A DNA stretch of 64,000 nucleotides from Flavobacteriales bacterium (lineage in GTDB: Bacteria; Bacteroidota; Bacteroidia; Flavobacteriales; CAJXXR01). The stretch lies in the NCBI GenBank assembly GCA_025210805.1, contig JAOAQX010000028.1, positions 62,001-126,000 on the forward strand. Direction: 5' to 3'. The position numbers were made by a program, and so were the translations under genes. The notes beneath the pieces are model-generated. The model was not told where the DNA came from and made no database searches. It worked only from the letters and a program-made list of their open reading frames with translations. Below, piece by piece: positions 1 through 64,000 of the stretch (positions are counted from its first letter, which is position 1; each line of letters starts with the position of its first letter).

Positions 1-275
1 GAAGAGTACCAAAATTTGGTTTTACAAATCCAAACAGAGTGGAATACAAACCACTTAACTTGGAAACGATCCAATCTTATGTAGAGAATGGAAAGTTGAA
101 CGAAACCATCACGGTTGAGAATTTGATTCATGCCGGATTGATTAAGCACAATGACCTTGTTAAAATCCTAGGAAACGGTGAATTCACAACAAAAGTGAAC
201 ATCACTGCACACAAATTTTCTAAAACAGCGCAGGAAGCCATCGAAAAAAATGGTGGAACTGTAACAACTTTGTAA
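1..275 (+). CDS. rplO: Ribosomal protein L15, C-terminal part (truncated by window edge)
   Basis: The reading frame is open from the first bases of the window and ends with TAA at 273-275. The visible part begins RVPKFGFTNPNRVEYKPLNL, which is the end of the conserved glycine-rich core of L15 followed by its C-terminal globular domain. L15 is a protein of the large ribosomal subunit that binds 23S rRNA. A GTG lies at position 39 but is internal, because homology continues upstream of it. The gene sits 11 bases before secY, the usual spc-operon order. The start and N-terminal half lie outside the window. Confidence 0.93.
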   Translation, partial: RVPKFGFTNPNRVEYKPLNLETIQSYVENGKLNETITVENLIHAGLIKHNDLVKILGNGEFTTKVNITAHKFSKTAQEAIEKNGGTVTTL

Positions 276-286
276 GAAAAATTTCA

Positions 287-1636
287 ATGAATAAGTTAGT
301 CGAGACTTTAAAGAACATTTGGAAAATCGAAGAGCTAAAGAGCAGAATCCTAATTACATTAGGATTCCTGCTTATTTATCGTTTTGGTTCTGCCGTAGTA
401 CTACCAGGAATAGACCCTGAAGGACTACAAGCTTTTTCAGATAAGGCGTCATCTGGTTTACCAGGTATTTTGAATATGTTTACGGGAGGTGCTTTTGCCA
501 AAGCATCTATTTTGGCTTTAGGTATTATGCCTTATATCTCTGCTTCCATCGTTGTACAACTGCTAGGTATGGCCGTGCCATATATGCAAAAACTACAACG
601 TGACGGAGAAAGTGGAAGAAATAAGTTGAATCAAATCACGAGATATTTGACCATCGCTATTTGTTTGGTCCAAGCTCCAGCATTTTTGCAGATTTTACCT
701 AAAGAAGCTTTTATAGAATTCGACTCAAGTTTCATGAATGTATTCGTACCAGCACTTCGTACATTAATCCTGATTACAGGAACAATGTTCGCTATGTGGC
801 TCGGTGAGCGTATTACTGATAAAGGAATTGGAAATGGAATTTCAATTCTTATTATGGTAGGTATTATCGCTGCAATGCCAGTAGCTATGGTAATGGAATA
901 CGTAGAAAGAACTACAGGACACAATGGAGGAATTCTTGTGTACTTTATCGAAATTGTGATTTTGTTGATTGTTATCGCATTCACAATTTTGATTATCCAA
1001 GGAGTAAGAAAAATCCCTGTACAAGTTGCAAAAAGAGTAGTAGGTGGTGTAAACCCAATTGGAGGTGTGCGTCAATACCTTCCTCTAAAAGTAACTGCAG
1101 CAGGAGTAATGCCTATAATCTTTGCTCAAGCAATCGTATTCTTACCATCAGTAACGGTGCAAGCCTTTACAGACGGAGAACCAAATGCATTTGTAACAGC
1201 AATGTCTAATCCACAAGGATTTTGGTATAACTTCGTATTCGCCGTATTAATTATTGTATTTACTTTCTTCTATACTGCAATGACAGTAAATACAAACAGA
1301 ATGGCAGAAGACTTAAAAAGAACAGGAGGATTTGTACCAGGAGTAAAACCAGGAAAAGATACAGCAGACTATTTGGATAAAATCCTTACAAGAATTGTAT
1401 TTCCAGGATCATTATTCCTAGCACTTATTGCTATTCTTCCAGCCTTCGTAATGAAAGCAGATGTGAACCCACAATTTGCACAATTTTTCGGAGGAACTTC
1501 TCTATTGATTATAGTTGGTGTAATTTTGGACACTTTACAGCAAATAGAAAGTTATTTATTGGCACGTCATTATGACGGAATGATGAAAACTGGACGAATC
1601 CAAGGTCGAACTTCAACTGGCGGATCAGCAATCTAA
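287..1636 (+). CDS. secY: Protein translocase subunit SecY
   Basis: The 449-residue product is the main channel subunit of the SecYEG translocon in the inner membrane, which exports and inserts proteins. The length is normal for the family and there are about ten hydrophobic membrane segments. Family motifs are visible: YRFGSAVVLPG near residue 30, GIMPYISASI near 90 (SecY signature), and GERITDKGIGNGIS near 180. The conserved loop with ARHYDGMMKTGRIQGR lies close to the C-terminus. The ATG follows rplO by 11 bases, with an A-rich leader and no clear Shine-Dalgarno site. The partner secE is in the same window at 33239. Confidence 0.97.
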   Translation: MNKLVETLKNIWKIEELKSRILITLGFLLIYRFGSAVVLPGIDPEGLQAFSDKASSGLPGILNMFTGGAFAKASILALGIMPYISASIVVQLLGMAVPYMQKLQRDGESGRNKLNQITRYLTIAICLVQAPAFLQILPKEAFIEFDSSFMNVFVPALRTLILITGTMFAMWLGERITDKGIGNGISILIMVGIIAAMPVAMVMEYVERTTGHNGGILVYFIEIVILLIVIAFTILIIQGVRKIPVQVAKRVVGGVNPIGGVRQYLPLKVTAAGVMPIIFAQAIVFLPSVTVQAFTDGEPNAFVTAMSNPQGFWYNFVFAVLIIVFTFFYTAMTVNTNRMAEDLKRTGGFVPGVKPGKDTADYLDKILTRIVFPGSLFLALIAILPAFVMKADVNPQFAQFFGGTSLLIIVGVILDTLQQIESYLLARHYDGMMKTGRIQGRTSTGGSAI

Positions 1637-1644
1637 AACATTGT

Positions 1645-2430
1645 ATGATTAAATTAAAAACAGAAGAAGAAATCGATCTAATTCGAGAAAGCTCTTTGCT
1701 TGTTGCAAAAACTCATGCCGAAGTAGCTCAGTGGATAGAACCTGGAGTTACCGGAATGAAATTAGATAAAATAGCAGAAGAATTCATCCGTGATAACGGA
1801 GGAATTCCTGCTTTTAAAGGGTATGGAGGTTTTCCAGGAACACTTTGCATCTCACCAGATGACGAAGTAGTACATGGAATACCAAATAACAAACCCTTTG
1901 AGGAAGGAACCATCCTCTCACTCGATTGTGGAGTAAAAATGAATGGTTATTTTGGAGATTCAGCATTTACTTATGCAGTAGGGCAAATATCTCAAGAAGA
2001 CCAAAAACTCTTGGATATCACAAGAGAATCACTTTATAAAGGAATTGAGCAAGCCGTAGAAGGAAATCGCATTGGCGATATTTCCTATGCAATTCAACAA
2101 CACGTAGAACAATACGGATATGGAGTTGTAAGAGAACTGGTAGGTCATGGAGTAGGAAAAGAACTACACGAAGACCCTCAAGTACCAAACTACGGAAAAA
2201 GAGGACGAGGACCTAAACTCAAAAATGGTCTGGTAATTGCTATCGAACCGATGATAAACCAAGCGACAAGAAAAGTGAAGTTTTATCCTGATGGTTGGAC
2301 AGTGAAAACTCATGACAATAAAAAGTCAGCTCATTTTGAGCATACTATTGTAGTGAGACAAGACCAAGCAGAGATTTTATCAAACTTTGACTTAATTGAT
2401 CAAGCAATAAATAAAAAGAAGAATGGCTAA
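1645..2430 (+). CDS. map: Methionine aminopeptidase, type I
   Basis: The 261-residue enzyme removes the initiator methionine from new proteins and needs two metal ions. The metal ligands expected in the family are visible: D in [11 protein letters not shown] in FGDSAFTY, H in [15 protein letters not shown] in IAIEPMI, and E in [10 protein letters not shown]. It has no N-terminal extension, as expected for type Ia. It lies 8 bases after secY, and its end overlaps the infA start by 8 bases. This suggests translational coupling inside the spc operon, the same arrangement known from many bacteria. Confidence 0.96.
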
Positions 2431-2638
2431 ACAAGCATCTATAGAACAAGATGGAACTATAATTGAAGCATTGTCAAACGCAATGTTTCGTGTTGAGTTA
2501 GGAAACGGACACGTACTTACTGCTCATATCTCAGGGAAAATGCGAATGCATTATATTAAATTGCTTCCAGGAGATAAAGTAAAACTCGAGATGTCTCCTT
2601 ATGACTTATCAAAGGGAAGAATCACTTACAGATACTAA
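2423..2638 (+). CDS. infA: Translation initiation factor IF-1
   Basis: The 71-residue protein is a single S1-like OB-fold that binds the A site of the 30S subunit during initiation. Typical stretches are [34 protein letters not shown] and [19 protein letters not shown]. The start ATG lies inside the last codons of map (8-base overlap). IF-1 between map and rpmJ is the standard spc-operon order. Confidence 0.97.
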
Positions 2639-2721
2639 ACTGTGAATGAAGCCAAAAACTGAATAGAAATATTGAGTAAGCGGCAAATTCCATCTGAAAC
2701 AACAAATTAAACTCAAAACAG

Positions 2722-2838
2722 ATGAAAGTAAGAGCATCTATTAAAAAGCGCAGTGAAGACTGCAAAATCGTTAGAAGAAAGGGACGTTTGTACGTAATCA
2801 ACAAAAAGAACCCTAAATTCAAACAAAGACAAGGTTAA
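2722..2838 (+). CDS. rpmJ: Ribosomal protein L36
   Basis: This 38-codon gene is too short for most ORF cut-offs. It starts [20 protein letters not shown] and ends in FKQRQG, which is clearly L36 of the large subunit. The classical L36 carries a zinc-binding C-C-C-H set. Here only one cysteine (residue 14) remains, and the other ligand positions are R, N and K/F. It is therefore a zinc-free form, common in this phylum as far as I recall. It lies between infA and rpsM. Confidence 0.96.
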
Positions 2839-2865
2839 TTAACTTATTAAACTAAACAAACTAGT

Positions 2866-3240
2866 ATGGCTAGAATTGCAGGAGTTGACATTCCAAAAAA
2901 CAAGCGAGGAGTAATCTCTTTGACTTATATCTTTGGAGTAGGTAACAACAGAGCAAAGGAGATCCTTGCACGTGCAGAAGTTTCTGAAGACACACGCGTA
3001 CAGGATTGGACTGATGAAGAATTGTCAAAGATTCGTAACGTAGTTTCTGAGTATAAAATCGAAGGAGAACTACGTTCAGAAGTTAGACTTAACATCAAAC
3101 GATTGATGGATATCGGATGTAACCGAGGAATCCGTCACCGTGTAGGATTACCATTAAGAGGACAGAGAACAAAAAACAACTCACGTACTCGTAAAGGTAA
3201 AAGAAAGACCGTTGCCAACAAAAAGAAAGCAACTAAATAA
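2866..3240 (+). CDS. rpsM: Ribosomal protein S13
   Basis: The 124-residue protein lies in the head of the 30S subunit and contacts the P-site tRNA and the 50S subunit. It starts [20 protein letters not shown] and has the conserved [11 protein letters not shown] helix-hairpin and [26 protein letters not shown]-type tail (near residues 85-112), followed by a lysine-rich end. First gene of the alpha-operon part, followed by rpsK after 21 bases. Confidence 0.98.
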
Positions 3241-3261
3241 ACCAACTAACTTCAATCTATT

Positions 3262-3648
3262 ATGGCAAAGTCAAACAAAACAAAAAAGATTAATGCAAAA
3301 GTTGAAGCGGTTGGTGAATTGCATATCCACTCGTCTTTCAACAACATTATTATCTCAATTACAAACAAGCAAGGACAAGTTATCGCTTGGTCTTCAGCTG
3401 GTAAAATGGGATTCAGAGGTTCGAAGAAAAACACACCTTACGCTGGACAATTAGCAGCTGAGGATGCTGGAAAAAGAGCATTAGAACTTGGTTTAAAAAA
3501 GGTGAAAGCTTACGTAAAAGGACCAGGAAATGGTAGAGAATCTGCTATCCGTGCTTTACACAACTTAGGAATTGCGGTAACAGAAATTATCGACAAAACG
3601 CCAATTCCACACAACGGATGTAGAGCCCCTAAACGTAGAAGAGTTTAA
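3262..3648 (+). CDS. rpsK: Ribosomal protein S11
   Basis: The 128-residue protein of the 30S platform has the family signature [16 protein letters not shown] near residue 22, [20 protein letters not shown], and the C-terminal [16 protein letters not shown]. Length and order (rpsM-rpsK-rpsD) are standard. Confidence 0.98.
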
Positions 3649-3678
3649 TCTTATTTTAAACAGTAAAAAGAAAAAGTT

Positions 3679-4281
3679 ATGGCAAGATATAGAGGACCAA
3701 AAACTAAAATAGCTCGTAAATTCGGAGAACCAATTTTTGGGGCTGATAAGTCTTTTGAAAAAAGAAATTTCCCTCCAGGACAACACGGATTAGCTTCTAA
3801 AAGAAGAAAAAAATCTGAATACGCTGTTCAGTTGAGCGAAAAGCAAAAAGCAAAATATACTTACGGAATTCTTGAGAAGCAATTCTCAAACTTGTTTAAG
3901 AAAGCATCTAGAGCTAAAGGTATTACCGGTGAGGTTTTACTTCAATTCTGTGAAAGACGTCTTGACAACGTAGTTTTCCGTATGGGAATTGCAAAAACAC
4001 GTGATGCTGCACGTCAGTTTGTATCACACAAGCACATTACCGTAAACGGATCGGTGGTAAATATACCATCTTATACCCTTAGAGCTGGTGATGTTGTAGC
4101 AGTAAGAGAAAAGTCAAAATCAATGGAAGAGATTACTTCATCTTTGACAAACCGTACTGACTATGAATGGATCGAATGGGATGTAGCAAGCATGTCAGGG
4201 AAGTTCATCGCTATTCCAGAGCGTGTTCAAATTCCAGAAAACATCAAAGAACAATTGATCGTCGAGTTGTATTCAAAATAA
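3679..4281 (+). CDS. rpsD: Ribosomal protein S4
   Basis: The 200-residue protein is a primary binder of 16S rRNA and, in many bacteria, the repressor of its own operon. The N-terminus [20 protein letters not shown] has no zinc-binding cysteines, so this is the zinc-free form. The S4 RNA-binding domain is around residues 90-155, with [20 protein letters not shown] and [10 protein letters not shown]. It lies between rpsK and rpoA as usual. Confidence 0.98.
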
Positions 4282-4305
4282 TCTATTTCCTTATAAATTT
4301 AAGAT

Positions 4306-5298
4306 ATGGCCATTTTAAAATTCCAAAAGCCTGATAAGGTATTCATGGTAAACTCCACTGATACAAAAGGTCAGTTTGAGTTTCGTCCGCTAGAGCCAGG
4401 TTACGGACTTACAGTCGGAAACGCACTTCGTAGAGTATTATTATCTTCACTTGAAGGTTATGCCTTCTCGTCTATTAAAATAGAAGGAGTAGAGCATGAG
4501 TTTAGCACTATTGATGGTGTAAAGGAAGATGTAACCGATATTATCTTAAATGTTAAGAAAATTAGGTTGAAGAAACTTGTTGAAGATGCAGAAGAAGAAA
4601 GTATCCACGTTTCTTTCACAGGTAAAGACCAACTTACAGCTGGTGACCTAGGAAAGTTTATCTCTGGATTCCAGATTCTTAATCCAGACTTGGTAATCTG
4701 CAGAATGGACAAAAAAGTTTCATTGGATATCACCATGACAATTGCTAAAGGTAGAGGATTTGTTACATCTGAGGAGCATGACTTTGAAGAAATGCCAATA
4801 GGAACTATAGTAATAGACTCTATTTTTACACCAATCAAGAACGTTAAATACTCGATAGAAAACTTTCGAGTTGGACAAAAAACGGACTACGAAAAACTAA
4901 TTCTCGAGATCGAAACAGACGGGTCTATTTACCCAAAAGATGCCCTTACAGAAGCTGCAAAGATTCTTATTCACCACTTCATGCTATTCTCTGATGAGAG
5001 AATAACCCTAGAAGATAGTGAAACAAGTTCTGCAGATGAATACGATGAGGAATCACTACACATGAGACAATTATTGAAATCACGTTTAGTTGACCTTGAT
5101 CTTTCAGTAAGAGCATTGAACTGTTTGAAAGCTGCCGAAGTAGAAACTTTGGGTGATCTTGTTCAATATGCTAAATCAGACTTGATGAAATTTAGAAATT
5201 TCGGAAAGAAATCACTAGCAGAACTTGATCAATTTGTAGAATCAAAAGGACTTGAGTTTGGTATGGACGTAGCCAAGTATAAACTAGACAAGGAATAA
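4306..5298 (+). CDS. rpoA: DNA-directed RNA polymerase subunit alpha
   Basis: The 330-residue alpha subunit dimerises to nucleate RNA polymerase assembly. The N-terminal domain (about 1-230) has [20 protein letters not shown], the dimer-interface signature. A short acidic linker ([15 protein letters not shown]) follows, then the C-terminal domain with helix-hairpin-helix motifs ([22 protein letters not shown] and [15 protein letters not shown]) that contacts UP elements and activators. Its partners rpoB and rpoC are at 36.3-44.4 kb on the same strand. Confidence 0.98.
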
Positions 5299-5302
5299 GG
5301 TT

Positions 5303-5824
5303 ATGAGACACGGTAAAAAAAATAACCACTTAGGAAGAACAGCAGCTCATAGAAAAGCAATGCTTTCCAATATGGCTGGATCACTGATTCTTCACAAGCG
5401 TATCAATACGACAGTAGCCAAGGCAAAAGAACTTAGAAAATATGTTGAGCCTTTGATTACAAAAGCAAAAACGGATACCACTCACTCAAGAAGAATAGTA
5501 TTCAGTTACCTTAAACAAAAAGAGGTAATGAAAGCACTTTTTGGAGAAGTAGTAAACAAAGTTGCTGACAGACCAGGAGGATACACAAGAATCATCAAAA
5601 CTGGTTTCAGACAAGGAGATGGAGCCGAGATGTGTATGGTTGAACTGGTTGACTTCAACGAAATTTACACTTCAGGAACTGAAAAAGAGGAAAAGAAAAC
5701 TCGCCGTTCTAGAAGAAGTAAAAAAGACAACACTGCAACAACAGAAGCTCCTGTAGAAGCAGTTGAAGAAACAAAAGCGGAGGAAACTTCAGCTGATGAA
5801 TCAACAGAAGAAAAAGATGCTTAA
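5303..5824 (+). CDS. rplQ: Ribosomal protein L17 with acidic C-terminal extension
   Basis: The first ~120 residues are ordinary L17 of the large subunit ([53 protein letters not shown]). The product has 173 residues, about 50 more than the E. coli-type protein. The extra tail has a basic stretch ([11 protein letters not shown]) and then a low-complexity part rich in E, A and T. Such tails are common in this phylum. The gene ends the alpha operon and is followed by a strong terminator. Confidence 0.97.
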
Positions 5825-5854
5825 TATATTTTTGCAATATATAAGCTAAATTTT

Positions 5855-5890
5855 AAAAGGATAAAGTTCTTAGCTTTATCCTTTTTTTTT
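5855..5890 (+). terminator. Rho-independent terminator after rplQ
   Basis: A 12-bp inverted repeat, AAAAGGATAAAG and CTTTATCCTTTT, is separated by a 7-base loop and followed by a run of T. It lies 31 bases after the rplQ stop and closes the ribosomal protein operon before carA. Confidence 0.9.
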
Positions 5891-5917
5891 ACTTTGTACT
5901 GAAAGAGACTATACAAC

Positions 5918-8316
<2,399 letters not shown>

Positions 8317-8336
8317 ATAGCCGTAATTTCGAGGTT

Positions 8337-9644
8337 ATGAACAAGATTAAAGATCAATTCGCAGCCAAAATAGGACCTGCGATTCAAGAGAGAAGAGAGA
8401 TTCTCACAAAATATGGTGATGAAGTTGTTGGAGACATCAAAGTTCGTCAAGTTTATGGAGGAATGAGAGGAATGTTGAGCATGATTTGTGAAACATCTAA
8501 ACTAGATCCAGAAGAAGGAATCCGTTTTAGAGGATACTCAATTCCTGAATTACAAGAAAAATTACCTTCTTACCCAGGAGGAAATGAACCTTTACCAGAA
8601 GGTATTTTTTATCTAATGTTGATGGGAGAACTACCAACAGAAGATGATGTAAGACGTTTGTCTAACCAATGGGTACGAAGAGCTGTTGTTCCACCACATG
8701 TGTTTAAGGTAATTGATGCTTTACCAGAGCATACACATCCAATGACACAATTCTCGGCAGCCATTATGGCTTTGAGAACAGAGTCTGAGTTTTCTAAGGC
8801 TTACCGTGACGGAATTAACAAAAAAGAATATTGGGATCCTACTTATGAAGATGCAATGAACTTAATTGCACGTTTACCAAGAGTAGCAGCCTATATTTAT
8901 AGAAGAACGTACCACAACGGAGATCATATTGAGCCAAATACAAGTCTTGATTGGGCAGGTAACTTTGCGCACATGCTTGGATTCGAAAATGAAGAATTTC
9001 GTGAGCTAATGCGTCTTTATATGACCATTCACTCTGACCACGAAGGAGGAAATGTTTCTGCACATGCTACGCATCTTGTAGGATCAGCACTTTCTGATGT
9101 ATATCTTTCATTTGCCGCAGGTATGAACGGATTAGCAGGACCACTTCATGGTTTAGCAAATCAAGAAGTTGTACGTTGGTTACTGAATATGAAAGCAGAA
9201 TTGGGTGGAGGACAGCCAACCAAAGAGCAAATTGCCGCTTACTGTAAGAAAACATTGGCAGACGGAAAAGTAATTCCAGGATTCGGTCATGCAGTTCTTA
9301 GAAAAACAGACCCAAGATATACTGCACAAAGAGAGTTTGCATTGAAACACATGCCAGATAATGAACTTTTCCAAATTGTATCTAAAGTTTATGAGGTAGT
9401 TCCTCCAATCTTAGAAGCAACAGGGAAAGTGAAAAACCCTTGGCCAAATGTAGATGCTCACTCTGGAGTTCTATTAATGAAATACGGATTGGTAGAATAT
9501 GATTTCTACACAGTATTATTCGGTGTTTCAAGAGCTCTTGGTGTACTTACCAATCTTATTTGGGATCGTGCAACAGGATCGCCAATCGAAAGACCAGGAT
9601 CTACATCAACTCGTTTGATGAAAGAAATGATGGAAAATCGTTAA
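8337..9644 (+). CDS. gltA: Citrate synthase of mitochondrial-like type
   Basis: The 435-residue enzyme condenses oxaloacetate and acetyl-CoA to citrate, the entry into the TCA cycle. Catalytic residues in the order known from pig heart citrate synthase are visible: H271 in [11 protein letters not shown]318 in [14 protein letters not shown] and D373 in NVDAHSG. Blocks such as [53 protein letters not shown] and [14 protein letters not shown] agree almost residue for residue with the eukaryotic mitochondrial enzyme as I remember it. They differ from the hexameric E. coli type. The start ATG is 20 bases after eno, and a strong terminator follows. Confidence 0.95.
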
Positions 9645-9670
9645 GCAATAATCCATTTTATAATATATAT

Positions 9671-9709
9671 CACCATTCAAAGGTAATTCCTTTGAATGGT
9701 GTTTTTTTT
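9671..9709 (+). terminator. Rho-independent terminator after gltA
   Basis: A perfect 13-bp stem (CACCATTCAAAGG and CCTTTGAATGGTG) with a 5-base loop is followed by seven T. It lies 27 bases after the gltA stop and closes carA-eno-gltA. Confidence 0.93.
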
Positions 9710-9730
9710 ACTTTAAACTTAAAAATGATC

Positions 9731-10663
9731 ATGAAAAAATATCTACTCTTTTTATTATTTTCTTTTTTGATATCCACACTTCAAGCTCAGGAAAAGATTC
9801 AAGGAAATACAGACGAAGAAGTTCACAAAAATATGATGAAATTACTTGAAGAACTTCCTGACAGAAAACAAAAAGAGTTTGGCAAAAGTATATTTTTACT
9901 TGGATATGCTTATGAAAAAGTCGATTCCCATAAAGTATATGGTTTGAGAAATGGATTTAGATTAGATGAAATAGAAAATTTAAGAACCTCGATTTTTTTT
10001 GTGGGAAAAACGCCTGAAGAAATCATGCAAACAGCCGAAGAACTATTCCTGAAAAATAAGGCTAAAAAAATAGAAGAAATAAAGGCTAAAATAGCAAGAG
10101 CCGATAGAATCATTGAAACAGCCAAAGAAGACTCTGTTAAACTAGCCAATGGCTGGAGTAAGGAATTAAAACGCATTGAACTTAAAAAATCCTATTTTAC
10201 TTTTGAACACCACCCAATGCTAAATTCCAATGACACTACGCATTATCAAATAATTAATTTGGAATACAAAAATAGAAGTAGAGAATTTAAAAATATCAAA
10301 CACCTGCTCATAGATTATGAGCTCATAGAAACATCAACAAAGAAAATATTACGATCAGAAAAAAGTTTAGCCGTAAAGTTTAAAGAGAAAGAAAAAACAG
10401 GTAAGGTAAAACGACTTTTCTCCACTTCCACGAAACGTCATCCATTGGCGGAAGATGATAGAATAACCTTAAAAGACTTTTTAGAAAACGGAAAGTATCA
10501 AATCAATATGAAAATAACTCAAATTGATTTTTATGGAGACCGAAAACCTTTTAGACCAGATTATAAAGAGAAAATCGCTAACCAAGTGTATCAAAAAAAA
10601 TACTATATCCGTGACCTCCGAGAGAGAGAAACAATGACGTGGGAACGTCTTATTCACGAATAA
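9731..10663 (+). CDS. Secreted protein of unknown function
   Basis: The ATG at 9731 gives 310 residues starting with a clear signal peptide (MKKYLLFLLFSFLISTLQAQ), so it is preferred to the ATG two codons upstream or to the open frame reaching back into gltA. Residues ~95-160 are rich in K, E and A and look helical or coiled-coil (KNKAKKIEEIKAKIARADRI). The rest is charged and probably beta-rich, with no catalytic motif that I recognise. It stands alone between the gltA terminator and a repeat region. I do not recognise the family. Confidence 0.8.
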   Translation: MKKYLLFLLFSFLISTLQAQEKIQGNTDEEVHKNMMKLLEELPDRKQKEFGKSIFLLGYAYEKVDSHKVYGLRNGFRLDEIENLRTSIFFVGKTPEEIMQTAEELFLKNKAKKIEEIKAKIARADRIIETAKEDSVKLANGWSKELKRIELKKSYFTFEHHPMLNSNDTTHYQIINLEYKNRSREFKNIKHLLIDYELIETSTKKILRSEKSLAVKFKEKEKTGKVKRLFSTSTKRHPLAEDDRITLKDFLENGKYQINMKITQIDFYGDRKPFRPDYKEKIANQVYQKKYYIRDLRERETMTWERLIHE

Positions 10664-10678
10664 TATTTCTGTCTACCT

Positions 10679-10819
10679 GTCAGTTCGAGTGATTTCTTTG
10701 TAGAAAAAAGTATGTCAGTTCGAGTGATTTCTTTGTAGAGAAACGGAAAAGAACTTGTATCGAGTATGTCAGTTCGAGTGATTTCTTTGTAGAGAAACGG
10801 AAAAGAAATTGTATCGAGA
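10679..10819. repeat. Tandem repeat, 54-base unit, 2.6 copies
   Basis: The unit starts GTCAGTTCGAGTGATTTCTT and ends near TTGTATCGAGTAT. Copy 1 (10679-10713) is shortened to 35 bases by an internal loss. Copy 2 (10714-10767) is full length. Copy 3 (10768-10819) is nearly full length and differs at one base (AAC to AAA before TTGTATCG). Confidence 0.9.
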
Positions 10820-10845
10820 ACATTTCCCTATGGCAACCACAAATC

Positions 10846-10917
10846 AAGCTCTTCAAAGGGGGCTTATTGGGAATATTACCCATGGCAATCACAATTCAAG
10901 CCCACTTTGAAGAGCTT
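10846..10917. repeat. Long inverted repeat (20-base arms, one mismatch)
   Basis: The left arm (10846-10865) is AAGCTCTTCAAAGGGGGCTT. The right arm (10898-10917) is AAGCCCACTTTGAAGAGCTT, its reverse complement with one mismatch. The 32-base spacer carries ATTACCCATGGCAATCACAA, which repeats part of the sequence just before the left arm (ATGGCAACCACAA). No T-run follows, so it is not a normal terminator. Confidence 0.8.
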
Positions 10918-11000
10918 GTCCCGGTTTTCGGGAGGGGAAGGGGAATGTTGCAACTTTTTGAGAAATCGACTAAGAAGTTTTATTTTGTTTATACACTCTG

Positions 11001-11035
11001 TGTAACATCCCCCTTCCCCCTTCAAAGGGGGCTTA
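11001..11035. repeat. G/C-rich 35-base repeat, copy 1
   Basis: The sequence from 11001 (TGTAACATCCCCCTTCCCCC) to 11035 (GGGGGCTTA) is the exact reverse complement of 20707-20741. It stands out by its C and G runs against AT-rich surroundings and holds the palindrome CCCCCTTCAAAGGGGG. Confidence 0.9.
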
Positions 11036-11102
11036 TTGGTGAAAAAACACTGGAATTGACAAATTGATACAATTTTAATTGATTATCTTAGCTTCACCAC
11101 TT

Positions 11103-12398
11103 ATGAAAACGAAATTCCAAAAATATTGGCAAAACGAAATCCTGCCATATCTCCAGGGCAAGCAAATTTATCTTGCTTGTAGCGGGGGAGTGGATTCGGT
11201 GGTTTTATTTTATTTGTTGAAAGAGCATCATATTTCCTTTGAAGTACTTCATGTAAATTACCAGTTAAGAGGGGACGATTCCGATTCCGATGAAAATTTT
11301 GTGAGCCAACTTTGTGTAGCAAATAATATTGTTTTTCACTCAAAAAAAGTAGATACGCAGGCTATTAAAAAACAAGAAGGGGGAGGAATCCAAGAAATTG
11401 CTAGAGAGATTAGATATCAGTGGTTTCAAGAGTTTACCAGTAAAAATGGTGCGATATTAACAGCACACCACCTCAATGACCAAATTGAAACGGTATTGTT
11501 TAGATTGGCAAGAGGAAATGGTTTTTCTGCATTGGATGGAATTTCAAATAGAGTAAAGGCAGACATTTTTAGGCCCTTATTGACTTTTTCCAAAGAAGAA
11601 ATACAACAGTTTGCTCAGGACAAAAAACTTGCTTTTAGCGAAGATCTTTCTAATGCCAAGAATGATTATTCTAGAAACAAAATAAGAAACCTTGCGATTC
11701 CAATATTCAAGGAAATTTTTCCCAATCTAGAAATCCGTTTTAAAGAATCACTTGAAGATATAGCTCAAAAGAAAGCCCTTTTGGAATTGCAACAAGAAGA
11801 ATGGAATCATCGTTTTTTAGCAAAAGAGCCCTTTGGTTTTAGTATCGAAAAAAGAACAATAGGACAAAATAAACTCATTTTAAGCAATTTTTTCTTTCAA
11901 TTTGGTTTTAAAGATCAGCATAGTTTAGAAAAACTGCCCTTTTTAGAAACCGGGAAAAAACTGTTATCAACAAGTTTTGAGCTCATTGTTGGAAGGCAAA
12001 AATACTATCTAAAAAATTTATCGATAACAGAAAAAAACAGTTTTACCATTTGTGAAAACGAGTTAAAAGCCACGGAAAACGAATTTCAACTTCCTATAGA
12101 AAGTCGTATTTTGGTCGAAGACTTGAGTATTCGTTTGGATAAAACGAAACTGGTATTTCCATTGGAAATAAGAAAAAGAAAATCAGGAGATTATTTTTAC
12201 CCTGAAAAGTTTCATGGGAAAAAGAAATTGAAAGATTTTTTAAACTCTTTGCAAATGGATATTCCACAAAAAGATGCTACTTGGTTACTCTGTGATCAAG
12301 AGAAAATTCTTTGGGTGATAGGTTACCGAAAAGACAAACGAGCTTTAGCAAATTTGAAAGAAGGTGAAATTTTGGAACTAAAAATTTCGAAAGACTAA
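11103..12398 (+). CDS. tilS: tRNA(Ile)-lysidine synthase
   Basis: The 431-residue enzyme changes C34 of the CAU-anticodon tRNA-Ile to lysidine, so that it reads AUA. The N-terminal PP-loop ATPase domain has the signature SGGVDS at residues 27-32. It is followed by HVNYQLRGDDSD, and by AHHLNDQIETVLFRLARGNG near 120. The C-terminal TilS domain has KRKSGDYFYP and KKKLKDFLNSL. The ATG at 11103 is chosen because it starts MKTKFQKYW just before the PP-loop; an upstream TTG (11079) would add only a weak hydrophobic leader. A weak promoter-like TATCTTAG lies at about 11084-11091. Confidence 0.95.
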   Translation: MKTKFQKYWQNEILPYLQGKQIYLACSGGVDSVVLFYLLKEHHISFEVLHVNYQLRGDDSDSDENFVSQLCVANNIVFHSKKVDTQAIKKQEGGGIQEIAREIRYQWFQEFTSKNGAILTAHHLNDQIETVLFRLARGNGFSALDGISNRVKADIFRPLLTFSKEEIQQFAQDKKLAFSEDLSNAKNDYSRNKIRNLAIPIFKEIFPNLEIRFKESLEDIAQKKALLELQQEEWNHRFLAKEPFGFSIEKRTIGQNKLILSNFFFQFGFKDQHSLEKLPFLETGKKLLSTSFELIVGRQKYYLKNLSITEKNSFTICENELKATENEFQLPIESRILVEDLSIRLDKTKLVFPLEIRKRKSGDYFYPEKFHGKKKLKDFLNSLQMDIPQKDATWLLCDQEKILWVIGYRKDKRALANLKEGEILELKISKD

Positions 12399-12460
12399 AA
12401 AGAACATATATCTTAACCAATTATTTTCCGAAGGAAATAAAACCATTAAAACATTATTCT

Positions 12461-14458
12461 ATGAAAAGAATCCTTACGCTATTAGTACTGCTCACTACTT
12501 GGGTATCCTTTGCACAAGTGGGAAAAGTAGTGGATTGGACTTTTGACAGCCAAAAAACAGGTGAAGGCGAATATAATTTAATTATCAATGCCGAAATTAA
12601 AGATCATTGGCATCTATATTCATCAGATTTGGGTGGAGCAGAAGGACCTATTCCTACAGAAATTGCTATTGAATCTCAAGGGACTGTGGAAACTGTAGGT
12701 TCTTTAAAAGAATCTGGAACACTCAAAAAAGAGTATGATCCAAATTTTGAAATGGAATTACGCTTCTTTGAGCATGATGCAAAATTTGAGCAGAAAATTA
12801 AGATAATCAACCCTGATAGCCTCGTAAAAGGATATATCTATTTTATGGTTTGTGATGACAAACAATGTCTTCCACCAGAATATGTAGATTTTATCTTTAA
12901 CCCAAAAACAGAGAAACTTACATTAAAAGAACTAGTAGGTGGAATTGAATTTAAAGAAGGGGAGAAGAATCCATTTGTTGTTGAGAGTATTGATTTAAAA
13001 AAACCAGTAATTGAGTGTACCGTAAAAGCTGAAGAAACAAAAGGTAAAGGTTTTTTTGGAGTATTCTTTTTGGGGTTTTTGGGAGGTCTTTTGGCATTGT
13101 TAACACCATGTGTTTTTCCAATGATACCTTTAACAGTTAGTTTTTTCACAAAGGGATCAAAAGATAAAAAGAAAGGAAAGAAAAATGCATTTTTATATGG
13201 TTTTTTCATATTTGCTATTTACTTAATCCTGAGTATTCCTTTCCATGTTTTAGATAATATCTCACCAGATATTCTTAACCAAATATCAACGAGCGTAACA
13301 CTCAATGTGATTTTCTTTGTTGTATTTATTGTCTTTGCAATATCTTTCTTTGGGTATTTTGAAATTACTATGCCGTCAAGTTTAGCGAATAAAGCAGACA
13401 CTGCTTCTAATTCTGGAGGGCTGATAGGAATCTTCTTTATGGCATTGACCTTGGCAATAGTATCATTTTCATGTACAGGTCCGATATTAGGATCCTTATT
13501 AGCGGGTTCTTTATCAAGTGATGGTGGAGCAATGTTGTTAACGGCAGGAATGGGTGGATTCGGTTTGGCTCTTGCTTTACCTTTTGCTCTATTTGCAATG
13601 TTTCCAGGTATGTTAAATTCATTGCCTTCATCTGGAGGATGGCTAAACTCAGTAAAGGTAATTCTAGGTTTTGCCGAAGTAGCTTTAGCATTTAAATTTT
13701 TATCAAACGCAGATTTGGTTCAGCATTGGGGCTTAGTAAAATACGAGGTTTTCTACGCAATTTGGATATTGTGTGCTTTAGGTGCAGCTGTTTATCTATT
13801 CGGTTGGATAAAATTTCCACATGATTCTCCTTTGAAAAAGATTACACCAACTCGTTGGATTATCGGGGCGTCATTTTTCCTTTTCGCTGCATATCTTGTT
13901 ACAGGATTTAGAGTAAGTGAGCAAACAGAAACGTATATTCCAAAAAGTTTAATGAGTGGTTTGGCACCATCTCCAGGATATAGTATCTTTTATCCAAAAC
14001 ATTGTCCTCAAGGGTTAAACTGTTTTCATGATTATGAAGAAGGGTTGGCTTACGCTAAGCAGGTAAATAAACCTGTCTTGATCGATTTTACGGGACATGC
14101 ATGTGTTAATTGTAGAAAAATGGAAGATAATGTATGGCCAGAAAATGGAATTAAAGATTTAATAGCTCAAGATTATGTTCTGATATCTCTTTATGTTGAT
14201 GACAAAGTAGAGCTACCTAAGGACGAACAAATGGTTTATAAAATGAAAAGTGGAGCTGTTAAAAACATCAAAACAATAGGAGATAAATGGAGTACACTTC
14301 AAACTGAATCTTATGGAAACAACTCTCAACCATGGTATTGTCTTATCTCACCTGATGAAAAGTTATTAACATCCCCTGTGGGTTATACACCCGATGTGGA
14401 AGAATATAAACAATTCTTAGAGTGTGGTTTAGAGGGTTTTAAAAAGTCTAAACACTAG
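12461..14458 (+). CDS. dsbD: Thiol:disulfide interchange protein, DsbD family
   Basis: The 665-residue membrane protein carries electrons from cytoplasmic thioredoxin to the periplasm. It has all three DsbD parts. After a signal peptide (ends SFAQ), a periplasmic alpha-like domain carries C131 and C136 (CDDKQC). The multi-span beta domain carries C217 (LTPCVFPMIPL) and C338 (SFSCTGP). A C-terminal thioredoxin-like gamma domain carries C548-V-N-C551. Two more loop cysteines follow SIFYPKHC. The length is somewhat above the E. coli protein. It probably serves cytochrome maturation or disulfide reduction. It stands alone, with a terminator behind. Confidence 0.95.
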   Translation: MKRILTLLVLLTTWVSFAQVGKVVDWTFDSQKTGEGEYNLIINAEIKDHWHLYSSDLGGAEGPIPTEIAIESQGTVETVGSLKESGTLKKEYDPNFEMELRFFEHDAKFEQKIKIINPDSLVKGYIYFMVCDDKQCLPPEYVDFIFNPKTEKLTLKELVGGIEFKEGEKNPFVVESIDLKKPVIECTVKAEETKGKGFFGVFFLGFLGGLLALLTPCVFPMIPLTVSFFTKGSKDKKKGKKNAFLYGFFIFAIYLILSIPFHVLDNISPDILNQISTSVTLNVIFFVVFIVFAISFFGYFEITMPSSLANKADTASNSGGLIGIFFMALTLAIVSFSCTGPILGSLLAGSLSSDGGAMLLTAGMGGFGLALALPFALFAMFPGMLNSLPSSGGWLNSVKVILGFAEVALAFKFLSNADLVQHWGLVKYEVFYAIWILCALGAAVYLFGWIKFPHDSPLKKITPTRWIIGASFFLFAAYLVTGFRVSEQTETYIPKSLMSGLAPSPGYSIFYPKHCPQGLNCFHDYEEGLAYAKQVNKPVLIDFTGHACVNCRKMEDNVWPENGIKDLIAQDYVLISLYVDDKVELPKDEQMVYKMKSGAVKNIKTIGDKWSTLQTESYGNNSQPWYCLISPDEKLLTSPVGYTPDVEEYKQFLECGLEGFKKSKH

Positions 14459-14478
14459 TTATCAACAATTGTTGATAA
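14459..14478. repeat. 20-base perfect palindrome
   Basis: TTATCAACAATTGTTGATAA is its own reverse complement. It starts right at the dsbD stop. Each half resembles a DnaA box (TTATCCACA) with one change, but a single pair this far from any origin gene is weak evidence. Confidence 0.7.
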
Positions 14479-14488
14479 GTATAAAACT

Positions 14489-14527
14489 AATCCTCATCAG
14501 AATGTCATTCTGATGAGGATTTTTTTG
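14489..14527 (+). terminator. Rho-independent terminator after dsbD
   Basis: A perfect 16-bp stem (AATCCTCATCAGAATG and CATTCTGATGAGGATT) with a one-base loop overlaps the start of a run of seven T. It lies about 30 bases after the dsbD stop. Confidence 0.93.
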
Positions 14528-14530
14528 TTG

Positions 14531-14641
14531 TACCGTTTACGTGTTAAAATTACCTACTTACTTCACTGCGTTCATAACTGGCTTTTAATAATGTAACGGC
14601 ATTATATTATACCAATGAGTAAATTAACAACGTAAGCGGTA
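14531..14641. repeat. Inverted-repeat-bounded element A (MITE-like, 111 bp)
   Basis: The left end reads TACCGTTTACGTGTTAAAAT. The reverse complement of the right end reads TACCGCTTACGTTGTTAATT. The two ends match over about 25 bases with a few changes. The inside has no coding capacity. Similar ends bound the elements at 16836-16983 and 20677-20800. The inner CTTCACTGCGTTCATAACTG (14561) recurs inverted near 18268-18293. No transposase gene is present, so any mobility would have to be non-autonomous. Confidence 0.75.
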
Positions 14642-14838
14642 TTATTTGTTTTGGAGCGTTGTGTTTATGATAAAAACCCAATAGTTTGTGGTTTAGTCGA
14701 TACATATTGTGTTTTTATCAAATAATTTCTAGATTTATTGCGGCTAGTATAATTTTTGAGCTGTTTATTGTTGAAAATCAGAATTATAATAAGTTTTGAT
14801 ATCAAATTTTAATTCGAACACTAAATATTAAAAGTGTT
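14642..14838. other. AT-rich region with no gene seen
   Basis: This stretch separates element A from the ATG at 14839. I see no open frame, tRNA or strong hairpin. Together with 14459-14641 it is a 380-base gene-free interval. Confidence 0.6.
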
Positions 14839-15602
14839 ATGGATATAGTCTATAAAACCATTAAATTTTTAAAATTATAAAACCTTTATTTATTTTACTA
14901 GTTATTATTCTGAGTCTTGATCTTCAGGCTCAGAATATACATTTTCAGTTTTTTGATTACGGAATCACGGATTATGAAAAAGAAAAGTGGACTCCTGAAA
15001 ACGACTTAACTTATCGAGACCATAATGATGGAGTGAGAACCCATTTTAGTTTAGGGCTTTCTTTTAGGAAAAGACAAATAAACCATACCCTCCTATGGGA
15101 GTTTTATTATGAAGACCTTAAGAGTAATCATACAACAATCCAGCAAGGCGTCTTAAGAGCTCAGCGAGTAAGCAGTCGTCGTTTTTTAAGACATGGTTTG
15201 AATTATATAAGAAGCAAAGAGCACAAAATCACCCCTAGTATTATTCTGGACTATGGATTTAATCTAAGCTTATTATTGCAACCCAATTCTGTGTTTTTGA
15301 GTGAATATATAGATAAAACCGAAGAATTGTTTGATTTCAGTAGAGCGGTGGGGACAGTAAATCAACTGGGAGTAAGAACAGGACTAAATATAAGAGTGAG
15401 TTATCGACTCAATAAGTTCCGATTGGGCTTACATCTAGATTCTTATTTAGAGGGTATTTATGAATCAAATGTAGATATCATGGAGACTTTTTATTTGAAA
15501 AATATTCAACAATTCTCAAAAAACTATCCTAATACTTATACTACCACATGGACATTTATTCCGTACAGAATGGGAATTCATTTAGAATATCATATTAAAT
15601 GA
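14839..15602 (+). CDS. Secreted protein of unknown function; start needs -1 frameshift or non-ATG codon
   Basis: The frame ending at TGA 15600-15602 is open back to 14865 and encodes a clear signal peptide (KPLFILLVIILSLDLQAQ), but no ATG, GTG or TTG lies in front of it. The internal GTG at 15033 would remove the signal. An ATG at 14839 in the +1 frame reads MDIVYKTIKFLKL and stops at 14878-14880. Just before, at 14868-14874, the bases T-TTA-AAA form a classic -1 slippery heptamer. Slipping there joins MDIVYKTIKFLK to IIKPLFILLV, giving a normal signal peptide. A one-base deletion in the A run or an ATT start at 14874 are alternatives. The mature part looks like a small outer-membrane beta-barrel. 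It overlaps the next gene by 4 bases. Confidence 0.65.
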
Positions 15603-16345
15603 AAAGAGTTCTATATATAATTGTTTTGTTGTATTCTTTTCAGATACAAGCACAAAAATATGAGCTAAATACGTCTTTAGGAGTTCTATCTTATACTTCA
15701 GAGAAAAATGAATTAGAAAATACGATTTTAGTTAATGAAAAATATTTGTCTAGTGAAATGTTTTATGAAATAAGACGGTATAAGAACAAAAAGTATTGGT
15801 CTTTCAATCTAATACACTTCTTTGGTCGAAACCAAAGAATAATGAGAATCCATGAATTGGGACAGACAAGGAGTTATTTATCAAGAGGTTTACATCATAA
15901 TTTTGGTTTTAAAATTTTTAGAGGAAGAAGTTTTGAAGTGCCAAATACACGTTTTAGTATGAGTCATGGCTTGGGTATCGCCTATCGTTTTGAACACATC
16001 CAAAAAAATGAGCAAACAGAAATATATTTAGATAAGGATAAGAATATCGAATATATTCAAAGAATTACTGAAGAGTTTCCTGATAGCCCTCAGTTTCATA
16101 AATTTCAAATAATTTACAGATTCACTTGCTTTTATCAATTAAATAAATCTTTTCGATCTTTTCTATCTATGGAAAATGATTGGTCTTTTTTAGTTACTAG
16201 AGCAGAAGGATATGGGCAACGCATTGATCAGGACTTTAAGTACAATAAATTTAAACAGATTCATTGGGTTCTAAAAGAAAACAGAACATCTTCAAATTTT
16301 AATTTTTTCAGACTTTCTATAGGAATCAGTTATACTTTTAAGTAA
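15599..16345 (+). CDS. Secreted, probably outer-membrane beta-barrel protein
   Basis: The 248-residue product starts with a signal peptide (MKRVLYIIVLLYSFQIQAQ) and continues with alternating polar and aromatic residues typical of beta strands (SFNLIHFFG, FRLSIGISYTF). It ends with phenylalanine and lysine (ISYTFK), close to the terminal aromatic residue of outer-membrane barrels. The start overlaps the stop of the previous gene by 4 bases (ATGA), so both are likely translated together and may work together. I do not recognise the family. Confidence 0.75.
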   Translation: MKRVLYIIVLLYSFQIQAQKYELNTSLGVLSYTSEKNELENTILVNEKYLSSEMFYEIRRYKNKKYWSFNLIHFFGRNQRIMRIHELGQTRSYLSRGLHHNFGFKIFRGRSFEVPNTRFSMSHGLGIAYRFEHIQKNEQTEIYLDKDKNIEYIQRITEEFPDSPQFHKFQIIYRFTCFYQLNKSFRSFLSMENDWSFLVTRAEGYGQRIDQDFKYNKFKQIHWVLKENRTSSNFNFFRLSIGISYTFK

Positions 16346-16528
16346 TATATTTTTAGAGTATCATGCAGATCCACCGCTAATTTTGTTACCATAGTAAAAT
16401 ATGTGAACAAAAGAGTATTGTATCGGCATTATTTCATTATTTTAGCAAACCACTGTTTAATCATTATGGTTAAATAGTTAATTTCGATAACAAAAGCTAT
16501 TCATAATTTCTGAGATCAGTTTTTTTGA

Positions 16529-16747
16529 AGAGACGATAATAACACTAATAAAGGAAATGAGAATTATTTAGAGCCTACCTACTTGGGTACTTACAAACCT
16601 AGATATGGTTATGCTGATGCATCTAATGTTCTTTATTATTCTCTGGGATTAGGTTTTATGTTATACTACCTAATTTGCTCACAGATTATATTGAAAGGTG
16701 AAAAATCTATTTCGCTAAAAAAAAATCCCCAACAAATCAAAGGTTGA
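16529..16747 (+). pseudogene. Relic of a coding sequence, no start codon
   Basis: The frame is open for 72 codons after a TGA at 16526 and ends at TGA 16745. It encodes a plausible protein segment (NYLEPTYLGTYKPRYGYADA, then SNVLYYSLGLGFMLYYL) resembling the C-terminal strands of an outer-membrane protein. No start codon precedes it, and its end runs into a terminator. It may be the tail of a lost member of the family encoded just upstream (14839-16345). Support is only from composition and residue pattern. Confidence 0.4.
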
Positions 16748-16763
16748 TTGTTGGGGATTTTTT
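16720..16763. terminator. Bidirectional terminator
   Basis: The stem AAAAAATCCCCAACAA (16720-16735) pairs perfectly with TTGTTGGGGATTTTTT (16748-16763), and the inner bases can extend it. The A-run on one side and the T-run on the other let it act on both strands, for the + genes at 14.8-16.3 kb and the - gene at 16984. Confidence 0.9.
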
Positions 16764-16791
16764 GTAATCAGATAGTTAGTGATTATAGCAA

Positions 16792-16851
16792 AACACCATA
16801 AATGGTATCATATCATTTATGCCATCGTGGTACTATACCATTTATGGTGTT
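16792..16851. repeat. 16-bp perfect inverted repeat
   Basis: AACACCATAAATGGTA (16792-16807) and TACCATTTATGGTGTT (16836-16851) are exact reverse complements with a 28-base spacer. The right arm is also the left end of element B, so the element appears to have an extra inverted copy of its end outside it. Confidence 0.9.
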
Positions 16852-16983
16852 AATTTACCCAAATGCAAAAGCCCTCCCGAAATGTCGGGACAAGCTATTT
16901 GAAGTGGGAAAGGGGGATGATCCACTACGATAGCACTCCAAAAGAAGCTAAAATAAATGGGTAAATTTACGCCGTAAACGGTA
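16836..16983. repeat. Inverted-repeat-bounded element B (MITE-like, 148 bp)
   Basis: The left end is TACCATTTATGGTGTTAATT and continues TACCCA. The reverse complement of the right end is TACCGTTTACGGCGTAAATT, also followed by TACCCA. The ends match at about 22 of 26 bases. The inside carries a G/C-rich core (CCCTCCCGAAATGTCGGGAC, 16871-16890) related to 10898-10935. The right end touches the stop codon (16984-16986, - strand) of the neighbouring gene. Confidence 0.78.
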
Positions 16984-18225
16984 CTACATCATATCATTAG
17001 CTTGCATTTTTCTTACTAAAGTATCAAACTCTTCACGCATAGTGTCAGTTCTGTCCATTTCGAAAGTTCGGTATTTTACATTACTCAATTTTGTAAGAAC
17101 CGTTTCCATGGCTTCCACATTTTTTGTGAGTTTGGCAATATCATATATTCCATAACAAAGTGCAAAAAATACTTTACGGTTTACACGAGATTTTTTGTCT
17201 TCCAAATCGGCTTCTTCCAAAAGCTCTAACCAAATATCAATTGCAGAATCCAGTTTTTCTGGGAAAAGCGTGTTTTTAAGTTTATCAACACCGCTATTAA
17301 TCATTTCAATTGTTTGTTCGCTCTCCGTAAAATCACGTTTTTTTGTGATCGGTATTTTAATCTTAATTTTTCTTTTTTCTGGGGTAAACCCAATCAAATC
17401 ATTGATAAAATCATTTGTCAGTTCAAGAGACTCATTGATATTTCTAGCTTCAATGGATTTTACGTCTTTTACAATATTTTGGTCTTTGCTCCAAGTAGAG
17501 GAATACTCTGTGGTTTTAGGAACCATTCCTCTATAGAATTCTTCACCCTCAACCATAATAGTTACTTCTACCCTAGAGCGGTGGTTTCTTTGCCAAACCT
17601 TATCGGTTGTAGTTGTATTGTTTAATTTTTTTGGTGCGTAAACCATGTCTGTGATATCAAAATCATGAATAAAAACCTTGATTTTCACTTGATCCGTAGG
17701 TTCTTTTTGAACCAAACCTTTTAGTTTTAGATAAGAATTTTTTTTAGATTTATGGTTTAAAAAGTTTACATTTTTAAGATTCGGTTTTCGATACTTAGGA
17801 ACTGTAGGTGTTCTATAAATCGGTTTTCTAGGCAGAACGAGTTTGGGTTTATTGTCTTGTTGAAGAAGTTTTTGCATTCCCGACAGCTTATTGAATTCTG
17901 CCATCTGTATTTTATATTCTTCTTTTCTTCTTGCCGTTTCGGCTTGATATTCTTTTACAGCAACTTCATGATTTGCTTTGTGCTCCACAAGGTAATTATC
18001 CCAGTTTGCAACCAGTTCATTGTGCTTACTTCTTGCCATCATTTCAGCCTGTTTTGAGTTTTCAGGATAATTTGATCGTAAACTTAACTGATAACCACCT
18101 TCCCAATCTTCAATGGGTTTACTAGGTAAAATGGTATCAATAAAATTAAATTTAATTTTTTCAAACTTTTGTGCGTGCAAACCAAAAGAAATAAAAATTC
18201 CCGCGATTAATAAAGTGTTTTTCAT
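16984..18225 (-). CDS. Secreted protein of unknown function
   Basis: The 413-residue product starts with a signal peptide (MKNTLLIAGIFISFGLHAQ). Residues ~60-125 are charged and probably helical (ARRKEEYKIQMAEFNKL). A K/P/R-rich linker follows (PRKPIYRTPTVPKYRKPNLK), then a mixed domain with FIHDFDITDMVYAPKK, and a helical C-terminal third (SAIDIWLELLEEADLEDKKS). I do not recognise the family. The stop codon directly abuts inverted-repeat element B, so the original C-terminus may have been changed by that element. Confidence 0.78.
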   Translation of the reverse strand: MKNTLLIAGIFISFGLHAQKFEKIKFNFIDTILPSKPIEDWEGGYQLSLRSNYPENSKQAEMMARSKHNELVANWDNYLVEHKANHEVAVKEYQAETARRKEEYKIQMAEFNKLSGMQKLLQQDNKPKLVLPRKPIYRTPTVPKYRKPNLKNVNFLNHKSKKNSYLKLKGLVQKEPTDQVKIKVFIHDFDITDMVYAPKKLNNTTTTDKVWQRNHRSRVEVTIMVEGEEFYRGMVPKTTEYSSTWSKDQNIVKDVKSIEARNINESLELTNDFINDLIGFTPEKRKIKIKIPITKKRDFTESEQTIEMINSGVDKLKNTLFPEKLDSAIDIWLELLEEADLEDKKSRVNRKVFFALCYGIYDIAKLTKNVEAMETVLTKLSNVKYRTFEMDRTDTMREEFDTLVRKMQANDMM

Positions 18226-18471
18226 TTTTAAAGATTGTTTTAAATTTAGGTAAAGATAAAATAAAAAGCCAGTATTGTGAACGCAGTGAAATTGGACTTT
18301 TCCTTTTTGTCCAATGCCAATATATTGTGAAAATTTACTTATGAAGAAATGAAGTAAATGGTATTGAACAAGTAATCGGTATTACATTTTGTTTTTATAT
18401 CTAATATTTGGTTTCCTAAGAACAATAAAACTATTTTTCCACTTCGATCACAAGGAGCGTAATACGCTAAT
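18226..18471. repeat. Partial copy of the inverted-repeat element family
   Basis: At 18268-18293 the bases GCCAGTATTGTGAACGCAGT are a near match to the reverse complement of the inside of element A. At about 18362-18381 the sequence ends AAGTAATCGGTA, whose reverse complement begins TACCGATTAC like the ends of elements A to C. No clear left end remains, so this looks like a decayed copy. No gene is seen here. Confidence 0.5.
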
Positions 18472-18501
18472 AAAAAAAAGAGCCTCAAAGGCTCTTTTTT
18501 T
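18472..18501 (-). terminator. Terminator after paaH
   Basis: AAAAAAGAGCC and GGCTCTTTTTT form an 11-bp stem with a 5-base loop (TCAAA), flanked by A- and T-runs. On the - strand it directly follows the stop of the dehydrogenase gene. Confidence 0.9.
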
Positions 18502-18502
18502 A

Positions 18503-19666
18503 TTATTCTATCAAAAATGTTTCACCATTTTCGATCATTTTTTTAAGAATCGGCGAAGGGCGATAGCGGTCTTCATGGTATGTTTCGTAGAGATCCATCA
18601 GACCATTATACACATTTTCTATTCCCCATTCATTAGCCCAAGCAAGCAATCCTTTTGGATAGTTTACCCCTTTGGCCATAGCTAAATCAAGGTCTTTTGC
18701 GGTGGCAATATTAAGGAAAAGAGCATCGGCAGCTTCGTTTATGAGCATCAAAACCACTCGGTTGACAATTTCTTTTGCCAATTTTTCATCCTCAATAGCT
18801 GTTGGGTTTTCAGCACCTTCGGTATAATTGTAGAATCCATGTCCTGTTTTACGCCCATATCTTCCCGCTTCTACCAGTCGTTTTTGCGAAAAAGAAGGCT
18901 TATATCTTGGGTCGTAGAAAAATTCTTTAAAAACCGTTTCGGTTACCACATAGTTTACATCATGTCCAATAAAATCGGTGAGCGTAAAAGGTCCCATACG
19001 GAATTCTCCATGCTCTGTAAGTGCCCAATCAATGGTAGCAATATTGGCTTTCCCTTCTTCTAATATACGGATGGCTTCCCCATAAAAAGGTCTTGCCACA
19101 CGGTTTACGATAAATCCAGGAGTATCTTTTGCCAAAACAGTTACTTTTCCCCAGCTGTCGATCATATTTCTTGCATCTAGGGTCGTTTGTTCGGCAGTTT
19201 GAACCGCAGGAACAATTTCTACGAGTGGCATGAGCGGAGCGGGATTGAAAAAATGAATCCCGATCACTCTTTCAGATTTTTCGCATGCCGCAGCAATAGA
19301 TGTTACGGAGAGGGAAGAAGTATTGGTGGCTAAAATACAATCATCGGAAACGATTTGCTCAAGTTTTCCAAAAACCGATTTTTTAATCTCTAAGTTTTCG
19401 ATAATTGCTTCAATGATCAATCCACAATCTTTGAACGCTTCCATATTTTCCACATATTCGATATTGTTGTGGATGGCATCTGCTTTTTCTTGACTGATTT
19501 TCCCTTTTTCCACCAGACGAGCAAGGATTTTTAGGAGTTTCTTTTCAGAAGTTTCCAATGCCGCTTTTTGGGTGTCAAAAAGTACTACTTGGTGCCCCGA
19601 TTGTGAAGCTACTTGTGCAATACCAGATCCCATGGCTCCTGCACCTACTATTCCTATTTTTTGCAT
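18503..19666 (-). CDS. paaH: 3-hydroxyacyl-CoA dehydrogenase (PaaH-like)
   Basis: The 387-residue enzyme oxidises 3-hydroxyacyl-CoA to 3-oxoacyl-CoA with NAD. The N-terminus has the Rossmann motif GAGAMGSG (residues 8-15), then NTSSLSVTSIA and GIHFFNPAPLMPLVEI, the family signature. Two 3HCDH C-terminal helical units follow (PGFIVNRVARPF, then FTLTDFIGHDVNY), which explains the length compared with ~285-residue single-unit enzymes. It lies 2 bases downstream of the enoyl-CoA hydratase gene, so the two act in one operon. That order fits the lower phenylacetate pathway, but the ring-attack genes paaABCDE are not in the window, so a general beta-oxidation role cannot be excluded. Confidence 0.88.
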   Translation of the reverse strand: MQKIGIVGAGAMGSGIAQVASQSGHQVVLFDTQKAALETSEKKLLKILARLVEKGKISQEKADAIHNNIEYVENMEAFKDCGLIIEAIIENLEIKKSVFGKLEQIVSDDCILATNTSSLSVTSIAAACEKSERVIGIHFFNPAPLMPLVEIVPAVQTAEQTTLDARNMIDSWGKVTVLAKDTPGFIVNRVARPFYGEAIRILEEGKANIATIDWALTEHGEFRMGPFTLTDFIGHDVNYVVTETVFKEFFYDPRYKPSFSQKRLVEAGRYGRKTGHGFYNYTEGAENPTAIEDEKLAKEIVNRVVLMLINEAADALFLNIATAKDLDLAMAKGVNYPKGLLAWANEWGIENVYNGLMDLYETYHEDRYRPSPILKKMIENGETFLIE

Positions 19667-19668
19667 GA

Positions 19669-20439
19669 TTACTTTCCTTTAAATTCTGGTTTTCTTTTTT
19701 CTAAAAATGCGGCAACGCCTTCATTAAAATCATGACTTTTTCCTGCCATAGTTTGAAGTTTACCCTCAAGATCAAGTTGTTCTTGGAGATTATTAGAATA
19801 GCTTTCGTTTAAAGCTTTTTTTGTCAGTCCGATTCCATAAGTAGGCATTTTGGCCAATTTTTCAGCCATTTTATTTACAGAGCTTTCGTACTCTTCATCA
19901 GAAAGGCATTGGTAAATCATTCCCATAGCTTCAGCATCTTTGGCAGAAACTTTATCTCCCAGCATCATCAATGCACTCGCTTTTTGGAATCCGATAATTC
20001 TTGGTAAAAAGAAAGTTCCTGCTGAATCTGGAATTAATCCAATTTTTGAAAAAGCTTGAATAAAAGAAGCATTTTCGTGTGCCAAAACAATATCACAAGC
20101 CAAAGCAATATTGGCTCCAGCACCCGCAGCCACACCGTTTACGGCGGCAATTATGGGTTTTTCTATCTCACGGATTTTCAAAATGATTGGGTTATAATGT
20201 TGCTCAACAATATCTTTTAGAGCAGGTCCGTCTTCTGCAGTAGCTTCTGCCAAATCTTGTCCTGCACAAAAGGCTTTTCCTTCCCCTGTGAGTATAATAC
20301 AACGAACCTCGTCATTGTTTTTGGCTTCATCAATGGCTTCTTGTAAAGCCATTGCCATCGCTCTGTTAAAGCTATTGAATACTTTTGGTCTATTGAGTTT
20401 GAGGGTCAAAACCCCATTTTCTATATTTGATATAATCAT
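19669..20439 (-). CDS. paaG: Enoyl-CoA hydratase/isomerase, PaaG-like
   Basis: The 256-residue crotonase-fold enzyme has CAGQDLAEATAEDG and the oxyanion-hole region AAVNGVAAGAGANIALACD. It then has GLIPDSAGTFFLPRIIG, in which the aspartate after P replaces the hydratase glutamate, as in PaaG (ring-opening isomerase of phenylacetate degradation). It is the first gene of a two-gene operon with paaH. A good promoter lies just upstream (20464-20493). Confidence 0.85.
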   Translation of the reverse strand: MIISNIENGVLTLKLNRPKVFNSFNRAMAMALQEAIDEAKNNDEVRCIILTGEGKAFCAGQDLAEATAEDGPALKDIVEQHYNPIILKIREIEKPIIAAVNGVAAGAGANIALACDIVLAHENASFIQAFSKIGLIPDSAGTFFLPRIIGFQKASALMMLGDKVSAKDAEAMGMIYQCLSDEEYESSVNKMAEKLAKMPTYGIGLTKKALNESYSNNLQEQLDLEGKLQTMAGKSHDFNEGVAAFLEKRKPEFKGK

Positions 20440-20463
20440 CTTGTACTTTTTTTACTTGGAAGT

Positions 20464-20493
20464 CAAAGATAGGGAAAAGAAAAAACGGGACAA
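20464..20493 (-). promoter_or_regulatory. Promoter of paaG-paaH
   Basis: On the - strand a TTG (20493-20491) is followed after 19 bases by TATCTTTG (20471-20464). This fits the Bacteroidota consensus TTG-N17..23-TAnnTTTG. The start codon is 24 bases further on. Confidence 0.75.
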
Positions 20494-20676
20494 AGAAAGA
20501 AGTGTTCCTAACCAATGTTTCTATTAAGAAAAACTTAAGCTTAAACTGATATTTCAGCGATAGAAAAATATGTAATCTTAGGTTGTTAGGGGGAAGGTAT
20601 CCCTATTTATGGTAAAAACTGTTATTAATCCTGCTGTTGCACTATCAGGAAACCAAGGCAAAACACCTGTTTTTTT

Positions 20677-20800
20677 CACCTTTTACGTTGTTAATTTCTC
20701 ATTGTTTAAGCCCCCTTTGAAGGGGGAAGGGGGATGTTACACCAAGTAAACGCACCCGAAGTAGCTAGAACTTATGGGTAAATTAACACCGTAATCGGTA
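20677..20800. repeat. Inverted-repeat-bounded element C (MITE-like, 124 bp)
   Basis: The left end reads CACCTTTTACGTTGTTAATT and then TCTCAT. The reverse complement of the right end reads TACCGATTACGGTGTTAATT and then TACCCAT. The inside contains the 35-base repeat shared with 11001-11035. It belongs to the same family as elements A and B. Confidence 0.75.
20707..20741. repeat. G/C-rich 35-base repeat, copy 2 (inverted)
   Basis: It starts TAAGCCCCCTTTGAAGGGGG and is the exact reverse complement of 11001-11035, inside element C. Confidence 0.9.
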
Positions 20801-20818
20801 TTACTCAAAAATGAAATA

Positions 20819-20848
20819 CAAAAAAAGCCCCATAAAAATGGAGCTTGT
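20819..20848 (-). terminator. Terminator after the ABC-F gene
   Basis: On the - strand, AAGCTCCAT and ATGGGGCTT form a 9-bp stem with one mismatch and a loop of four T, followed by a T-run. It lies 20 bases after the stop. Confidence 0.8.
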
Positions 20849-20867
20849 TTTATAAAAAAGAGTGGAT

Positions 20868-22472
20868 TTATGAATACAAAGCCAATCTTTGTTCTTTTAT
20901 TTTTTCATCGGCAAGATAATCATCAAAAGGCATCATTTTGTCAATCATACCATTGGGTCCTATTTCGATAATCCTGTTGGCGATGGTTTGGATAAATTCG
21001 TGATCGTGTGAGTTGAAAATAATCGTACCCTTAAAGTCTTTCAAGCTGTTGTTGAGTGCTTGGATAGATTCTAGATCTAAGTGGTTTGTTGGGTCGTTCA
21101 TCAAAAGGATATTCCCTTGTTCAAGCATCATTTTTGAAAGCATACAACGCACTTTTTCTCCTCCCGAAAGTACCGAACAGGATTTAAGAACTTCCTCACC
21201 AGAGAATAACATTTTTCCTAAAAACCCACGGATAAATACTTCGTCTCTTTGGTCTTCTGGAGAATACTGGCGAAGCCAATCTACAAGATTATCATTGCTC
21301 TCAAAAAAGTGATGGTGATCTACGGGTAAATAGGTTTGCTTGGTGGTAACTCCCCATTTAATTTCTCCTTGATTATGAGCTTCTTCACCCGCAATCATTT
21401 GGAAAAACTGATTGACAATCATTCCATCCTTAGACATAATAGCTACTTTGTCTCCACGATTTAGGTTGATGTTTACATCTTTGAAAAGATTGGATTCTAA
21501 GTGTTCTACATTCAATATTTGATCTCCTGCTTCTCGTTCTTGTTCCCAGATAATGGCAGGATATCTTCTTGAAGAAGGCTCAATGTCTTCTATATTCAAT
21601 TTTTCTAATACTTTCTTACGTGAAGTAGCTTGTTTAGACTTAGAGGCATTGGCAGAAAAACGCTGGATAAAATCCTGAAGTTCTTTCTTTTTGTCCTCCA
21701 TTTTTTTGTTTTGCTGTTGACGCTGTTGTAGTGCCAACTGGCTTGAGTGGTACCAGAAAGAATAGTTTCCTGTAAATTGTTTTATTTTACTGAAGTCGAT
21801 ATCTACAATATTGGTACACACATTATCTAAGAAGTGACGGTCGTGAGAAATAACGATTACCGTGTTTTCAAAATCCGCCAAGAAATCCTCTAGCCAAGAA
21901 ATGGTTTCAATATCCAAGTCGTTTGTTGGCTCATCCATTAATAAGATATCAGGATTTCCAAAAAGTGATTGCGCTAGTAGAATCCTTACTTTAAGATTTC
22001 CAGAAACATCACTCATTTGACTATAATGAACCTCTTCTGAAACACCTAGGTTTGAAAGAAGCGTTGCGGCACCACTTTCGGCATTCCATCCGTCCATTTC
22101 TGCAAATTCAGCTTCAAGTTCGGCTGCTTTTACCCCATCCTCGTCAGAGAAATCGGGTTTCATATAGATGGCGTCCTTTTCTTTCATGATGTCATACAGT
22201 TTTTTGTATCCCATCATCACGGTGTCCATTACAGAAAACTCGTCGAACTCGTAGTGATCCTGTTTAAGAACCGCCATACGCATCCCTTTTTCTATAGATA
22301 CATTTCCTTTGGTAGGATCTTGTTCTCCTGAAAGGATTTTAAGAAAAGTAGATTTTCCAGCACCATTGGCACCGATTATACCATAGGTATTTCCTTTGGT
22401 AAATTTGATGTTTACTTCATCAAATAAAACACGTTTTCCAAACTGTAAAGAGAGGTTATTTACTGAAATCAT
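20868..22472 (-). CDS. ABC-F family ATPase (YbiT-like), asymmetric
   Basis: The 534-residue protein has two ABC domains without membrane segments and a charged linker (about 245-300, QQRQQQNKKMEDKKKE), so it is an ABC-F protein acting on ribosomes. NBD1 has a normal Walker A (GANGAGKST, 34-42) and Walker B (LLMDEPTNDLD, D180/E181), but its signature is reduced to SGNLK (157-161). NBD2 has the normal signature LSGGEK (434-439), but its Walker A is lost (SKDGMIVNQ, 346-354) and its Walker B reads LLMNDPTNHLD (N458, D459). In a head-to-tail pair this leaves one good ATP site and one dead site. Relatives in this phylum are, as far as I recall, similarly uneven. Confidence 0.88.
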   Translation of the reverse strand: MISVNNLSLQFGKRVLFDEVNIKFTKGNTYGIIGANGAGKSTFLKILSGEQDPTKGNVSIEKGMRMAVLKQDHYEFDEFSVMDTVMMGYKKLYDIMKEKDAIYMKPDFSDEDGVKAAELEAEFAEMDGWNAESGAATLLSNLGVSEEVHYSQMSDVSGNLKVRILLAQSLFGNPDILLMDEPTNDLDIETISWLEDFLADFENTVIVISHDRHFLDNVCTNIVDIDFSKIKQFTGNYSFWYHSSQLALQQRQQQNKKMEDKKKELQDFIQRFSANASKSKQATSRKKVLEKLNIEDIEPSSRRYPAIIWEQEREAGDQILNVEHLESNLFKDVNINLNRGDKVAIMSKDGMIVNQFFQMIAGEEAHNQGEIKWGVTTKQTYLPVDHHHFFESNDNLVDWLRQYSPEDQRDEVFIRGFLGKMLFSGEEVLKSCSVLSGGEKVRCMLSKMMLEQGNILLMNDPTNHLDLESIQALNNSLKDFKGTIIFNSHDHEFIQTIANRIIEIGPNGMIDKMMPFDDYLADEKIKEQRLALYS

Positions 22473-22837
22473 GAATTGTCGAAAATTGAATTTGGTGCAA
22501 AAATAACTAATTCATTGTGAATGATGATAGGATTTGTTTTAAGAGATGGCAAGTTCTTTTTTATTCTGGCATATATCTATCATTTTTAACAGAAAAGACT
22601 TGTTTAGTTTTTTTATTATTGATAATATTACTCCTTCATATTAAGTGAATTATTTAAAAAAAATGATTAAAATATATTTTGAAAATACAGGTGTATTTAC
22701 ATTGTACCGATATTGAGAACCTTTTATTAGTGAGCAATATTTTTGAATACAAATACGTTGAAATAAAGTTGTAACAATTACTTTTTGAGTACCATAGATG
22801 GTATATCATTGTTAATGATGAAATTTTAAAACAAATT
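22473..22837. other. AT-rich intergenic region
   Basis: The 365 bases between the divergent ABC-F and lipoprotein genes hold no supported gene. On the - strand TATTTTTG (22505-22498) could be the -7 box for the ABC-F gene, without a clear TTG partner. Near 22790-22815 a short inverted repeat (ACCATAGATGGT) and ATCATTGTTAATGAT precede the lipoprotein start. I see nothing else. Confidence 0.5.
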
Positions 22838-23614
22838 ATGAAAAAGTATCTTATTCTACCCATTGTGTTTACTTTATTGCTTTCTTCGTGTAATAAAGAA
22901 TTACAAGGAGAAAATGATAATGTTAAAACAGAATTTCAGCTTAAAAGTATTTCCAAATTAGCAAATATGCTAGATAAAGAAGGAAAACAAGTCTATTCAG
23001 CCTTTTTTGATTACGATCATATTTTGACCGTTATTGATCATGCAAATCACGGAAAGTCCTTACCCGCAAACCAAAATATGGTAAATGCTCTTGCAGGAAA
23101 GGCTACCGACAATTTAGAAGTTTATCTGAACGAAAAAAAATATACTTCAAATTCTGATGGAGGTCATTTTACTTATAAAAATGAGAATTTTAGAGAATAT
23201 TTTGGGAAAGAAATTTCGCTAAAAATTAAAGAGAATTCAGATGAAAAAACCTATAAAATATATGTGCCAAAATCGATTAAAGTTTCTAATTTAGTGAGTG
23301 AGCAAAAACCTCAAATTTCTAAAAGTGGAAATAAAATGAGATGGTCTGTTGACGAAAAAACACCTGGAAATCATATTTTGGTGCATTTTAAATCTCATGA
23401 AAAAGCTACAATGAAAGTAAAAAGATCGATAGTTCGTCTAATACCTAATACTGGAGAGTTTATATTAGATGAATTAATAGAGTTAGGTGATGAATTGGTT
23501 AGTGTAAAATTTTATTCGGGTAATGCTATTAGCCATGAAATGCAAAACGGTGACAAATTGAATTTCAATTTCCGTTCAGTAGACTATCATTTATATTCAA
23601 TAAAAACTGACTAA
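22838..23614 (+). CDS. Lipoprotein of unknown function
   Basis: The 258-residue product has a lipoprotein signal with the lipobox LSSC (C18), so it is probably anchored in a membrane. The residues after the cysteine (NKELQGEND) are typical. Residues 30-120 contain KLANMLDKEGKQVYSAFFDY and HANHGKSLPANQNMVNALAG, and the rest appears beta-rich. I recognise no family. It stands alone before a terminator. Confidence 0.75.
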   Translation: MKKYLILPIVFTLLLSSCNKELQGENDNVKTEFQLKSISKLANMLDKEGKQVYSAFFDYDHILTVIDHANHGKSLPANQNMVNALAGKATDNLEVYLNEKKYTSNSDGGHFTYKNENFREYFGKEISLKIKENSDEKTYKIYVPKSIKVSNLVSEQKPQISKSGNKMRWSVDEKTPGNHILVHFKSHEKATMKVKRSIVRLIPNTGEFILDELIELGDELVSVKFYSGNAISHEMQNGDKLNFNFRSVDYHLYSIKTD

Positions 23615-23630
23615 GACTAAATTTTAACTA

Positions 23631-23687
23631 AGAAAAAAAACAAACCCTTTTCCATTGTGGTGATTCTACAATGAAAAAGGGTTTGTT
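23631..23687 (-). terminator. Terminator between converging genes
   Basis: The arms AACAAACCCTTTTCCATTGT (23639-23658) and ACAATGAAAAAGGGTTTGTT (23668-23687) pair with one mismatch. A run of eight A lies to the left, so on the - strand a T-run follows the hairpin. It therefore serves the T9SS protein gene and may also stop + strand transcripts from the lipoprotein gene. Confidence 0.88.
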
Positions 23688-23722
23688 ATGATTAAGAAAA
23701 TATCTATTACACTTACTTGAAT

Positions 23723-25054
23723 TTACTCTTTCACTAACTTAGTGTTCTTAAGTGTTCCATCCTGTAGAGTAGAATGAATAAAATAGATGCCTTTAGGCAA
23801 GCGTTGAATATCAATTTCATTTTTAGAAGAAATCAAAAGGATACGCCCAGCTTCATCACTAATGGTAGATTCTTTTAGTTGATCTTGTTCAATATTTAAG
23901 AGGATGCGGTCTTTGGCAGGATTTGGGCTTACCCAAAAAGTATGAGCGTCAAGTTCTGTTAATCCGATATGAGAATCAAAAGATTTAATACTTCCATTTT
24001 TTTGACTAAAGACCAATTTTGTTGCTCCTCCTCCAGATACAAGTGCCGCACCTTCAAGTCCGTTTATTCCATCGCAAATAAGTTCCTTGTTATAGTTGTT
24101 TGTTCCATCCAAGAAATAGATTGCATCATCTGTAAGGGTTAGAATACCGGCTTTTCCTTTGTAGGTTACTTTATCAAAAACACTGGTAAGTTTAGTAAGT
24201 CCTGTAGTAATGGTCTGAGGATAATAGAAGGTTCCAGATCCCGAAGTATTTATTTTATAATATTGAAGTTTTCCGCTTCCTGTGATCTCCAAAAGATTGA
24301 GTTTAGAGTCTCCATTGGCATCTACTAATTCTGTTCTGGCAAAATTACTTACGGCTGAGGCAATTGTTTTTTCGGCACCAAAAGTTTTATTTCCGAGGTT
24401 TTCGAACCACAAATCAGAATAACCTGAAATAGCCACATCAGGGTATCCATTACCAGAAATATCTCCAACAGCTAAATCATTAAGGAGATTATAAGTGCCT
24501 TGGGTGACAAGTGCGCTAGATAAATTTGTTCCTGTGTTAAAAACGGCAAGAGCACGGTAAGCAAAAGAAGACATCAATTTGCTTTCAGACCCAATAACGA
24601 AACCATCGTATCCATCTTTATCAAAATCGGCGATGGCAATAGAAGTAAATTTCTGAGAAGTAGGTGCATTTAGCAGTTCTTTGAATTCTATTGAGGTTTG
24701 AGATCCTGTTCCAGTATAAAACATATAGTATAAGAGGGATGAAGTCCCGAAAAGAATTTCTTCTTTTCCATCATTGTTGAAGTCTATTTTTTCTATGATC
24801 TCAATTTTTGCTCCCCCAACAAGCCTTTCTGCGTTTGAAAAACCTGATGGACTATTTTTCATCCAACTAAGGTGAAATCCTAAAGAATCTAGAAGTACAA
24901 TGTCTTCGTATCCATCACCGTTGAAATCAGCGGAGATAATATGTTTGTTATTGTCGAGGTTGTTTTGTAATGTACTGGTATTACAGTTTTGAGATTTTCC
25001 TTCTTGAATAGGAAATAATAAAAACACGAAAAGTGATAAAATAATTTGTTTCAT
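23723..25054 (-). CDS. FG-GAP/VCBS repeat protein with T9SS sorting domain
   Basis: The 443-residue protein has a signal peptide (ends GKSQNC) and a series of FG-GAP/VCBS-like blades with Asp-rich loops (DFNGDGYEDIVLL, DFNNDGKEEILFG, DFDKDGYDGFVIG, DISGNGYPDVAISG, DANGDSKLNLLEI). These predict a calcium-binding beta-propeller. The last ~75 residues (VSPNPAKDRILLNI ... GIYFIHS ... KLVKE) are a type A sorting domain, so the protein is expected to leave the cell through type IX secretion. A possible promoter (TAACTTTG, 25088-25081) precedes it. The ligand is unknown. Confidence 0.88.
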   Translation of the reverse strand: MKQIILSLFVFLLFPIQEGKSQNCNTSTLQNNLDNNKHIISADFNGDGYEDIVLLDSLGFHLSWMKNSPSGFSNAERLVGGAKIEIIEKIDFNNDGKEEILFGTSSLLYYMFYTGTGSQTSIEFKELLNAPTSQKFTSIAIADFDKDGYDGFVIGSESKLMSSFAYRALAVFNTGTNLSSALVTQGTYNLLNDLAVGDISGNGYPDVAISGYSDLWFENLGNKTFGAEKTIASAVSNFARTELVDANGDSKLNLLEITGSGKLQYYKINTSGSGTFYYPQTITTGLTKLTSVFDKVTYKGKAGILTLTDDAIYFLDGTNNYNKELICDGINGLEGAALVSGGGATKLVFSQKNGSIKSFDSHIGLTELDAHTFWVSPNPAKDRILLNIEQDQLKESTISDEAGRILLISSKNEIDIQRLPKGIYFIHSTLQDGTLKNTKLVKE

Positions 25055-25155
25055 AACAAAAGAAAGTTTAAAAATAATCTCAAAGTTAAGATTTATTTAA
25101 TACCAAAAGTGTTTATGATGTAATTTTAACTTTTGTGTTTAATGGTTTACGGCAG

Positions 25156-25575
25156 CTAGAGTTTCTTTAAAAAATGAAACCCAAAAATCTCATAACCTTC
25201 TCTATAATAGAACTTATGTGAGCGACGGTTTTGAGTATAAGTATTCAGTTCTAGGTTTTGGCAAGATTCAGATATAGACCATTGTTCTAGTGCTTTTAAA
25301 AACTTTTTTCCAACCCCTTTTCCTTGCATAGAATCATCAACCACAAAATTGTCTATTTCGGCTTGTTTTCCAGAGTACAGTCTTAGGCTAATCCACACAC
25401 TGCTTACGGCAACCAATTTATTATCTTCCTTCCATCCAAAGCAATGATAGTTTTCCATGGGAAACATCTGTTGAAAATATTCTTGGAGCGTTTGGTCGTC
25501 GATTTTATTTCCCAGTTGCTTTACTAGTGGGATAATTTCAAGAATATCATTTTGAGTAAGTTTGATGAAGTTCAT
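25156..25575 (-). CDS. GNAT-family N-acetyltransferase
   Basis: The 139-residue protein has the GNAT fold. The acetyl-CoA loop lies at VDDSMQGKGVGKKFLKALE (Q/R-x-x-G-x-G/A as QGKGVG), followed by NLELNTYTQNRRSHKFYYREGYE, the usual motif B. The substrate cannot be told. It lies 9 bases after the aminotransferase gene and is the last of three - strand genes (maf, aminotransferase, GNAT) that probably form an operon. Confidence 0.85.
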   Translation of the reverse strand: MNFIKLTQNDILEIIPLVKQLGNKIDDQTLQEYFQQMFPMENYHCFGWKEDNKLVAVSSVWISLRLYSGKQAEIDNFVVDDSMQGKGVGKKFLKALEQWSISESCQNLELNTYTQNRRSHKFYYREGYEIFGFHFLKKL

Positions 25576-25584
25576 GGTTTTATT

Positions 25585-26784
25585 TTAATCGTTAATCTTC
25601 TCCAATAACTCCAAGAAAGTCTCACAGAAATAAGTGATTTCTTCTTTGGAAATAATCAAAGGAGGGCTGAGTCTAAGTGCGTTTTTATTAAATAAAAAGA
25701 AAAAAGTAATAATCTGTTTTTCCAGCAAGGCGTCAAACATTTTTTGAACCAAAGCTTCATTTTTCAATTCTATTCCCAGTGCCAGTCCTTTTCCGTGTAT
25801 TGCTTTTATTTTAGGATGAACCAAAAGTTTTCTAAACAACGCTTCTTTTTCGAGAATGGAATCCATCATTTTTTCATCCAAAATACTATTCCATGTAGCT
25901 AGGGAAGCTGCACAACAAACCGCATTTCCGCCAAAAGTGTTAATGTGTCCAAGACTGGGTTGATCACTGAGTTGAATCATATTTTCATAAGAACTAATAA
26001 AAGCCCCAATAGGCATTCCGCCCCCCATTCCTTTGGCAATACAAAGTACATCAGGGATAATTCCATAAGTTTCGAAACCGAACATCGTACCGAGTCTTCC
26101 AAAACAAGTCTGGATTTCATCAAAAATGAGTAGAGTTCCTGTTTCGTTGCATTTTTTTCTTAAAGCTTGTAGAAAATCTTGGGTAGGATTTATAAATCCC
26201 GATGCTCCTTGAATGGGTTCGATGATCACTCCTGCCGTTTTTGTAGTAATAATTTCTAAGCTATCAATATTATTATACTCTATCTGATAACACTCGGGAA
26301 GTAGTGGGCGGAATTTACTTTTCAAATGTTCTGTACCCATAATACTCAATGCCCCATTGGTGCTTCCATGATAGGAGTTTTTACAAGAAACTATTTGTGG
26401 CTTTCCTGTAACTCTTTTGGCAAGTTTTATTGCCGCTTCAATGGCTTCTACACCCGAGTTTACAAAAAAAGTAGTGTGAAGGTTTTTTGGAAGATATTCT
26501 TTAAAAGTAAGTGCTAGATTCAGTTGAGGCTCTTGAATGAATTCGCCATAAACCATGGTATGCATATACTGTTCTGCTTGGTTTTTTACGGCTTCCACCA
26601 CTTTTGGATGACTATGTCCCACAGAACAGGCAGAAACACCAGCCACCATGTCCAAATATTTTTTTCCATTGTGGTGGGTTATATACATTCCTTTGGCACT
26701 TTCTACCTCAAAAAGCATCGAATAAGGCGTGGTTTGTCCTTGGTGTTTTAAGAATTGTTGTTGTGTTTTATTTATTGTCGCCAT
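25585..26784 (-). CDS. Class III pyridoxal-phosphate aminotransferase
   Basis: The 399-residue enzyme belongs to the acetylornithine/ornithine aminotransferase fold group. Visible features are FFVNSGVEAIEAAIKLA (residues 106-122), KNSYHGSTNGAL, IIEPIQGASG, LLIFDEIQTCFGRLG with the PLP aspartate (D222), and the Schiff-base lysine K251 in CIAKGMGGGMPIG. The substrate is not clear, since no arginine or other pathway genes are near. Its start overlaps the end of maf by 13 bases, which implies co-transcription. Confidence 0.88.
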   Translation of the reverse strand: MATINKTQQQFLKHQGQTTPYSMLFEVESAKGMYITHHNGKKYLDMVAGVSACSVGHSHPKVVEAVKNQAEQYMHTMVYGEFIQEPQLNLALTFKEYLPKNLHTTFFVNSGVEAIEAAIKLAKRVTGKPQIVSCKNSYHGSTNGALSIMGTEHLKSKFRPLLPECYQIEYNNIDSLEIITTKTAGVIIEPIQGASGFINPTQDFLQALRKKCNETGTLLIFDEIQTCFGRLGTMFGFETYGIIPDVLCIAKGMGGGMPIGAFISSYENMIQLSDQPSLGHINTFGGNAVCCAASLATWNSILDEKMMDSILEKEALFRKLLVHPKIKAIHGKGLALGIELKNEALVQKMFDALLEKQIITFFFLFNKNALRLSPPLIISKEEITYFCETFLELLEKIND

Positions 26785-27347
26785 TTTTTGAGTTCTTGAT
26801 TAAAACGTGCCATGGGAAATCCCATAACATTATAGTAACATCCTTCTATTTTATGGATATATTTTTTTCCAAAAGAATCTTGAATTCCATATCCGCCAGC
26901 TTTATCTTTCCAAGATAGCGTAGCAATGTATTGATCCATTCCTAAGGAATCTATTGGATAAAAATACACTTTTGTTTGCTCATAAAAACAATAAAAATTC
27001 TCATTTTGATAGATGCAAACTCCCGTTACGACTTCATGGAAAGAATCAGAATAGGCTTTGAAAAAAGCTTTTGCTTCATCCTCATTTTTTGGTTTTCCCA
27101 ATATTTTTCCATCTTGAAGAACAATAGTGTCGGCAGTTACAAGAATATGACCTTTTGGTAGTTTTGAAACTAATACTTCTGCCTTTCTCTTGGCAATATC
27201 CATTACTCCCTCTATTGGTGTCAAAGTCTTATTAAAAGTCTCATCAATAGATTGGCTGAGTATTTCAACAGAAAAACCACAAGTTTCAAATAGCTCTTTC
27301 CTTCTAGGAGATTGAGATCCGAGAATGATTTTGGGAATGGATGTCAT
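26772..27347 (-). CDS. maf: Maf-like nucleoside triphosphate pyrophosphatase
   Basis: The ATG at 27347 gives 191 residues starting MTSIPKIILGSQSPRRKELF. A longer in-frame start at 27437 would add 30 residues with no homology, so it is rejected. Maf enzymes hydrolyse modified or canonical NTPs (dTTP/UTP type) to prevent misincorporation or to control division. The motif SQSPRRKEL, the acid in VTADTIV and the KAGGYGIQD stretch are all present. First gene of the operon with the aminotransferase and GNAT genes. Confidence 0.93.
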   Translation of the reverse strand: MTSIPKIILGSQSPRRKELFETCGFSVEILSQSIDETFNKTLTPIEGVMDIAKRKAEVLVSKLPKGHILVTADTIVLQDGKILGKPKNEDEAKAFFKAYSDSFHEVVTGVCIYQNENFYCFYEQTKVYFYPIDSLGMDQYIATLSWKDKAGGYGIQDSFGKKYIHKIEGCYYNVMGFPMARFNQELKKWRQ

Positions 27348-27569
27348 ATTTTTTTTAGCAAAATAACATAGTTTTTTAGAAAGTATGATCAATCTCAAAT
27401 AAATATTAAGTTCAACTTTGATGATGTTATAATCCATTCATAATTTTCAAATAGTTATTCCGTTTTAAAAAATTGTTTTAAAGTTGTAGAACCAAATGGA
27501 ATTCAGAGAAACGAAATATCATACGTACTTTGAATTTTTAGATACAAACCTTTTTTCCAACAAATTTGT

Positions 27570-28598
27570 ATGAAATTTTTGTTTTCAAAGTCACTTTCAC
27601 TTTTTGTACTTTCTTTTCTGCTCCTTACGGCAAAGGCACAAGAGACAAGTTTGGAAATCAAAAAGAAAGAAAATCCACATATAGAATCTTTTAGAGATAA
27701 GCTGATTCTAAGAATGGCATTACAACAAGGTTTTGATGCACTTGAAGTGGAAACGCAAGATGAAAAATTGGAATTTAAGTCCAATGAAAATTTGCGATTA
27801 CGTTTCACCGTTCAGCATGATTTTTTAGCAATTACGGTAGGTTTTGCTCCCGACTATTTACCATTTAATAACGATGATTTAGAAAAAGGAGAATCCTCAA
27901 CTTTTAACTTTGGGTTGAATGTATTTGCAAATCGATTTTTTGGACGCATCCAACTGGATAATGTTACAGGTTTTTATCAGTCTAACCACAATGCTGAGAA
28001 TCCAAACATAATAGAATCTTATACTATTTTTAAGGACCTTAAAAAAACACATCTTCATGCGGAGCTGGCGTATAGTTTTAATCCGAAATTTTCAAACAGA
28101 TCTTATATCATGTTTAATGAACGACAGAAAAAAACTATGGGATCTTGGTTGTTGAGAGCGTATTTTATTCGTTCACGATATGAGAATGTAGTAGATGAAG
28201 ATTATAAGCTTAGACTTAGAAATCAATTTTCTTTGCTCGGTAGTTATGTGCATAATCATGTTTTTAATGAAAAATTCAATCTTTTAGTAGGTTTAGGTTT
28301 TGGAGCAGGAGTTTCCAAGGTTGAAAATAGATTTGATGATCATTCTTTATCAGAGCGGCTAAGATACCCTGTATTTCAAAGTAATTTTATCGCCCAGTTT
28401 GGTTACCACTCAGAATATTTTTTTTCAGGAATTGCATTAACGGCTTTGAGTAATGCCGATATAGACCCTAAAAAAGATTATGCCTTTAATGATGTCCAGT
28501 TGGAATCTAATATTTACTTTGGATACCGATTAAAAGCACCAAAATTTATTAGTAATACCTTTAAAAAATTCGGATCCCTACTGAAGAGTAAATCCTAG
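27570..28598 (+). CDS. Outer-membrane-like protein, possibly DUF4421
   Basis: The 342-residue product has a signal peptide (MKFLFSKSLSLFVLSFLLLTAKAQ) and many alternating strands with aromatic residues (LRFTVQHDFLAITVGFAPDY, FNLLVGLGFGAGVS, FIAQFGYHSEYFFSGIAL). The pattern recalls DUF4421 proteins of Bacteroidota, but I cannot confirm this. It is divergent from maf and is probably transcribed alone. Confidence 0.75.
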   Translation: MKFLFSKSLSLFVLSFLLLTAKAQETSLEIKKKENPHIESFRDKLILRMALQQGFDALEVETQDEKLEFKSNENLRLRFTVQHDFLAITVGFAPDYLPFNNDDLEKGESSTFNFGLNVFANRFFGRIQLDNVTGFYQSNHNAENPNIIESYTIFKDLKKTHLHAELAYSFNPKFSNRSYIMFNERQKKTMGSWLLRAYFIRSRYENVVDEDYKLRLRNQFSLLGSYVHNHVFNEKFNLLVGLGFGAGVSKVENRFDDHSLSERLRYPVFQSNFIAQFGYHSEYFFSGIALTALSNADIDPKKDYAFNDVQLESNIYFGYRLKAPKFISNTFKKFGSLLKSKS

Positions 28599-28665
28599 TT
28601 TTAGATTGTTTTTGTGGGTTTTACATGTTTTTTTAGTAAATTAGATTGCTCATAATATATATAAT

Positions 28666-29388
28666 ATGCCTAAAAAACTCCCCATAAATAAATGCCACTT
28701 GAATCTTTCGGACATGGAAATCGACCAAGAACGAATCCATTGTGGAGGTTGTAATAAGAACCTTGTAGATTTTAGAGGAAAGTCGGTTGAGGAAACCATC
28801 GAAATTCTAAAAAAATCCCAAAACCAAGTTTGTGGAGTTTATCATAAAAAAGATATAGTGGTAAAAAGCTATGTATTTCCTAAGTTTTCATTTACTAAAA
28901 GATTTGTGGCGGCTGCTTTATTGGCTTTAGGCTTGTTTCCCACTTGGGCGGAGGCGCAGTTGGTGGAAAAAGATTCTACGGCACAGTATCAGATTACTCA
29001 AAGTTCTAATACAAAGAATGATATTGTTGTTATTACAGGGAGTGTAAAAGATAGTACAGCCGAAGTGCTTTATGGAGCCAATGTTGTCTTGTTTAAAGGT
29101 GAAGACATAATCAAAGGCACCGCTACGGATATAAATGGTTCTTTTAGGCTTGAGCTTCCCAAAAAAGAATTAGGAAAGGAAATTAGGGTAGAAGTGTCTT
29201 TTATTAGTTTTGAAACCAAAAAAATTGAACTAAAATTAAAAGCGACTAATAATATTTCTGTAGAGCTTGTCGAAGGTTTTCTAGGAGAACCCGTAATAGT
29301 AGGCTTAAAGGATTGGACAGATCAAAAAAACTTTGACAAAATGTGGAGTGGGAGAATTTTCACAAGAGAAGAATTAAACAGAGAATAA
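28666..29388 (+). CDS. Four-cysteine module + membrane segment + carboxypeptidase-regulatory-like domain (paralogue 1)
   Basis: The 240-residue protein has no N-terminal signal. Residues 1-60 hold C10, C26, C29 and C56 in the pattern KCH..M..ERIHCGGCNKNLVDF..VCGVY, a likely metal-binding module. Many Bacteroidota proteins have a similar beginning (CH.NW..M...FC..C.K.V.DF). Residues 79-98 form one membrane segment or internal signal (VAAALLALGLFPTWAEAQL). The rest looks like a CarboxypepD_reg-type beta-sandwich (GSVKDSTAEVLYGANVVLFK, ATDINGSFRLELP). It ends KMWSGRIFTREE. The next gene starts 1 base after its stop and repeats its first part. Confidence 0.8.
   Translation: MPKKLPINKCHLNLSDMEIDQERIHCGGCNKNLVDFRGKSVEETIEILKKSQNQVCGVYHKKDIVVKSYVFPKFSFTKRFVAAALLALGLFPTWAEAQLVEKDSTAQYQITQSSNTKNDIVVITGSVKDSTAEVLYGANVVLFKGEDIIKGTATDINGSFRLELPKKELGKEIRVEVSFISFETKKIELKLKATNNISVELVEGFLGEPVIVGLKDWTDQKNFDKMWSGRIFTREELNRE
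28703..28796. repeat. 94-base exact duplicate (copy 1) in paralogue 1
   Basis: The bases 28703-28796 are identical to 29424-29517. A second exact block, 28908-28955 (48 bases), matches 29629-29676. The DNA between the blocks and after them has diverged, which points to recent duplication or gene conversion limited to the 5-prime third. Confidence 0.92.
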
Positions 29389-29389
29389 T

Positions 29390-30229
29390 ATGAAAAAACT
29401 CCCCATAAACAAATGCCATTTACATCTTTCGGACATGGAAATCGACCAAGAACGAATCCATTGTGGAGGTTGTAATAAGAACCTTGTAGATTTTAGAGGA
29501 AAGTCGGTTGAGGAAACTGTGGAGATTATTGCACAATCTGGCAATGATATATGTGGAGTTTATGACGAGCACAAAACAGAAGCAAAAGCATATATTTTCC
29601 CCAAGTTTTCATTTACCAAAAGATTTGCGGCGGCTGCTTTATTGGCTTTAGGCTTGTTTCCCACTTGGGCGGAGGCTCAGTTAAATAAACACCAGCACAA
29701 CCAAGTAGAATACGTATCTGTAAAAGAAAATGATAAAGAAGTATTCAAGATTAAGGGAAAAGTCAAGAATTTGTTGAATGGTAACGTAATAAAGAGCGCA
29801 GTGGTGAAGATAATCTTCAAAAAAGAATTGATTATTAAAACTTATACAGATGCTTATGGGGAGTTTGAACTTGATTTACCCTTTACAAGAAGAGAAGAAT
29901 TATTATTAGAAATAGAAGCCGAGCAAGGATTGGCTATTTTGAATTTCCCTTTGTACCTAGAAAAAAAGACTTTTGTTCTTAATGTATTTCTCGCATCCAA
30001 CAAATTGGGTGAGGTGATCATATTAGAAGATGCCAGCGACTTTCCTATAACAGATATCGTAGGAAAAGTTCCTTTGCATAATTCTCGAACGAAAAAAGAT
30101 ATAAACAAGAACAAAAGGAGAAATCTTTCAGCTACTTGCGGAAGACCTAGTAGGGATCCCATTGACGATTATTATGACAAAATGTGGAGCGGAAGAACCT
30201 ACACAAGAAAAGAGAACAATTGGTTTTAG
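29390..30229 (+). CDS. Four-cysteine module + membrane segment + carboxypeptidase-regulatory-like domain (paralogue 2)
   Basis: The 279-residue paralogue has the same layout as the gene before it: four cysteines, the membrane segment AAAALLALGLFPTWAEAQL, and a beta-sandwich-like domain (IKGKVKNLLNGNVIKSAVVK, DAYGEFELDLP). It ends with the shared KMWSGRTYTRK. The first ~95 residues are almost identical to paralogue 1, with exact DNA identity over 94 and 48 bases, while the external domain is much changed. An extra basic stretch (TKKDINKNKRRN) and two cysteine-proline-like turns lie before the end. Function unknown. Confidence 0.8.
   Translation: MKKLPINKCHLHLSDMEIDQERIHCGGCNKNLVDFRGKSVEETVEIIAQSGNDICGVYDEHKTEAKAYIFPKFSFTKRFAAAALLALGLFPTWAEAQLNKHQHNQVEYVSVKENDKEVFKIKGKVKNLLNGNVIKSAVVKIIFKKELIIKTYTDAYGEFELDLPFTRREELLLEIEAEQGLAILNFPLYLEKKTFVLNVFLASNKLGEVIILEDASDFPITDIVGKVPLHNSRTKKDINKNKRRNLSATCGRPSRDPIDDYYDKMWSGRTYTRKENNWF
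29424..29517. repeat. 94-base exact duplicate (copy 2) in paralogue 2
   Basis: Identical to 28703-28796, distance 721 bases, same orientation. Confidence 0.92.
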
Positions 30230-30242
30230 CTCATGATACCTT

Positions 30243-31205
30243 ATGAGGATAGGTCACCAAAAAACTCAGAAAATTCTATCAGACAAAAATATTAACATCC
30301 TATTGACAACACACAACGAGATATCGGCTTTTAAAGAGTATTTACTCATAGAAAAGAATTATAGCGAGCATACTGCCGTAGCTTATATTAAAGATATAGA
30401 GCAGTTTTTGCTTTTCCTTTCATCTGAGCTAGAGTTGGCACAAGAAAATGTATCCAATAAAGAGATGCGATATTGGATCGTGTGGATGCGGAAAAAAGAA
30501 CTGGCAATACGAAGTATTAATAGAAAAATAGCTTCGGTAAAAGCTTATTTCAAATTTCTTCAACAAATAAATACAAGAATAGATAATCCCGCCAGAGGTT
30601 TAAAAGCTCTGAAAGTTCCCAAAAGACTCCCAAGTTTTTATCATAATGATGAAATAGCAAAACTATTAGAAATGGAAATCTATGGAGAAGGGTTATTGGC
30701 AAAGAGAGATTACTTAATCATACTTCTGCTGTATTCCACGGGCATTCGTAGGGCTGAGTTAATCAATCTTAAAGAAAGAGATATAGATTTTTCGAGACAA
30801 CAGATAAAAATATTAGGAAAAGGAAATAAAGAAAGATATGTATATCTTACAAATGAGCTCATTAGAGCCTTGAGGCTTTATTTAGAAGAAAAAAAGGCAT
30901 CAGATTTCTCCAGCTGCGAAGCATTATTTTTTACTAAAAAAGGTAAAAAGATGTACCCAAAATTTGTTTATGATCTCGTAAATGACTATCTTAGTTACGT
31001 CGCTAAAGGAAGAAAAAAGGGGCCACATGTTCTTAGACATAGTTATGCAACCGAGATGATGAACCAAGAGGTGGATCTTCAATCCATCAAAGAAAGCATG
31101 GGGCATTCCAGTATAAGCGCCACCCAAGTTTATACGCATAATTCTAAAGAGCGATTATTAAAAGAATATAAATCCTTTCACCCTCGTGGTGGAACTAAAA
31201 AATGA
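30243..31205 (+). CDS. xerC: Tyrosine recombinase XerC
   Basis: The 320-residue recombinase resolves chromosome dimers at dif sites together with a partner. The SAM-like N-terminal domain (about 25-115) has FKEYLLIEKNYSEHTAVAY. The catalytic domain has R169 (TGIRRAEL), K193 (LGKGNKER), H262 and R265 (HVLRH), H288 (MGHSS) and nucleophile Y297 (QVYTH). The ATG at 30243 gives about 25 residues before homology, so a later start is possible. It is followed by hpf after 6 bases, a pairing I know from other members of the phylum. Confidence 0.93.
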   Translation: MRIGHQKTQKILSDKNINILLTTHNEISAFKEYLLIEKNYSEHTAVAYIKDIEQFLLFLSSELELAQENVSNKEMRYWIVWMRKKELAIRSINRKIASVKAYFKFLQQINTRIDNPARGLKALKVPKRLPSFYHNDEIAKLLEMEIYGEGLLAKRDYLIILLLYSTGIRRAELINLKERDIDFSRQQIKILGKGNKERYVYLTNELIRALRLYLEEKKASDFSSCEALFFTKKGKKMYPKFVYDLVNDYLSYVAKGRKKGPHVLRHSYATEMMNQEVDLQSIKESMGHSSISATQVYTHNSKERLLKEYKSFHPRGGTKK

Positions 31206-31211
31206 CACAGT

Positions 31212-31508
31212 ATGAAAATAAACGTACAACCAGACGGATTTACAGTAGATCAAAAATTAGTAGATTTTATCCAAGTAAAGCTAGATAAGCTTGAAAAGTT
31301 TTATGATAAGGTTGTTGATGCTAATGTTTACCTAAAATTAGAATCACCAAATGAAAAAGAAAATAAAGTAGTAGAAATAAAAATGAATGTGCCCGGAAAT
31401 GAGTTTGTGGTAAAAAAGCAGAGCAAATCCTTTGAAGAATCGGCAGATATGTGTTCTGAAGCCCTCAGAAGAATGCTGATAAAACACAAAGATAAAATGT
31501 CAGTTTAA
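31212..31508 (+). CDS. hpf: Ribosome hibernation-promoting factor, short form
   Basis: The 98-residue protein has the HPF/RaiA fold (MKINVQPDGFTVDQKLVDFI, KLEKFYDKVVDANVYLKLE, SFEESADMCSEALRRMLIKHKDK). It binds the 30S decoding centre and protects idle ribosomes. It lacks the long C-terminal dimerisation domain, so it is of short type. It lies downstream of xerC and upstream of the tRNA-tuf genes. Confidence 0.92.
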   Translation: MKINVQPDGFTVDQKLVDFIQVKLDKLEKFYDKVVDANVYLKLESPNEKENKVVEIKMNVPGNEFVVKKQSKSFEESADMCSEALRRMLIKHKDKMSV

Positions 31509-31537
31509 AAAATGTTGAAAAAAATAATTTTCAATGT

Positions 31538-31567
31538 TTGTTGGAAAATAAATCTTTTGTAGATTTG
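31538..31567 (+). promoter_or_regulatory. Promoter of the tRNA-Thr/tRNA-Tyr/tuf unit
   Basis: TTG (31538-31540) and TAGATTTG (31560-31567) are 19 bases apart, matching the Bacteroidota consensus. The tRNA-Thr gene starts 30 bases downstream, after a hairpin. Confidence 0.78.
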
Positions 31568-31568
31568 C

Positions 31569-31594
31569 AGTCCCTATTAGTAGGGACTTTTTTT
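31569..31594 (+). terminator. Hairpin with T-run between promoter and tRNA-Thr
   Basis: AGTCCCTA and TAGGGACT form an 8-bp stem with a 4-base loop, followed by seven T. It would stop transcripts from xerC-hpf. It lies immediately after the promoter box, so it also falls in the leader of the tRNA transcript. Confidence 0.85.
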
Positions 31595-31596
31595 GT

Positions 31597-31670
31597 GCCG
31601 ATGTAGCTCAGCTGGCTAGAGCAGCTGATTTGTAATCAGCAGGTCGGGGGTTCGAGTCCCTTCATCGGCT
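31597..31670 (+). tRNA. tRNA-Thr (anticodon TGT)
   Basis: A 74-base cloverleaf. The acceptor stem GCCGATG pairs with CATCGGC. The anticodon stem GCTGA/TCAGC has loop TTTGTAA with TGT at 31631-31633. The T-loop is GTTCGAGTC. No CCA is encoded. Confidence 0.97.
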
Positions 31671-31710
31671 CATAAAACACTAAAGCAAGCCTAAGAAATT
31701 GGGATGCAAT

Positions 31711-31792
31711 GGTGGGATACTCAAGCGGTCAACGAGGACGGACTGTAAATCCGTTGGCTACGCCTTCGCAGGTTCGAATCCTGCTCCCACCA
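31711..31792 (+). tRNA. tRNA-Tyr (anticodon GTA)
   Basis: An 82-base class II tRNA with a long variable arm. The acceptor GGTGGGA pairs with TCCCACC, with discriminator A. The anticodon loop CTGTAAA has GTA at 31745-31747. The variable arm is TGGCTACGCCTTCGCA-like and the T-loop GTTCGAATC. No CCA is encoded. Confidence 0.97.
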
Positions 31793-31872
31793 CGATTGTT
31801 GATCTGTCAAACAATTTAGCCTGACAGACCAATTATTAGTTTAATTTTTGTATAATCATTAAGAACACAATC

Positions 31873-33057
31873 ATGGCTAAGGAAACTTTTCAACGTAACA
31901 AACCACACTTAAACGTTGGTACGATTGGTCACGTTGACCACGGTAAGACAACACTTACTGCTGCCATTACATCAGTATTGGCTAATAAAGGTCTTGCAGA
32001 GCAAAGAGACTTTGATAAGATCGATAACGCTCCAGAAGAAAAAGAGCGTGGAATCACAATTAACACATCACACGTAGAGTACGAAACTGACAATCGTCAC
32101 TATGCACACGTTGACTGTCCAGGTCACGCCGATTATGTAAAGAACATGGTAACGGGAGCTGCACAGATGGACGGAGCTATCTTGGTAGTTGCTGCAACAG
32201 ATGGGCCAATGCCACAAACACGTGAGCACATCCTTCTTTGTCGTCAGGTAGGTGTACCACGTATCGTTGTTTTCTTGAACAAAGTAGATATGGTAGATGA
32301 CGAAGAACTTCTTGAACTAGTTGAGATGGAAGTACGTGAACTACTTTCTTTCTACGAATTCGACGGAGACGAGTCACCAGTAATCATGGGATCTGCTCTT
32401 GGAGGATTGAATGGAGAAGACAAGTGGGTTAAAACAATCGAAGAATTGATGGATAACGTTGATGCTTGGATTGAAGAACCAGTACGTGACAACGAGAAGC
32501 CATTCTTGATGCCAGTAGAAGACGTATTCTCAATCACAGGACGTGGAACGGTAGCTACAGGACGTATCGAAACTGGAGTTGCTAACACAGGAGATGCTGT
32601 TGAATTAATCGGTATGGGAACTGAAAAATTAACTTCTACAATCACAGGAGTTGAGATGTTCCGTAAGATCCTTGATAGAGGAGAAGCTGGAGATAACGTA
32701 GGACTACTATTGAGAGGGTTGGATAAAGATCAAATCAAAAGAGGTATGGTAATCTGTGCCCCTGGATCAATTACTCCACACGACAAATTTAAAGCTGAGG
32801 TATATATCTTGAAAAAAGAAGAAGGTGGACGTCACACTCCATTCCACAAGAGATATAGACCACAATTCTACATCCGTACGACAGACGTAACAGGAGAGAT
32901 CGGTCTTCCTGATGGAGTAGAAATGGTAATGCCTGGTGATAACTTGACAATTAATGTTGACTTGATTAGCCCAGTAGCACTTAACATTGGATTGCGTTTC
33001 GCTATCCGTGAAGGTGGTAGAACTGTAGGTGCAGGTCAGATCACAGAAATTTTGTAA
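31873..33057 (+). CDS. tuf: Elongation factor Tu
   Basis: The 394-residue GTPase delivers aminoacyl-tRNA to the ribosome. G1 is GHVDHGKT (residues 19-26). [12 protein letters not shown] (G3), NKVDMVD (G4) and SALGG (G5, for SAL) follow in order. Domains 2 and 3 are complete and end in [16 protein letters not shown]. It lies between tRNA-Tyr and tRNA-Trp, the classic tRNA-tuf-trnW-secE order. Confidence 0.98.
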
Positions 33058-33080
33058 GAAATAACTTACAAAAAATAATT

Positions 33081-33110
33081 TTGGGGAGCAAAAATAATTT
33101 ACTATCTTTG
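33081..33110 (+). promoter_or_regulatory. Promoter of trnW-secE-nusG, overlapping the tuf terminator
   Basis: TTG (33081-33083) and TATCTTTG (33103-33110) are 19 bases apart. The -7 box shares its last bases with the right arm of the hairpin 33083-33116. Confidence 0.78.
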
Positions 33111-33122
33111 CTCCCCGATTTT
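33083..33122 (+). terminator. Terminator after tuf
   Basis: GGGGAGCAAA (33083-33092) pairs exactly with TTTGCTCCCC (33107-33116), loop 14 bases, followed by GATTTT. It starts 25 bases after the tuf stop. Confidence 0.8.
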
Positions 33123-33139
33123 AGAAGTAAAAAACAAAC

Positions 33140-33210
33140 ACGGGTATGGTGTAATGGTAACACGTCGGTCTCCAAAACCGTTATTGAGAGTTCGAGTCTT
33201 TCTACCCGTG
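33140..33210 (+). tRNA. tRNA-Trp (anticodon CCA)
   Basis: A 71-base tRNA. The acceptor ACGGGTA pairs with TACCCGT, with discriminator G. The anticodon loop CTCCAAA has CCA at 33172-33174. The T-loop is GTTCGAGTC. It lies directly upstream of secE, as in many bacteria. Confidence 0.96.
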
Positions 33211-33238
33211 CAAAACGAACAATACAAAAAGATAAGTT

Positions 33239-33424
33239 ATGTTAGAGTATATCACAGCATCTTTTAACGAATTAAAAGAAAACGTTACTTGGCCAACACA
33301 ACAAGAGTTGGTGAGTAGTACCGTAGTCGTAGCGATTGCTACACTTATCTTTGCACTTGTGATATATGGAATGGATCAAGGCGTATTGTTTGTGTTAAAA
33401 ACAATTCTCGGCTTTTTGAAATAA
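33239..33424 (+). CDS. secE: Preprotein translocase subunit SecE
   Basis: The 61-residue protein is the short, single-span SecE. The amphipathic part SFNELKENVTWPTQQELVSS is followed by one membrane segment (VVVAIATLIFALVIYGMDQG). It clamps SecY in the inner membrane. It lies upstream of nusG in the usual order. Confidence 0.95.
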   Translation: MLEYITASFNELKENVTWPTQQELVSSTVVVAIATLIFALVIYGMDQGVLFVLKTILGFLK

Positions 33425-33451
33425 TCTTATCAATTTTACTCTTTTAAAAGC

Positions 33452-34003
33452 ATGGCTGAGATAAAAAAAAGATGGTACGTTGTACGTGCTGTTTCTGGAA
33501 AAGAAAAAAAAGTAAAGGAATATATTGAGAAAGAAATATCTCATTTAGGAATGGGAGACTATGTTTCTCAAGTATTAGTTCCTTTAGAAAAAGTATATCA
33601 AGTACGAGACGGGAAAAAGATAGTTAAAGAAAGAAACTATTACCCAGGATATGTACTAATAGAAGCTGCCCTTGTAGGAGAAGTAGCTCATATTATTAAA
33701 AGCATTACAGGAGTTATCGGCTTCTTAGGAGCTGTGAAAGGAGGAGACCCTGTGCCATTAAGACAAAACGAGGTGAATAGAATCCTTGGTAAAGTAGATG
33801 AACTATCTGCTAAAGTTGAAATGGTAGGAATCCCTTACACAATTAACGAAACTGTAAAAGTAACCGACGGACCATTTAATGGATTTGTCGGAGTCATCGA
33901 AGATATCGATGAAGAAAAGAGAAAACTCAAAGTAATGGTGAAGATTTTCGGAAGAAAAACACCATTGGAGTTGAACTTTATGCAAGTAGAAAAAGAGTCC
34001 TAA
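33452..34003 (+). CDS. nusG: Transcription termination/antitermination factor NusG
   Basis: The 183-residue protein has the NGN domain (RWYVVRAVSGKEKKVKEYIEK, KERNYYPGYVLIEA) that binds the RNA polymerase clamp. Its C-terminal KOW domain (VKVTDGPFNGFVGVIEDIDEE) binds Rho or S10. Length is normal. It lies between secE and rplK. Confidence 0.97.
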   Translation: MAEIKKRWYVVRAVSGKEKKVKEYIEKEISHLGMGDYVSQVLVPLEKVYQVRDGKKIVKERNYYPGYVLIEAALVGEVAHIIKSITGVIGFLGAVKGGDPVPLRQNEVNRILGKVDELSAKVEMVGIPYTINETVKVTDGPFNGFVGVIEDIDEEKRKLKVMVKIFGRKTPLELNFMQVEKES

Positions 34004-34030
34004 CTATATTATTTTTAACAAAAAAGAATC

Positions 34031-34468
34031 ATGGCAAAAGAAGTCAGTGGTCTTATTAAGCTTCAAATAAAAGGAGGAGCTGCAAACCCATCACCACCAG
34101 TTGGACCTGCATTAGGGGCAAACGGTGTGAATATCATGGAGTTTTGTAAGCAGTTCAACGCCAGAACACAGGATAAAGCTGGGAAAGTACTTCCAGTTGT
34201 TATTACTGTATATTCTGACAGGTCTTTCGATTTTATCGTAAAGACACCTCCAGTTGCAGTGCAAATAAAAGAAGCATGTAAGCTAAAAAGCGGTTCATCA
34301 GAACCAAACAGAAAAAAGGTTGCTAAAATGACTTGGGATCAAGTTAAAGCAATCGCAGAAGACAAAATGCAAGACTTAAACTGCTTTACCGTAAAATCAG
34401 CAATGACTATGGTAGCAGGAACAGCAAGGTCTATGGGAGTTACCGTAACAGGTGACATGCCAGCATAA
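34031..34468 (+). CDS. rplK: Ribosomal protein L11
   Basis: The 145-residue stalk-base protein has the N-terminal [20 protein letters not shown] and the C-terminal rRNA-binding [20 protein letters not shown]. It forms the GTPase-associated centre and, in other bacteria, is needed for RelA activation. The order rplK-rplA is standard. Confidence 0.98.
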
Positions 34469-34488
34469 ACATATTATTAAACATACAC

Positions 34489-35178
34489 ATGGCACGTTTG
34501 ACTAAAAAACAAAAAGAGGCTGCATCTAAATTCGATAGTACTAAATTGCATGGTTTAGGAGAAGCAGTAACAATCGTAAAAGAAATCTCTACAGAGAAGT
34601 TTGATGCTTCAGTAGATTTGGCAGTACGATTAGGAGTGGACCCTCGAAAAGCCAATCAAATGGTAAGAGGTGTCGTAACTTTACCTAACGGAACAGGTAA
34701 AGATAAAACAGTTTTAGTACTTTGTACACCAGACAAAGAGCAAGAAGCTAAAGACGCAGGGGCAGATTATGTAGGATTAGACGACTATATCACCAAAATC
34801 AAAGGAGGATGGACTGATGTAGATGTAATCATTACAATGCCTTCAGTAATGGGGAAAATTGGACCAATCGGACGTATTTTAGGACCACGTGGATTGATGC
34901 CAAACCCAAAAACTGGAACTGTTACAATGGACATTGCAAAAGCAGTAAAAGAAGTAAAAGGTGGAAAAATCAACTTTAAAGTTGATAAAACTGGAATCGT
35001 TCACACTACAGTAGGTCGTGTATCATTTGATGCACAGAAACTAGAAGAGAATGCTGCAGAAGTAATGGCTATGATCATGAAACTTAAGCCAACAACTGCT
35101 AAAGGTACTTACGTAAAAAGCGTAGCCGTATCTAGTACGATGGGAGCTGGAGTGAAAGTAGACACTAAGTCATATTAA
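34489..35178 (+). CDS. rplA: Ribosomal protein L1
   Basis: The 229-residue protein of the mobile L1 stalk has the family signature [20 protein letters not shown] near residue 125 and [17 protein letters not shown]. In other bacteria L1 represses its own operon by binding its mRNA. Here it directly follows rplK. Confidence 0.98.
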
Positions 35179-35203
35179 TTAAACCTCTAAATCGGATACT
35201 AAG

Positions 35204-35740
35204 ATGGCAATGACTAAAGAACAAAAGCATCAAGAAGTTGTAGCTCTAAAACAGATTTTAGAGGACAACAAAATTATATATCTAGCAGATATAGGTGAAA
35301 TGGATGCCGTACAATCAAGTAATCTTCGTAGAGCTTGTTTTGATAGCGGAATCTCAATCCAAGTAATTAAGAATACCTTACTTCGTAAAGCCATGGAGCA
35401 AATCGAAGACAAAGAATTCGAAGAATTATACGGATCACTTAAAGGAAATACATCTTTGATGGTTTGCGAAACAGCAAACTTACCAGCAAAGATGATTCAA
35501 AACTTTAACAAAAAGAACAAAACAGAAAAACCTTTGTTCAAAGGGGCTTGGATAGAGGAGTCGGTTTACATAGGAGTAGACCAGCTTTCGACTCTTGCTA
35601 GTCTTAAGTCTAAGGAGGAGCTTATTGGAGAAATCGTTACATTACTTCAATCTCCTGCTAAAAACGTTATCTCTGCACTTTCTTCAGGTGGTAGTACACT
35701 TGCAGGAATTGTTAAAACGCTTCAAGAGCGTCCAGAATAA
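35204..35740 (+). CDS. rplJ: Ribosomal protein L10
   Basis: The 178-residue protein holds the L7/L12 dimers at the stalk. Typical parts are IIYLADIGEMDAVQSSNLRR and IKNTLLRKAMEQ near the N-terminus and a helical C-terminus that binds L12. The ATG at 35204 is used, but a second ATG two codons later is equally possible. Confidence 0.97.
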   Translation: MAMTKEQKHQEVVALKQILEDNKIIYLADIGEMDAVQSSNLRRACFDSGISIQVIKNTLLRKAMEQIEDKEFEELYGSLKGNTSLMVCETANLPAKMIQNFNKKNKTEKPLFKGAWIEESVYIGVDQLSTLASLKSKEELIGEIVTLLQSPAKNVISALSSGGSTLAGIVKTLQERPE

Positions 35741-35807
35741 CAACCCTATAGTGTACGCACTCTAAAACAAAATAAATCATTGTTTAAACAAACTTAAAAA
35801 CAGAGTC

Positions 35808-36182
35808 ATGGCAGATTTGAAAGAATTCGCAGAACAATTAGTTAACCTTACAGTAAAAGAAGTAAACGAGTTAGCTGAAATCCTAAAAGAAGAGTACGGA
35901 ATTGAGCCTGCAGCAGCAGCTGTAGCAGTAGCTGGACCAGCTGCTGGAGGTGGAGATGCCGCTGAAGAAAAAACAGAATTTGATGTTATCTTGAAAGCAG
36001 CAGGTGGATCAAAACTTAAAGTAGTTAAGCTTGTAAAAGAACTTACAGGTCTTGGACTAAAAGAAGCTAAAGGAATCGTTGATGGTGCACCAGCTCCAAT
36101 CAAAGAAGGAATTCCAAAAGACGAAGCTGAAGCTTTGAAAACTCAGCTAGAAGAAGCTGGAGCAGAAGTAGAGTTGAAATAA
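35808..36182 (+). CDS. rplL: Ribosomal protein L7/L12
   Basis: The 124-residue protein has the N-terminal dimer domain, an Ala/Gly-rich hinge ([20 protein letters not shown]) and the C-terminal factor-binding domain ([20 protein letters not shown]). Multiple copies are expected per ribosome. A strong hairpin follows before rpoB. Confidence 0.98.
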
Positions 36183-36205
36183 GCCCTCACTGCCCAAAAT
36201 CTCAA

Positions 36206-36239
36206 GGTTTAGGAGTCTCTATGACTCCTAAACCCTTTT
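36206..36239 (+). terminator. Attenuator-like hairpin between rplL and rpoB
   Basis: GGTTTAGGAGTC (36206-36217) pairs exactly with GACTCCTAAACC (36223-36234), loop TCTAT, followed by CTTTTG. The T-run is short, so partial termination or RNA processing is likely. E. coli also has an attenuator and a processing site at this junction. Confidence 0.85.
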
Positions 36240-36288
36240 GTGTTTAAAAACACGCCGTTCTCAATTTACACCTATAAATTTTTGTCAA

Positions 36289-39200
36289 TTGAATACAAAT
36301 TCGACCTTACAACGTCAGCGTTTCAGCTTCGGAACCGTAAAAACGGAACACCTTTTTCCGGATTTATTGGATATCCAAATCAAGTCTTTCCAAGACTTTT
36401 TTCAGCTGGACACCAAAAATGAAGCAAGAACCTCAGAAGGACTCTACAAAGTATTTATGGAGAACTTCCCGATTACCGATACTCGTAATCAGTTCGTTCT
36501 TGAATTCTTGGATTATTTCGTAGATCCACCAAAATACACCATCGAGGAATGTATAGAACGTGGACTTACGTACAGCGTTCCATTAAAATGTAAGCTAAAA
36601 CTATATTGTACAGACCCAGAGCATGAAGACTTTGAGACAATCGTACAAGAAGTTTATCTAGGAACTATTCCATATATGACTCCTAGAGGAAGTTTTGTTA
36701 TCAATGGTGCCGAACGTGTTATTGTATCTCAATTACACCGTTCTCCTGGAGTTTTCTTCGGACAAAGTTACCATGCTAACGGAACCAAACTTTACTCAGC
36801 AAGAGTAATTCCATTTAAAGGATCATGGATCGAGTTTGCTACAGATATCAACTCGGTAATGTATGCCTATATTGACAGAAAGAAAAAACTTCCTGTAACA
36901 ACCCTTCTTAGATCTATTGGTTTTGAAAGAGATAAAGATATCCTCGAAATCTTTGACCTTGCAGAAGAAATAAAAGTCAATAAATCTTCTCTAAAGAGAG
37001 TTAAAGGAAGAAAATTGGCAGCTCGTGTACTCAAAACGTGGTTTGAAGACTTCGTAGATGAAGATACAGGAGAAGTAGTATCTATCGAAAGAAACGATAT
37101 CCTTTTGGATCGTGATGTAGAAATCGATAATGATACAGCAGAAATCATCCTTGAAGCAGATATCAAAACAATCTTGGTTCATAAAGATGATGCAAACAGT
37201 GCTGAATACGCCATTATTCATAACACCCTACAAAAAGATCCTACCAATTCTGAAAAAGAAGCGGTAGAACATATATATAGACAACTGCGTAATGCAGAAC
37301 CGCCCGATGAAGAAACAGCTCGTGGAATCATCGAAAAATTATTCTTCTCAGAGACTCGTTATAGTCTAGGAGAAGTAGGACGTTACCGTATCAACAAAAA
37401 AATGGGAACAGATATTCCTTTTGATCAACAAGTATTGACACAAGGAGATATCTTGAACATCATTAAAATGTTGATTCGTTTGATTAATTCAAGAGAAGAA
37501 GTAGATGATATTGATCACTTGAGTAACCGTCGTGTACGTACCGTTGGAGAGCAACTTTACAACCAGTTCGGAATCGGATTGGCTCGTATGGCTCGTACCA
37601 TCCGTGAAAGAATGAACGTAAGAGACAATGAAGTCTTTACACCTATTGATTTGATTAATGCAAAAACATTATCATCGGTTATTAATTCTTTCTTCGGAAC
37701 AAACCAGCTTTCTCAGTTTATGGATCAAACCAATCCACTTTCTGAAGTAACTCACAAAAGAAGAATGTCTGCCCTAGGGGTTGGAGGTCTTTCTAGAGAA
37801 AGAGCCGGTTTTGAGGTTCGAGATGTTCACTATACACACTACGGAAGACTGTGTCCTATTGAAACACCTGAAGGACCAAACATTGGTTTGATTTCTTCAC
37901 TATGTGTGTTTGCCAAAGTAAACAAAATGGGATTCATTGAAACTCCTTACCGCCCAGTTAGAGATGGTATTATAGACATCAATGAAACACCAAGATATCT
38001 TAGTGCAGAAGAGGAAGAACAAAAGAAATTTGCACAAGCAAACCTTGCTTTTGATGAAAAAGGAAACTTTATAGAGCAAAGAGTAAAAGGTAGAGAAATG
38101 GGAGATTTCCCAATTATCACACCTCAAGATGTTGATTATATGGATATCGCTCCAAATCAAATCGCCTCTGTATCTGCCTCATTGATTCCTTTCCTAGAAC
38201 ACGATGATGCCAACCGTGCCTTGATGGGATCAAACATGATGCGTCAGGCAGTACCACTTCTTAAAGCCGAGGCTCCAATTGTAGGAACAGGTCTTGAAAA
38301 GCAAGTAGCACTCGACTCTAGAATCTTGATAAAAGCTGAAGGAAATGGTGTGGTTACTTTTGTGGATGCCAATAAGATTGTGATAGATTACGATAGAACA
38401 GAAGAAGAAGAATTAATCAATTTTGATACTTCTGTTGTAGAATATAAATTGATCAAATTCCAAAAGACAAACCAAAGTACCTCAATTAACCAAGTACCTA
38501 TTGTAAGTGTTGGTGAAAGAGTAACAAAAGGTTATGTTCTTACAGAAGGATACTCTACCCAAAATGGAGAACTTGCTTTAGGTAAAAACCTTAAAGTAGC
38601 CTTCATGCCTTGGAAAGGATACAACTTTGAGGATGCCATCGTAATTTCTGAGCGTGTAGTTAGAGAAGATCTATTTACTTCTATCCATATTGACGAATAT
38701 ACTTTAGAAGTAAGAGATACTAAACTTGGACCAGAAGAACTTACTGCGGATATTCCAAACGTAAGCGAAGAAGCAACCAAAAACTTGGATGAAAATGGAA
38801 TGATTAGAGTAGGTGCTCATATCAAACCAGGAGATATCCTTATCGGAAAAATTACACCAAAAGGAGAATCAGATCCAACACCAGAAGAAAAATTACTAAG
38901 AGCAATCTTTGGAGACAAAGCTGGTGATGTAAAAGATGCTTCTTTAAAAACTTCTCCATCATTAAGAGGGGTTGTTATTAACAAAAAATTGTTCTCACGT
39001 TCTATCAAAGATAGAAAAAGTAGAGCAAGAGATAAAGAATTATTGCTAGAGCTAGATGCTGAATTTGCAGCTCAGTTTGCAGCACTAAAAGATACTTTGG
39101 TTGAAAAATTATTTAAGATCCTTAGCGGAAAAACTTCTCAAGGAGTAGTGAATACTCTTGGAGAAGAAATTATCCCGAAAGGAACAAAATTCACCCAAAA

Positions 39201-40107
39201 ACTACTTCATGCAATTGAAGATTATAACTCTGTTCTTACTTCAGGATGGACTACAGATGATAAAAAGAATGAATTAGTTGACCAATTGATTTACAATTAT
39301 CGTAAGATGAAAAGTGAAATCAAAGGGGAAAAGAAAAGACGTTCTTTTGTAATCTCAGTAGGAGATGAACTACCAACAGGAATCTTGAAATTGGCAAAAG
39401 TATATATTGCTAAGAAAAGAAAACTGAAAGTAGGAGATAAGATGGCAGGTCGTCACGGAAACAAAGGTATTGTTGCCCGTATCGTAAGAGAAGAAGACCT
39501 TCCTTTCTTAGAAGATGGAACAACTGTAGATATCGTATTGAACCCACTTGGGGTACCATCACGTATGAACCTTGGACAGATCTATGAAACTGTACTAGGT
39601 TGGGCAGGAGAGAAGCTCGGAATGAACTTCGCAACGCCAATATTTGATGGAGCTTCATTGGATCAAATTACCGATTATACAAAAGAAGCAGGTGTACCAG
39701 AATTTGGACACACGCATTTGTATGATGGATCTACAGGAGAAAGATTTGACCAACCAGCTACCGTAGGTATTATCTATATGTTGAAACTAGGACACATGGT
39801 AGATGATAAAATGCACGCACGTTCTATTGGTCCATACTCGTTGATTACACAACAACCACTTGGAGGTAAAGCCCAATTTGGAGGTCAGCGTTTTGGAGAA
39901 ATGGAAGTTTGGGCACTCGAAGCCTTTGGAGCCTCTAATATTCTTAGAGAAATTCTTACGGTAAAATCAGATGATGTAATCGGAAGGGCGAAAACTTACG
40001 AAGCAATCGTAAAAGGAGATATCATGCCAGAACCACGTATCCCTGAGTCATTCAACGTATTGCTACACGAACTTCAAGGGTTAGGACTTAAAATAACCTT
40101 TGAATAA
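36289..40107 (+). CDS. rpoB: DNA-directed RNA polymerase subunit beta, non-ATG start
   Basis: The subunit forms, with beta-prime, the catalytic core of RNA polymerase. Blocks such as [20 protein letters not shown], the rifampicin-region [39 protein letters not shown] and [11 protein letters not shown] are present. No in-frame ATG occurs before the conserved [16 protein letters not shown] choose TTG at 36289, which gives 1272 residues and starts [13 protein letters not shown], the expected distance before that block. The earlier TTG at 36238 sits in the tail of a terminator-like hairpin and is less likely. rpoC follows after 67 bases. Confidence 0.93.
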
Positions 40108-40118
40108 CGATGACTGTG

Positions 40119-40155
40119 CTAGGTGCCTTCGGGCACCTAGATATAGCTCTTTTTA
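40119..40155 (+). promoter_or_regulatory. UUCG-tetraloop hairpin between rpoB and rpoC
   Basis: CTAGGTGCC, the loop TTCG, and GGCACCTAG form a perfect 9-bp stem with one of the most stable RNA tetraloops. It is followed by ATATAGCTCTTTTTA, a poor T-run, so it may be a processing or stability element rather than a full terminator. Confidence 0.85.
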
Positions 40156-40174
40156 ATTATTAAGCTTCAAGACT

Positions 40175-43100
40175 ATGGCAAGAAAAGAAGATAAATCAGC
40201 GGTAAACAGCCGTTTCAATCAAATAACAATTAGTTTATCATCTCCAGAGGATATCATCGAGAAATCAAAAGGTGAAGTTCTTAAACCAGAGACGATTAAC
40301 TACCGTACATATAAACCAGAACGTGAAGGTCTTTTCTGTGAAAGAATTTTTGGTCCAACCAAAGATTATGAATGTCACTGTGGGAAATACAAAAGAATCC
40401 GATACAAAGGAATCGTTTGTGACCGCTGTGGGGTAGAAGTAACAGAAAAGAAAGTAAGACGTGAGCGTATGGGACATATCCAGTTAGTGGTACCTGTTGC
40501 TCATATCTGGTATTTCCGTTCGTTGCCTAACAAAATAGGATATTTATTAGGACTTCCTTCAAAGAAGTTGGATCAAATTATCTACTATGAAAAATATGTA
40601 GTAATTAATCCAGGTATTGCAAAAAATGCCGAAGGTGAGCCATTGACAAGATTGGAATTCCTTTCAGAAGAAGAATATCTAGATATTTTAGATACGCTTC
40701 CAATGGAAAACCAATACTTGGAAGATAATGACCCTAATAAATTTGTTGCAAAATTAGGAGCTGAGGCATTAATCGATTTATTATCAACAATAGATCTAGA
40801 GAAAACTTCATACAATTTGCGTCACCAAGCAAATAACGAAACTTCTCAACAAAGAAAAGCCGAAGCACTAAAAAGACTTCAAGTAGTAGAAGGGTTTGTA
40901 GATGCAAACAAACGTATTGTAAACAAACCAGAATGGATGATCTTAAAGGTGATTCCTGTAATTCCACCAGAATTACGTCCTCTTGTACCACTAGATGGTG
41001 GTCGTTTTGCTACTTCAGATCTAAATGATCTTTACCGTAGAGTAATTATCCGTAACAACCGTTTGAAGCGTTTGATGGAAATCAAAGCTCCAGAGGTAAT
41101 CTTGAGAAACGAAAAACGTATGCTCCAAGAAGCGGTAGATTCTCTATTAGATAATACTAGAAAATCATCGGCAGTAAAATCGGATTCAAATAGACCATTG
41201 AAATCCCTTTCTGATAGTTTGAAAGGTAAACAAGGGCGTTTCCGTCAAAACTTACTTGGTAAGCGTGTAGATTATTCAGCTCGTTCGGTAATTGTTGTAG
41301 GACCAGAACTTAGAATGTATGAGTGCGGGATTCCAAAAGATATGGCAGCCGAACTTTACAAGCCTTTTATCATTAGAAAACTAAGAGAAAGAGGAATTGT
41401 AAAAACCGTAAAATCTGCAAAGAAAATTATCGATAGGAGAGATCCTGTTGTATGGGATATTCTAGAAAATGTTATTAAAGGTCACCCAGTATTACTAAAC
41501 CGTGCTCCAACACTGCACAGATTGGGTATCCAAGCATTTCAACCAAAACTTATAGAAGGTAAAGCAATCCAACTTCACCCATTGGCATGTTCGGCATTTA
41601 ACGCCGATTTTGATGGGGATCAGATGGCCGTTCACTTACCGCTAGGACCAGAGGCTATTTTGGAAGCTCAAATATTGATGCTCGGTTCACACAATATCTT
41701 GAACCCTGCAAACGGAGCACCTATAACAGTACCTTCTCAGGATATGGTATTGGGGCTTTACTATATGACAAAAGGTAGAAGAAATACTCCTGCATACCCA
41801 ATTAAGGGAGAGGGAATTAAATTCTACTCAGCTGAAGAAGTAAGAATAGCTTACAACGAAGGAAAAGCAGACTTAAACGCTATTATTGAATGTAAAGTAA
41901 ACGTTCTTGAAGATGGTGAGTTGAAGTTTAAATTGATTGAAACTACAGTAGGTAGAGTACTCTTTAATGATGTAGTACCTAGAGAAGTAGGGTTTATCAA
42001 TGAAGTATTGACTAAGAAAGCTTTAAGAAATAATATTGGTAAAATATTAAAAATTACCGATGTACCTACCACATCTAATTTCCTAGACTCTATTAAGAAC
42101 CTTGGATATTATATGGCATTTAAAGGTGGACTTTCTTTCTCATTGGGAGATATCATTATCCCAGAAGTGAAAGCTAAAATGGTGGCAAATGCTACAGACA
42201 CGGTAAACGGAATTATCGATAACTATTCGATGGGTCTTATTACCAACCAAGAAAGATATAATCAAGTAGTTGATGTTTGGACAAAAACCAATGCCGAACT
42301 TACAGAAACAGCTATGAATATTCTGAGTACAGATCAACAAGGATTTAACTCAGTTTACATGATGCTAGATTCTGGAGCAAGGGGTTCTAGAGAGCAGATT
42401 CGTCAGCTTACAGGAATGAGGGGACTAATGGCAAAACCACAAAAATCAGGATCTGATGGTGGAGCTGTTATCGAAAACCCAATCCTTTCAAACTTTAAGG
42501 AAGGTCTTTCGATCCTTGAGTACTTTATCTCTACCCACGGTGCGCGTAAAGGTCTTGCCGATACCGCCCTTAAAACAGCCGATGCAGGATATCTTACTCG
42601 TCGTCTTGTAGATGTATCACAAGATGTTATCATTAATGAGCAAGATTGTGGAACGCTTAGAGGACTTGTAGAAACTGCCTTGAAGAAAAACGAGGAAATC
42701 GTTGAAACGCTTTCTGAAAGAATCATTGGTCGTGTATCACTACACGATATAGAACACCCAGAAACAGGAGAAATCATTGTAACTGAAGGTGGTGAAATTA
42801 CTGAAGAAATTGCTGCAGAAATAGAAGCTGCAGATATCGATTCTGTTGAAATCCGTTCTGCACTTACTTGTGAATCTAAATCAGGAATTTGTGGAAACTG
42901 TTATGGACGTAACCTTGCCACAAACCGTATGGCTCAACAAGGTGATGCCGTAGGAGTTATAGCAGCGCAGTCTATTGGAGAACCAGGAACACAGCTTACA
43001 CTTCGTACCTTCCACGTTGGAGGGGTTGCCGGAGGTTCGGCACAAGAAAATACGATTGCTGTAAAACGTGCCGGTATTATTCAGTTTGAAGATGTTCGTA

Positions 43101-44434
43101 CTGTTGAAACAAAATCTGAAGATGGTAAGAAAGGTAATGTAGTTATCGGTCGTACTGGAGAAATGAGATTAGTGGATGAGAAAACAGGAATTGTACTTGC
43201 CAATAACTTGATTCCTTATGGATCTTTCTTACAAGTGAAGAATGGAGACAAAGTGAAAAAGGGTGATGTAATCTGTGAGTTTGATCCATTTAATGCCGTA
43301 ATCCTTTCAGAATTTAAAGGAACTGTTGAATATTTGAATCTTCAAAAAGGAATTACCTTCTCTGAAGAAACAGATGAGCAAACAGGATTTACCCAAAGAA
43401 TTATTAAGGAAAATCGTGATAAGAAAAAAGTTCCAACGATTAATATCGTAGATTCTAAAGGAGAACTTATCCGATCATATAACCTACCAGTAGGTGCAAA
43501 TATCAACGTAGATGAAGGAGAAAAAGTAGGCGCAGGACACATTCTTGCAAAGATGCCAAGATCTACTTCTAAAGCGGGAGATATTACCGGGGGTCTTCCA
43601 CGTGTAACAGAACTCTTTGAAGCACGTAACCCATCGAATCCTGCTGTTGTATCTGAAATTGATGGAATGGTTTCTTACGGAAAAATCAAAAGAGGTAACC
43701 GTGAGGTAATTGTAACATCAAAAACAGGGCAGATTAAGAAATATCTGGTATCGCTTTCTAAACAGATTCTTGTACAAGAAAATGATTATGTTCGTGCAGG
43801 TAGAAAAATTTCTGATGGAGCAATCACTCCAAAAGATATCTTAGCTATTGAAGGACCTACAGCAGTACAACAATACCTAGTAAATGAAATCCAAGAGGTT
43901 TACCGTCTACAAGGGGTAAAAATCAACGATAAGCACTTTGAGGTAGTTGTTAGACAAATGATGCGTAAGCTTCAAATTTTGGATGCTGGTGATACTAAAT
44001 TCTTAGAAAATTCATTGGTACACAAAAATGATTTCTTGGAAGAAAATGATATGATCTTTACAATGAAGGTAATTACAGACCCAGGAGGTTCTGAAGAACT
44101 TCATGCAGGTCAGTTGATTTCTCTAAGAGAGTTGAGAGATGAAAACTCAAAATTAAGAAGAAAAGATTTAGCACTTGTGGAATACAGAGATGCACAGCCA
44201 GCAACGGCAATGCCAGTATTACAAGGTATTACAAGAGCTTCTCTTCAAACAAAGAGTTTCATGTCTGCAGCATCTTTCCAGGAAACAACAAAGGTACTGA
44301 ACCAGTCAGCTGTTAGAGGACAAGTAGATTACTTAGAAGGTCTTAAAGAAAACGTTATTGTAGGACATAAAATTCCTGCAGGAACTGGTTTCAAGCATTA
44401 TGAAGAACTTAAAGTTTCTCGTGCAGAAGACTAA
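40175..44434 (+). CDS. rpoC: DNA-directed RNA polymerase subunit beta-prime
   Basis: The 1419-residue subunit has the N-terminal zinc ribbon [20 protein letters not shown], the catalytic [15 protein letters not shown] with three aspartates, the bridge-helix and trigger-loop region ([22 protein letters not shown]), and the second zinc site [14 protein letters not shown]. Length matches other Bacteroidota enzymes. It ends the nusG-rplKAJL-rpoBC unit and is followed by a terminator, not by rpsL. Confidence 0.98.
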
Positions 44435-44458
44435 TAAAAAAAGTTTACCCATAATAAA

Positions 44459-44496
44459 AAAACAATCCATGAATCATCTTCATGGATTGTTTTGTT
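44459..44496 (+). terminator. Terminator after rpoC
   Basis: AAAACAATCCATGAA and TTCATGGATTGTTTT form a perfect 15-bp stem, loop TCATC, followed by GTTTT. It lies 25 bases after the rpoC stop. Confidence 0.92.
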
Positions 44497-44600
44497 TTAA
44501 GGCTATTTTTCGCATTTTGTCCGTGAAATAGGATTGTTTATCGAAGTTTCTGTTATTCCTATTCCTATTATTATTTAATTTATAACCAAAATAATTTATT

Positions 44601-45091
44601 ATGAGAACTATTTTTATAGGCATTACTATATTATTTACCTCAATGTTATCTATTCAATCATGCTCTAAAGAAGTAATAGAAACATCAACAGAATCTTCTA
44701 CGCTTATCAAAAGAAATCTGCAGAAGAATCTCTAAGCAGCACTCCTAGTACTTGTGGGCTTAGAAGCGGAGAAAAATTAGCCATGACATTTCCTTTTAGT
44801 CTTGGTAAAGAGCGTTTTAAGGATATTTTCTCAGGTACTTTTAGATTTTTGGAACCAGGGAAACACTATCTTAGGTTTACTGTAAATAAGGAAGAAGGGA
44901 AACTAAAAATAAGTGTAAATAATTTTCCACAACCTGTTACCACTCCGCCTTCTTCCGATCAAGTGTTGTATGAAACAAAGTCTGATGTGCTGGCACATGA
45001 GTATTTACTTAATTATACTTGGAATCTTCATTTTAATCCAGAGATGGGTTTGTCTCCTTGTGAGAATGATTTTGAACTTATTATATTGTAA
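44601..45091 (+). pseudogene. Frameshifted lipoprotein gene
   Basis: The ATG at 44601 encodes a lipoprotein signal (MRTIFIGITILFTSMLSIQSC, lipobox cysteine 21) and then stops at TAA 44733. The -1 frame is open from about 44666 through TAC GCT TAT CAA to the stop at 45091. It encodes a plausible continuation (AYQKKSAEESLSSTPSTCG, LAMTFPFSLGKERFKDIF, FEPGKHYLRFTVNKEEGK-like, ending NDFELIIL). One lost or gained base between 44666 and 44733 would join them into a lipoprotein of about 160 residues. The ATG at 44783 alone would give 102 residues without a signal. I do not recognise the family. No slippery site is seen, so decay is more likely than programmed shifting. Confidence 0.65.
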
Positions 45092-45186
45092 ATTTGTTGT
45101 TAAGACATGAATAAATAAAGGCTAAATCCTTCTATTCAAAAGAGATATCGATATAGAGAATTGTTGTAGACAATTATGATATTTAG

Positions 45187-45225
45187 AAAAGGTTATCTAT
45201 TTTACTAGGTAGCCTTTTTGTTTTT
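45187..45225 (+). terminator. Terminator-like hairpin before the DUF3467 gene
   Basis: AAAAGGTTATCTA and TAGGTAGCCTTTT pair with two wobble positions, loop TTTAC, followed by TGTTTTT. It separates the broken lipoprotein gene from the next gene. Confidence 0.65.
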
Positions 45226-45276
45226 AAGAAATAATGTAAATTCGGAAAACGAAAAAAAACGATTAATAAATCAATC

Positions 45277-45606
45277 ATGTCAGATAACAAAAACGAAAAC
45301 AATATCAGCATAGAGCTGACAGAAGAAACAGCAAATGGACAATACAGCAATTTGGCAATCATCAATCATTCGCCATCAGAGTTTGTATTAGATTTTGTAA
45401 ATATGATGCCTAATGTCCCTAAAGCAAAAGTTCAGTCAAGAATGATTATGGCTCCTATTCATGCCAAAAGATTACTTGCGGCACTTCAACAAAATGTTCA
45501 AAACTATGAACAAGCTTTTGGTGTAATTGAGGATAAAGTTCCTGCTGGAAGTGGTGTGCCAAACACAATGAATATGCCTTATATGGGGACCAAAGGAGAA
45601 GCTTAA
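45277..45606 (+). CDS. DUF3467 family protein
   Basis: The 109-residue protein has ELTEETANGQYSNLAIINHS, FVLDFVNMMPNVPKAKVQSR and MAPIHAKRLLAALQQNVQNYE, which I recognise as DUF3467. The fold is small and acidic with no membrane segment. In Bacteroidota this gene commonly lies next to rpoC, so a link with transcription has been possible but is not shown. Here a broken gene and two hairpins separate it from rpoC. Confidence 0.88.
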   Translation: MSDNKNENNISIELTEETANGQYSNLAIINHSPSEFVLDFVNMMPNVPKAKVQSRMIMAPIHAKRLLAALQQNVQNYEQAFGVIEDKVPAGSGVPNTMNMPYMGTKGEA

Positions 45607-45719
45607 AAGGTTACGATGCTATTATTAGGTGCTATATTTATTCTTTTCAGAATGCTTATTCGCAACACCTATTAGGAATCCTCAATCTTTTGATACAGTT
45701 CAATTTTCCAAAATATAGG

Positions 45720-45773
45720 AAAAACAAAAACACCACCAAAAAAATCTATTTTTTTGGTGGTGTTTTTGTTTTT
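45720..45773. terminator. Bidirectional terminator between converging genes
   Basis: A perfect 25-bp stem holds the core ACACCACC/GGTGGTGT with A/T-rich flanks, loop TCTA. It serves the DUF3467 gene on + and the acyltransferase operon on -. Confidence 0.92.
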
Positions 45774-45785
45774 ATTCTTACAGTA

Positions 45786-46745
45786 TTATCGATTTTTTTC
45801 TTCTCGGTAAGACTGAGTATATCGATCAAAAATATGTTTGTGAATATCATCTATAGTCAGTAAAATTCCCGTTTCTTCCACATTTCCAAAATCGGGATTT
45901 GAAGCTGTACCGAAAGTTTTCATAGTATCTGAAAGATGCATATAAGAGTTGATAAGTGGGGGTACCATTTCTTTGCGTTCTCTTACAAAACTCTTCAAGA
46001 ATTTATACCCTTCCTTAAAGTTACTTACATTCTGAAGAGCGCCCTTAAATTGAGTAATATTGGAAGTCAGCCCTCTACTCATTTTCGGTTCTACCAAATG
46101 ATCTTTATCAGGGAAAAAATATTTCATTACATAAAGCAATGCATCACGGCATTCTGCTTGGTAATCCTTGTACATGGTTACTTTCCCAAATAAATAACGA
46201 ATTTCGTCTTGATGTCTCACCACTAAAGCTCCCAGTCCGTCCCAAAGATTATCTAAGGCAAAAAGCCCTTTTTTGGGATTTTGATTTGGTTGATATTCTG
46301 GACGAATCCAAGATCTTCCTAGCTCTATGGTATAAGGAAGATACAATCGTTTAAAATCCTCAGAAAAATCAAAATAATTGATAGTAGAAAGCTCAAGAGG
46401 CTTAGTATCTAGTACATCTTTACAGAGAATATAACGATACCCTCCAATAATTTCTTCTTCTTCTGGAGACCAAACGATCAATTGTTGATAGCAATTGGCA
46501 GAAGTATCATAAGAATCTAGGTCCAATTCTTTACCTGTTCCTCCTCCAGAAGAGGCAAAGGTGATTTCTCGTAAGCGACCAATTTCCTTTAAAGTATTAG
46601 GAGCATTCTGGGCATTAATAATATAAATTTCGTTATCAAGCTTATTCGTTTTTCTTACGAAGCGTTCTTGGTTAAGCTCTTTTTTTATGAGGGCTTTATC
46701 TATGGGAGGATGTATATAACTTAAATCTGTTTCTTGGGTAGTCAT
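45786..46745 (-). CDS. glsB: GNAT-type N-acyltransferase, GlsB/OlsB-like
   Basis: The 319-residue protein resembles the hemolysin-type N-acyltransferases that make N-acyl amino acids from acyl-ACP. Family parts are LREITFASSGGGTGKELDLDSYD (near residue 60), LYLPYTIELGRSWIRPEYQ, and LWDGLGALVVRHQDEIRYLFGKVTM. In Bacteroides the GlsB enzyme makes N-acyl-glycine. Here the gene is the second of a two-gene operon, with a 12-base gap after a PlsC-like gene, as in the glsB-glsA pair. The amino acid (glycine, ornithine or other) cannot be read from the sequence. Confidence 0.78.
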   Translation of the reverse strand: MTTQETDLSYIHPPIDKALIKKELNQERFVRKTNKLDNEIYIINAQNAPNTLKEIGRLREITFASSGGGTGKELDLDSYDTSANCYQQLIVWSPEEEEIIGGYRYILCKDVLDTKPLELSTINYFDFSEDFKRLYLPYTIELGRSWIRPEYQPNQNPKKGLFALDNLWDGLGALVVRHQDEIRYLFGKVTMYKDYQAECRDALLYVMKYFFPDKDHLVEPKMSRGLTSNITQFKGALQNVSNFKEGYKFLKSFVRERKEMVPPLINSYMHLSDTMKTFGTASNPDFGNVEETGILLTIDDIHKHIFDRYTQSYREEKNR

Positions 46746-46757
46746 CTTGTTTTTCTT

Positions 46758-47585
46758 TTATTGATAAACAATTTCTCTAACATGGTTTGCCCATTCTTTA
46801 TCCGTTTTACTTTTATCAAAAGTAGTATGAGGAATAGGTTTTCCAAAACGAACTTTTACGGTTTTCCCTTTGAGTTTAAAAAGTTCATGAGCCAAATAGA
46901 GCATTTCAATATTCGCCTTTATTCCAAGAAAGGTACGGATATTTGCTAAGCGATAAAAGAAATTACTCAGTTTTCCATCTATAAACACAGGAACTACGGC
47001 TTTATCATAACGCTTGGATCTTGAAACAAAAGTCTTTTGCCATTCAAAATCTCTTACTTTTCCCTTAATTTTTCTACTCACAAATCCAGAAGGAAAAAGA
47101 AAAATAGCTTTGTCTGAGGCGAAAAGTTCATTGACTTTCTCTAGGCTTTTAGCCGATTTTTTACCGTGTAAATTCACACCTACAAACATTTCTTTAAGGT
47201 TCTCTAGATTTAAGAGTAAATCATTCACAATAAAATTAATGTCCTTTCTTATAGGTTTAAGAATCGTAACAATAGCTAAGGCATCCATTCCACCAAGTGG
47301 ATGGTTAGCAGCTAAAATAATACCACCTTTAGTAGGAATATTTTCTATACCTTCTACTTCTAGGTTAATTCCAAATCTTTGAATAATATTTTCACAAAAA
47401 GCCTCATTTTTGAGTTTTTTGTTTTCTATAATGATTTGATTAATTTCTTCTTGATGAAGAATTCTTTTGAGATAACGAATGATAAAACCTGGAATTTTTT
47501 TGGTAATTCCTGGGTTTTTGGATTCCATTAATTTTTCTAAATCAATAAAACGATCCTCAACAGCGATGTCTTTTTTTTGCTCCAT
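46758..47585 (-). CDS. glsA: PlsC-like O-acyltransferase, GlsA-like
   Basis: The 275-residue protein has the acyltransferase block AANHPLGGMDALA with H95 and D101, FIVNDLLLNLENLKEMFVGVN, and IFLFPSGFVSRK (glycerol/acyl-acceptor block). H-X5-D with GG between is typical of the hemolysin-type family rather than of ordinary PlsC. It probably adds a second acyl chain to an N-acyl amino acid made by the downstream gene. It is the first gene of the operon. Confidence 0.75.
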   Translation of the reverse strand: MEQKKDIAVEDRFIDLEKLMESKNPGITKKIPGFIIRYLKRILHQEEINQIIIENKKLKNEAFCENIIQRFGINLEVEGIENIPTKGGIILAANHPLGGMDALAIVTILKPIRKDINFIVNDLLLNLENLKEMFVGVNLHGKKSAKSLEKVNELFASDKAIFLFPSGFVSRKIKGKVRDFEWQKTFVSRSKRYDKAVVPVFIDGKLSNFFYRLANIRTFLGIKANIEMLYLAHELFKLKGKTVKVRFGKPIPHTTFDKSKTDKEWANHVREIVYQ

Positions 47586-47705
47586 TTTGTATCCTTTTGA
47601 GATAGATATTCCCCTTCGAGAATCTTATTTTTGGTCTGAAGAACTGAAATATAAAGTACAGTATTCTGTAAGTCAAATAAAAAGGATATTCTCGAAAAGT
47701 TATTG

Positions 47706-47740
47706 TAAAAAAAAACCGATTAATTGATTAATCGGTTTTC
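47706..47740 (-). terminator. Terminator after the helicase gene
   Basis: AAAACCGATTAAT and ATTAATCGGTTTT form a perfect 13-bp stem with a 2-base loop. On the - strand it is followed by a T-run (poly-A at 47707-47715 on +). It is about 20 bases after the helicase stop. Confidence 0.88.
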
Positions 47741-47762
47741 AATTTCGTTCATTAAAAATAAA

Positions 47763-49421
47763 CTAATTTCTTCTTCTACGTCTTCTTTCGGGACTTTTTC
47801 TTCGTCCTGGACGAGATTTTTTTTCTTTCGTAAGTTCTACACTCACATTTCTGCCTTTCCAGGTAGAACCATTAAATTTATCAAAAACAAGTTTTTCGTT
47901 TCTTGATGCTACAGTAAAGAAAGAGAAAGTTTTCATTACATCTACATGAGTGAAATCATCTTTTCCAAGACCTGTAGTTTCTCTCAAGACGTCTTTAAGT
48001 TCTGTCCAAGATTTAAAACCATCTTTTTCTCCAATGCTGATATAGAATCTTTTTCTATCTCCTTTTCCGCTTCCTCGTTCATCATTTCTTTGTCCTTTGT
48101 GGTTGATATCATCATCAGATACCCCCTTCAAGAAGATTTCCATTTCCATGGTAACGAATTTTTGAAGCAATTCTTCTTTGGATACTGCATCAAATTCTTC
48201 ACTAAGGTAAGAAGTGTATTTGGAAATTAATTCTTCGTTGATTTCTTGGTTTTTAAGCTTGTTAACTACCTGCATCAACTTGTTGTTCGCTACATCTTTT
48301 GACGATGGAAGGAGAACTTTATCAAATTCTTTTTTGATAACTCTTTCAATAGCTTTAATCTTTTTTCTTTCACTAGAAGTCGTAATAGAAATCGAAATTC
48401 CGCTTTTACCTGCTCTTCCTGTTCTACCAGATCTATGTGTGTAAGATTCAATTTGTTCAGGGAGTTTGTAGTGAATTACGTGTGTAATATCATTTACATC
48501 TATTCCTCTGGCTGCCACATCTGTTGCTACTAGAAATTGGATATTTCTTTTTCTGAAATGCCCCATTACGGTATCTCTTTGAGCCTGAGATAAATCACCA
48601 TGAAGAGGACCTGCGTTATATCCATCATTGATTAATTTTGCAGCTACATCTTGTGTTTCATGACGTGTTCTACAAAAAATAACACCAAACATATCTTGTT
48701 GGAAATCAATCAATCTTTTGAGAGCTTGATAACGATTGAAGTTTTGAACAACCACATACTGGTGTGCTACATTATTACTTCCTTCGTTTTTTCTACCACA
48801 AGTAATTTCAAAAGGATTGCTCATATATTCTTTAGCAATTCTTGATACTTCTGGTGGCATAGTTGCCGAGAATAACCATGTATTTCTTTCTTCACCGCAT
48901 CGGTCTAGAATAAAATCAAGATCATCTTTAAAACCCATATTAAGCATTTCGTCAGCTTCATCGAGAATACAAACCTTGATTTCTTCAAGTTTAATCATTC
49001 TTCTCTTGAGCATATCTTTTAATCGACCTGGTGTGGCAACTACGATTTGCGGGTTTCTTTTAATATCGCGATATTGGTTTTCAATACTTGCTCCACCATA
49101 AACAGTTGCCACTTTTATTTTTGGTAAGTACTTGGAAAAGCTTTTGATGTCTTCTGCAATTTGCAATGCCAATTCTCTTGTTGGCGAAAGAATAACACCT
49201 TGTATGTGCTTTTTGCTCGTGTTGATGTGTTGCAATAATGGGAGAGAAAACGCTGCGGTTTTTCCTGTTCCTGTTTGTGCCAATGATACAAGATCCGACT
49301 GATCTTGAAGTAGATGAGGAATGGCTTTTTGTTGTACTTCCGACGGTTTTTCGTATCCTAAGTCTCCAACTGCTGCCACCAAACGTTCATCCAAGCCTAA
49401 TGCTAAAAATGGGTTGTCCAT
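47763..49421 (-). CDS. deaD: DEAD-box RNA helicase with DbpA-like RNA-binding domain
   Basis: The 552-residue helicase has the Q motif (YEKPSEVQQKAIP), motif I AQTGTGKT, DEAD in CILDEADEMLNMGF, SAT in WLFSATMPPEV, and HRSGRTGRAGKSG (motif VI). Residues ~450-530 form a DbpA-type RNA-binding domain (RFYISIGEKDGFKSWTELKD, TFSFFTVASRN). The tail is very basic (RPGRRKSPERRRRRRN). It probably acts in ribosome assembly or cold response. TACCTTTG (49452-49445) is a possible -7 box, without a clear TTG. Confidence 0.93.
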   Translation of the reverse strand: MDNPFLALGLDERLVAAVGDLGYEKPSEVQQKAIPHLLQDQSDLVSLAQTGTGKTAAFSLPLLQHINTSKKHIQGVILSPTRELALQIAEDIKSFSKYLPKIKVATVYGGASIENQYRDIKRNPQIVVATPGRLKDMLKRRMIKLEEIKVCILDEADEMLNMGFKDDLDFILDRCGEERNTWLFSATMPPEVSRIAKEYMSNPFEITCGRKNEGSNNVAHQYVVVQNFNRYQALKRLIDFQQDMFGVIFCRTRHETQDVAAKLINDGYNAGPLHGDLSQAQRDTVMGHFRKRNIQFLVATDVAARGIDVNDITHVIHYKLPEQIESYTHRSGRTGRAGKSGISISITTSSERKKIKAIERVIKKEFDKVLLPSSKDVANNKLMQVVNKLKNQEINEELISKYTSYLSEEFDAVSKEELLQKFVTMEMEIFLKGVSDDDINHKGQRNDERGSGKGDRKRFYISIGEKDGFKSWTELKDVLRETTGLGKDDFTHVDVMKTFSFFTVASRNEKLVFDKFNGSTWKGRNVSVELTKEKKSRPGRRKSPERRRRRRN

Positions 49422-49650
49422 TGTGGTTGTTTAAAATTAATCTGCAAAGGTACGATTATAATTAGGTAAAAGTTTTTTTTGATTCATTTTTGATTCATTT
49501 TTGATGAAAATATTTAAAATTAATAGTTTATTGCCTTTGTGGTATCATCTATTTATTTAACAGATTAGTAAGGAGGGTCTTATTGTTTTGGATATTTTTA
49601 AACTCGGTATTTTTTGCTTAAAATTGTCTTCGAATTAAAATTTAATTAGA

Positions 49651-50973
49651 ATGAAATTATCATATTATTCTCTTTTGGTTTCTCTGGCTATCATATTTTT
49701 ACAGGTTAGTTGCACTTTTGAAGAAGATTCAGACCAATATTTATTGGAAAAAGATAAGAAAGAATTAGCGGGCAGTTTAAAATCTGATAAAATTCTGATT
49801 TATAAATTTGGTAAAATAGCGATAAGATCCTCGGCTGTAAAAGATCCTCTTTCTGATGATTTAAAAGATTTTCAAAAGGATCTTCAGTCTGTTTCAGAGG
49901 TGATGTTAGATAACGAAGTTGATGATCTAGAATCCTTAACTGTTTTGGATTATCTAAAAATGTATCGAACTTATCGCAGTTTAAAAAAGTTTGTTATACA
50001 AACGGATGAAGATATTTTCCCGACGCTTATAGAGTCCTTAAATTTTGTTTATGGAGATTCGAATCTAAGATCAGAGCCTTTTATGCAGGGTGAAGAAAGA
50101 ATTCAAGCTCAAAATATAGAGCACGCTTTATTGAGTATTATGGTGTTGTTTAGTAAAGACTTAGGGAAAGAGGTTTCGTTATATGAGTGTTCGAAGACTA
50201 ACCCCGAGTCATTACCTGATTCTGAAATTAAAGGATTATTACAATTCTGTAGAGCATTCTTGTTTTTTGAAAAAGGTCTATTTTACTTGTCAGAGGATGA
50301 GATATCTAGAAATATTAATTGGTTAAACGAAAACCAAAAAATGGACTTACGTTATACGCGAATGTTTTTCAGATGGGGGCATCTGAATGACGAGACTACT
50401 TATAAAAAATTTCACGCTATTAACCATTTATTTAGAGGGATGAATAGACTGATGATGGAGAGAGAAATAGATGACAAAAGGGCTTTAGAAGATTTTGAGG
50501 TAGTAATAAATGACGCTCATGCGTTAGGTGTGGATAATGAGTTAATATGGGGAGTGGAAACGTATTTTTATTTAAAAAATGACGAGCCTGAAAAGGCAAT
50601 TTTGGCAATGAGTAAACTCGAAAAAAGTAAATTTTTTTCTCAAAGGGAGAAAAAACATTTTCGTGAATCTATTGAATATGTAAAGAATCGGAAGAGTGAC
50701 GATATGCTTAATGGAGTTTTTGATAAATATTTTTTAAGCAAAGTAGCCAGTAAATATCTCTTTTCTATATTGGCAGAGGTGAATTGGGAAAAGGTCTTAA
50801 AAGATGAAAAAGTTCCACATGTCGAAAAAATATTTGAAAATAAAAGAAGAGTAGAAAAAATTATTCAAAAAATAGAAAAGTATTCCAGCGCAGAAGGTAT
50901 TGAAGAAAAAGGAGAACAAATCAAACAGGAAAGTAAGAGAATCTGGGAAAAAGCTAAGGGACTGTTAGAATAA
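49651..50973 (+). CDS. Lipoprotein of unknown function, largely helical
   Basis: The 440-residue product has a lipoprotein signal ending LQVSC (C21) followed by acidic residues. The body is rich in charged and leucine residues. A helical-repeat style is suggested by stretches such as FHAINHLFRGMNRLMMEREI, ALEDFEVVINDAHALG and VETYFYLKNDEPEKAILAMS, possibly TPR-like. The C-terminus is a long charged helix (RRVEKIIQKIEKYSSAEGIE). I do not recognise the family. It converges on the VWA-like gene with a gap of only 4 bases and no terminator between. Confidence 0.75.
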   Translation: MKLSYYSLLVSLAIIFLQVSCTFEEDSDQYLLEKDKKELAGSLKSDKILIYKFGKIAIRSSAVKDPLSDDLKDFQKDLQSVSEVMLDNEVDDLESLTVLDYLKMYRTYRSLKKFVIQTDEDIFPTLIESLNFVYGDSNLRSEPFMQGEERIQAQNIEHALLSIMVLFSKDLGKEVSLYECSKTNPESLPDSEIKGLLQFCRAFLFFEKGLFYLSEDEISRNINWLNENQKMDLRYTRMFFRWGHLNDETTYKKFHAINHLFRGMNRLMMEREIDDKRALEDFEVVINDAHALGVDNELIWGVETYFYLKNDEPEKAILAMSKLEKSKFFSQREKKHFRESIEYVKNRKSDDMLNGVFDKYFLSKVASKYLFSILAEVNWEKVLKDEKVPHVEKIFENKRRVEKIIQKIEKYSSAEGIEEKGEQIKQESKRIWEKAKGLLE

Positions 50974-50977
50974 CTTT

Positions 50978-53032
50978 CTATAACAAACCAAAATATCTAC
51001 GAATAAACCACTCGAGTAATGCAAGGGTGAGAATGATGAGTAGTATTTCCCAAAAGTCAAATAAACTTTTAGCACTCGTAAGAGTATAAGATTCATTTCT
51101 GATGTCTTGACTTTCTAAGAATTTAATGAGTTCTTTTTTGTTTTTGAAACTGAAAAATAGTCCATTAGTTTCCTTGGAAATTAGACGTAATAATTGATGA
51201 TCAGCTTGAAGGTTTTCAAGTTCTAAATCGTTTTTTAAAGACTCAAAAGTACCAGAGTAAATCGTTTTCTTATTTTTTATAATGTGATAAGTATAGATTC
51301 CGATTTCTTCAAAGATCAAGTTTTTCTGATATTTTCCATCAAGTTTATCGAGTGTTTGATTAATCTTATTTCCTTTTGGAGAAGTGATTTTGAGCTCCAA
51401 AATATCTTTATTTACGGCTTCATACGAATCATTGTAAGTCAAAACTTCTAGGATATTCTCCGTATTCACGAAGCTTCTTTTTGGAAATTGAATATAGATT
51501 TTTCTTTTGTTCTTTTGAATCCCTAGTAACCTGAAAATATTTTGGAATAATAAATCAAAGTCTTGATGATTTTCTTCTTTTTGAAAATAGTTCATTCGCC
51601 ATTTCCAAAAACCTTCTCCTTCAATTATGGCAAATGCATTTTGGTTGTTTTTACTAAAACTAATTAAAGGCTTATTGGTTTTTTGTCCAAAGGCTTTTTG
51701 AGAGAGCAATGTTGTGGTAGGTGCCGTGGTCTGGATCGGGATAAATGGACTTAGAAGAGGTGGGAATTCGTCGAGTTTTTTATTCCAAATTTTTGGGATT
51801 TCAAATTTCTTAAAATCTTTTTCAAGCGCTGCTTCCGTTTGGCTCGTAATAAAAGTAGTTTGTGCAGGTTTTACAAACTCTGGAGCACTTTTTTGTAAGC
51901 TTTGTCTATCTGAGTGTGAGGAAAGCTTTAATAAAAAAGGCTTTTTTAGTTCCAATGTTTTTTGAAAGAGTGGGATCGTATTTTTTTTGAATCCCAAAAA
52001 GCTAATAATGTCATATTTTTTAAGATCTATACTTTCAAACTCTTTTGATACAAGATCTGTTTTGAAATCAAGATTTCCTTTTAGAGAATTAATAAGCACC
52101 AAGTGATCTGGGTGAATTTCCGACGCCACAAATAGTACTTTAAATGAAGCATCGATTACCTCAATTTGGATGTTTTTAATATTGTTTTTAATATTTTTTT
52201 CGCCATCAAGAATTTCTATAGAAACTTGATATTTTTGTTTTCCTTTTTCTTTGGCTTCTATGAAAATTTTTTCGCTAAAGAAATCCTGTTCTTTTTTTGG
52301 TTTCCATTTTTTAGAATATATCGTTTTTCCCTTTTGATTTTTTACAGAAATATGAGCTGCTTGCTTTGTGTAATCTTGTATTTTTAGATCAAATTCTAAA
52401 GGAAAATCATTGCCCAAAAATGCTAACTGATTTGCAAATAATCTAGAAATGCTTCGGTCTGGGTGTTTGGTAGTATCTCCCATTCCGATAGTGTGAACAG
52501 GGAATAAAGGTTTCGGCGAAAGCCATTTTGGATGATATCCTTGGTTGTAAATCCCATCGGAAACGAGAACTACTCCAGCTATTTCGTCTTGATGATAACG
52601 CTGATTTAGCTCATTGATAGCATGGGATATGTTTGTGAAGTCGCCGTTTGTTTTTGTAGAATCTTTGGAAATATCTTCTCCAAAAAATAGCGAAACAACT
52701 TCTGGGGAAGTAGCCTTATTTCTAAACTTAGTTTTGTTTAGAAACGGCTTCCAGTCAAAAAAGCGGTTCTGAAGTGTAGATTTGGAAATATCTTCCAAAA
52801 CAATCAGCTTCTTTCTAAACTGTTCTGTTTGTTCCTGTGTTATTTCCCATGGGAAAAGAAGAAGGGTAATAAAATAGAATACGAATGCTCTCAATAAAAT
52901 TAGAATTGACTTGAGAACTTTTCCCAGCTTTTTCTTCGAGAAAAAGTGATAAAATAAAAAAGATACTAAAAGGGACAATAGAAATATCAATATTCCTGTT
53001 GTCCCCAAAAAACTTGTTAAAGCCGTATTCAT
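50978..53032 (-). CDS. Membrane protein with VWA-like domain
   Basis: The 684-residue protein has two N-terminal membrane segments (GILIFLLSLLVSFLFYHFF, SILILLRAFVFYFITLLLF) and one near the C-terminus (FWEILLIILTLALLEWFI). The large part between is probably extracytoplasmic. It has a VWA-like beginning with the metal-site motif D-I-S-K-S (LVLEDISKST) and VVLVSDGIYNQG. It then has a glutamine-amidotransferase-like stretch (VLFVASEIHPDHLVLINSLK). This layout is common in Bacteroidota membrane proteins near BatA/BatB-type genes, but none is here. The role is unknown. Confidence 0.75.
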   Translation of the reverse strand: MNTALTSFLGTTGILIFLLSLLVSFLFYHFFSKKKLGKVLKSILILLRAFVFYFITLLLFPWEITQEQTEQFRKKLIVLEDISKSTLQNRFFDWKPFLNKTKFRNKATSPEVVSLFFGEDISKDSTKTNGDFTNISHAINELNQRYHQDEIAGVVLVSDGIYNQGYHPKWLSPKPLFPVHTIGMGDTTKHPDRSISRLFANQLAFLGNDFPLEFDLKIQDYTKQAAHISVKNQKGKTIYSKKWKPKKEQDFFSEKIFIEAKEKGKQKYQVSIEILDGEKNIKNNIKNIQIEVIDASFKVLFVASEIHPDHLVLINSLKGNLDFKTDLVSKEFESIDLKKYDIISFLGFKKNTIPLFQKTLELKKPFLLKLSSHSDRQSLQKSAPEFVKPAQTTFITSQTEAALEKDFKKFEIPKIWNKKLDEFPPLLSPFIPIQTTAPTTTLLSQKAFGQKTNKPLISFSKNNQNAFAIIEGEGFWKWRMNYFQKEENHQDFDLLFQNIFRLLGIQKNKRKIYIQFPKRSFVNTENILEVLTYNDSYEAVNKDILELKITSPKGNKINQTLDKLDGKYQKNLIFEEIGIYTYHIIKNKKTIYSGTFESLKNDLELENLQADHQLLRLISKETNGLFFSFKNKKELIKFLESQDIRNESYTLTSAKSLFDFWEILLIILTLALLEWFIRRYFGLL

Positions 53033-53041
53033 GCTTTTAGC

Positions 53042-53404
53042 TTAGTATGAGGATTTTGTTTTTTTTGAAATAGAAATAAAAATGGCAATCAATTCCGAAG
53101 CTTCAGAGCTGAATTCATTGAAGTCGTCTTCTGCTATTTGATCAAGATCATACAAAAGTTCTAGCCAATAAATGCAAGTATCTGCATTTTGGATAATATT
53201 TTTCAACTTTGTTTGAAAATCACCACTATTTCTACTCTTAAAAGCTAAGCGAGTAATCAATCCTATTTCTGTGGCATGATTCATTAATCGTCTCCAAATA
53301 TGTTGATCAACTTCATTCGTTTTCAAATTATTCCTACAAAATTCTGTTATTTGTAAGGCATAACGATAGGTCCTGTCTTTTAAATCTCCATTTCTATTAT
53401 CCAT
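53042..53404 (-). CDS. Four-helix-bundle protein (S23/IVP family)
   Basis: The 120-residue protein is helical with the family-like pattern DRTYRYALQITEFCRN, HIWRRLMNHATEIGLITRLAF, FQTKLKNIIQNADTCIYWLELL. This family was first named from proteins encoded in intervening sequences of 23S rRNA, but free-standing copies are common and of unknown role. It lies 9 bases upstream of the VWA-like gene on the same strand. Confidence 0.82.
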   Translation of the reverse strand: MDNRNGDLKDRTYRYALQITEFCRNNLKTNEVDQHIWRRLMNHATEIGLITRLAFKSRNSGDFQTKLKNIIQNADTCIYWLELLYDLDQIAEDDFNEFSSEASELIAIFISISKKTKSSY

Positions 53405-53475
53405 AATTTTTAAATCCGTTTAATTTGAGAGAAAGGTTTTATCCAATAATAAAGCCAAAAGCTCAAGATTACTTT

Positions 53476-54219
53476 TTAGGTAAGCATTCCACCACAAGTA
53501 TTGATTACTTGTCCTGTAACATAAGCAGACATATCTGAAGCTAAAAAGACGGCAACATTTGCAACATCTTCAGGTTGTCCAGCTCTTTTTAAAGGAATAG
53601 AATTTGTCCATCCTTTTACTACATCTTCAGGGAGTTTATCGGTCATTTCTGTGGCAATAAATCCTGGAGCAATTACATTACAACGGATATTTCTTGCTCC
53701 TAGCTCAAGTGCGATAGATTTTGAGAAACCTATAGCTCCAGCTTTTGAAGCGGCATAGTTTGCTTGTCCTGCATTTCCTTTTACACCTACTACCGAGGAA
53801 ATATTAACAATAGAACCTTTTCTTTGTTTAAGCATGGTTCTTTGAACGGCTTTTGTAAGGTTGAATAAAGATTTCAAATTCACTTCCATGACTTTATCAT
53901 AATCTTCTTCGCTCATACGCATCAAAAGGTTATCTTTTGTAATTCCTGCGTTATTCACAAGGATATCAATAGAACCACCTAATTTTTCTAGAGCAACTTC
54001 TACTAGGTCATGTGCTTGTTGAAAATCAGAAGCATCTGATTTGATAGCATAGGCATCTACTCCCATACCTCTTAATTCTTGCTCAAGAGCTTTGGCAGAA
54101 TCTTCTGATGAAACATAAGTGAAAACTATATTGGCACCGTTTTCGGCGAACTTTTGTGCAATACCTTTACCAATACCACGAGTGGCTCCAGTAATAATTG
54201 CTGTTTTTCCGTTTAGCAT
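53476..54219 (-). CDS. fabG: 3-oxoacyl-ACP reductase
   Basis: The 247-residue short-chain dehydrogenase reduces 3-oxoacyl-ACP in fatty acid synthesis. The NADPH motif TGATRGIGKG (10-19), NNAGITKDNLLMRM, catalytic S in VNISSVVGVKGN, and Y-x-x-x-K in YAASKAG are present. The end VTGQVINTCGGM is typical of FabG. It stands 71 bases before the four-helix-bundle gene, not with other fab genes. Confidence 0.93.
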   Translation of the reverse strand: MLNGKTAIITGATRGIGKGIAQKFAENGANIVFTYVSSEDSAKALEQELRGMGVDAYAIKSDASDFQQAHDLVEVALEKLGGSIDILVNNAGITKDNLLMRMSEEDYDKVMEVNLKSLFNLTKAVQRTMLKQRKGSIVNISSVVGVKGNAGQANYAASKAGAIGFSKSIALELGARNIRCNVIAPGFIATEMTDKLPEDVVKGWTNSIPLKRAGQPEDVANVAVFLASDMSAYVTGQVINTCGGMLT

Positions 54220-54317
54220 TTTATTTTTCTTTTAGCGAATTTATAAAGTTGCAAAATTAAATTAAAAAAACAAAGTATTGGCTTTAGAAATCTCAAAATA
54301 AGGATAAGAAAGCTTTG

Positions 54318-54350
54318 TTGCATAAATTTCTTTTAGGAGCTTTATATTTG
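54318..54350 (+). promoter_or_regulatory. Promoter of the peptide-binding lipoprotein gene
   Basis: TTG (54318-54320) and TATATTTG (54343-54350) are 22 bases apart, within the consensus range. The ATG is 21 bases after the -7 box. Confidence 0.65.
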
Positions 54351-54371
54351 TTTTTTTATAATTTTAAGTAG

Positions 54372-55970
54372 ATGATTATCAAGAAGTATTTTTCTAAACT
54401 AATGATTTTATTGGTTCTACTCCTAGTTTTGTCTTGTCAAAATAGTGGAGAACAAAAGGATAAAATGATTTTTCGGTACAATGAAGTATCAAATATTCTC
54501 ACACTAGATCCTGCTTTTGCTAAAAATCAAGCGCATATTTGGGTATGCAATATGCTTTATAGTAATTTGGTAGAACTTGATGATTCCTTGAGGGTCGTTC
54601 CATCCGTTGCTAAAAAATGGGAAATAGATTCCAGTGGCTTATATTATACATTTTACCTTAGAGAAGACGTGCAATTTTACCATCCCGAAATAGGGAAAAT
54701 AGAACTTGAAGCAGAAGATTTTGAGTTTTCGATAAAGCGTTTGATGGACAAAAAGACTGCTGCTCCTGGGAAATGGATAACTAAGGATATTGAATCAGTT
54801 GTGGCACTGGCAAAAAATGAATTACAGATTAAACTAAAGAGTCCTAATTCAGTATTTTTATCTTTAATGACCATGAAATATGCTGCAGCAATTTCAAAAC
54901 AACATTATAAAAAAGTTGGAGAGACTTATTGGGAAAAACCTTTAGGCTCTGGTCCGTTTCATTATCAACTTTGGGAAGACAAAGTAAAGATGGTGTTGAG
55001 AAAAAACCCAATATATTTCGAAAAAGACAAACAAGGAAATTCTTTACCCTATTTAGATGCTGTATCTATTTCTTTTATCCCAGATAAATTAACCGCATTT
55101 TTAGAATTTATAAAAGGAAATATCGATTTCATTTCGGGGATCGATGCTTCTTATAAGGATGAAATTCTTGATAAAGATGGGGAACTTCAAGAAAAGTATA
55201 GAAAAAAAATACGACTTCAAAAAAACAGTTATCTGAATACAGAATATTTAGGAATCTTAGTCGATTCCAATGCTGTTTATCCATACAATAATCGAGCTTT
55301 TAGGAAAGCCCTAAACTTTGCATTTGATAGAAGATTAATGATGAAGTTTATCAGAAATGACATTGGGTATCCCGCAGAAAATGGTTTTATTCCAAAGGGA
55401 TTGTTGGGTTTTTCTGATGAAAAAGTCTTTTTTTACAACAAAGATAGTGTCGAGCATTTTTTGAGCCAAGCAGAATATGCTAAAAAAGGAAGTCCTGTGA
55501 TCGAAATTCATACCAATAACTCCTATTTAGATCTTTGTGAATACATACAAAATAGCTGGGGAAATCATGGTATAAGAACTGAAATTAAGGTACATCCGCC
55601 ATCTACTCTAAGACAGAAGATTTCTAAACAGCAAGCACCTATATTTAGAGCCAGTTGGATTGCCGATTATCCCGACGCAGAAAATTATCTCTCGTTATTT
55701 TTTAGCGAAAACTGGGCTCCAAACGGACCGAACTATACGCACTTCTATAACAAAAAATTTGATTATATTTACAAAAAATTAGTAAAAACTTCAAATACTC
55801 TTAAAAAAATAGATAATTATAGGGAATCACAAGCTGTGGTTTTAGAGCATGCACCATTAATTCCGCTGTATTATGACGAGGTATATTTGTTTACCAATCG
55901 GAACACTAAAGGCCTTTCAATTAACCCAATGAATAATACTTCCCTAAAATTAGTTATTAAATCACGGTGA
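54372..55970 (+). CDS. Extracellular solute-binding lipoprotein, family 5 (peptide-type)
   Basis: The 532-residue product has a lipoprotein signal ending LVLSC (C22). The SBP_bac_5 pattern includes NILTLDPAFAKNQAHIWVCN, PSVAKKWEIDSSGLYYTFYL, FHPEIGKIELEAEDFEFSIKR-like, GSGPFHYQLWEDKVKMVLRK and NRAFRKALNFAFDR. It should bind oligopeptides or a related substrate for an ABC importer, but no permease or ATPase gene is near. The ligand is unknown. Confidence 0.85.
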   Translation: MIIKKYFSKLMILLVLLLVLSCQNSGEQKDKMIFRYNEVSNILTLDPAFAKNQAHIWVCNMLYSNLVELDDSLRVVPSVAKKWEIDSSGLYYTFYLREDVQFYHPEIGKIELEAEDFEFSIKRLMDKKTAAPGKWITKDIESVVALAKNELQIKLKSPNSVFLSLMTMKYAAAISKQHYKKVGETYWEKPLGSGPFHYQLWEDKVKMVLRKNPIYFEKDKQGNSLPYLDAVSISFIPDKLTAFLEFIKGNIDFISGIDASYKDEILDKDGELQEKYRKKIRLQKNSYLNTEYLGILVDSNAVYPYNNRAFRKALNFAFDRRLMMKFIRNDIGYPAENGFIPKGLLGFSDEKVFFYNKDSVEHFLSQAEYAKKGSPVIEIHTNNSYLDLCEYIQNSWGNHGIRTEIKVHPPSTLRQKISKQQAPIFRASWIADYPDAENYLSLFFSENWAPNGPNYTHFYNKKFDYIYKKLVKTSNTLKKIDNYRESQAVVLEHAPLIPLYYDEVYLFTNRNTKGLSINPMNNTSLKLVIKSR

Positions 55971-56029
55971 TATCATATACTGAAAAGTTTATTACCTTTG
56001 AAAGTAAATACATCTAAAACTATACTGAT

Positions 56030-56497
56030 ATGAAAGGAGAAATTAACACAATTGAGAACATTTTGGGTTCAAAAGATCCCTATGCACTTGATATCTCTAC
56101 GGCACTAAATGTGGTGTACACGGCGGAGTCTATTAAGTATTCTGAGGAATATTTTTTTAAACAATTCAAATTGTCTGCTCAGCAATATAATGTTTTAAGA
56201 ATACTGAAAGGATCTTTGGGTACTCCACTAAGTCTTTTGGAGCTCCAAAGCCGTATGATTCGAAAAATGAGTAATACCACAAGACTTGTTGATAAACTTA
56301 TCGAAAAAGGATATGTTCATCGAAAACTTTGTGAAGATAACAGAAGAAAGGTGGAAATTACCATCACAAAAAAAGGAATGGATATTTTGGAGAATGTTAC
56401 ACCAGGGCATTTGTCTCTTATTGAAGAAAGTTTGCGTAACTTGAGCGAACAAGAAAAACAAAGTTTAATCCAACTTCTAGAAAAAATACGTCAATGA
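56030..56497 (+). CDS. MarR-family transcriptional regulator
   Basis: The 155-residue protein has a winged helix with QYNVLRILKGSLGTPLSLLEL, RKMSNTTRLVDKLIEKGYVHRKLCEDNRRKVEITITKKG-type DNA recognition and wing (near residues 75-125), and a dimerising C-terminal helix. TACCTTTG at 55993-56000 is a possible -7 box. It overlaps the next gene by 4 bases, so it may regulate the YceI-like protein made from the same mRNA. Confidence 0.88.
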   Translation: MKGEINTIENILGSKDPYALDISTALNVVYTAESIKYSEEYFFKQFKLSAQQYNVLRILKGSLGTPLSLLELQSRMIRKMSNTTRLVDKLIEKGYVHRKLCEDNRRKVEITITKKGMDILENVTPGHLSLIEESLRNLSEQEKQSLIQLLEKIRQ

Positions 56498-57066
56498 TAA
56501 AAAAAATACTTCTCGTTTTAGCCGTAATTTTTGGGCTCAATCCTCTATTTGCACAAAATGAATCTCAAGAATTTTTAGTAGATACAAAAAAAAGTAGCAC
56601 ATTCTGGTCTGCCACAAAAGGCAAAAAGAAAGTCCATGGAGAAATAGCGATTAAAGACGGAAGTATTCTGAGTCTAAAGGATGAAAAAATACAAAGGGCT
56701 CATATTATTATTGATGTTACAAAACTGACGATCTCAAACCTAAAGGGAGAGGAGTTAGATGCGTATAATGCTTTTGTCCATAGTAATTTCTTTTTATTCA
56801 CAGAAAAATTTTCTGAAATCCAAGTTTTTGTTGAAAAGTCAACACCAAAGACAGAAGATTTAATTGCAATAATTGCGTTTCAAGGAGCAAAAGCACAATA
56901 CCCTTTGAAAATCAAAAATAAAAAAGTAAAAGACGAAAATTATTGGGTACTTGATTTTAAGATCAAGCACCCTTTTTTAAAGGATGATCTAGCGCCTGAA
57001 ATAAAGGAAATAATGCTAGATGAAGACCTCTTATTTACTTTGAAAATTTTTCCAAAGAAGCAATAG
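56494..57066 (+). CDS. YceI-like secreted protein
   Basis: The 190-residue product has a signal peptide (ends NPLFAQ) and a YceI-like lipocalin fold (FLVDTKKSSTFWSATKGKKKVHGEIAIKDG, AHIIIDVTKLTISNLKGEELD, FTEKFSEIQVFVEK). YceI proteins bind isoprenoid or other lipid-like molecules in the periplasm. It begins inside the stop of the MarR gene (ATGA). Confidence 0.8.
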   Translation: MIKKILLVLAVIFGLNPLFAQNESQEFLVDTKKSSTFWSATKGKKKVHGEIAIKDGSILSLKDEKIQRAHIIIDVTKLTISNLKGEELDAYNAFVHSNFFLFTEKFSEIQVFVEKSTPKTEDLIAIIAFQGAKAQYPLKIKNKKVKDENYWVLDFKIKHPFLKDDLAPEIKEIMLDEDLLFTLKIFPKKQ

Positions 57067-57153
57067 CTATTTTTTTTGAGAATTCTCATCTTATTTTATA
57101 AGAGATTATAAAAGGTATATTGTATATTTGACGACGCTTAAGTCTATTGAAAT

Positions 57154-57873
57154 ATGTCAAATTTGTATATAATTATTCCTTGTTATAATGAGGAGAAGAG
57201 ACTTCATCAAAATGAAGTAGAAAAACTACTTAATTTAATTCCAGAAAGTAAAATCATTTTTGCTAATGATGGGAGTACAGACCAAACCGTTTCTGTACTT
57301 CAAAGTATCCAAAAAATAGCACCTGATAGAATTGAGATTTACGATTTTACACAAAATGAAGGAAAAGCAAAAGTTGTGTATAAATCGATCCATAAAGCAT
57401 TAGAAAATCCAGAAGTAGATTATATTGCTTATCTAGATGCTGATTTTTCTACCAATGCTAAGAATTTCAAATTGATATACGATGGACTTATGAGTTCTCG
57501 CAAAAAATTTGCTTTGGGTTCTAGAGTAAAACTACTAGGAAGACGTATTGATAGAAAAGTATCAAGGCATTATATTGGACGTTTTATTGTTACTTTTTTA
57601 GGATTCAAACACGCTTTGCCTGTTTATGATACCCAATGCGGAGCAAAAATATTTCATAGATCCATTTTTGAACAAGCTTTAACAGCACCTTTCAAATGCT
57701 CGTGGCTTTTCGACTATGAATTTCTCATAAGACTAAAAAAACAGGATTTACTTAAAGAAGGAATAGAAATTCCTATCCATGAGTGGATTGATGTAGCTGG
57801 TTCTAAACTAGGTTATAAATCAGCAATAAAAATTCTAAGGGAAATTTTGACTATTTATTCAATTCCAAAATAA
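57154..57873 (+). CDS. Glycosyltransferase family 2 (polyprenyl-phosphate type)
   Basis: The 239-residue enzyme has the GT-A start LYIIIPCYNEEKRLHQNEVE, NDGSTDQTV, the metal-binding DAD in AYLDADFSTNAKN, and VYDTQCGAKIF with SWLFDYEFLIRL. The length and the QCGAK motif are close to dolichyl-phosphate-like sugar transferases. A GT-C-like membrane protein is encoded 12 bases downstream. TATATTTG (57123-57130) is a possible -7 box. The sugar is unknown. Confidence 0.85.
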   Translation: MSNLYIIIPCYNEEKRLHQNEVEKLLNLIPESKIIFANDGSTDQTVSVLQSIQKIAPDRIEIYDFTQNEGKAKVVYKSIHKALENPEVDYIAYLDADFSTNAKNFKLIYDGLMSSRKKFALGSRVKLLGRRIDRKVSRHYIGRFIVTFLGFKHALPVYDTQCGAKIFHRSIFEQALTAPFKCSWLFDYEFLIRLKKQDLLKEGIEIPIHEWIDVAGSKLGYKSAIKILREILTIYSIPK

Positions 57874-57885
57874 CAATCATATCTG

Positions 57886-59388
57886 ATGATTTCGGTATTC
57901 AACTCTACGATATCCAAAATGGGACTGAAGCCTATTTTGACCCTATTATTCATTGTTTTTTTCTTGCATTTATGGCTATTTGAAGTGTATATGCCTTGTT
58001 GGTATGACATGTCTTTGTTCCATAGTGTGACAGACTCTTTACTCAACGGAAATGGTTTTGATGTTTGGATAAATCCACTATTTAATAGTGAACGAGACAT
58101 GCTTATGCATGGTCCCGTCTTCTATTTGATACAGGCTTTTATCTTGACCATTTTTGGAAATACACATTTTAGTTTTCTTATTTTAGGTTTTGTGGTTTAT
58201 TTACTAATTGCCCGATTTTTATGGAAATTTAATGAACCAAAAATCGCATTAATAGCACTATTGTTAATCTCCATGGATGCCGTTTTTGGTAAAAGTATTC
58301 ACAACGGAAGAATGGATATTTTAGCGGGATTATTTGCCTTTATATCTTATATTTTGGCAGTGGACTTTAAGGGAGAAACAAAGAAAATTACCCTAATTGG
58401 ACTGTCTGCCACACTTGGATTTCTTACTACTCCACGTGTTGCCGTAGTTTTAATACCCATTGTGTTATACGTTGTTTATGTGCAATTTTTTCAAGCAAAA
58501 ACCACCAATAAAATCCAAAATATTGCTTGGTTAATCTCTATTCCGTTGGTTTTAGTAAGCGTTTGGGTTTTTGCAGGTTTTGGTGGCTTTGAAGGATTTA
58601 TTAAATACTTTTTTAAAGACAAAACTTATCATCACAATATCGAAGGAAGTTTGATGAGTAAGTTTGTTGGAGGGAATTGGTTGGTTGTAAAATCACAGAT
58701 TTATATTAGTTATTCTCTACTGTTGATGACACTTTATGCCGTGATTTTTAAAAGGGAATGGTTTAAGGAAATATGGTTTTCACTTGCTGTTGCAGTCTTT
58801 TTAGTTTTCCATTTTATGGTAAAAGATGTGGGTGTTTACACCATGTTGTACCTTCCGATAGCTTATAGTTTTGTCATTCGAATTGCCTTTAGATTTAAGC
58901 CTGTTTTTAGAAATATATACTTACTTGGATTTATTGCCTTTGGGATGATGTTGTTTTTTACAAAATCATCATTTTTAGTTCTTTCAAAAGATTATAACCA
59001 TCCCAAGAACCTAAAAGAATTTATCGTTCAACACACACAAGAAGGAGATAAAATATTAGGTTCAAATGTGAGTTATCTTTCTGCTTTTGAGACAAAAAGA
59101 GATTTTAGGCTATGGACTTTTATGGAAGTGCCTATGCTCGAAAATATTGAACATATCTTTAAAGATAAAGATGTGGACTATGTTCTTTTTACCACTTTTG
59201 ATATCCGAAAAACAAAAAAATATACTTTCCCTGTGAAGCTTGAACCCGTTGCTACTTTAGATCTTAGACCAGCAAAGTATATTGAGGTAAAGAAAAAGCT
59301 TTCTAAAACGCCTTTGGCTGGTAATTTCCTGAATGACGAATTTGATATCCAAGGGATGACACTTTATAAAGTAGTGTATCCAGAGTAG
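57886..59388 (+). CDS. Multi-span membrane glycosyltransferase (GT39/ArnT-like)
   Basis: The 500-residue product has about ten membrane segments and a first external loop with YDMSLFHSVTDSLLNGNGF and LMHGPVFYLIQAF, as in GT-C enzymes that use lipid-linked sugars. The soluble C-terminal part follows the last membrane segment (MMLFFTKSSFLVLS). An alternative ATG lies at 57919. It probably uses the lipid-linked sugar made by the GT2 enzyme upstream. This is inference from the pairing. Confidence 0.75.
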   Translation: MISVFNSTISKMGLKPILTLLFIVFFLHLWLFEVYMPCWYDMSLFHSVTDSLLNGNGFDVWINPLFNSERDMLMHGPVFYLIQAFILTIFGNTHFSFLILGFVVYLLIARFLWKFNEPKIALIALLLISMDAVFGKSIHNGRMDILAGLFAFISYILAVDFKGETKKITLIGLSATLGFLTTPRVAVVLIPIVLYVVYVQFFQAKTTNKIQNIAWLISIPLVLVSVWVFAGFGGFEGFIKYFFKDKTYHHNIEGSLMSKFVGGNWLVVKSQIYISYSLLLMTLYAVIFKREWFKEIWFSLAVAVFLVFHFMVKDVGVYTMLYLPIAYSFVIRIAFRFKPVFRNIYLLGFIAFGMMLFFTKSSFLVLSKDYNHPKNLKEFIVQHTQEGDKILGSNVSYLSAFETKRDFRLWTFMEVPMLENIEHIFKDKDVDYVLFTTFDIRKTKKYTFPVKLEPVATLDLRPAKYIEVKKKLSKTPLAGNFLNDEFDIQGMTLYKVVYPE

Positions 59389-59427
59389 TTTTTAAAAAAT
59401 CCTAAAGACAACTTTCAATAGATTATT

Positions 59428-59459
59428 TTGCTTAGGATAAATATCTATGTGTAACTTTG
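59428..59459 (+). promoter_or_regulatory. Promoter of gatC
   Basis: TTG (59428-59430) and TAACTTTG (59452-59459) are 21 bases apart and precede the ATG by 21 bases. Confidence 0.7.
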
Positions 59460-59480
59460 GACATTATTATCAGATAAAAG

Positions 59481-59768
59481 ATGAAAGTAGATCATAATAC
59501 CATAGCTCATTTAGAGCGACTTGCAAAGCTCAAATTTTCGGAAGAAGAAAAGGGTAAAATGCTTCAAGATTTTGAGAAAATTGTCGGATTCGTTGATCAG
59601 CTCAATGAATTAGATACTACAGGGATTGATCCTCAAGTGTATGTGAATGAGGAGTTTGATCATTACAGGAAAGATGAGGCAGAAATACTAGTATCTAAAG
59701 AAGAAGCACTTAAAAATGCTGCAAAAAAAGACTCTTTCTATATTCGTGTACCAAAGGTTTTAAAATAA
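59481..59768 (+). CDS. gatC: Glutamyl/aspartyl-tRNA amidotransferase subunit C
   Basis: The 95-residue small subunit has HLERLAKLKFSEEEKGKMLQ and KIVGFVDQLNELDTTGIDP, the usual GatC helices, and the C-terminal FYIRVPKVL. With GatA and GatB it makes Gln-tRNA or Asn-tRNA from mischarged tRNA. The other subunits are not in the window. The DAHP synthase gene starts directly after its stop. Confidence 0.95.
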   Translation: MKVDHNTIAHLERLAKLKFSEEEKGKMLQDFEKIVGFVDQLNELDTTGIDPQVYVNEEFDHYRKDEAEILVSKEEALKNAAKKDSFYIRVPKVLK

Positions 59769-60842
59769 ATGCTTCAATCACTTTTTGATAAAAAAAACAA
59801 CCACCGTTGTACCGATTTTATTTGGTCTGGACCTTGTAGTGCCGAGAGTTATGAGCAGGTTTTTGAAACGGCTTCGCAGCTCAAACAAAAAGGAATAGAA
59901 ACCATTAGGGCAGGAATTTGGAAACCCAGAACAAGACCCAATAGTTTTGAAGGAATTGGTTATCCAGCGTTGGATTGGATGGCGGATATCAAAAACAAAT
60001 TGTCGGTAGAAATAACGACAGAAGTGGCAAGTGCAAAACATGTAGAAGCTTGCTTAAAATCTGGTTTTGATGCTCTTTGGATAGGAGCAAGAACCACCGT
60101 AAATCCTTTTTTGGTTCAAGAAATTGCAGAAAGCCTTAGAGGAGTAGATATCCCCGTTTTTATCAAAAATCCAATTCATGCAGAAATAGGACTTTGGATA
60201 GGAGCCATAGAGCGTTTTGAGCAAATGAATATTTCTAAAATTGGAAATATTTTTCGTGGTTTCCACACCATGAACTCAGCCCCATATCGTAATCAGCCCG
60301 TCTGGAAACTTGCTTTAGAAGTGAAAAGACAATTCCCAGGAATTCCGATGATTTGTGATCCTAGCCATATTGCAGGAAAGAGAAATTTACTTAAAGGAAT
60401 TTCGCAAACAGCCATCGATCTCAATTTTGATGGACTCATGCTGGAGTCTCATATTAATCCAGATAGTGCATTAAGTGACTCTTTACAACAACTTACCCCA
60501 GCCAATCTTTTCACAATGCTCGAAGAATTGGTTCAGAAAAAAGATCATTTCATCAACCCAGAAATTGTTCAAGAATTTCAAAAAGTACGAGTAGATATAG
60601 ATCAGCTTGATAAAAAACTTTTAGAAATTATTGAAAATAGAGCCGAGCTTATTGATAAAATCGGGGATTGGAAAGACGCTAATCAAGTACAAATTTTTCA
60701 GTTAGAACGATACCAACAGATCTTGGAGTCTAGAAAAAAGTACGCAAAGGATCTTCAATATCTTCCTCAAGATTTTGTACAAGAACTCTTTGAGTTAATT
60801 CATAAATTTTCTATTGCTCAGCAATTGGGGAAAAACCAATAA
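59769..60842 (+). CDS. aroF: Fused DAHP synthase / chorismate mutase
   Basis: The 357-residue protein has two parts. Residues 1-260 form a DAHP synthase of the KDO8P-like type (WSGPCSAESYEQVFETA, RAGIWKPRTRPNSFEGIG, WIGARTTVNPFLVQEIAE, PMICDPSHIAGKR). Residues ~265-357 form an AroQ-type chorismate mutase (VRVDIDQLDKKLLEIIENRAELIDKIGDWK). In relatives, such a fusion lets chorismate products control the first step of aromatic synthesis. The mutase is at the C-terminal end here. The ATG follows the gatC stop without a gap. Confidence 0.92.
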   Translation: MLQSLFDKKNNHRCTDFIWSGPCSAESYEQVFETASQLKQKGIETIRAGIWKPRTRPNSFEGIGYPALDWMADIKNKLSVEITTEVASAKHVEACLKSGFDALWIGARTTVNPFLVQEIAESLRGVDIPVFIKNPIHAEIGLWIGAIERFEQMNISKIGNIFRGFHTMNSAPYRNQPVWKLALEVKRQFPGIPMICDPSHIAGKRNLLKGISQTAIDLNFDGLMLESHINPDSALSDSLQQLTPANLFTMLEELVQKKDHFINPEIVQEFQKVRVDIDQLDKKLLEIIENRAELIDKIGDWKDANQVQIFQLERYQQILESRKKYAKDLQYLPQDFVQELFELIHKFSIAQQLGKNQ

Positions 60843-60920
60843 TTTAATCCTATTTCCATTCATTTTTCCATAAATTAGTAGGAATCAATAGTAGCATATT
60901 GAGCAAAAATATTTTATAGA

Positions 60921-62609
60921 ATGAAAAAATGGGTTCTTGACCGAAAAAATCCTGAGAAAATAACAAACCTTTCCAAGGAACTAAATATATCACCAGCAAT
61001 AGCTCAACTTTTGCTCAATAGAGGTATTGATTCAATTGAAAAAGCTCATGAATTTTTTAAGCCTCAAAAAAAAGGAATTCATAATCCTTGGCTTATGAAG
61101 GACATGGATATTGCTGTTGAGCGTGTTTTATACCACAAAGAACAAAATAACCCCATAATGGTTTATGGAGATTATGATGTGGACGGAACAACCTCCGTAG
61201 CCTTGATGTATTCATTTTTGAAGAGTATTCAGGTTGATGCTCAGTTCTATATACCCGATAGATATACCGAAGGTTATGGAGTTTCAGAAAAAGGAATTGA
61301 GAAAGCAGTTAATGAGGGCGTAAAACTCATTATATCTTTGGATTGTGGAGTGAAAGCCATTCGGTTAATAGAAAAGGCGAGAAATTCTGGTATTGATTTT
61401 ATTGTTTGTGACCATCACCGTCCAGGGGCAGAATTACCTCCAGCAAATGCTGTTTTAGATCCTAAAAGAGCTGATTGTAATTATCCTTTTAAAGAACTTT
61501 CTGGTTGTGGAGTGGGATTCAAATTAGCTCAAGCAATTGTTGATAAACTTCAAATTTCTGAGGAAATTTTAAATCAGTATTTAGATCTTGTTGCTATTTC
61601 AATAGGAGCAGACTTAGTTTCAATAACTGGAGAAAACAGAATATTAGCCACTCTTGGACTTCAAGAGATTAATAAGAGAACAAGAGTAGGTATCCAACCC
61701 TTAATAGACAAATTAGAAGAAGTTACAATAGAAAATGTCGTTTTTCAGATCGCTCCAAAAATAAACGCAGCAGGTAGAATTCAACATGCTCATTCTGCAG
61801 TAAATATGCTCATTGAAAAAGATGTGCAAAATGCCCAAGATTTATGTGAGAAAATCATTCAGTTTAATGAGACAAGAAGAGATTTTGATGAAGAAATTAC
61901 TGAATATGCTTGGAAAGAAACGCAAGATAATCAAGAAAAATATCATTATACTAATGTCGTTTCTGGTGCAGAATGGCATAAAGGTGTCATCGGAATTGTT
62001 GCATCAAGACTCATAGAAAAGCATTACCGCCCTACAATTGTTTTTACAGAAAAGGAGGGAAAACTTACTGGCTCGGCTCGTTCAATTCCTGGTTTTGATC
62101 TTTATGAAGCGTTACAGGCTTGTTCTGATAATATCGAACAGTTTGGTGGTCATTATTTTGCTGCAGGACTTACGATTAAAAAAGAGAATCTTGAAGATTT
62201 TAAAAATCAGTTTGAAAAATACGCTAGCAGGATACTTTCAGAAGAAGATTTAATAGAGAAAGTGCATTTGGAAAGTGAACTTAACTTCGATGATATTTCT
62301 GACAATTTTTTCAATCAATTAGCGATGTTCGAACCTCATGGTCCAGATAATTTACCTCCTATTTTCGGAGCAAAAAATGTAATTGATACAGGCTGGTCTC
62401 GAAAAGTAGGGAAAGAATCCCAGCACATTTCTTTTGCCATAAAACAAAGAGAAAGTAAAAATGCTTTTAAAGGCATTGGTTTCGGAATTGGCGAATCTTT
62501 TGCCCAAATGGCACGAACAAATCAATTTGCCATTGCATATTCTATCAAGAAAAACAAATGGAGAGACCGAGAAGAAATTCAGCTAAATATTAAGGATATT
62601 AAGTTTTAG
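60921..62609 (+). CDS. recJ: Single-stranded-DNA exonuclease RecJ
   Basis: The 562-residue 5-prime to 3-prime exonuclease has the DHH-family motifs: D84-Y-D86-V-D88 in YGDYDVDGTT, SLDCGVK, DHH at 164-166 in VCDHHRPG, and the DHHA1 domain near the C-terminal part (SARSIPGFDLYEAL, FGGHYFAAGLTI). It works in recombination and mismatch repair. It lies alone after aroF, with 78 bases between. Confidence 0.95.
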   Translation: MKKWVLDRKNPEKITNLSKELNISPAIAQLLLNRGIDSIEKAHEFFKPQKKGIHNPWLMKDMDIAVERVLYHKEQNNPIMVYGDYDVDGTTSVALMYSFLKSIQVDAQFYIPDRYTEGYGVSEKGIEKAVNEGVKLIISLDCGVKAIRLIEKARNSGIDFIVCDHHRPGAELPPANAVLDPKRADCNYPFKELSGCGVGFKLAQAIVDKLQISEEILNQYLDLVAISIGADLVSITGENRILATLGLQEINKRTRVGIQPLIDKLEEVTIENVVFQIAPKINAAGRIQHAHSAVNMLIEKDVQNAQDLCEKIIQFNETRRDFDEEITEYAWKETQDNQEKYHYTNVVSGAEWHKGVIGIVASRLIEKHYRPTIVFTEKEGKLTGSARSIPGFDLYEALQACSDNIEQFGGHYFAAGLTIKKENLEDFKNQFEKYASRILSEEDLIEKVHLESELNFDDISDNFFNQLAMFEPHGPDNLPPIFGAKNVIDTGWSRKVGKESQHISFAIKQRESKNAFKGIGFGIGESFAQMARTNQFAIAYSIKKNKWRDREEIQLNIKDIKF

Positions 62610-62640
62610 AGAATAGTCTTTTGAGGCTATCTGGTCTTAT

Positions 62641-62671
62641 TATGTAAAGAAAATCGCATTTTCTTTACATA
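62641..62671. terminator. Hairpin between recJ and cdd
   Basis: TATGTAAAGAAAAT (62641-62654) and ATTTTCTTTACATA (62658-62671) are exact reverse complements with a 3-base loop. A third copy of TATGTAAAGA lies at 62682-62691. The genes converge here, so a terminator role is likely, but no long T-run follows. Confidence 0.65.
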
Positions 62672-62732
62672 GTTGATTTCTTATGTAAAGATTTTTCATT
62701 TTTGTATACATAGACTATTGGAAAGTTGGATG

Positions 62733-63221
62733 CTATTCCTTCAATCCCTTTTCATAAAATCCAAAAGGAAGGATATCGGCTATGGAATTCATAACATATA
62801 CTTCAGAACTATCAGATTGAAGAATGATTTGGATGTCTGATTCTTGTTTCTGTTCATATTCAAACATTACTTGTCTGCAAGCACCGCAAGGAGATAGAAT
62901 TCCGAGTGTTTCGAATTTATTGGAACCACCTACAATGGCAACTGAAACAATTTTTGAATCAGAAAATGTAGCTCCATAATGAAAAAAGGCCACTCTTTCT
63001 GCACAAAGCCCAGATGGATAGGCGGCGTTCTCTTGGTTAGATCCCAGAACTATTTCCCCATTTTCAAGAAGTAAAGCTGCACCAACTTTAAAATTAGAAT
63101 AAGGAGCATACGCTTTTGCTTGGGCTTCACGAGCTTTAGCAAGAAGTTTTTGTTTTGCAGTGTCTAATGCTTCTTTATTAGGAAATTCAGAATATTCGAG
63201 TTGGAACTGATGTTTTTTCAT
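62733..63221 (-). CDS. cdd: Cytidine deaminase
   Basis: The 162-residue zinc enzyme deaminates cytidine and deoxycytidine for pyrimidine salvage. The first motif is C73-A-E75 (LCAERVAFF), and the second P-C112-G-A-C115 (SPCGACRQVM). The substrate-binding SNFKVGAALLLENG and NAAYPSGLC are present. This is the three-cysteine form, as in the homotetramers. Length is somewhat above the minimum of ~130 because of an N-terminal helix. Confidence 0.95.
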   Translation of the reverse strand: MKKHQFQLEYSEFPNKEALDTAKQKLLAKAREAQAKAYAPYSNFKVGAALLLENGEIVLGSNQENAAYPSGLCAERVAFFHYGATFSDSKIVSVAIVGGSNKFETLGILSPCGACRQVMFEYEQKQESDIQIILQSDSSEVYVMNSIADILPFGFYEKGLKE

Positions 63222-63281
63222 ATTGATTGAAGTAGATGTTTATAATATTTTTAGGTAAAATTCAGAAGATAAATCGATAGA

Positions 63282-63316
63282 AAAGCCCCCTTTTTTCTAT
63301 AAAAGGAGGCTTTACA
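63282..63316 (-). terminator. Terminator after pruA
   Basis: AAAGCCCCCTTTT (63282-63294) and AAAAGGAGGCTTT (63301-63313) pair with one mismatch and a 6-base loop. On the - strand it follows the pruA stop (63338) and has a short T-run. Confidence 0.75.
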
Positions 63317-63337
63317 ATAAAATACACTTATAATTTT

Positions 63338-64000
63338 TTATCCTAAGAATGGATATTTAAAATCTGTAGGCGGTACAAATGTTTCCTTGATAGTTCTTGG
63401 AGAAACCCATCTAAGAAGATTTAAGATAGATCCCGCTTTATCATTTGTTCCAGATGCACGAGCACCTCCAAATGGTTGTTGAGATACAACAGCTCCTGTT
63501 GGTTTATCATTAATATAGAAATTACCAGCAGAGTTTTGAAGCCTTTTACTAGCAGATTCTATGATATAACGATCATTTGAATAGATGGCTCCAGTAAGTG
63601 CGTACTCTGAAGTGCTGTCAACAAGATCTAAAGCTGCATCAAAATCATCATAAAGATAAATAGTCATTACAGGTCCAAAAAGCTCTGTAGACATGGTTTC
63701 AAACTGAGGGTTGGTAGTTAGTACAACTGTAGGTTCTATAAAGTAACCTTCAGATTTATCATAGTTTCCACCTAAGATAATTTCCGCATCATCAGCAGCC
63801 TTTACTTTATCTATATAAGAAGCTAATTTATTGAAAGAACCCTCGTGAATTACTGCATTAATGAAGTTTGAGAAATCTCTTGGCGTTCCCATTTTCATTT
63901 CAGCATGTTGTTTACTCATAATTGCTTGAACATCGTTCCAAAGACTCTTAGGAATATAAGAACGTGAAGCAGCAGAACATTTTTGACCTTGGAACTCAAA
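63338..64000 (-). CDS. pruA: L-glutamate gamma-semialdehyde dehydrogenase, C-terminal part
   Basis: The frame is open to the right end of the window, so the N-terminal half is cut off. The visible 220 residues begin FEFQGQKCSAASRSYIPKSL, with the catalytic cysteine as residue 8 of this part. They continue with PTVVLTTNP, FGPVMTIYLYD, and NDKPTGAVVSQQPFGGARASG. This is the usual 1-pyrroline-5-carboxylate dehydrogenase end of proline catabolism. An ATG at 63919 is internal. Confidence 0.92.
   Translation of the reverse strand, partial: FEFQGQKCSAASRSYIPKSLWNDVQAIMSKQHAEMKMGTPRDFSNFINAVIHEGSFNKLASYIDKVKAADDAEIILGGNYDKSEGYFIEPTVVLTTNPQFETMSTELFGPVMTIYLYDDFDAALDLVDSTSEYALTGAIYSNDRYIIESASKRLQNSAGNFYINDKPTGAVVSQQPFGGARASGTNDKAGSILNLLRWVSPRTIKETFVPPTDFKYPFLG

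Follow-up and report, generated by a model that had tools for sequence, protein, structure and literature searches.

A tandem gene pair from a Flavobacteriales genome points to a portable leader with a four-cysteine domain ahead of a predicted Sec signal peptide in Bacteroidota

How can two neighbouring genes stay almost identical over their first third while the domains behind that part have drifted far apart? The question is raised by a gene pair in a 64,000-nucleotide stretch from a Flavobacteriales bacterium (contig JAOAQX010000028.1, positions 62,001 to 126,000 of the forward strand; hereafter the window), where gene A (28666-29388, 240 amino acids) and gene B (29390-30229, 279 amino acids) lie head to tail, with one base between the stop of A and the start of B. 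The preliminary description of this locus proposed a membrane-anchored receptor or display family, in which gene conversion keeps a cysteine-bearing inner module constant and the outer domain varies. We find that A and B form a genuine mosaic pair and belong to a widespread family of leaders, of which no prior description was found; the ideas of conversion and of a cysteine module hold, while that of an anchored receptor most likely does not. The pair is flanked by a DUF4421 gene and a tyrosine-recombinase-like gene, the former (27570-28598, + strand) being the directly upstream neighbour, 67 bases from the start of A. The same genome carries a third member of the four-cysteine family, unlinked to A and B.

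The leader of A (residues 1-97; 28666-28956, + strand) comprises a module with cysteines C10, C26, C29 and C56, a linker and a signal peptide with a predicted cut between AEA and Q; that of B (residues 1-96; 29390-29677, + strand) has the same architecture and is 81% identical to it. The first 97 or so codons align without gaps past residue 2, and an ungapped block of 290 bases (28672-28961 against 29393-29682) is 85% identical. Within it lie the exact blocks reported initially, one of 94 bases (28703-28796 in A, 29424-29517 in B, + strand), probably a recent conversion tract, and one of 48 bases (28908-28955 in A, 29629-29676 in B, + strand) that ends at the predicted cleavage site. When the overall identity was kept and the positions were shuffled 20,000 times, an exact run of 94 bases was never reached. 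Identity falls off at the AEAQ site, and a comparison of synonymous divergence on its two sides bears out the strong drift claimed for the outer domain: identical residues share the same codon at 68/79 positions in the leader and 17/44 in the cargo (Fisher p=1e-7), against a fraction of about 0.47 expected from local codon usage. Synonymous sites of the cargo are therefore at chance level, that is, saturated, which excludes a recent duplication of the whole gene. Along the leader, same-codon stretches are uneven (29/30 for residues 13-44, 13/19 for 45-79 and 16/17 for 80-98), so that the homogenised part is patchy, as short conversion tracts would give, and it ends at the AEAQ site.

For the window lineage, no close relative was found in the collections, and conversion in A and B is for this reason read from the exact blocks; relatives that carry tandem arrays of the family allow a wider comparison. 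Leader identity exceeded cargo identity in all 17 arrays (p=1.5e-5), with same-codon fractions of up to 0.94 in leaders and about 0.5 in cargo. Between orthologues from one genus of relatives the pattern is reversed: cargo DNA is 91-93% identical (same codon 0.87-0.94), whereas leaders are 76-84% identical and, in three of four close pairs, have same-codon fractions of 0.64-0.68 and are saturated at synonymous sites. Among paralogues within single genomes, identity reaches 96% in the leader with 53% in the cargo. The nearest neighbour is a same-genome paralogue for 10 of 29 genes when judged by leader and for 0 of 29 when judged by cargo. Near-identical cargoes behind diverged leaders show that leaders have been replaced independently of the cargo, and exchange of leaders between paralogues is demonstrated by the orthologue comparison in this one genus. 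The proposed mosaic evolution, whether through gene conversion or through exchange of leaders, is supported. Arrays in genomes G019 (L133) and G124 (L134) hold both intact copies and broken ones, the latter with stops or short frames, which is consistent with ongoing duplication and loss.

Strong purifying selection on the leader next to a fast-diverging cargo could also be imagined to produce this contrast with no conversion at all, given that the leader is conserved in unlinked relatives too and that its identity exceeds that of the cargo everywhere. We judge this highly improbable, since the exact blocks of the window are identical at synonymous sites next to a saturated cargo, and since orthologous leaders are saturated where their cargoes are not, which selection at the protein level cannot produce.

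What is being kept uniform begins with the four-cysteine module, a motif noted from the outset, in which all four cysteines proved invariant in alignments of 130 full-length and 120 module sequences. The invariant cysteines are compatible with metal coordination, and the module probably binds zinc. An AF2 model of moderate confidence (76-88 within the full-length model, about 61 for the module alone) places strands at residues 18-20, 23-26, 31-35 and 55-58 and a helix at 41-50. No covering family for the leader was found in Pfam, NCBIfam or PDB, where the module had no convincing match; a fold search with the module model returned no match, and literature searches turned up no account of a four-cysteine leader. 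A known zinc family was rejected for the module, with only scattered sub-threshold Pfam matches and no fold match, as were HMG boxes, whose PDB matches to the module profile were taken as chance.

With a profile built from 13 relatives, family members were detected in 78/296 genomes of the order, about a quarter, and in 53/394 sampled genomes of the phylum. Named carriers, retrieved with a single Chryseobacterium-type protein as query, include Chryseobacterium, Flavobacterium, Tenacibaculum, Taibaiella and Soonwooa species, and the family also occurs on Aureibacter and Hymenobacter plasmids. Two metagenome-assembled contigs labelled Limnohabitans and Williamsia (L071 and L077) bear this family, which is otherwise found in Bacteroidota, and probably reflect binning contamination. 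A mobile or phage origin was considered and rejected: phage records held no relative of the family, no viral contig carried the leader of the window, and the sole PHROG match was weak.

In the preliminary description, this module has no signal and a single membrane segment comes after it. The hydrophobic segment is present, but it resembles a signal peptide that begins about 75 residues into the protein. Both A and B show a basic n-region, a hydrophobic core and a site with Q following KRFVAAALLALGLFPTWAEA, as in Sec signal peptides; in A the predicted peptide spans about residues 76-97 (FTKRFVAAALLALGLFPTWAEA; 28891-28956, + strand), on the evidence of cleavage-site statistics and hydrophobicity. 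Mature proteins are predicted to start at Q98 in A and Q97 in B, with full-length products of 27-31 kDa. Across the family, where leaders run to about 100 residues (79-119), consensus patterns rather than a trained predictor called an AxAQ-type site (91) or a lipobox cysteine (49) right after the segment in 140 of 153 members (92%), leaving few without a clear site. The same site pattern followed 34/581 internal hydrophobic segments and 135/236 N-terminal ones in other open reading frames of the same loci. Median hydrophobicity of the segment is 1.62, compared with 1.64 for ordinary signal peptides and 1.97 for internal membrane segments, a set chosen to be at least 1.6.

Two further observations are evidence for a signal peptide independent of the site pattern. 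In some members the cargo bears a sorting domain for type IX secretion (TIGR04183, best 6e-11), and such domains act once the signal peptide is removed. In addition, one of four array paralogues in a genome of the same family (G001; L121:2192-2800) has no four-cysteine module and opens with a signal-peptide-like start, METRRKIYRSLVLGLFVLFFQC, while its cargo is homologous (E=1e-13) and its tail the same; this paralogue lost, or never had, exactly the four-cysteine part. In the window itself, an FG-GAP-type protein (23723-25054, - strand) ends in what, read by eye, resembles a type A sorting domain of type IX secretion (VSPNPAKDRI...), a hint that the organism possesses this secretion system.

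These results bear on whether the proteins might instead be uncleaved single-pass sensors, with a cytoplasmic metal module, one membrane helix and a periplasmic receptor domain. The signal-anchor rule would indeed place the module in the cytoplasm, and CarboxypepD_reg, Plug and TonB_C cargoes are reminiscent of portions of proteins that serve in envelope signalling and transport. Against such an arrangement, and equally against the anchored receptor or display family first proposed, stand the cleavage-site statistics, the signal-peptide-like hydrophobicity, the members with lipoboxes or type IX tails, and the module-less paralogue, and we regard uncleaved sensors as unlikely. Because of the site statistics, the hydrophobicity, the type IX domains and the module-less paralogue, leader and cargo probably separate after export. 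The constant part is thus most likely a leader of about 97 residues in which a cytoplasmic four-cysteine domain precedes a cleavable Sec signal peptide.

The predicted mature cargo of A (28957-29388, + strand) contains a transthyretin-like CarboxypepD_reg domain of the SusC-NTE type (residues 123-201) and ends in the tail KMWSGRIFTREELNRE. The carboxypeptidase-regulatory sandwich suggested for the outer domain is recovered here by PF13715 (CarbopepD_reg_2) at E=2.7e-10 and 40.6 bits, above the gathering cut-off of 32.2, and by PDB matches to the SusC NTEs 9hfj and 6ytc. Membership in SusC/RagA itself fails, TIGR04056 giving 45.7 bits of the required 368 over the first 90 or so profile positions only. 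The predicted mature cargo of B (29678-30229, + strand), with an insert and the tail KMWSGRTYTRKENNWF, scores 15.8 bits against PF13715, below the cut-off, and is a diverged relative by alignment to A. That outer domains are interchangeable is substantiated by the variety of cargoes behind the family leader; among 130 members we counted 60 with CarbopepD_reg_2, 21 with TonB_C, 18 with Plug and 6 with a type IX sorting tail. In a sorting by simple pattern classes, the prevailing site is that of signal peptidase I for Plug cargoes and a lipobox for TonB_C cargoes, few of which the pattern picked up. Some members have only short cargoes of 29-60 residues; in four loci (L013, L033, L036 and L043) the leader is followed by a cargo of about 60 residues that resembles a lipoprotein and contains no recognisable domain; in these proteins the leader may be the chief functional element.

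The C-terminal KMWSGR motif, described initially as common to both genes, is indeed repeated (KMWSGR..TR; 29334-29372 in A, + strand, 85% identical to 30175-30213 in B). It is not a specific second frozen module, being one form of a basic aromatic C-terminus common across the family (e.g. FFGRIFHSIGNLFR); a strict tail pattern occurs in 13/144 members compared with 0.7 expected in shuffles.

Taking this evidence together, it is likely that A and B encode precursors of exported envelope proteins with an unusually long composite leader that is portable between cargoes and whose module may control or mark export. Residues 1 to about 66 would form a small four-cysteine domain that stays in the cytoplasm, and the conventional Sec signal peptide behind it would target the precursor to Sec, after which a signal peptidase I cut would free a periplasmic SusC-NTE-like domain with its basic aromatic tail. 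The leader would act as a portable cassette, homogenised or swapped by gene conversion in tandem arrays where cargoes remain distinct, and the exact blocks in A and B would be traces of recent conversion. Through a cytoplasmic partner or by slowing processing, the four-cysteine domain may mark or control the export of TonB-system-like accessory domains. Module conservation, predicted cleavage sites, cargo classes and leader exchange are well supported at the level of sequence; from the same features we infer that the leader is actually cleaved in A and B, and analogy with other secretion leaders suggests a regulatory role of the module in export.

It is possible, though we hold it to be doubtful, that one gene provides two working proteins once signal peptidase has split the precursor: an exported TonB- or SusC-type domain, and a cytoplasmic four-cysteine protein, either stable or released by RseP, that reports on export or envelope state, with conversion keeping this reporter uniform across an array of different cargoes. 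The topology of a cytoplasmic cysteine domain, a membrane segment and a periplasmic domain is also that of zinc-containing anti-sigma factors, the module in that case binding an ECF sigma factor. Such a role seems very improbable, given that the 25 commonest Pfam families among 103 neighbouring genes include no sigma factor and that neither Pfam nor NCBIfam matches the module to a zinc anti-sigma domain. A survey of neighbourhoods found no conserved operon partner of the family, the only recurring neighbour being a deaminase-family gene, mainly beside family genes of one genus.

In Bacteroidota, the evidence points to a hitherto undescribed type of long secretion leader. If this is true, many Bacteroidota proteins annotated as 'hypothetical', 'carboxypeptidase-like regulatory' or 'energy transducer TonB' have been mis-drawn as anchored and would be precursors with a cleaved, cysteine-bearing leader. 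Three tandem 'energy transducer TonB' genes lie on the Aureibacter tunicatorum plasmid pAT1 (L237, 45911-48223), the third of which matches the four-cysteine leader family; this annotation could mislead, should the supposed anchor prove to be a leader that is cleaved. The family would also offer a clean natural case in which recombination swaps an export leader among different cargoes, one boundary of the exchange lying close to the signal-peptidase site. Should one gene indeed provide two proteins, there would be a phylum-wide class of regulatory leaders, overlooked because signal peptides are sought at the extreme N-terminus.

Several known systems resemble parts of this arrangement. The extended signal peptide of type V secretion (ESPR; FhaB, EspP) is likewise an N-terminal extension before a Sec signal peptide, conserved across different passengers, and is reported to slow export and delay cleavage (PMC5422565). 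The four-cysteine leader differs in its extension of about 70 residues with an invariant four-cysteine motif and a predicted fold, in its small TonB/SusC-type or type IX cargoes and in its phylum, Bacteroidota; membership in ESPR fails, there being no ESPR Pfam match and the cargo classes differing from type V passengers. In Gram-positive bacteria, YSIRK/GXXS signal peptides have a leader motif common to different surface proteins that decides precursor handling (PMC12004944), although we saw no sequence relation to them and they are without a cysteine domain. The NTE of SusC/RagA (PF13715; Bt1763 NTE), whose function in SusC is unknown (PMC7782687), matches the cargo of A by sequence and fold, whereas that cargo is free-standing, without plug or barrel, behind a four-cysteine leader. 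Finally, the known substrates of RseP include remnant signal peptides and small membrane proteins in this size range (PMC10470546); once cleaved, the leader would fall into that size class, as a small membrane protein with its N-terminus inside and about 97 residues in length.
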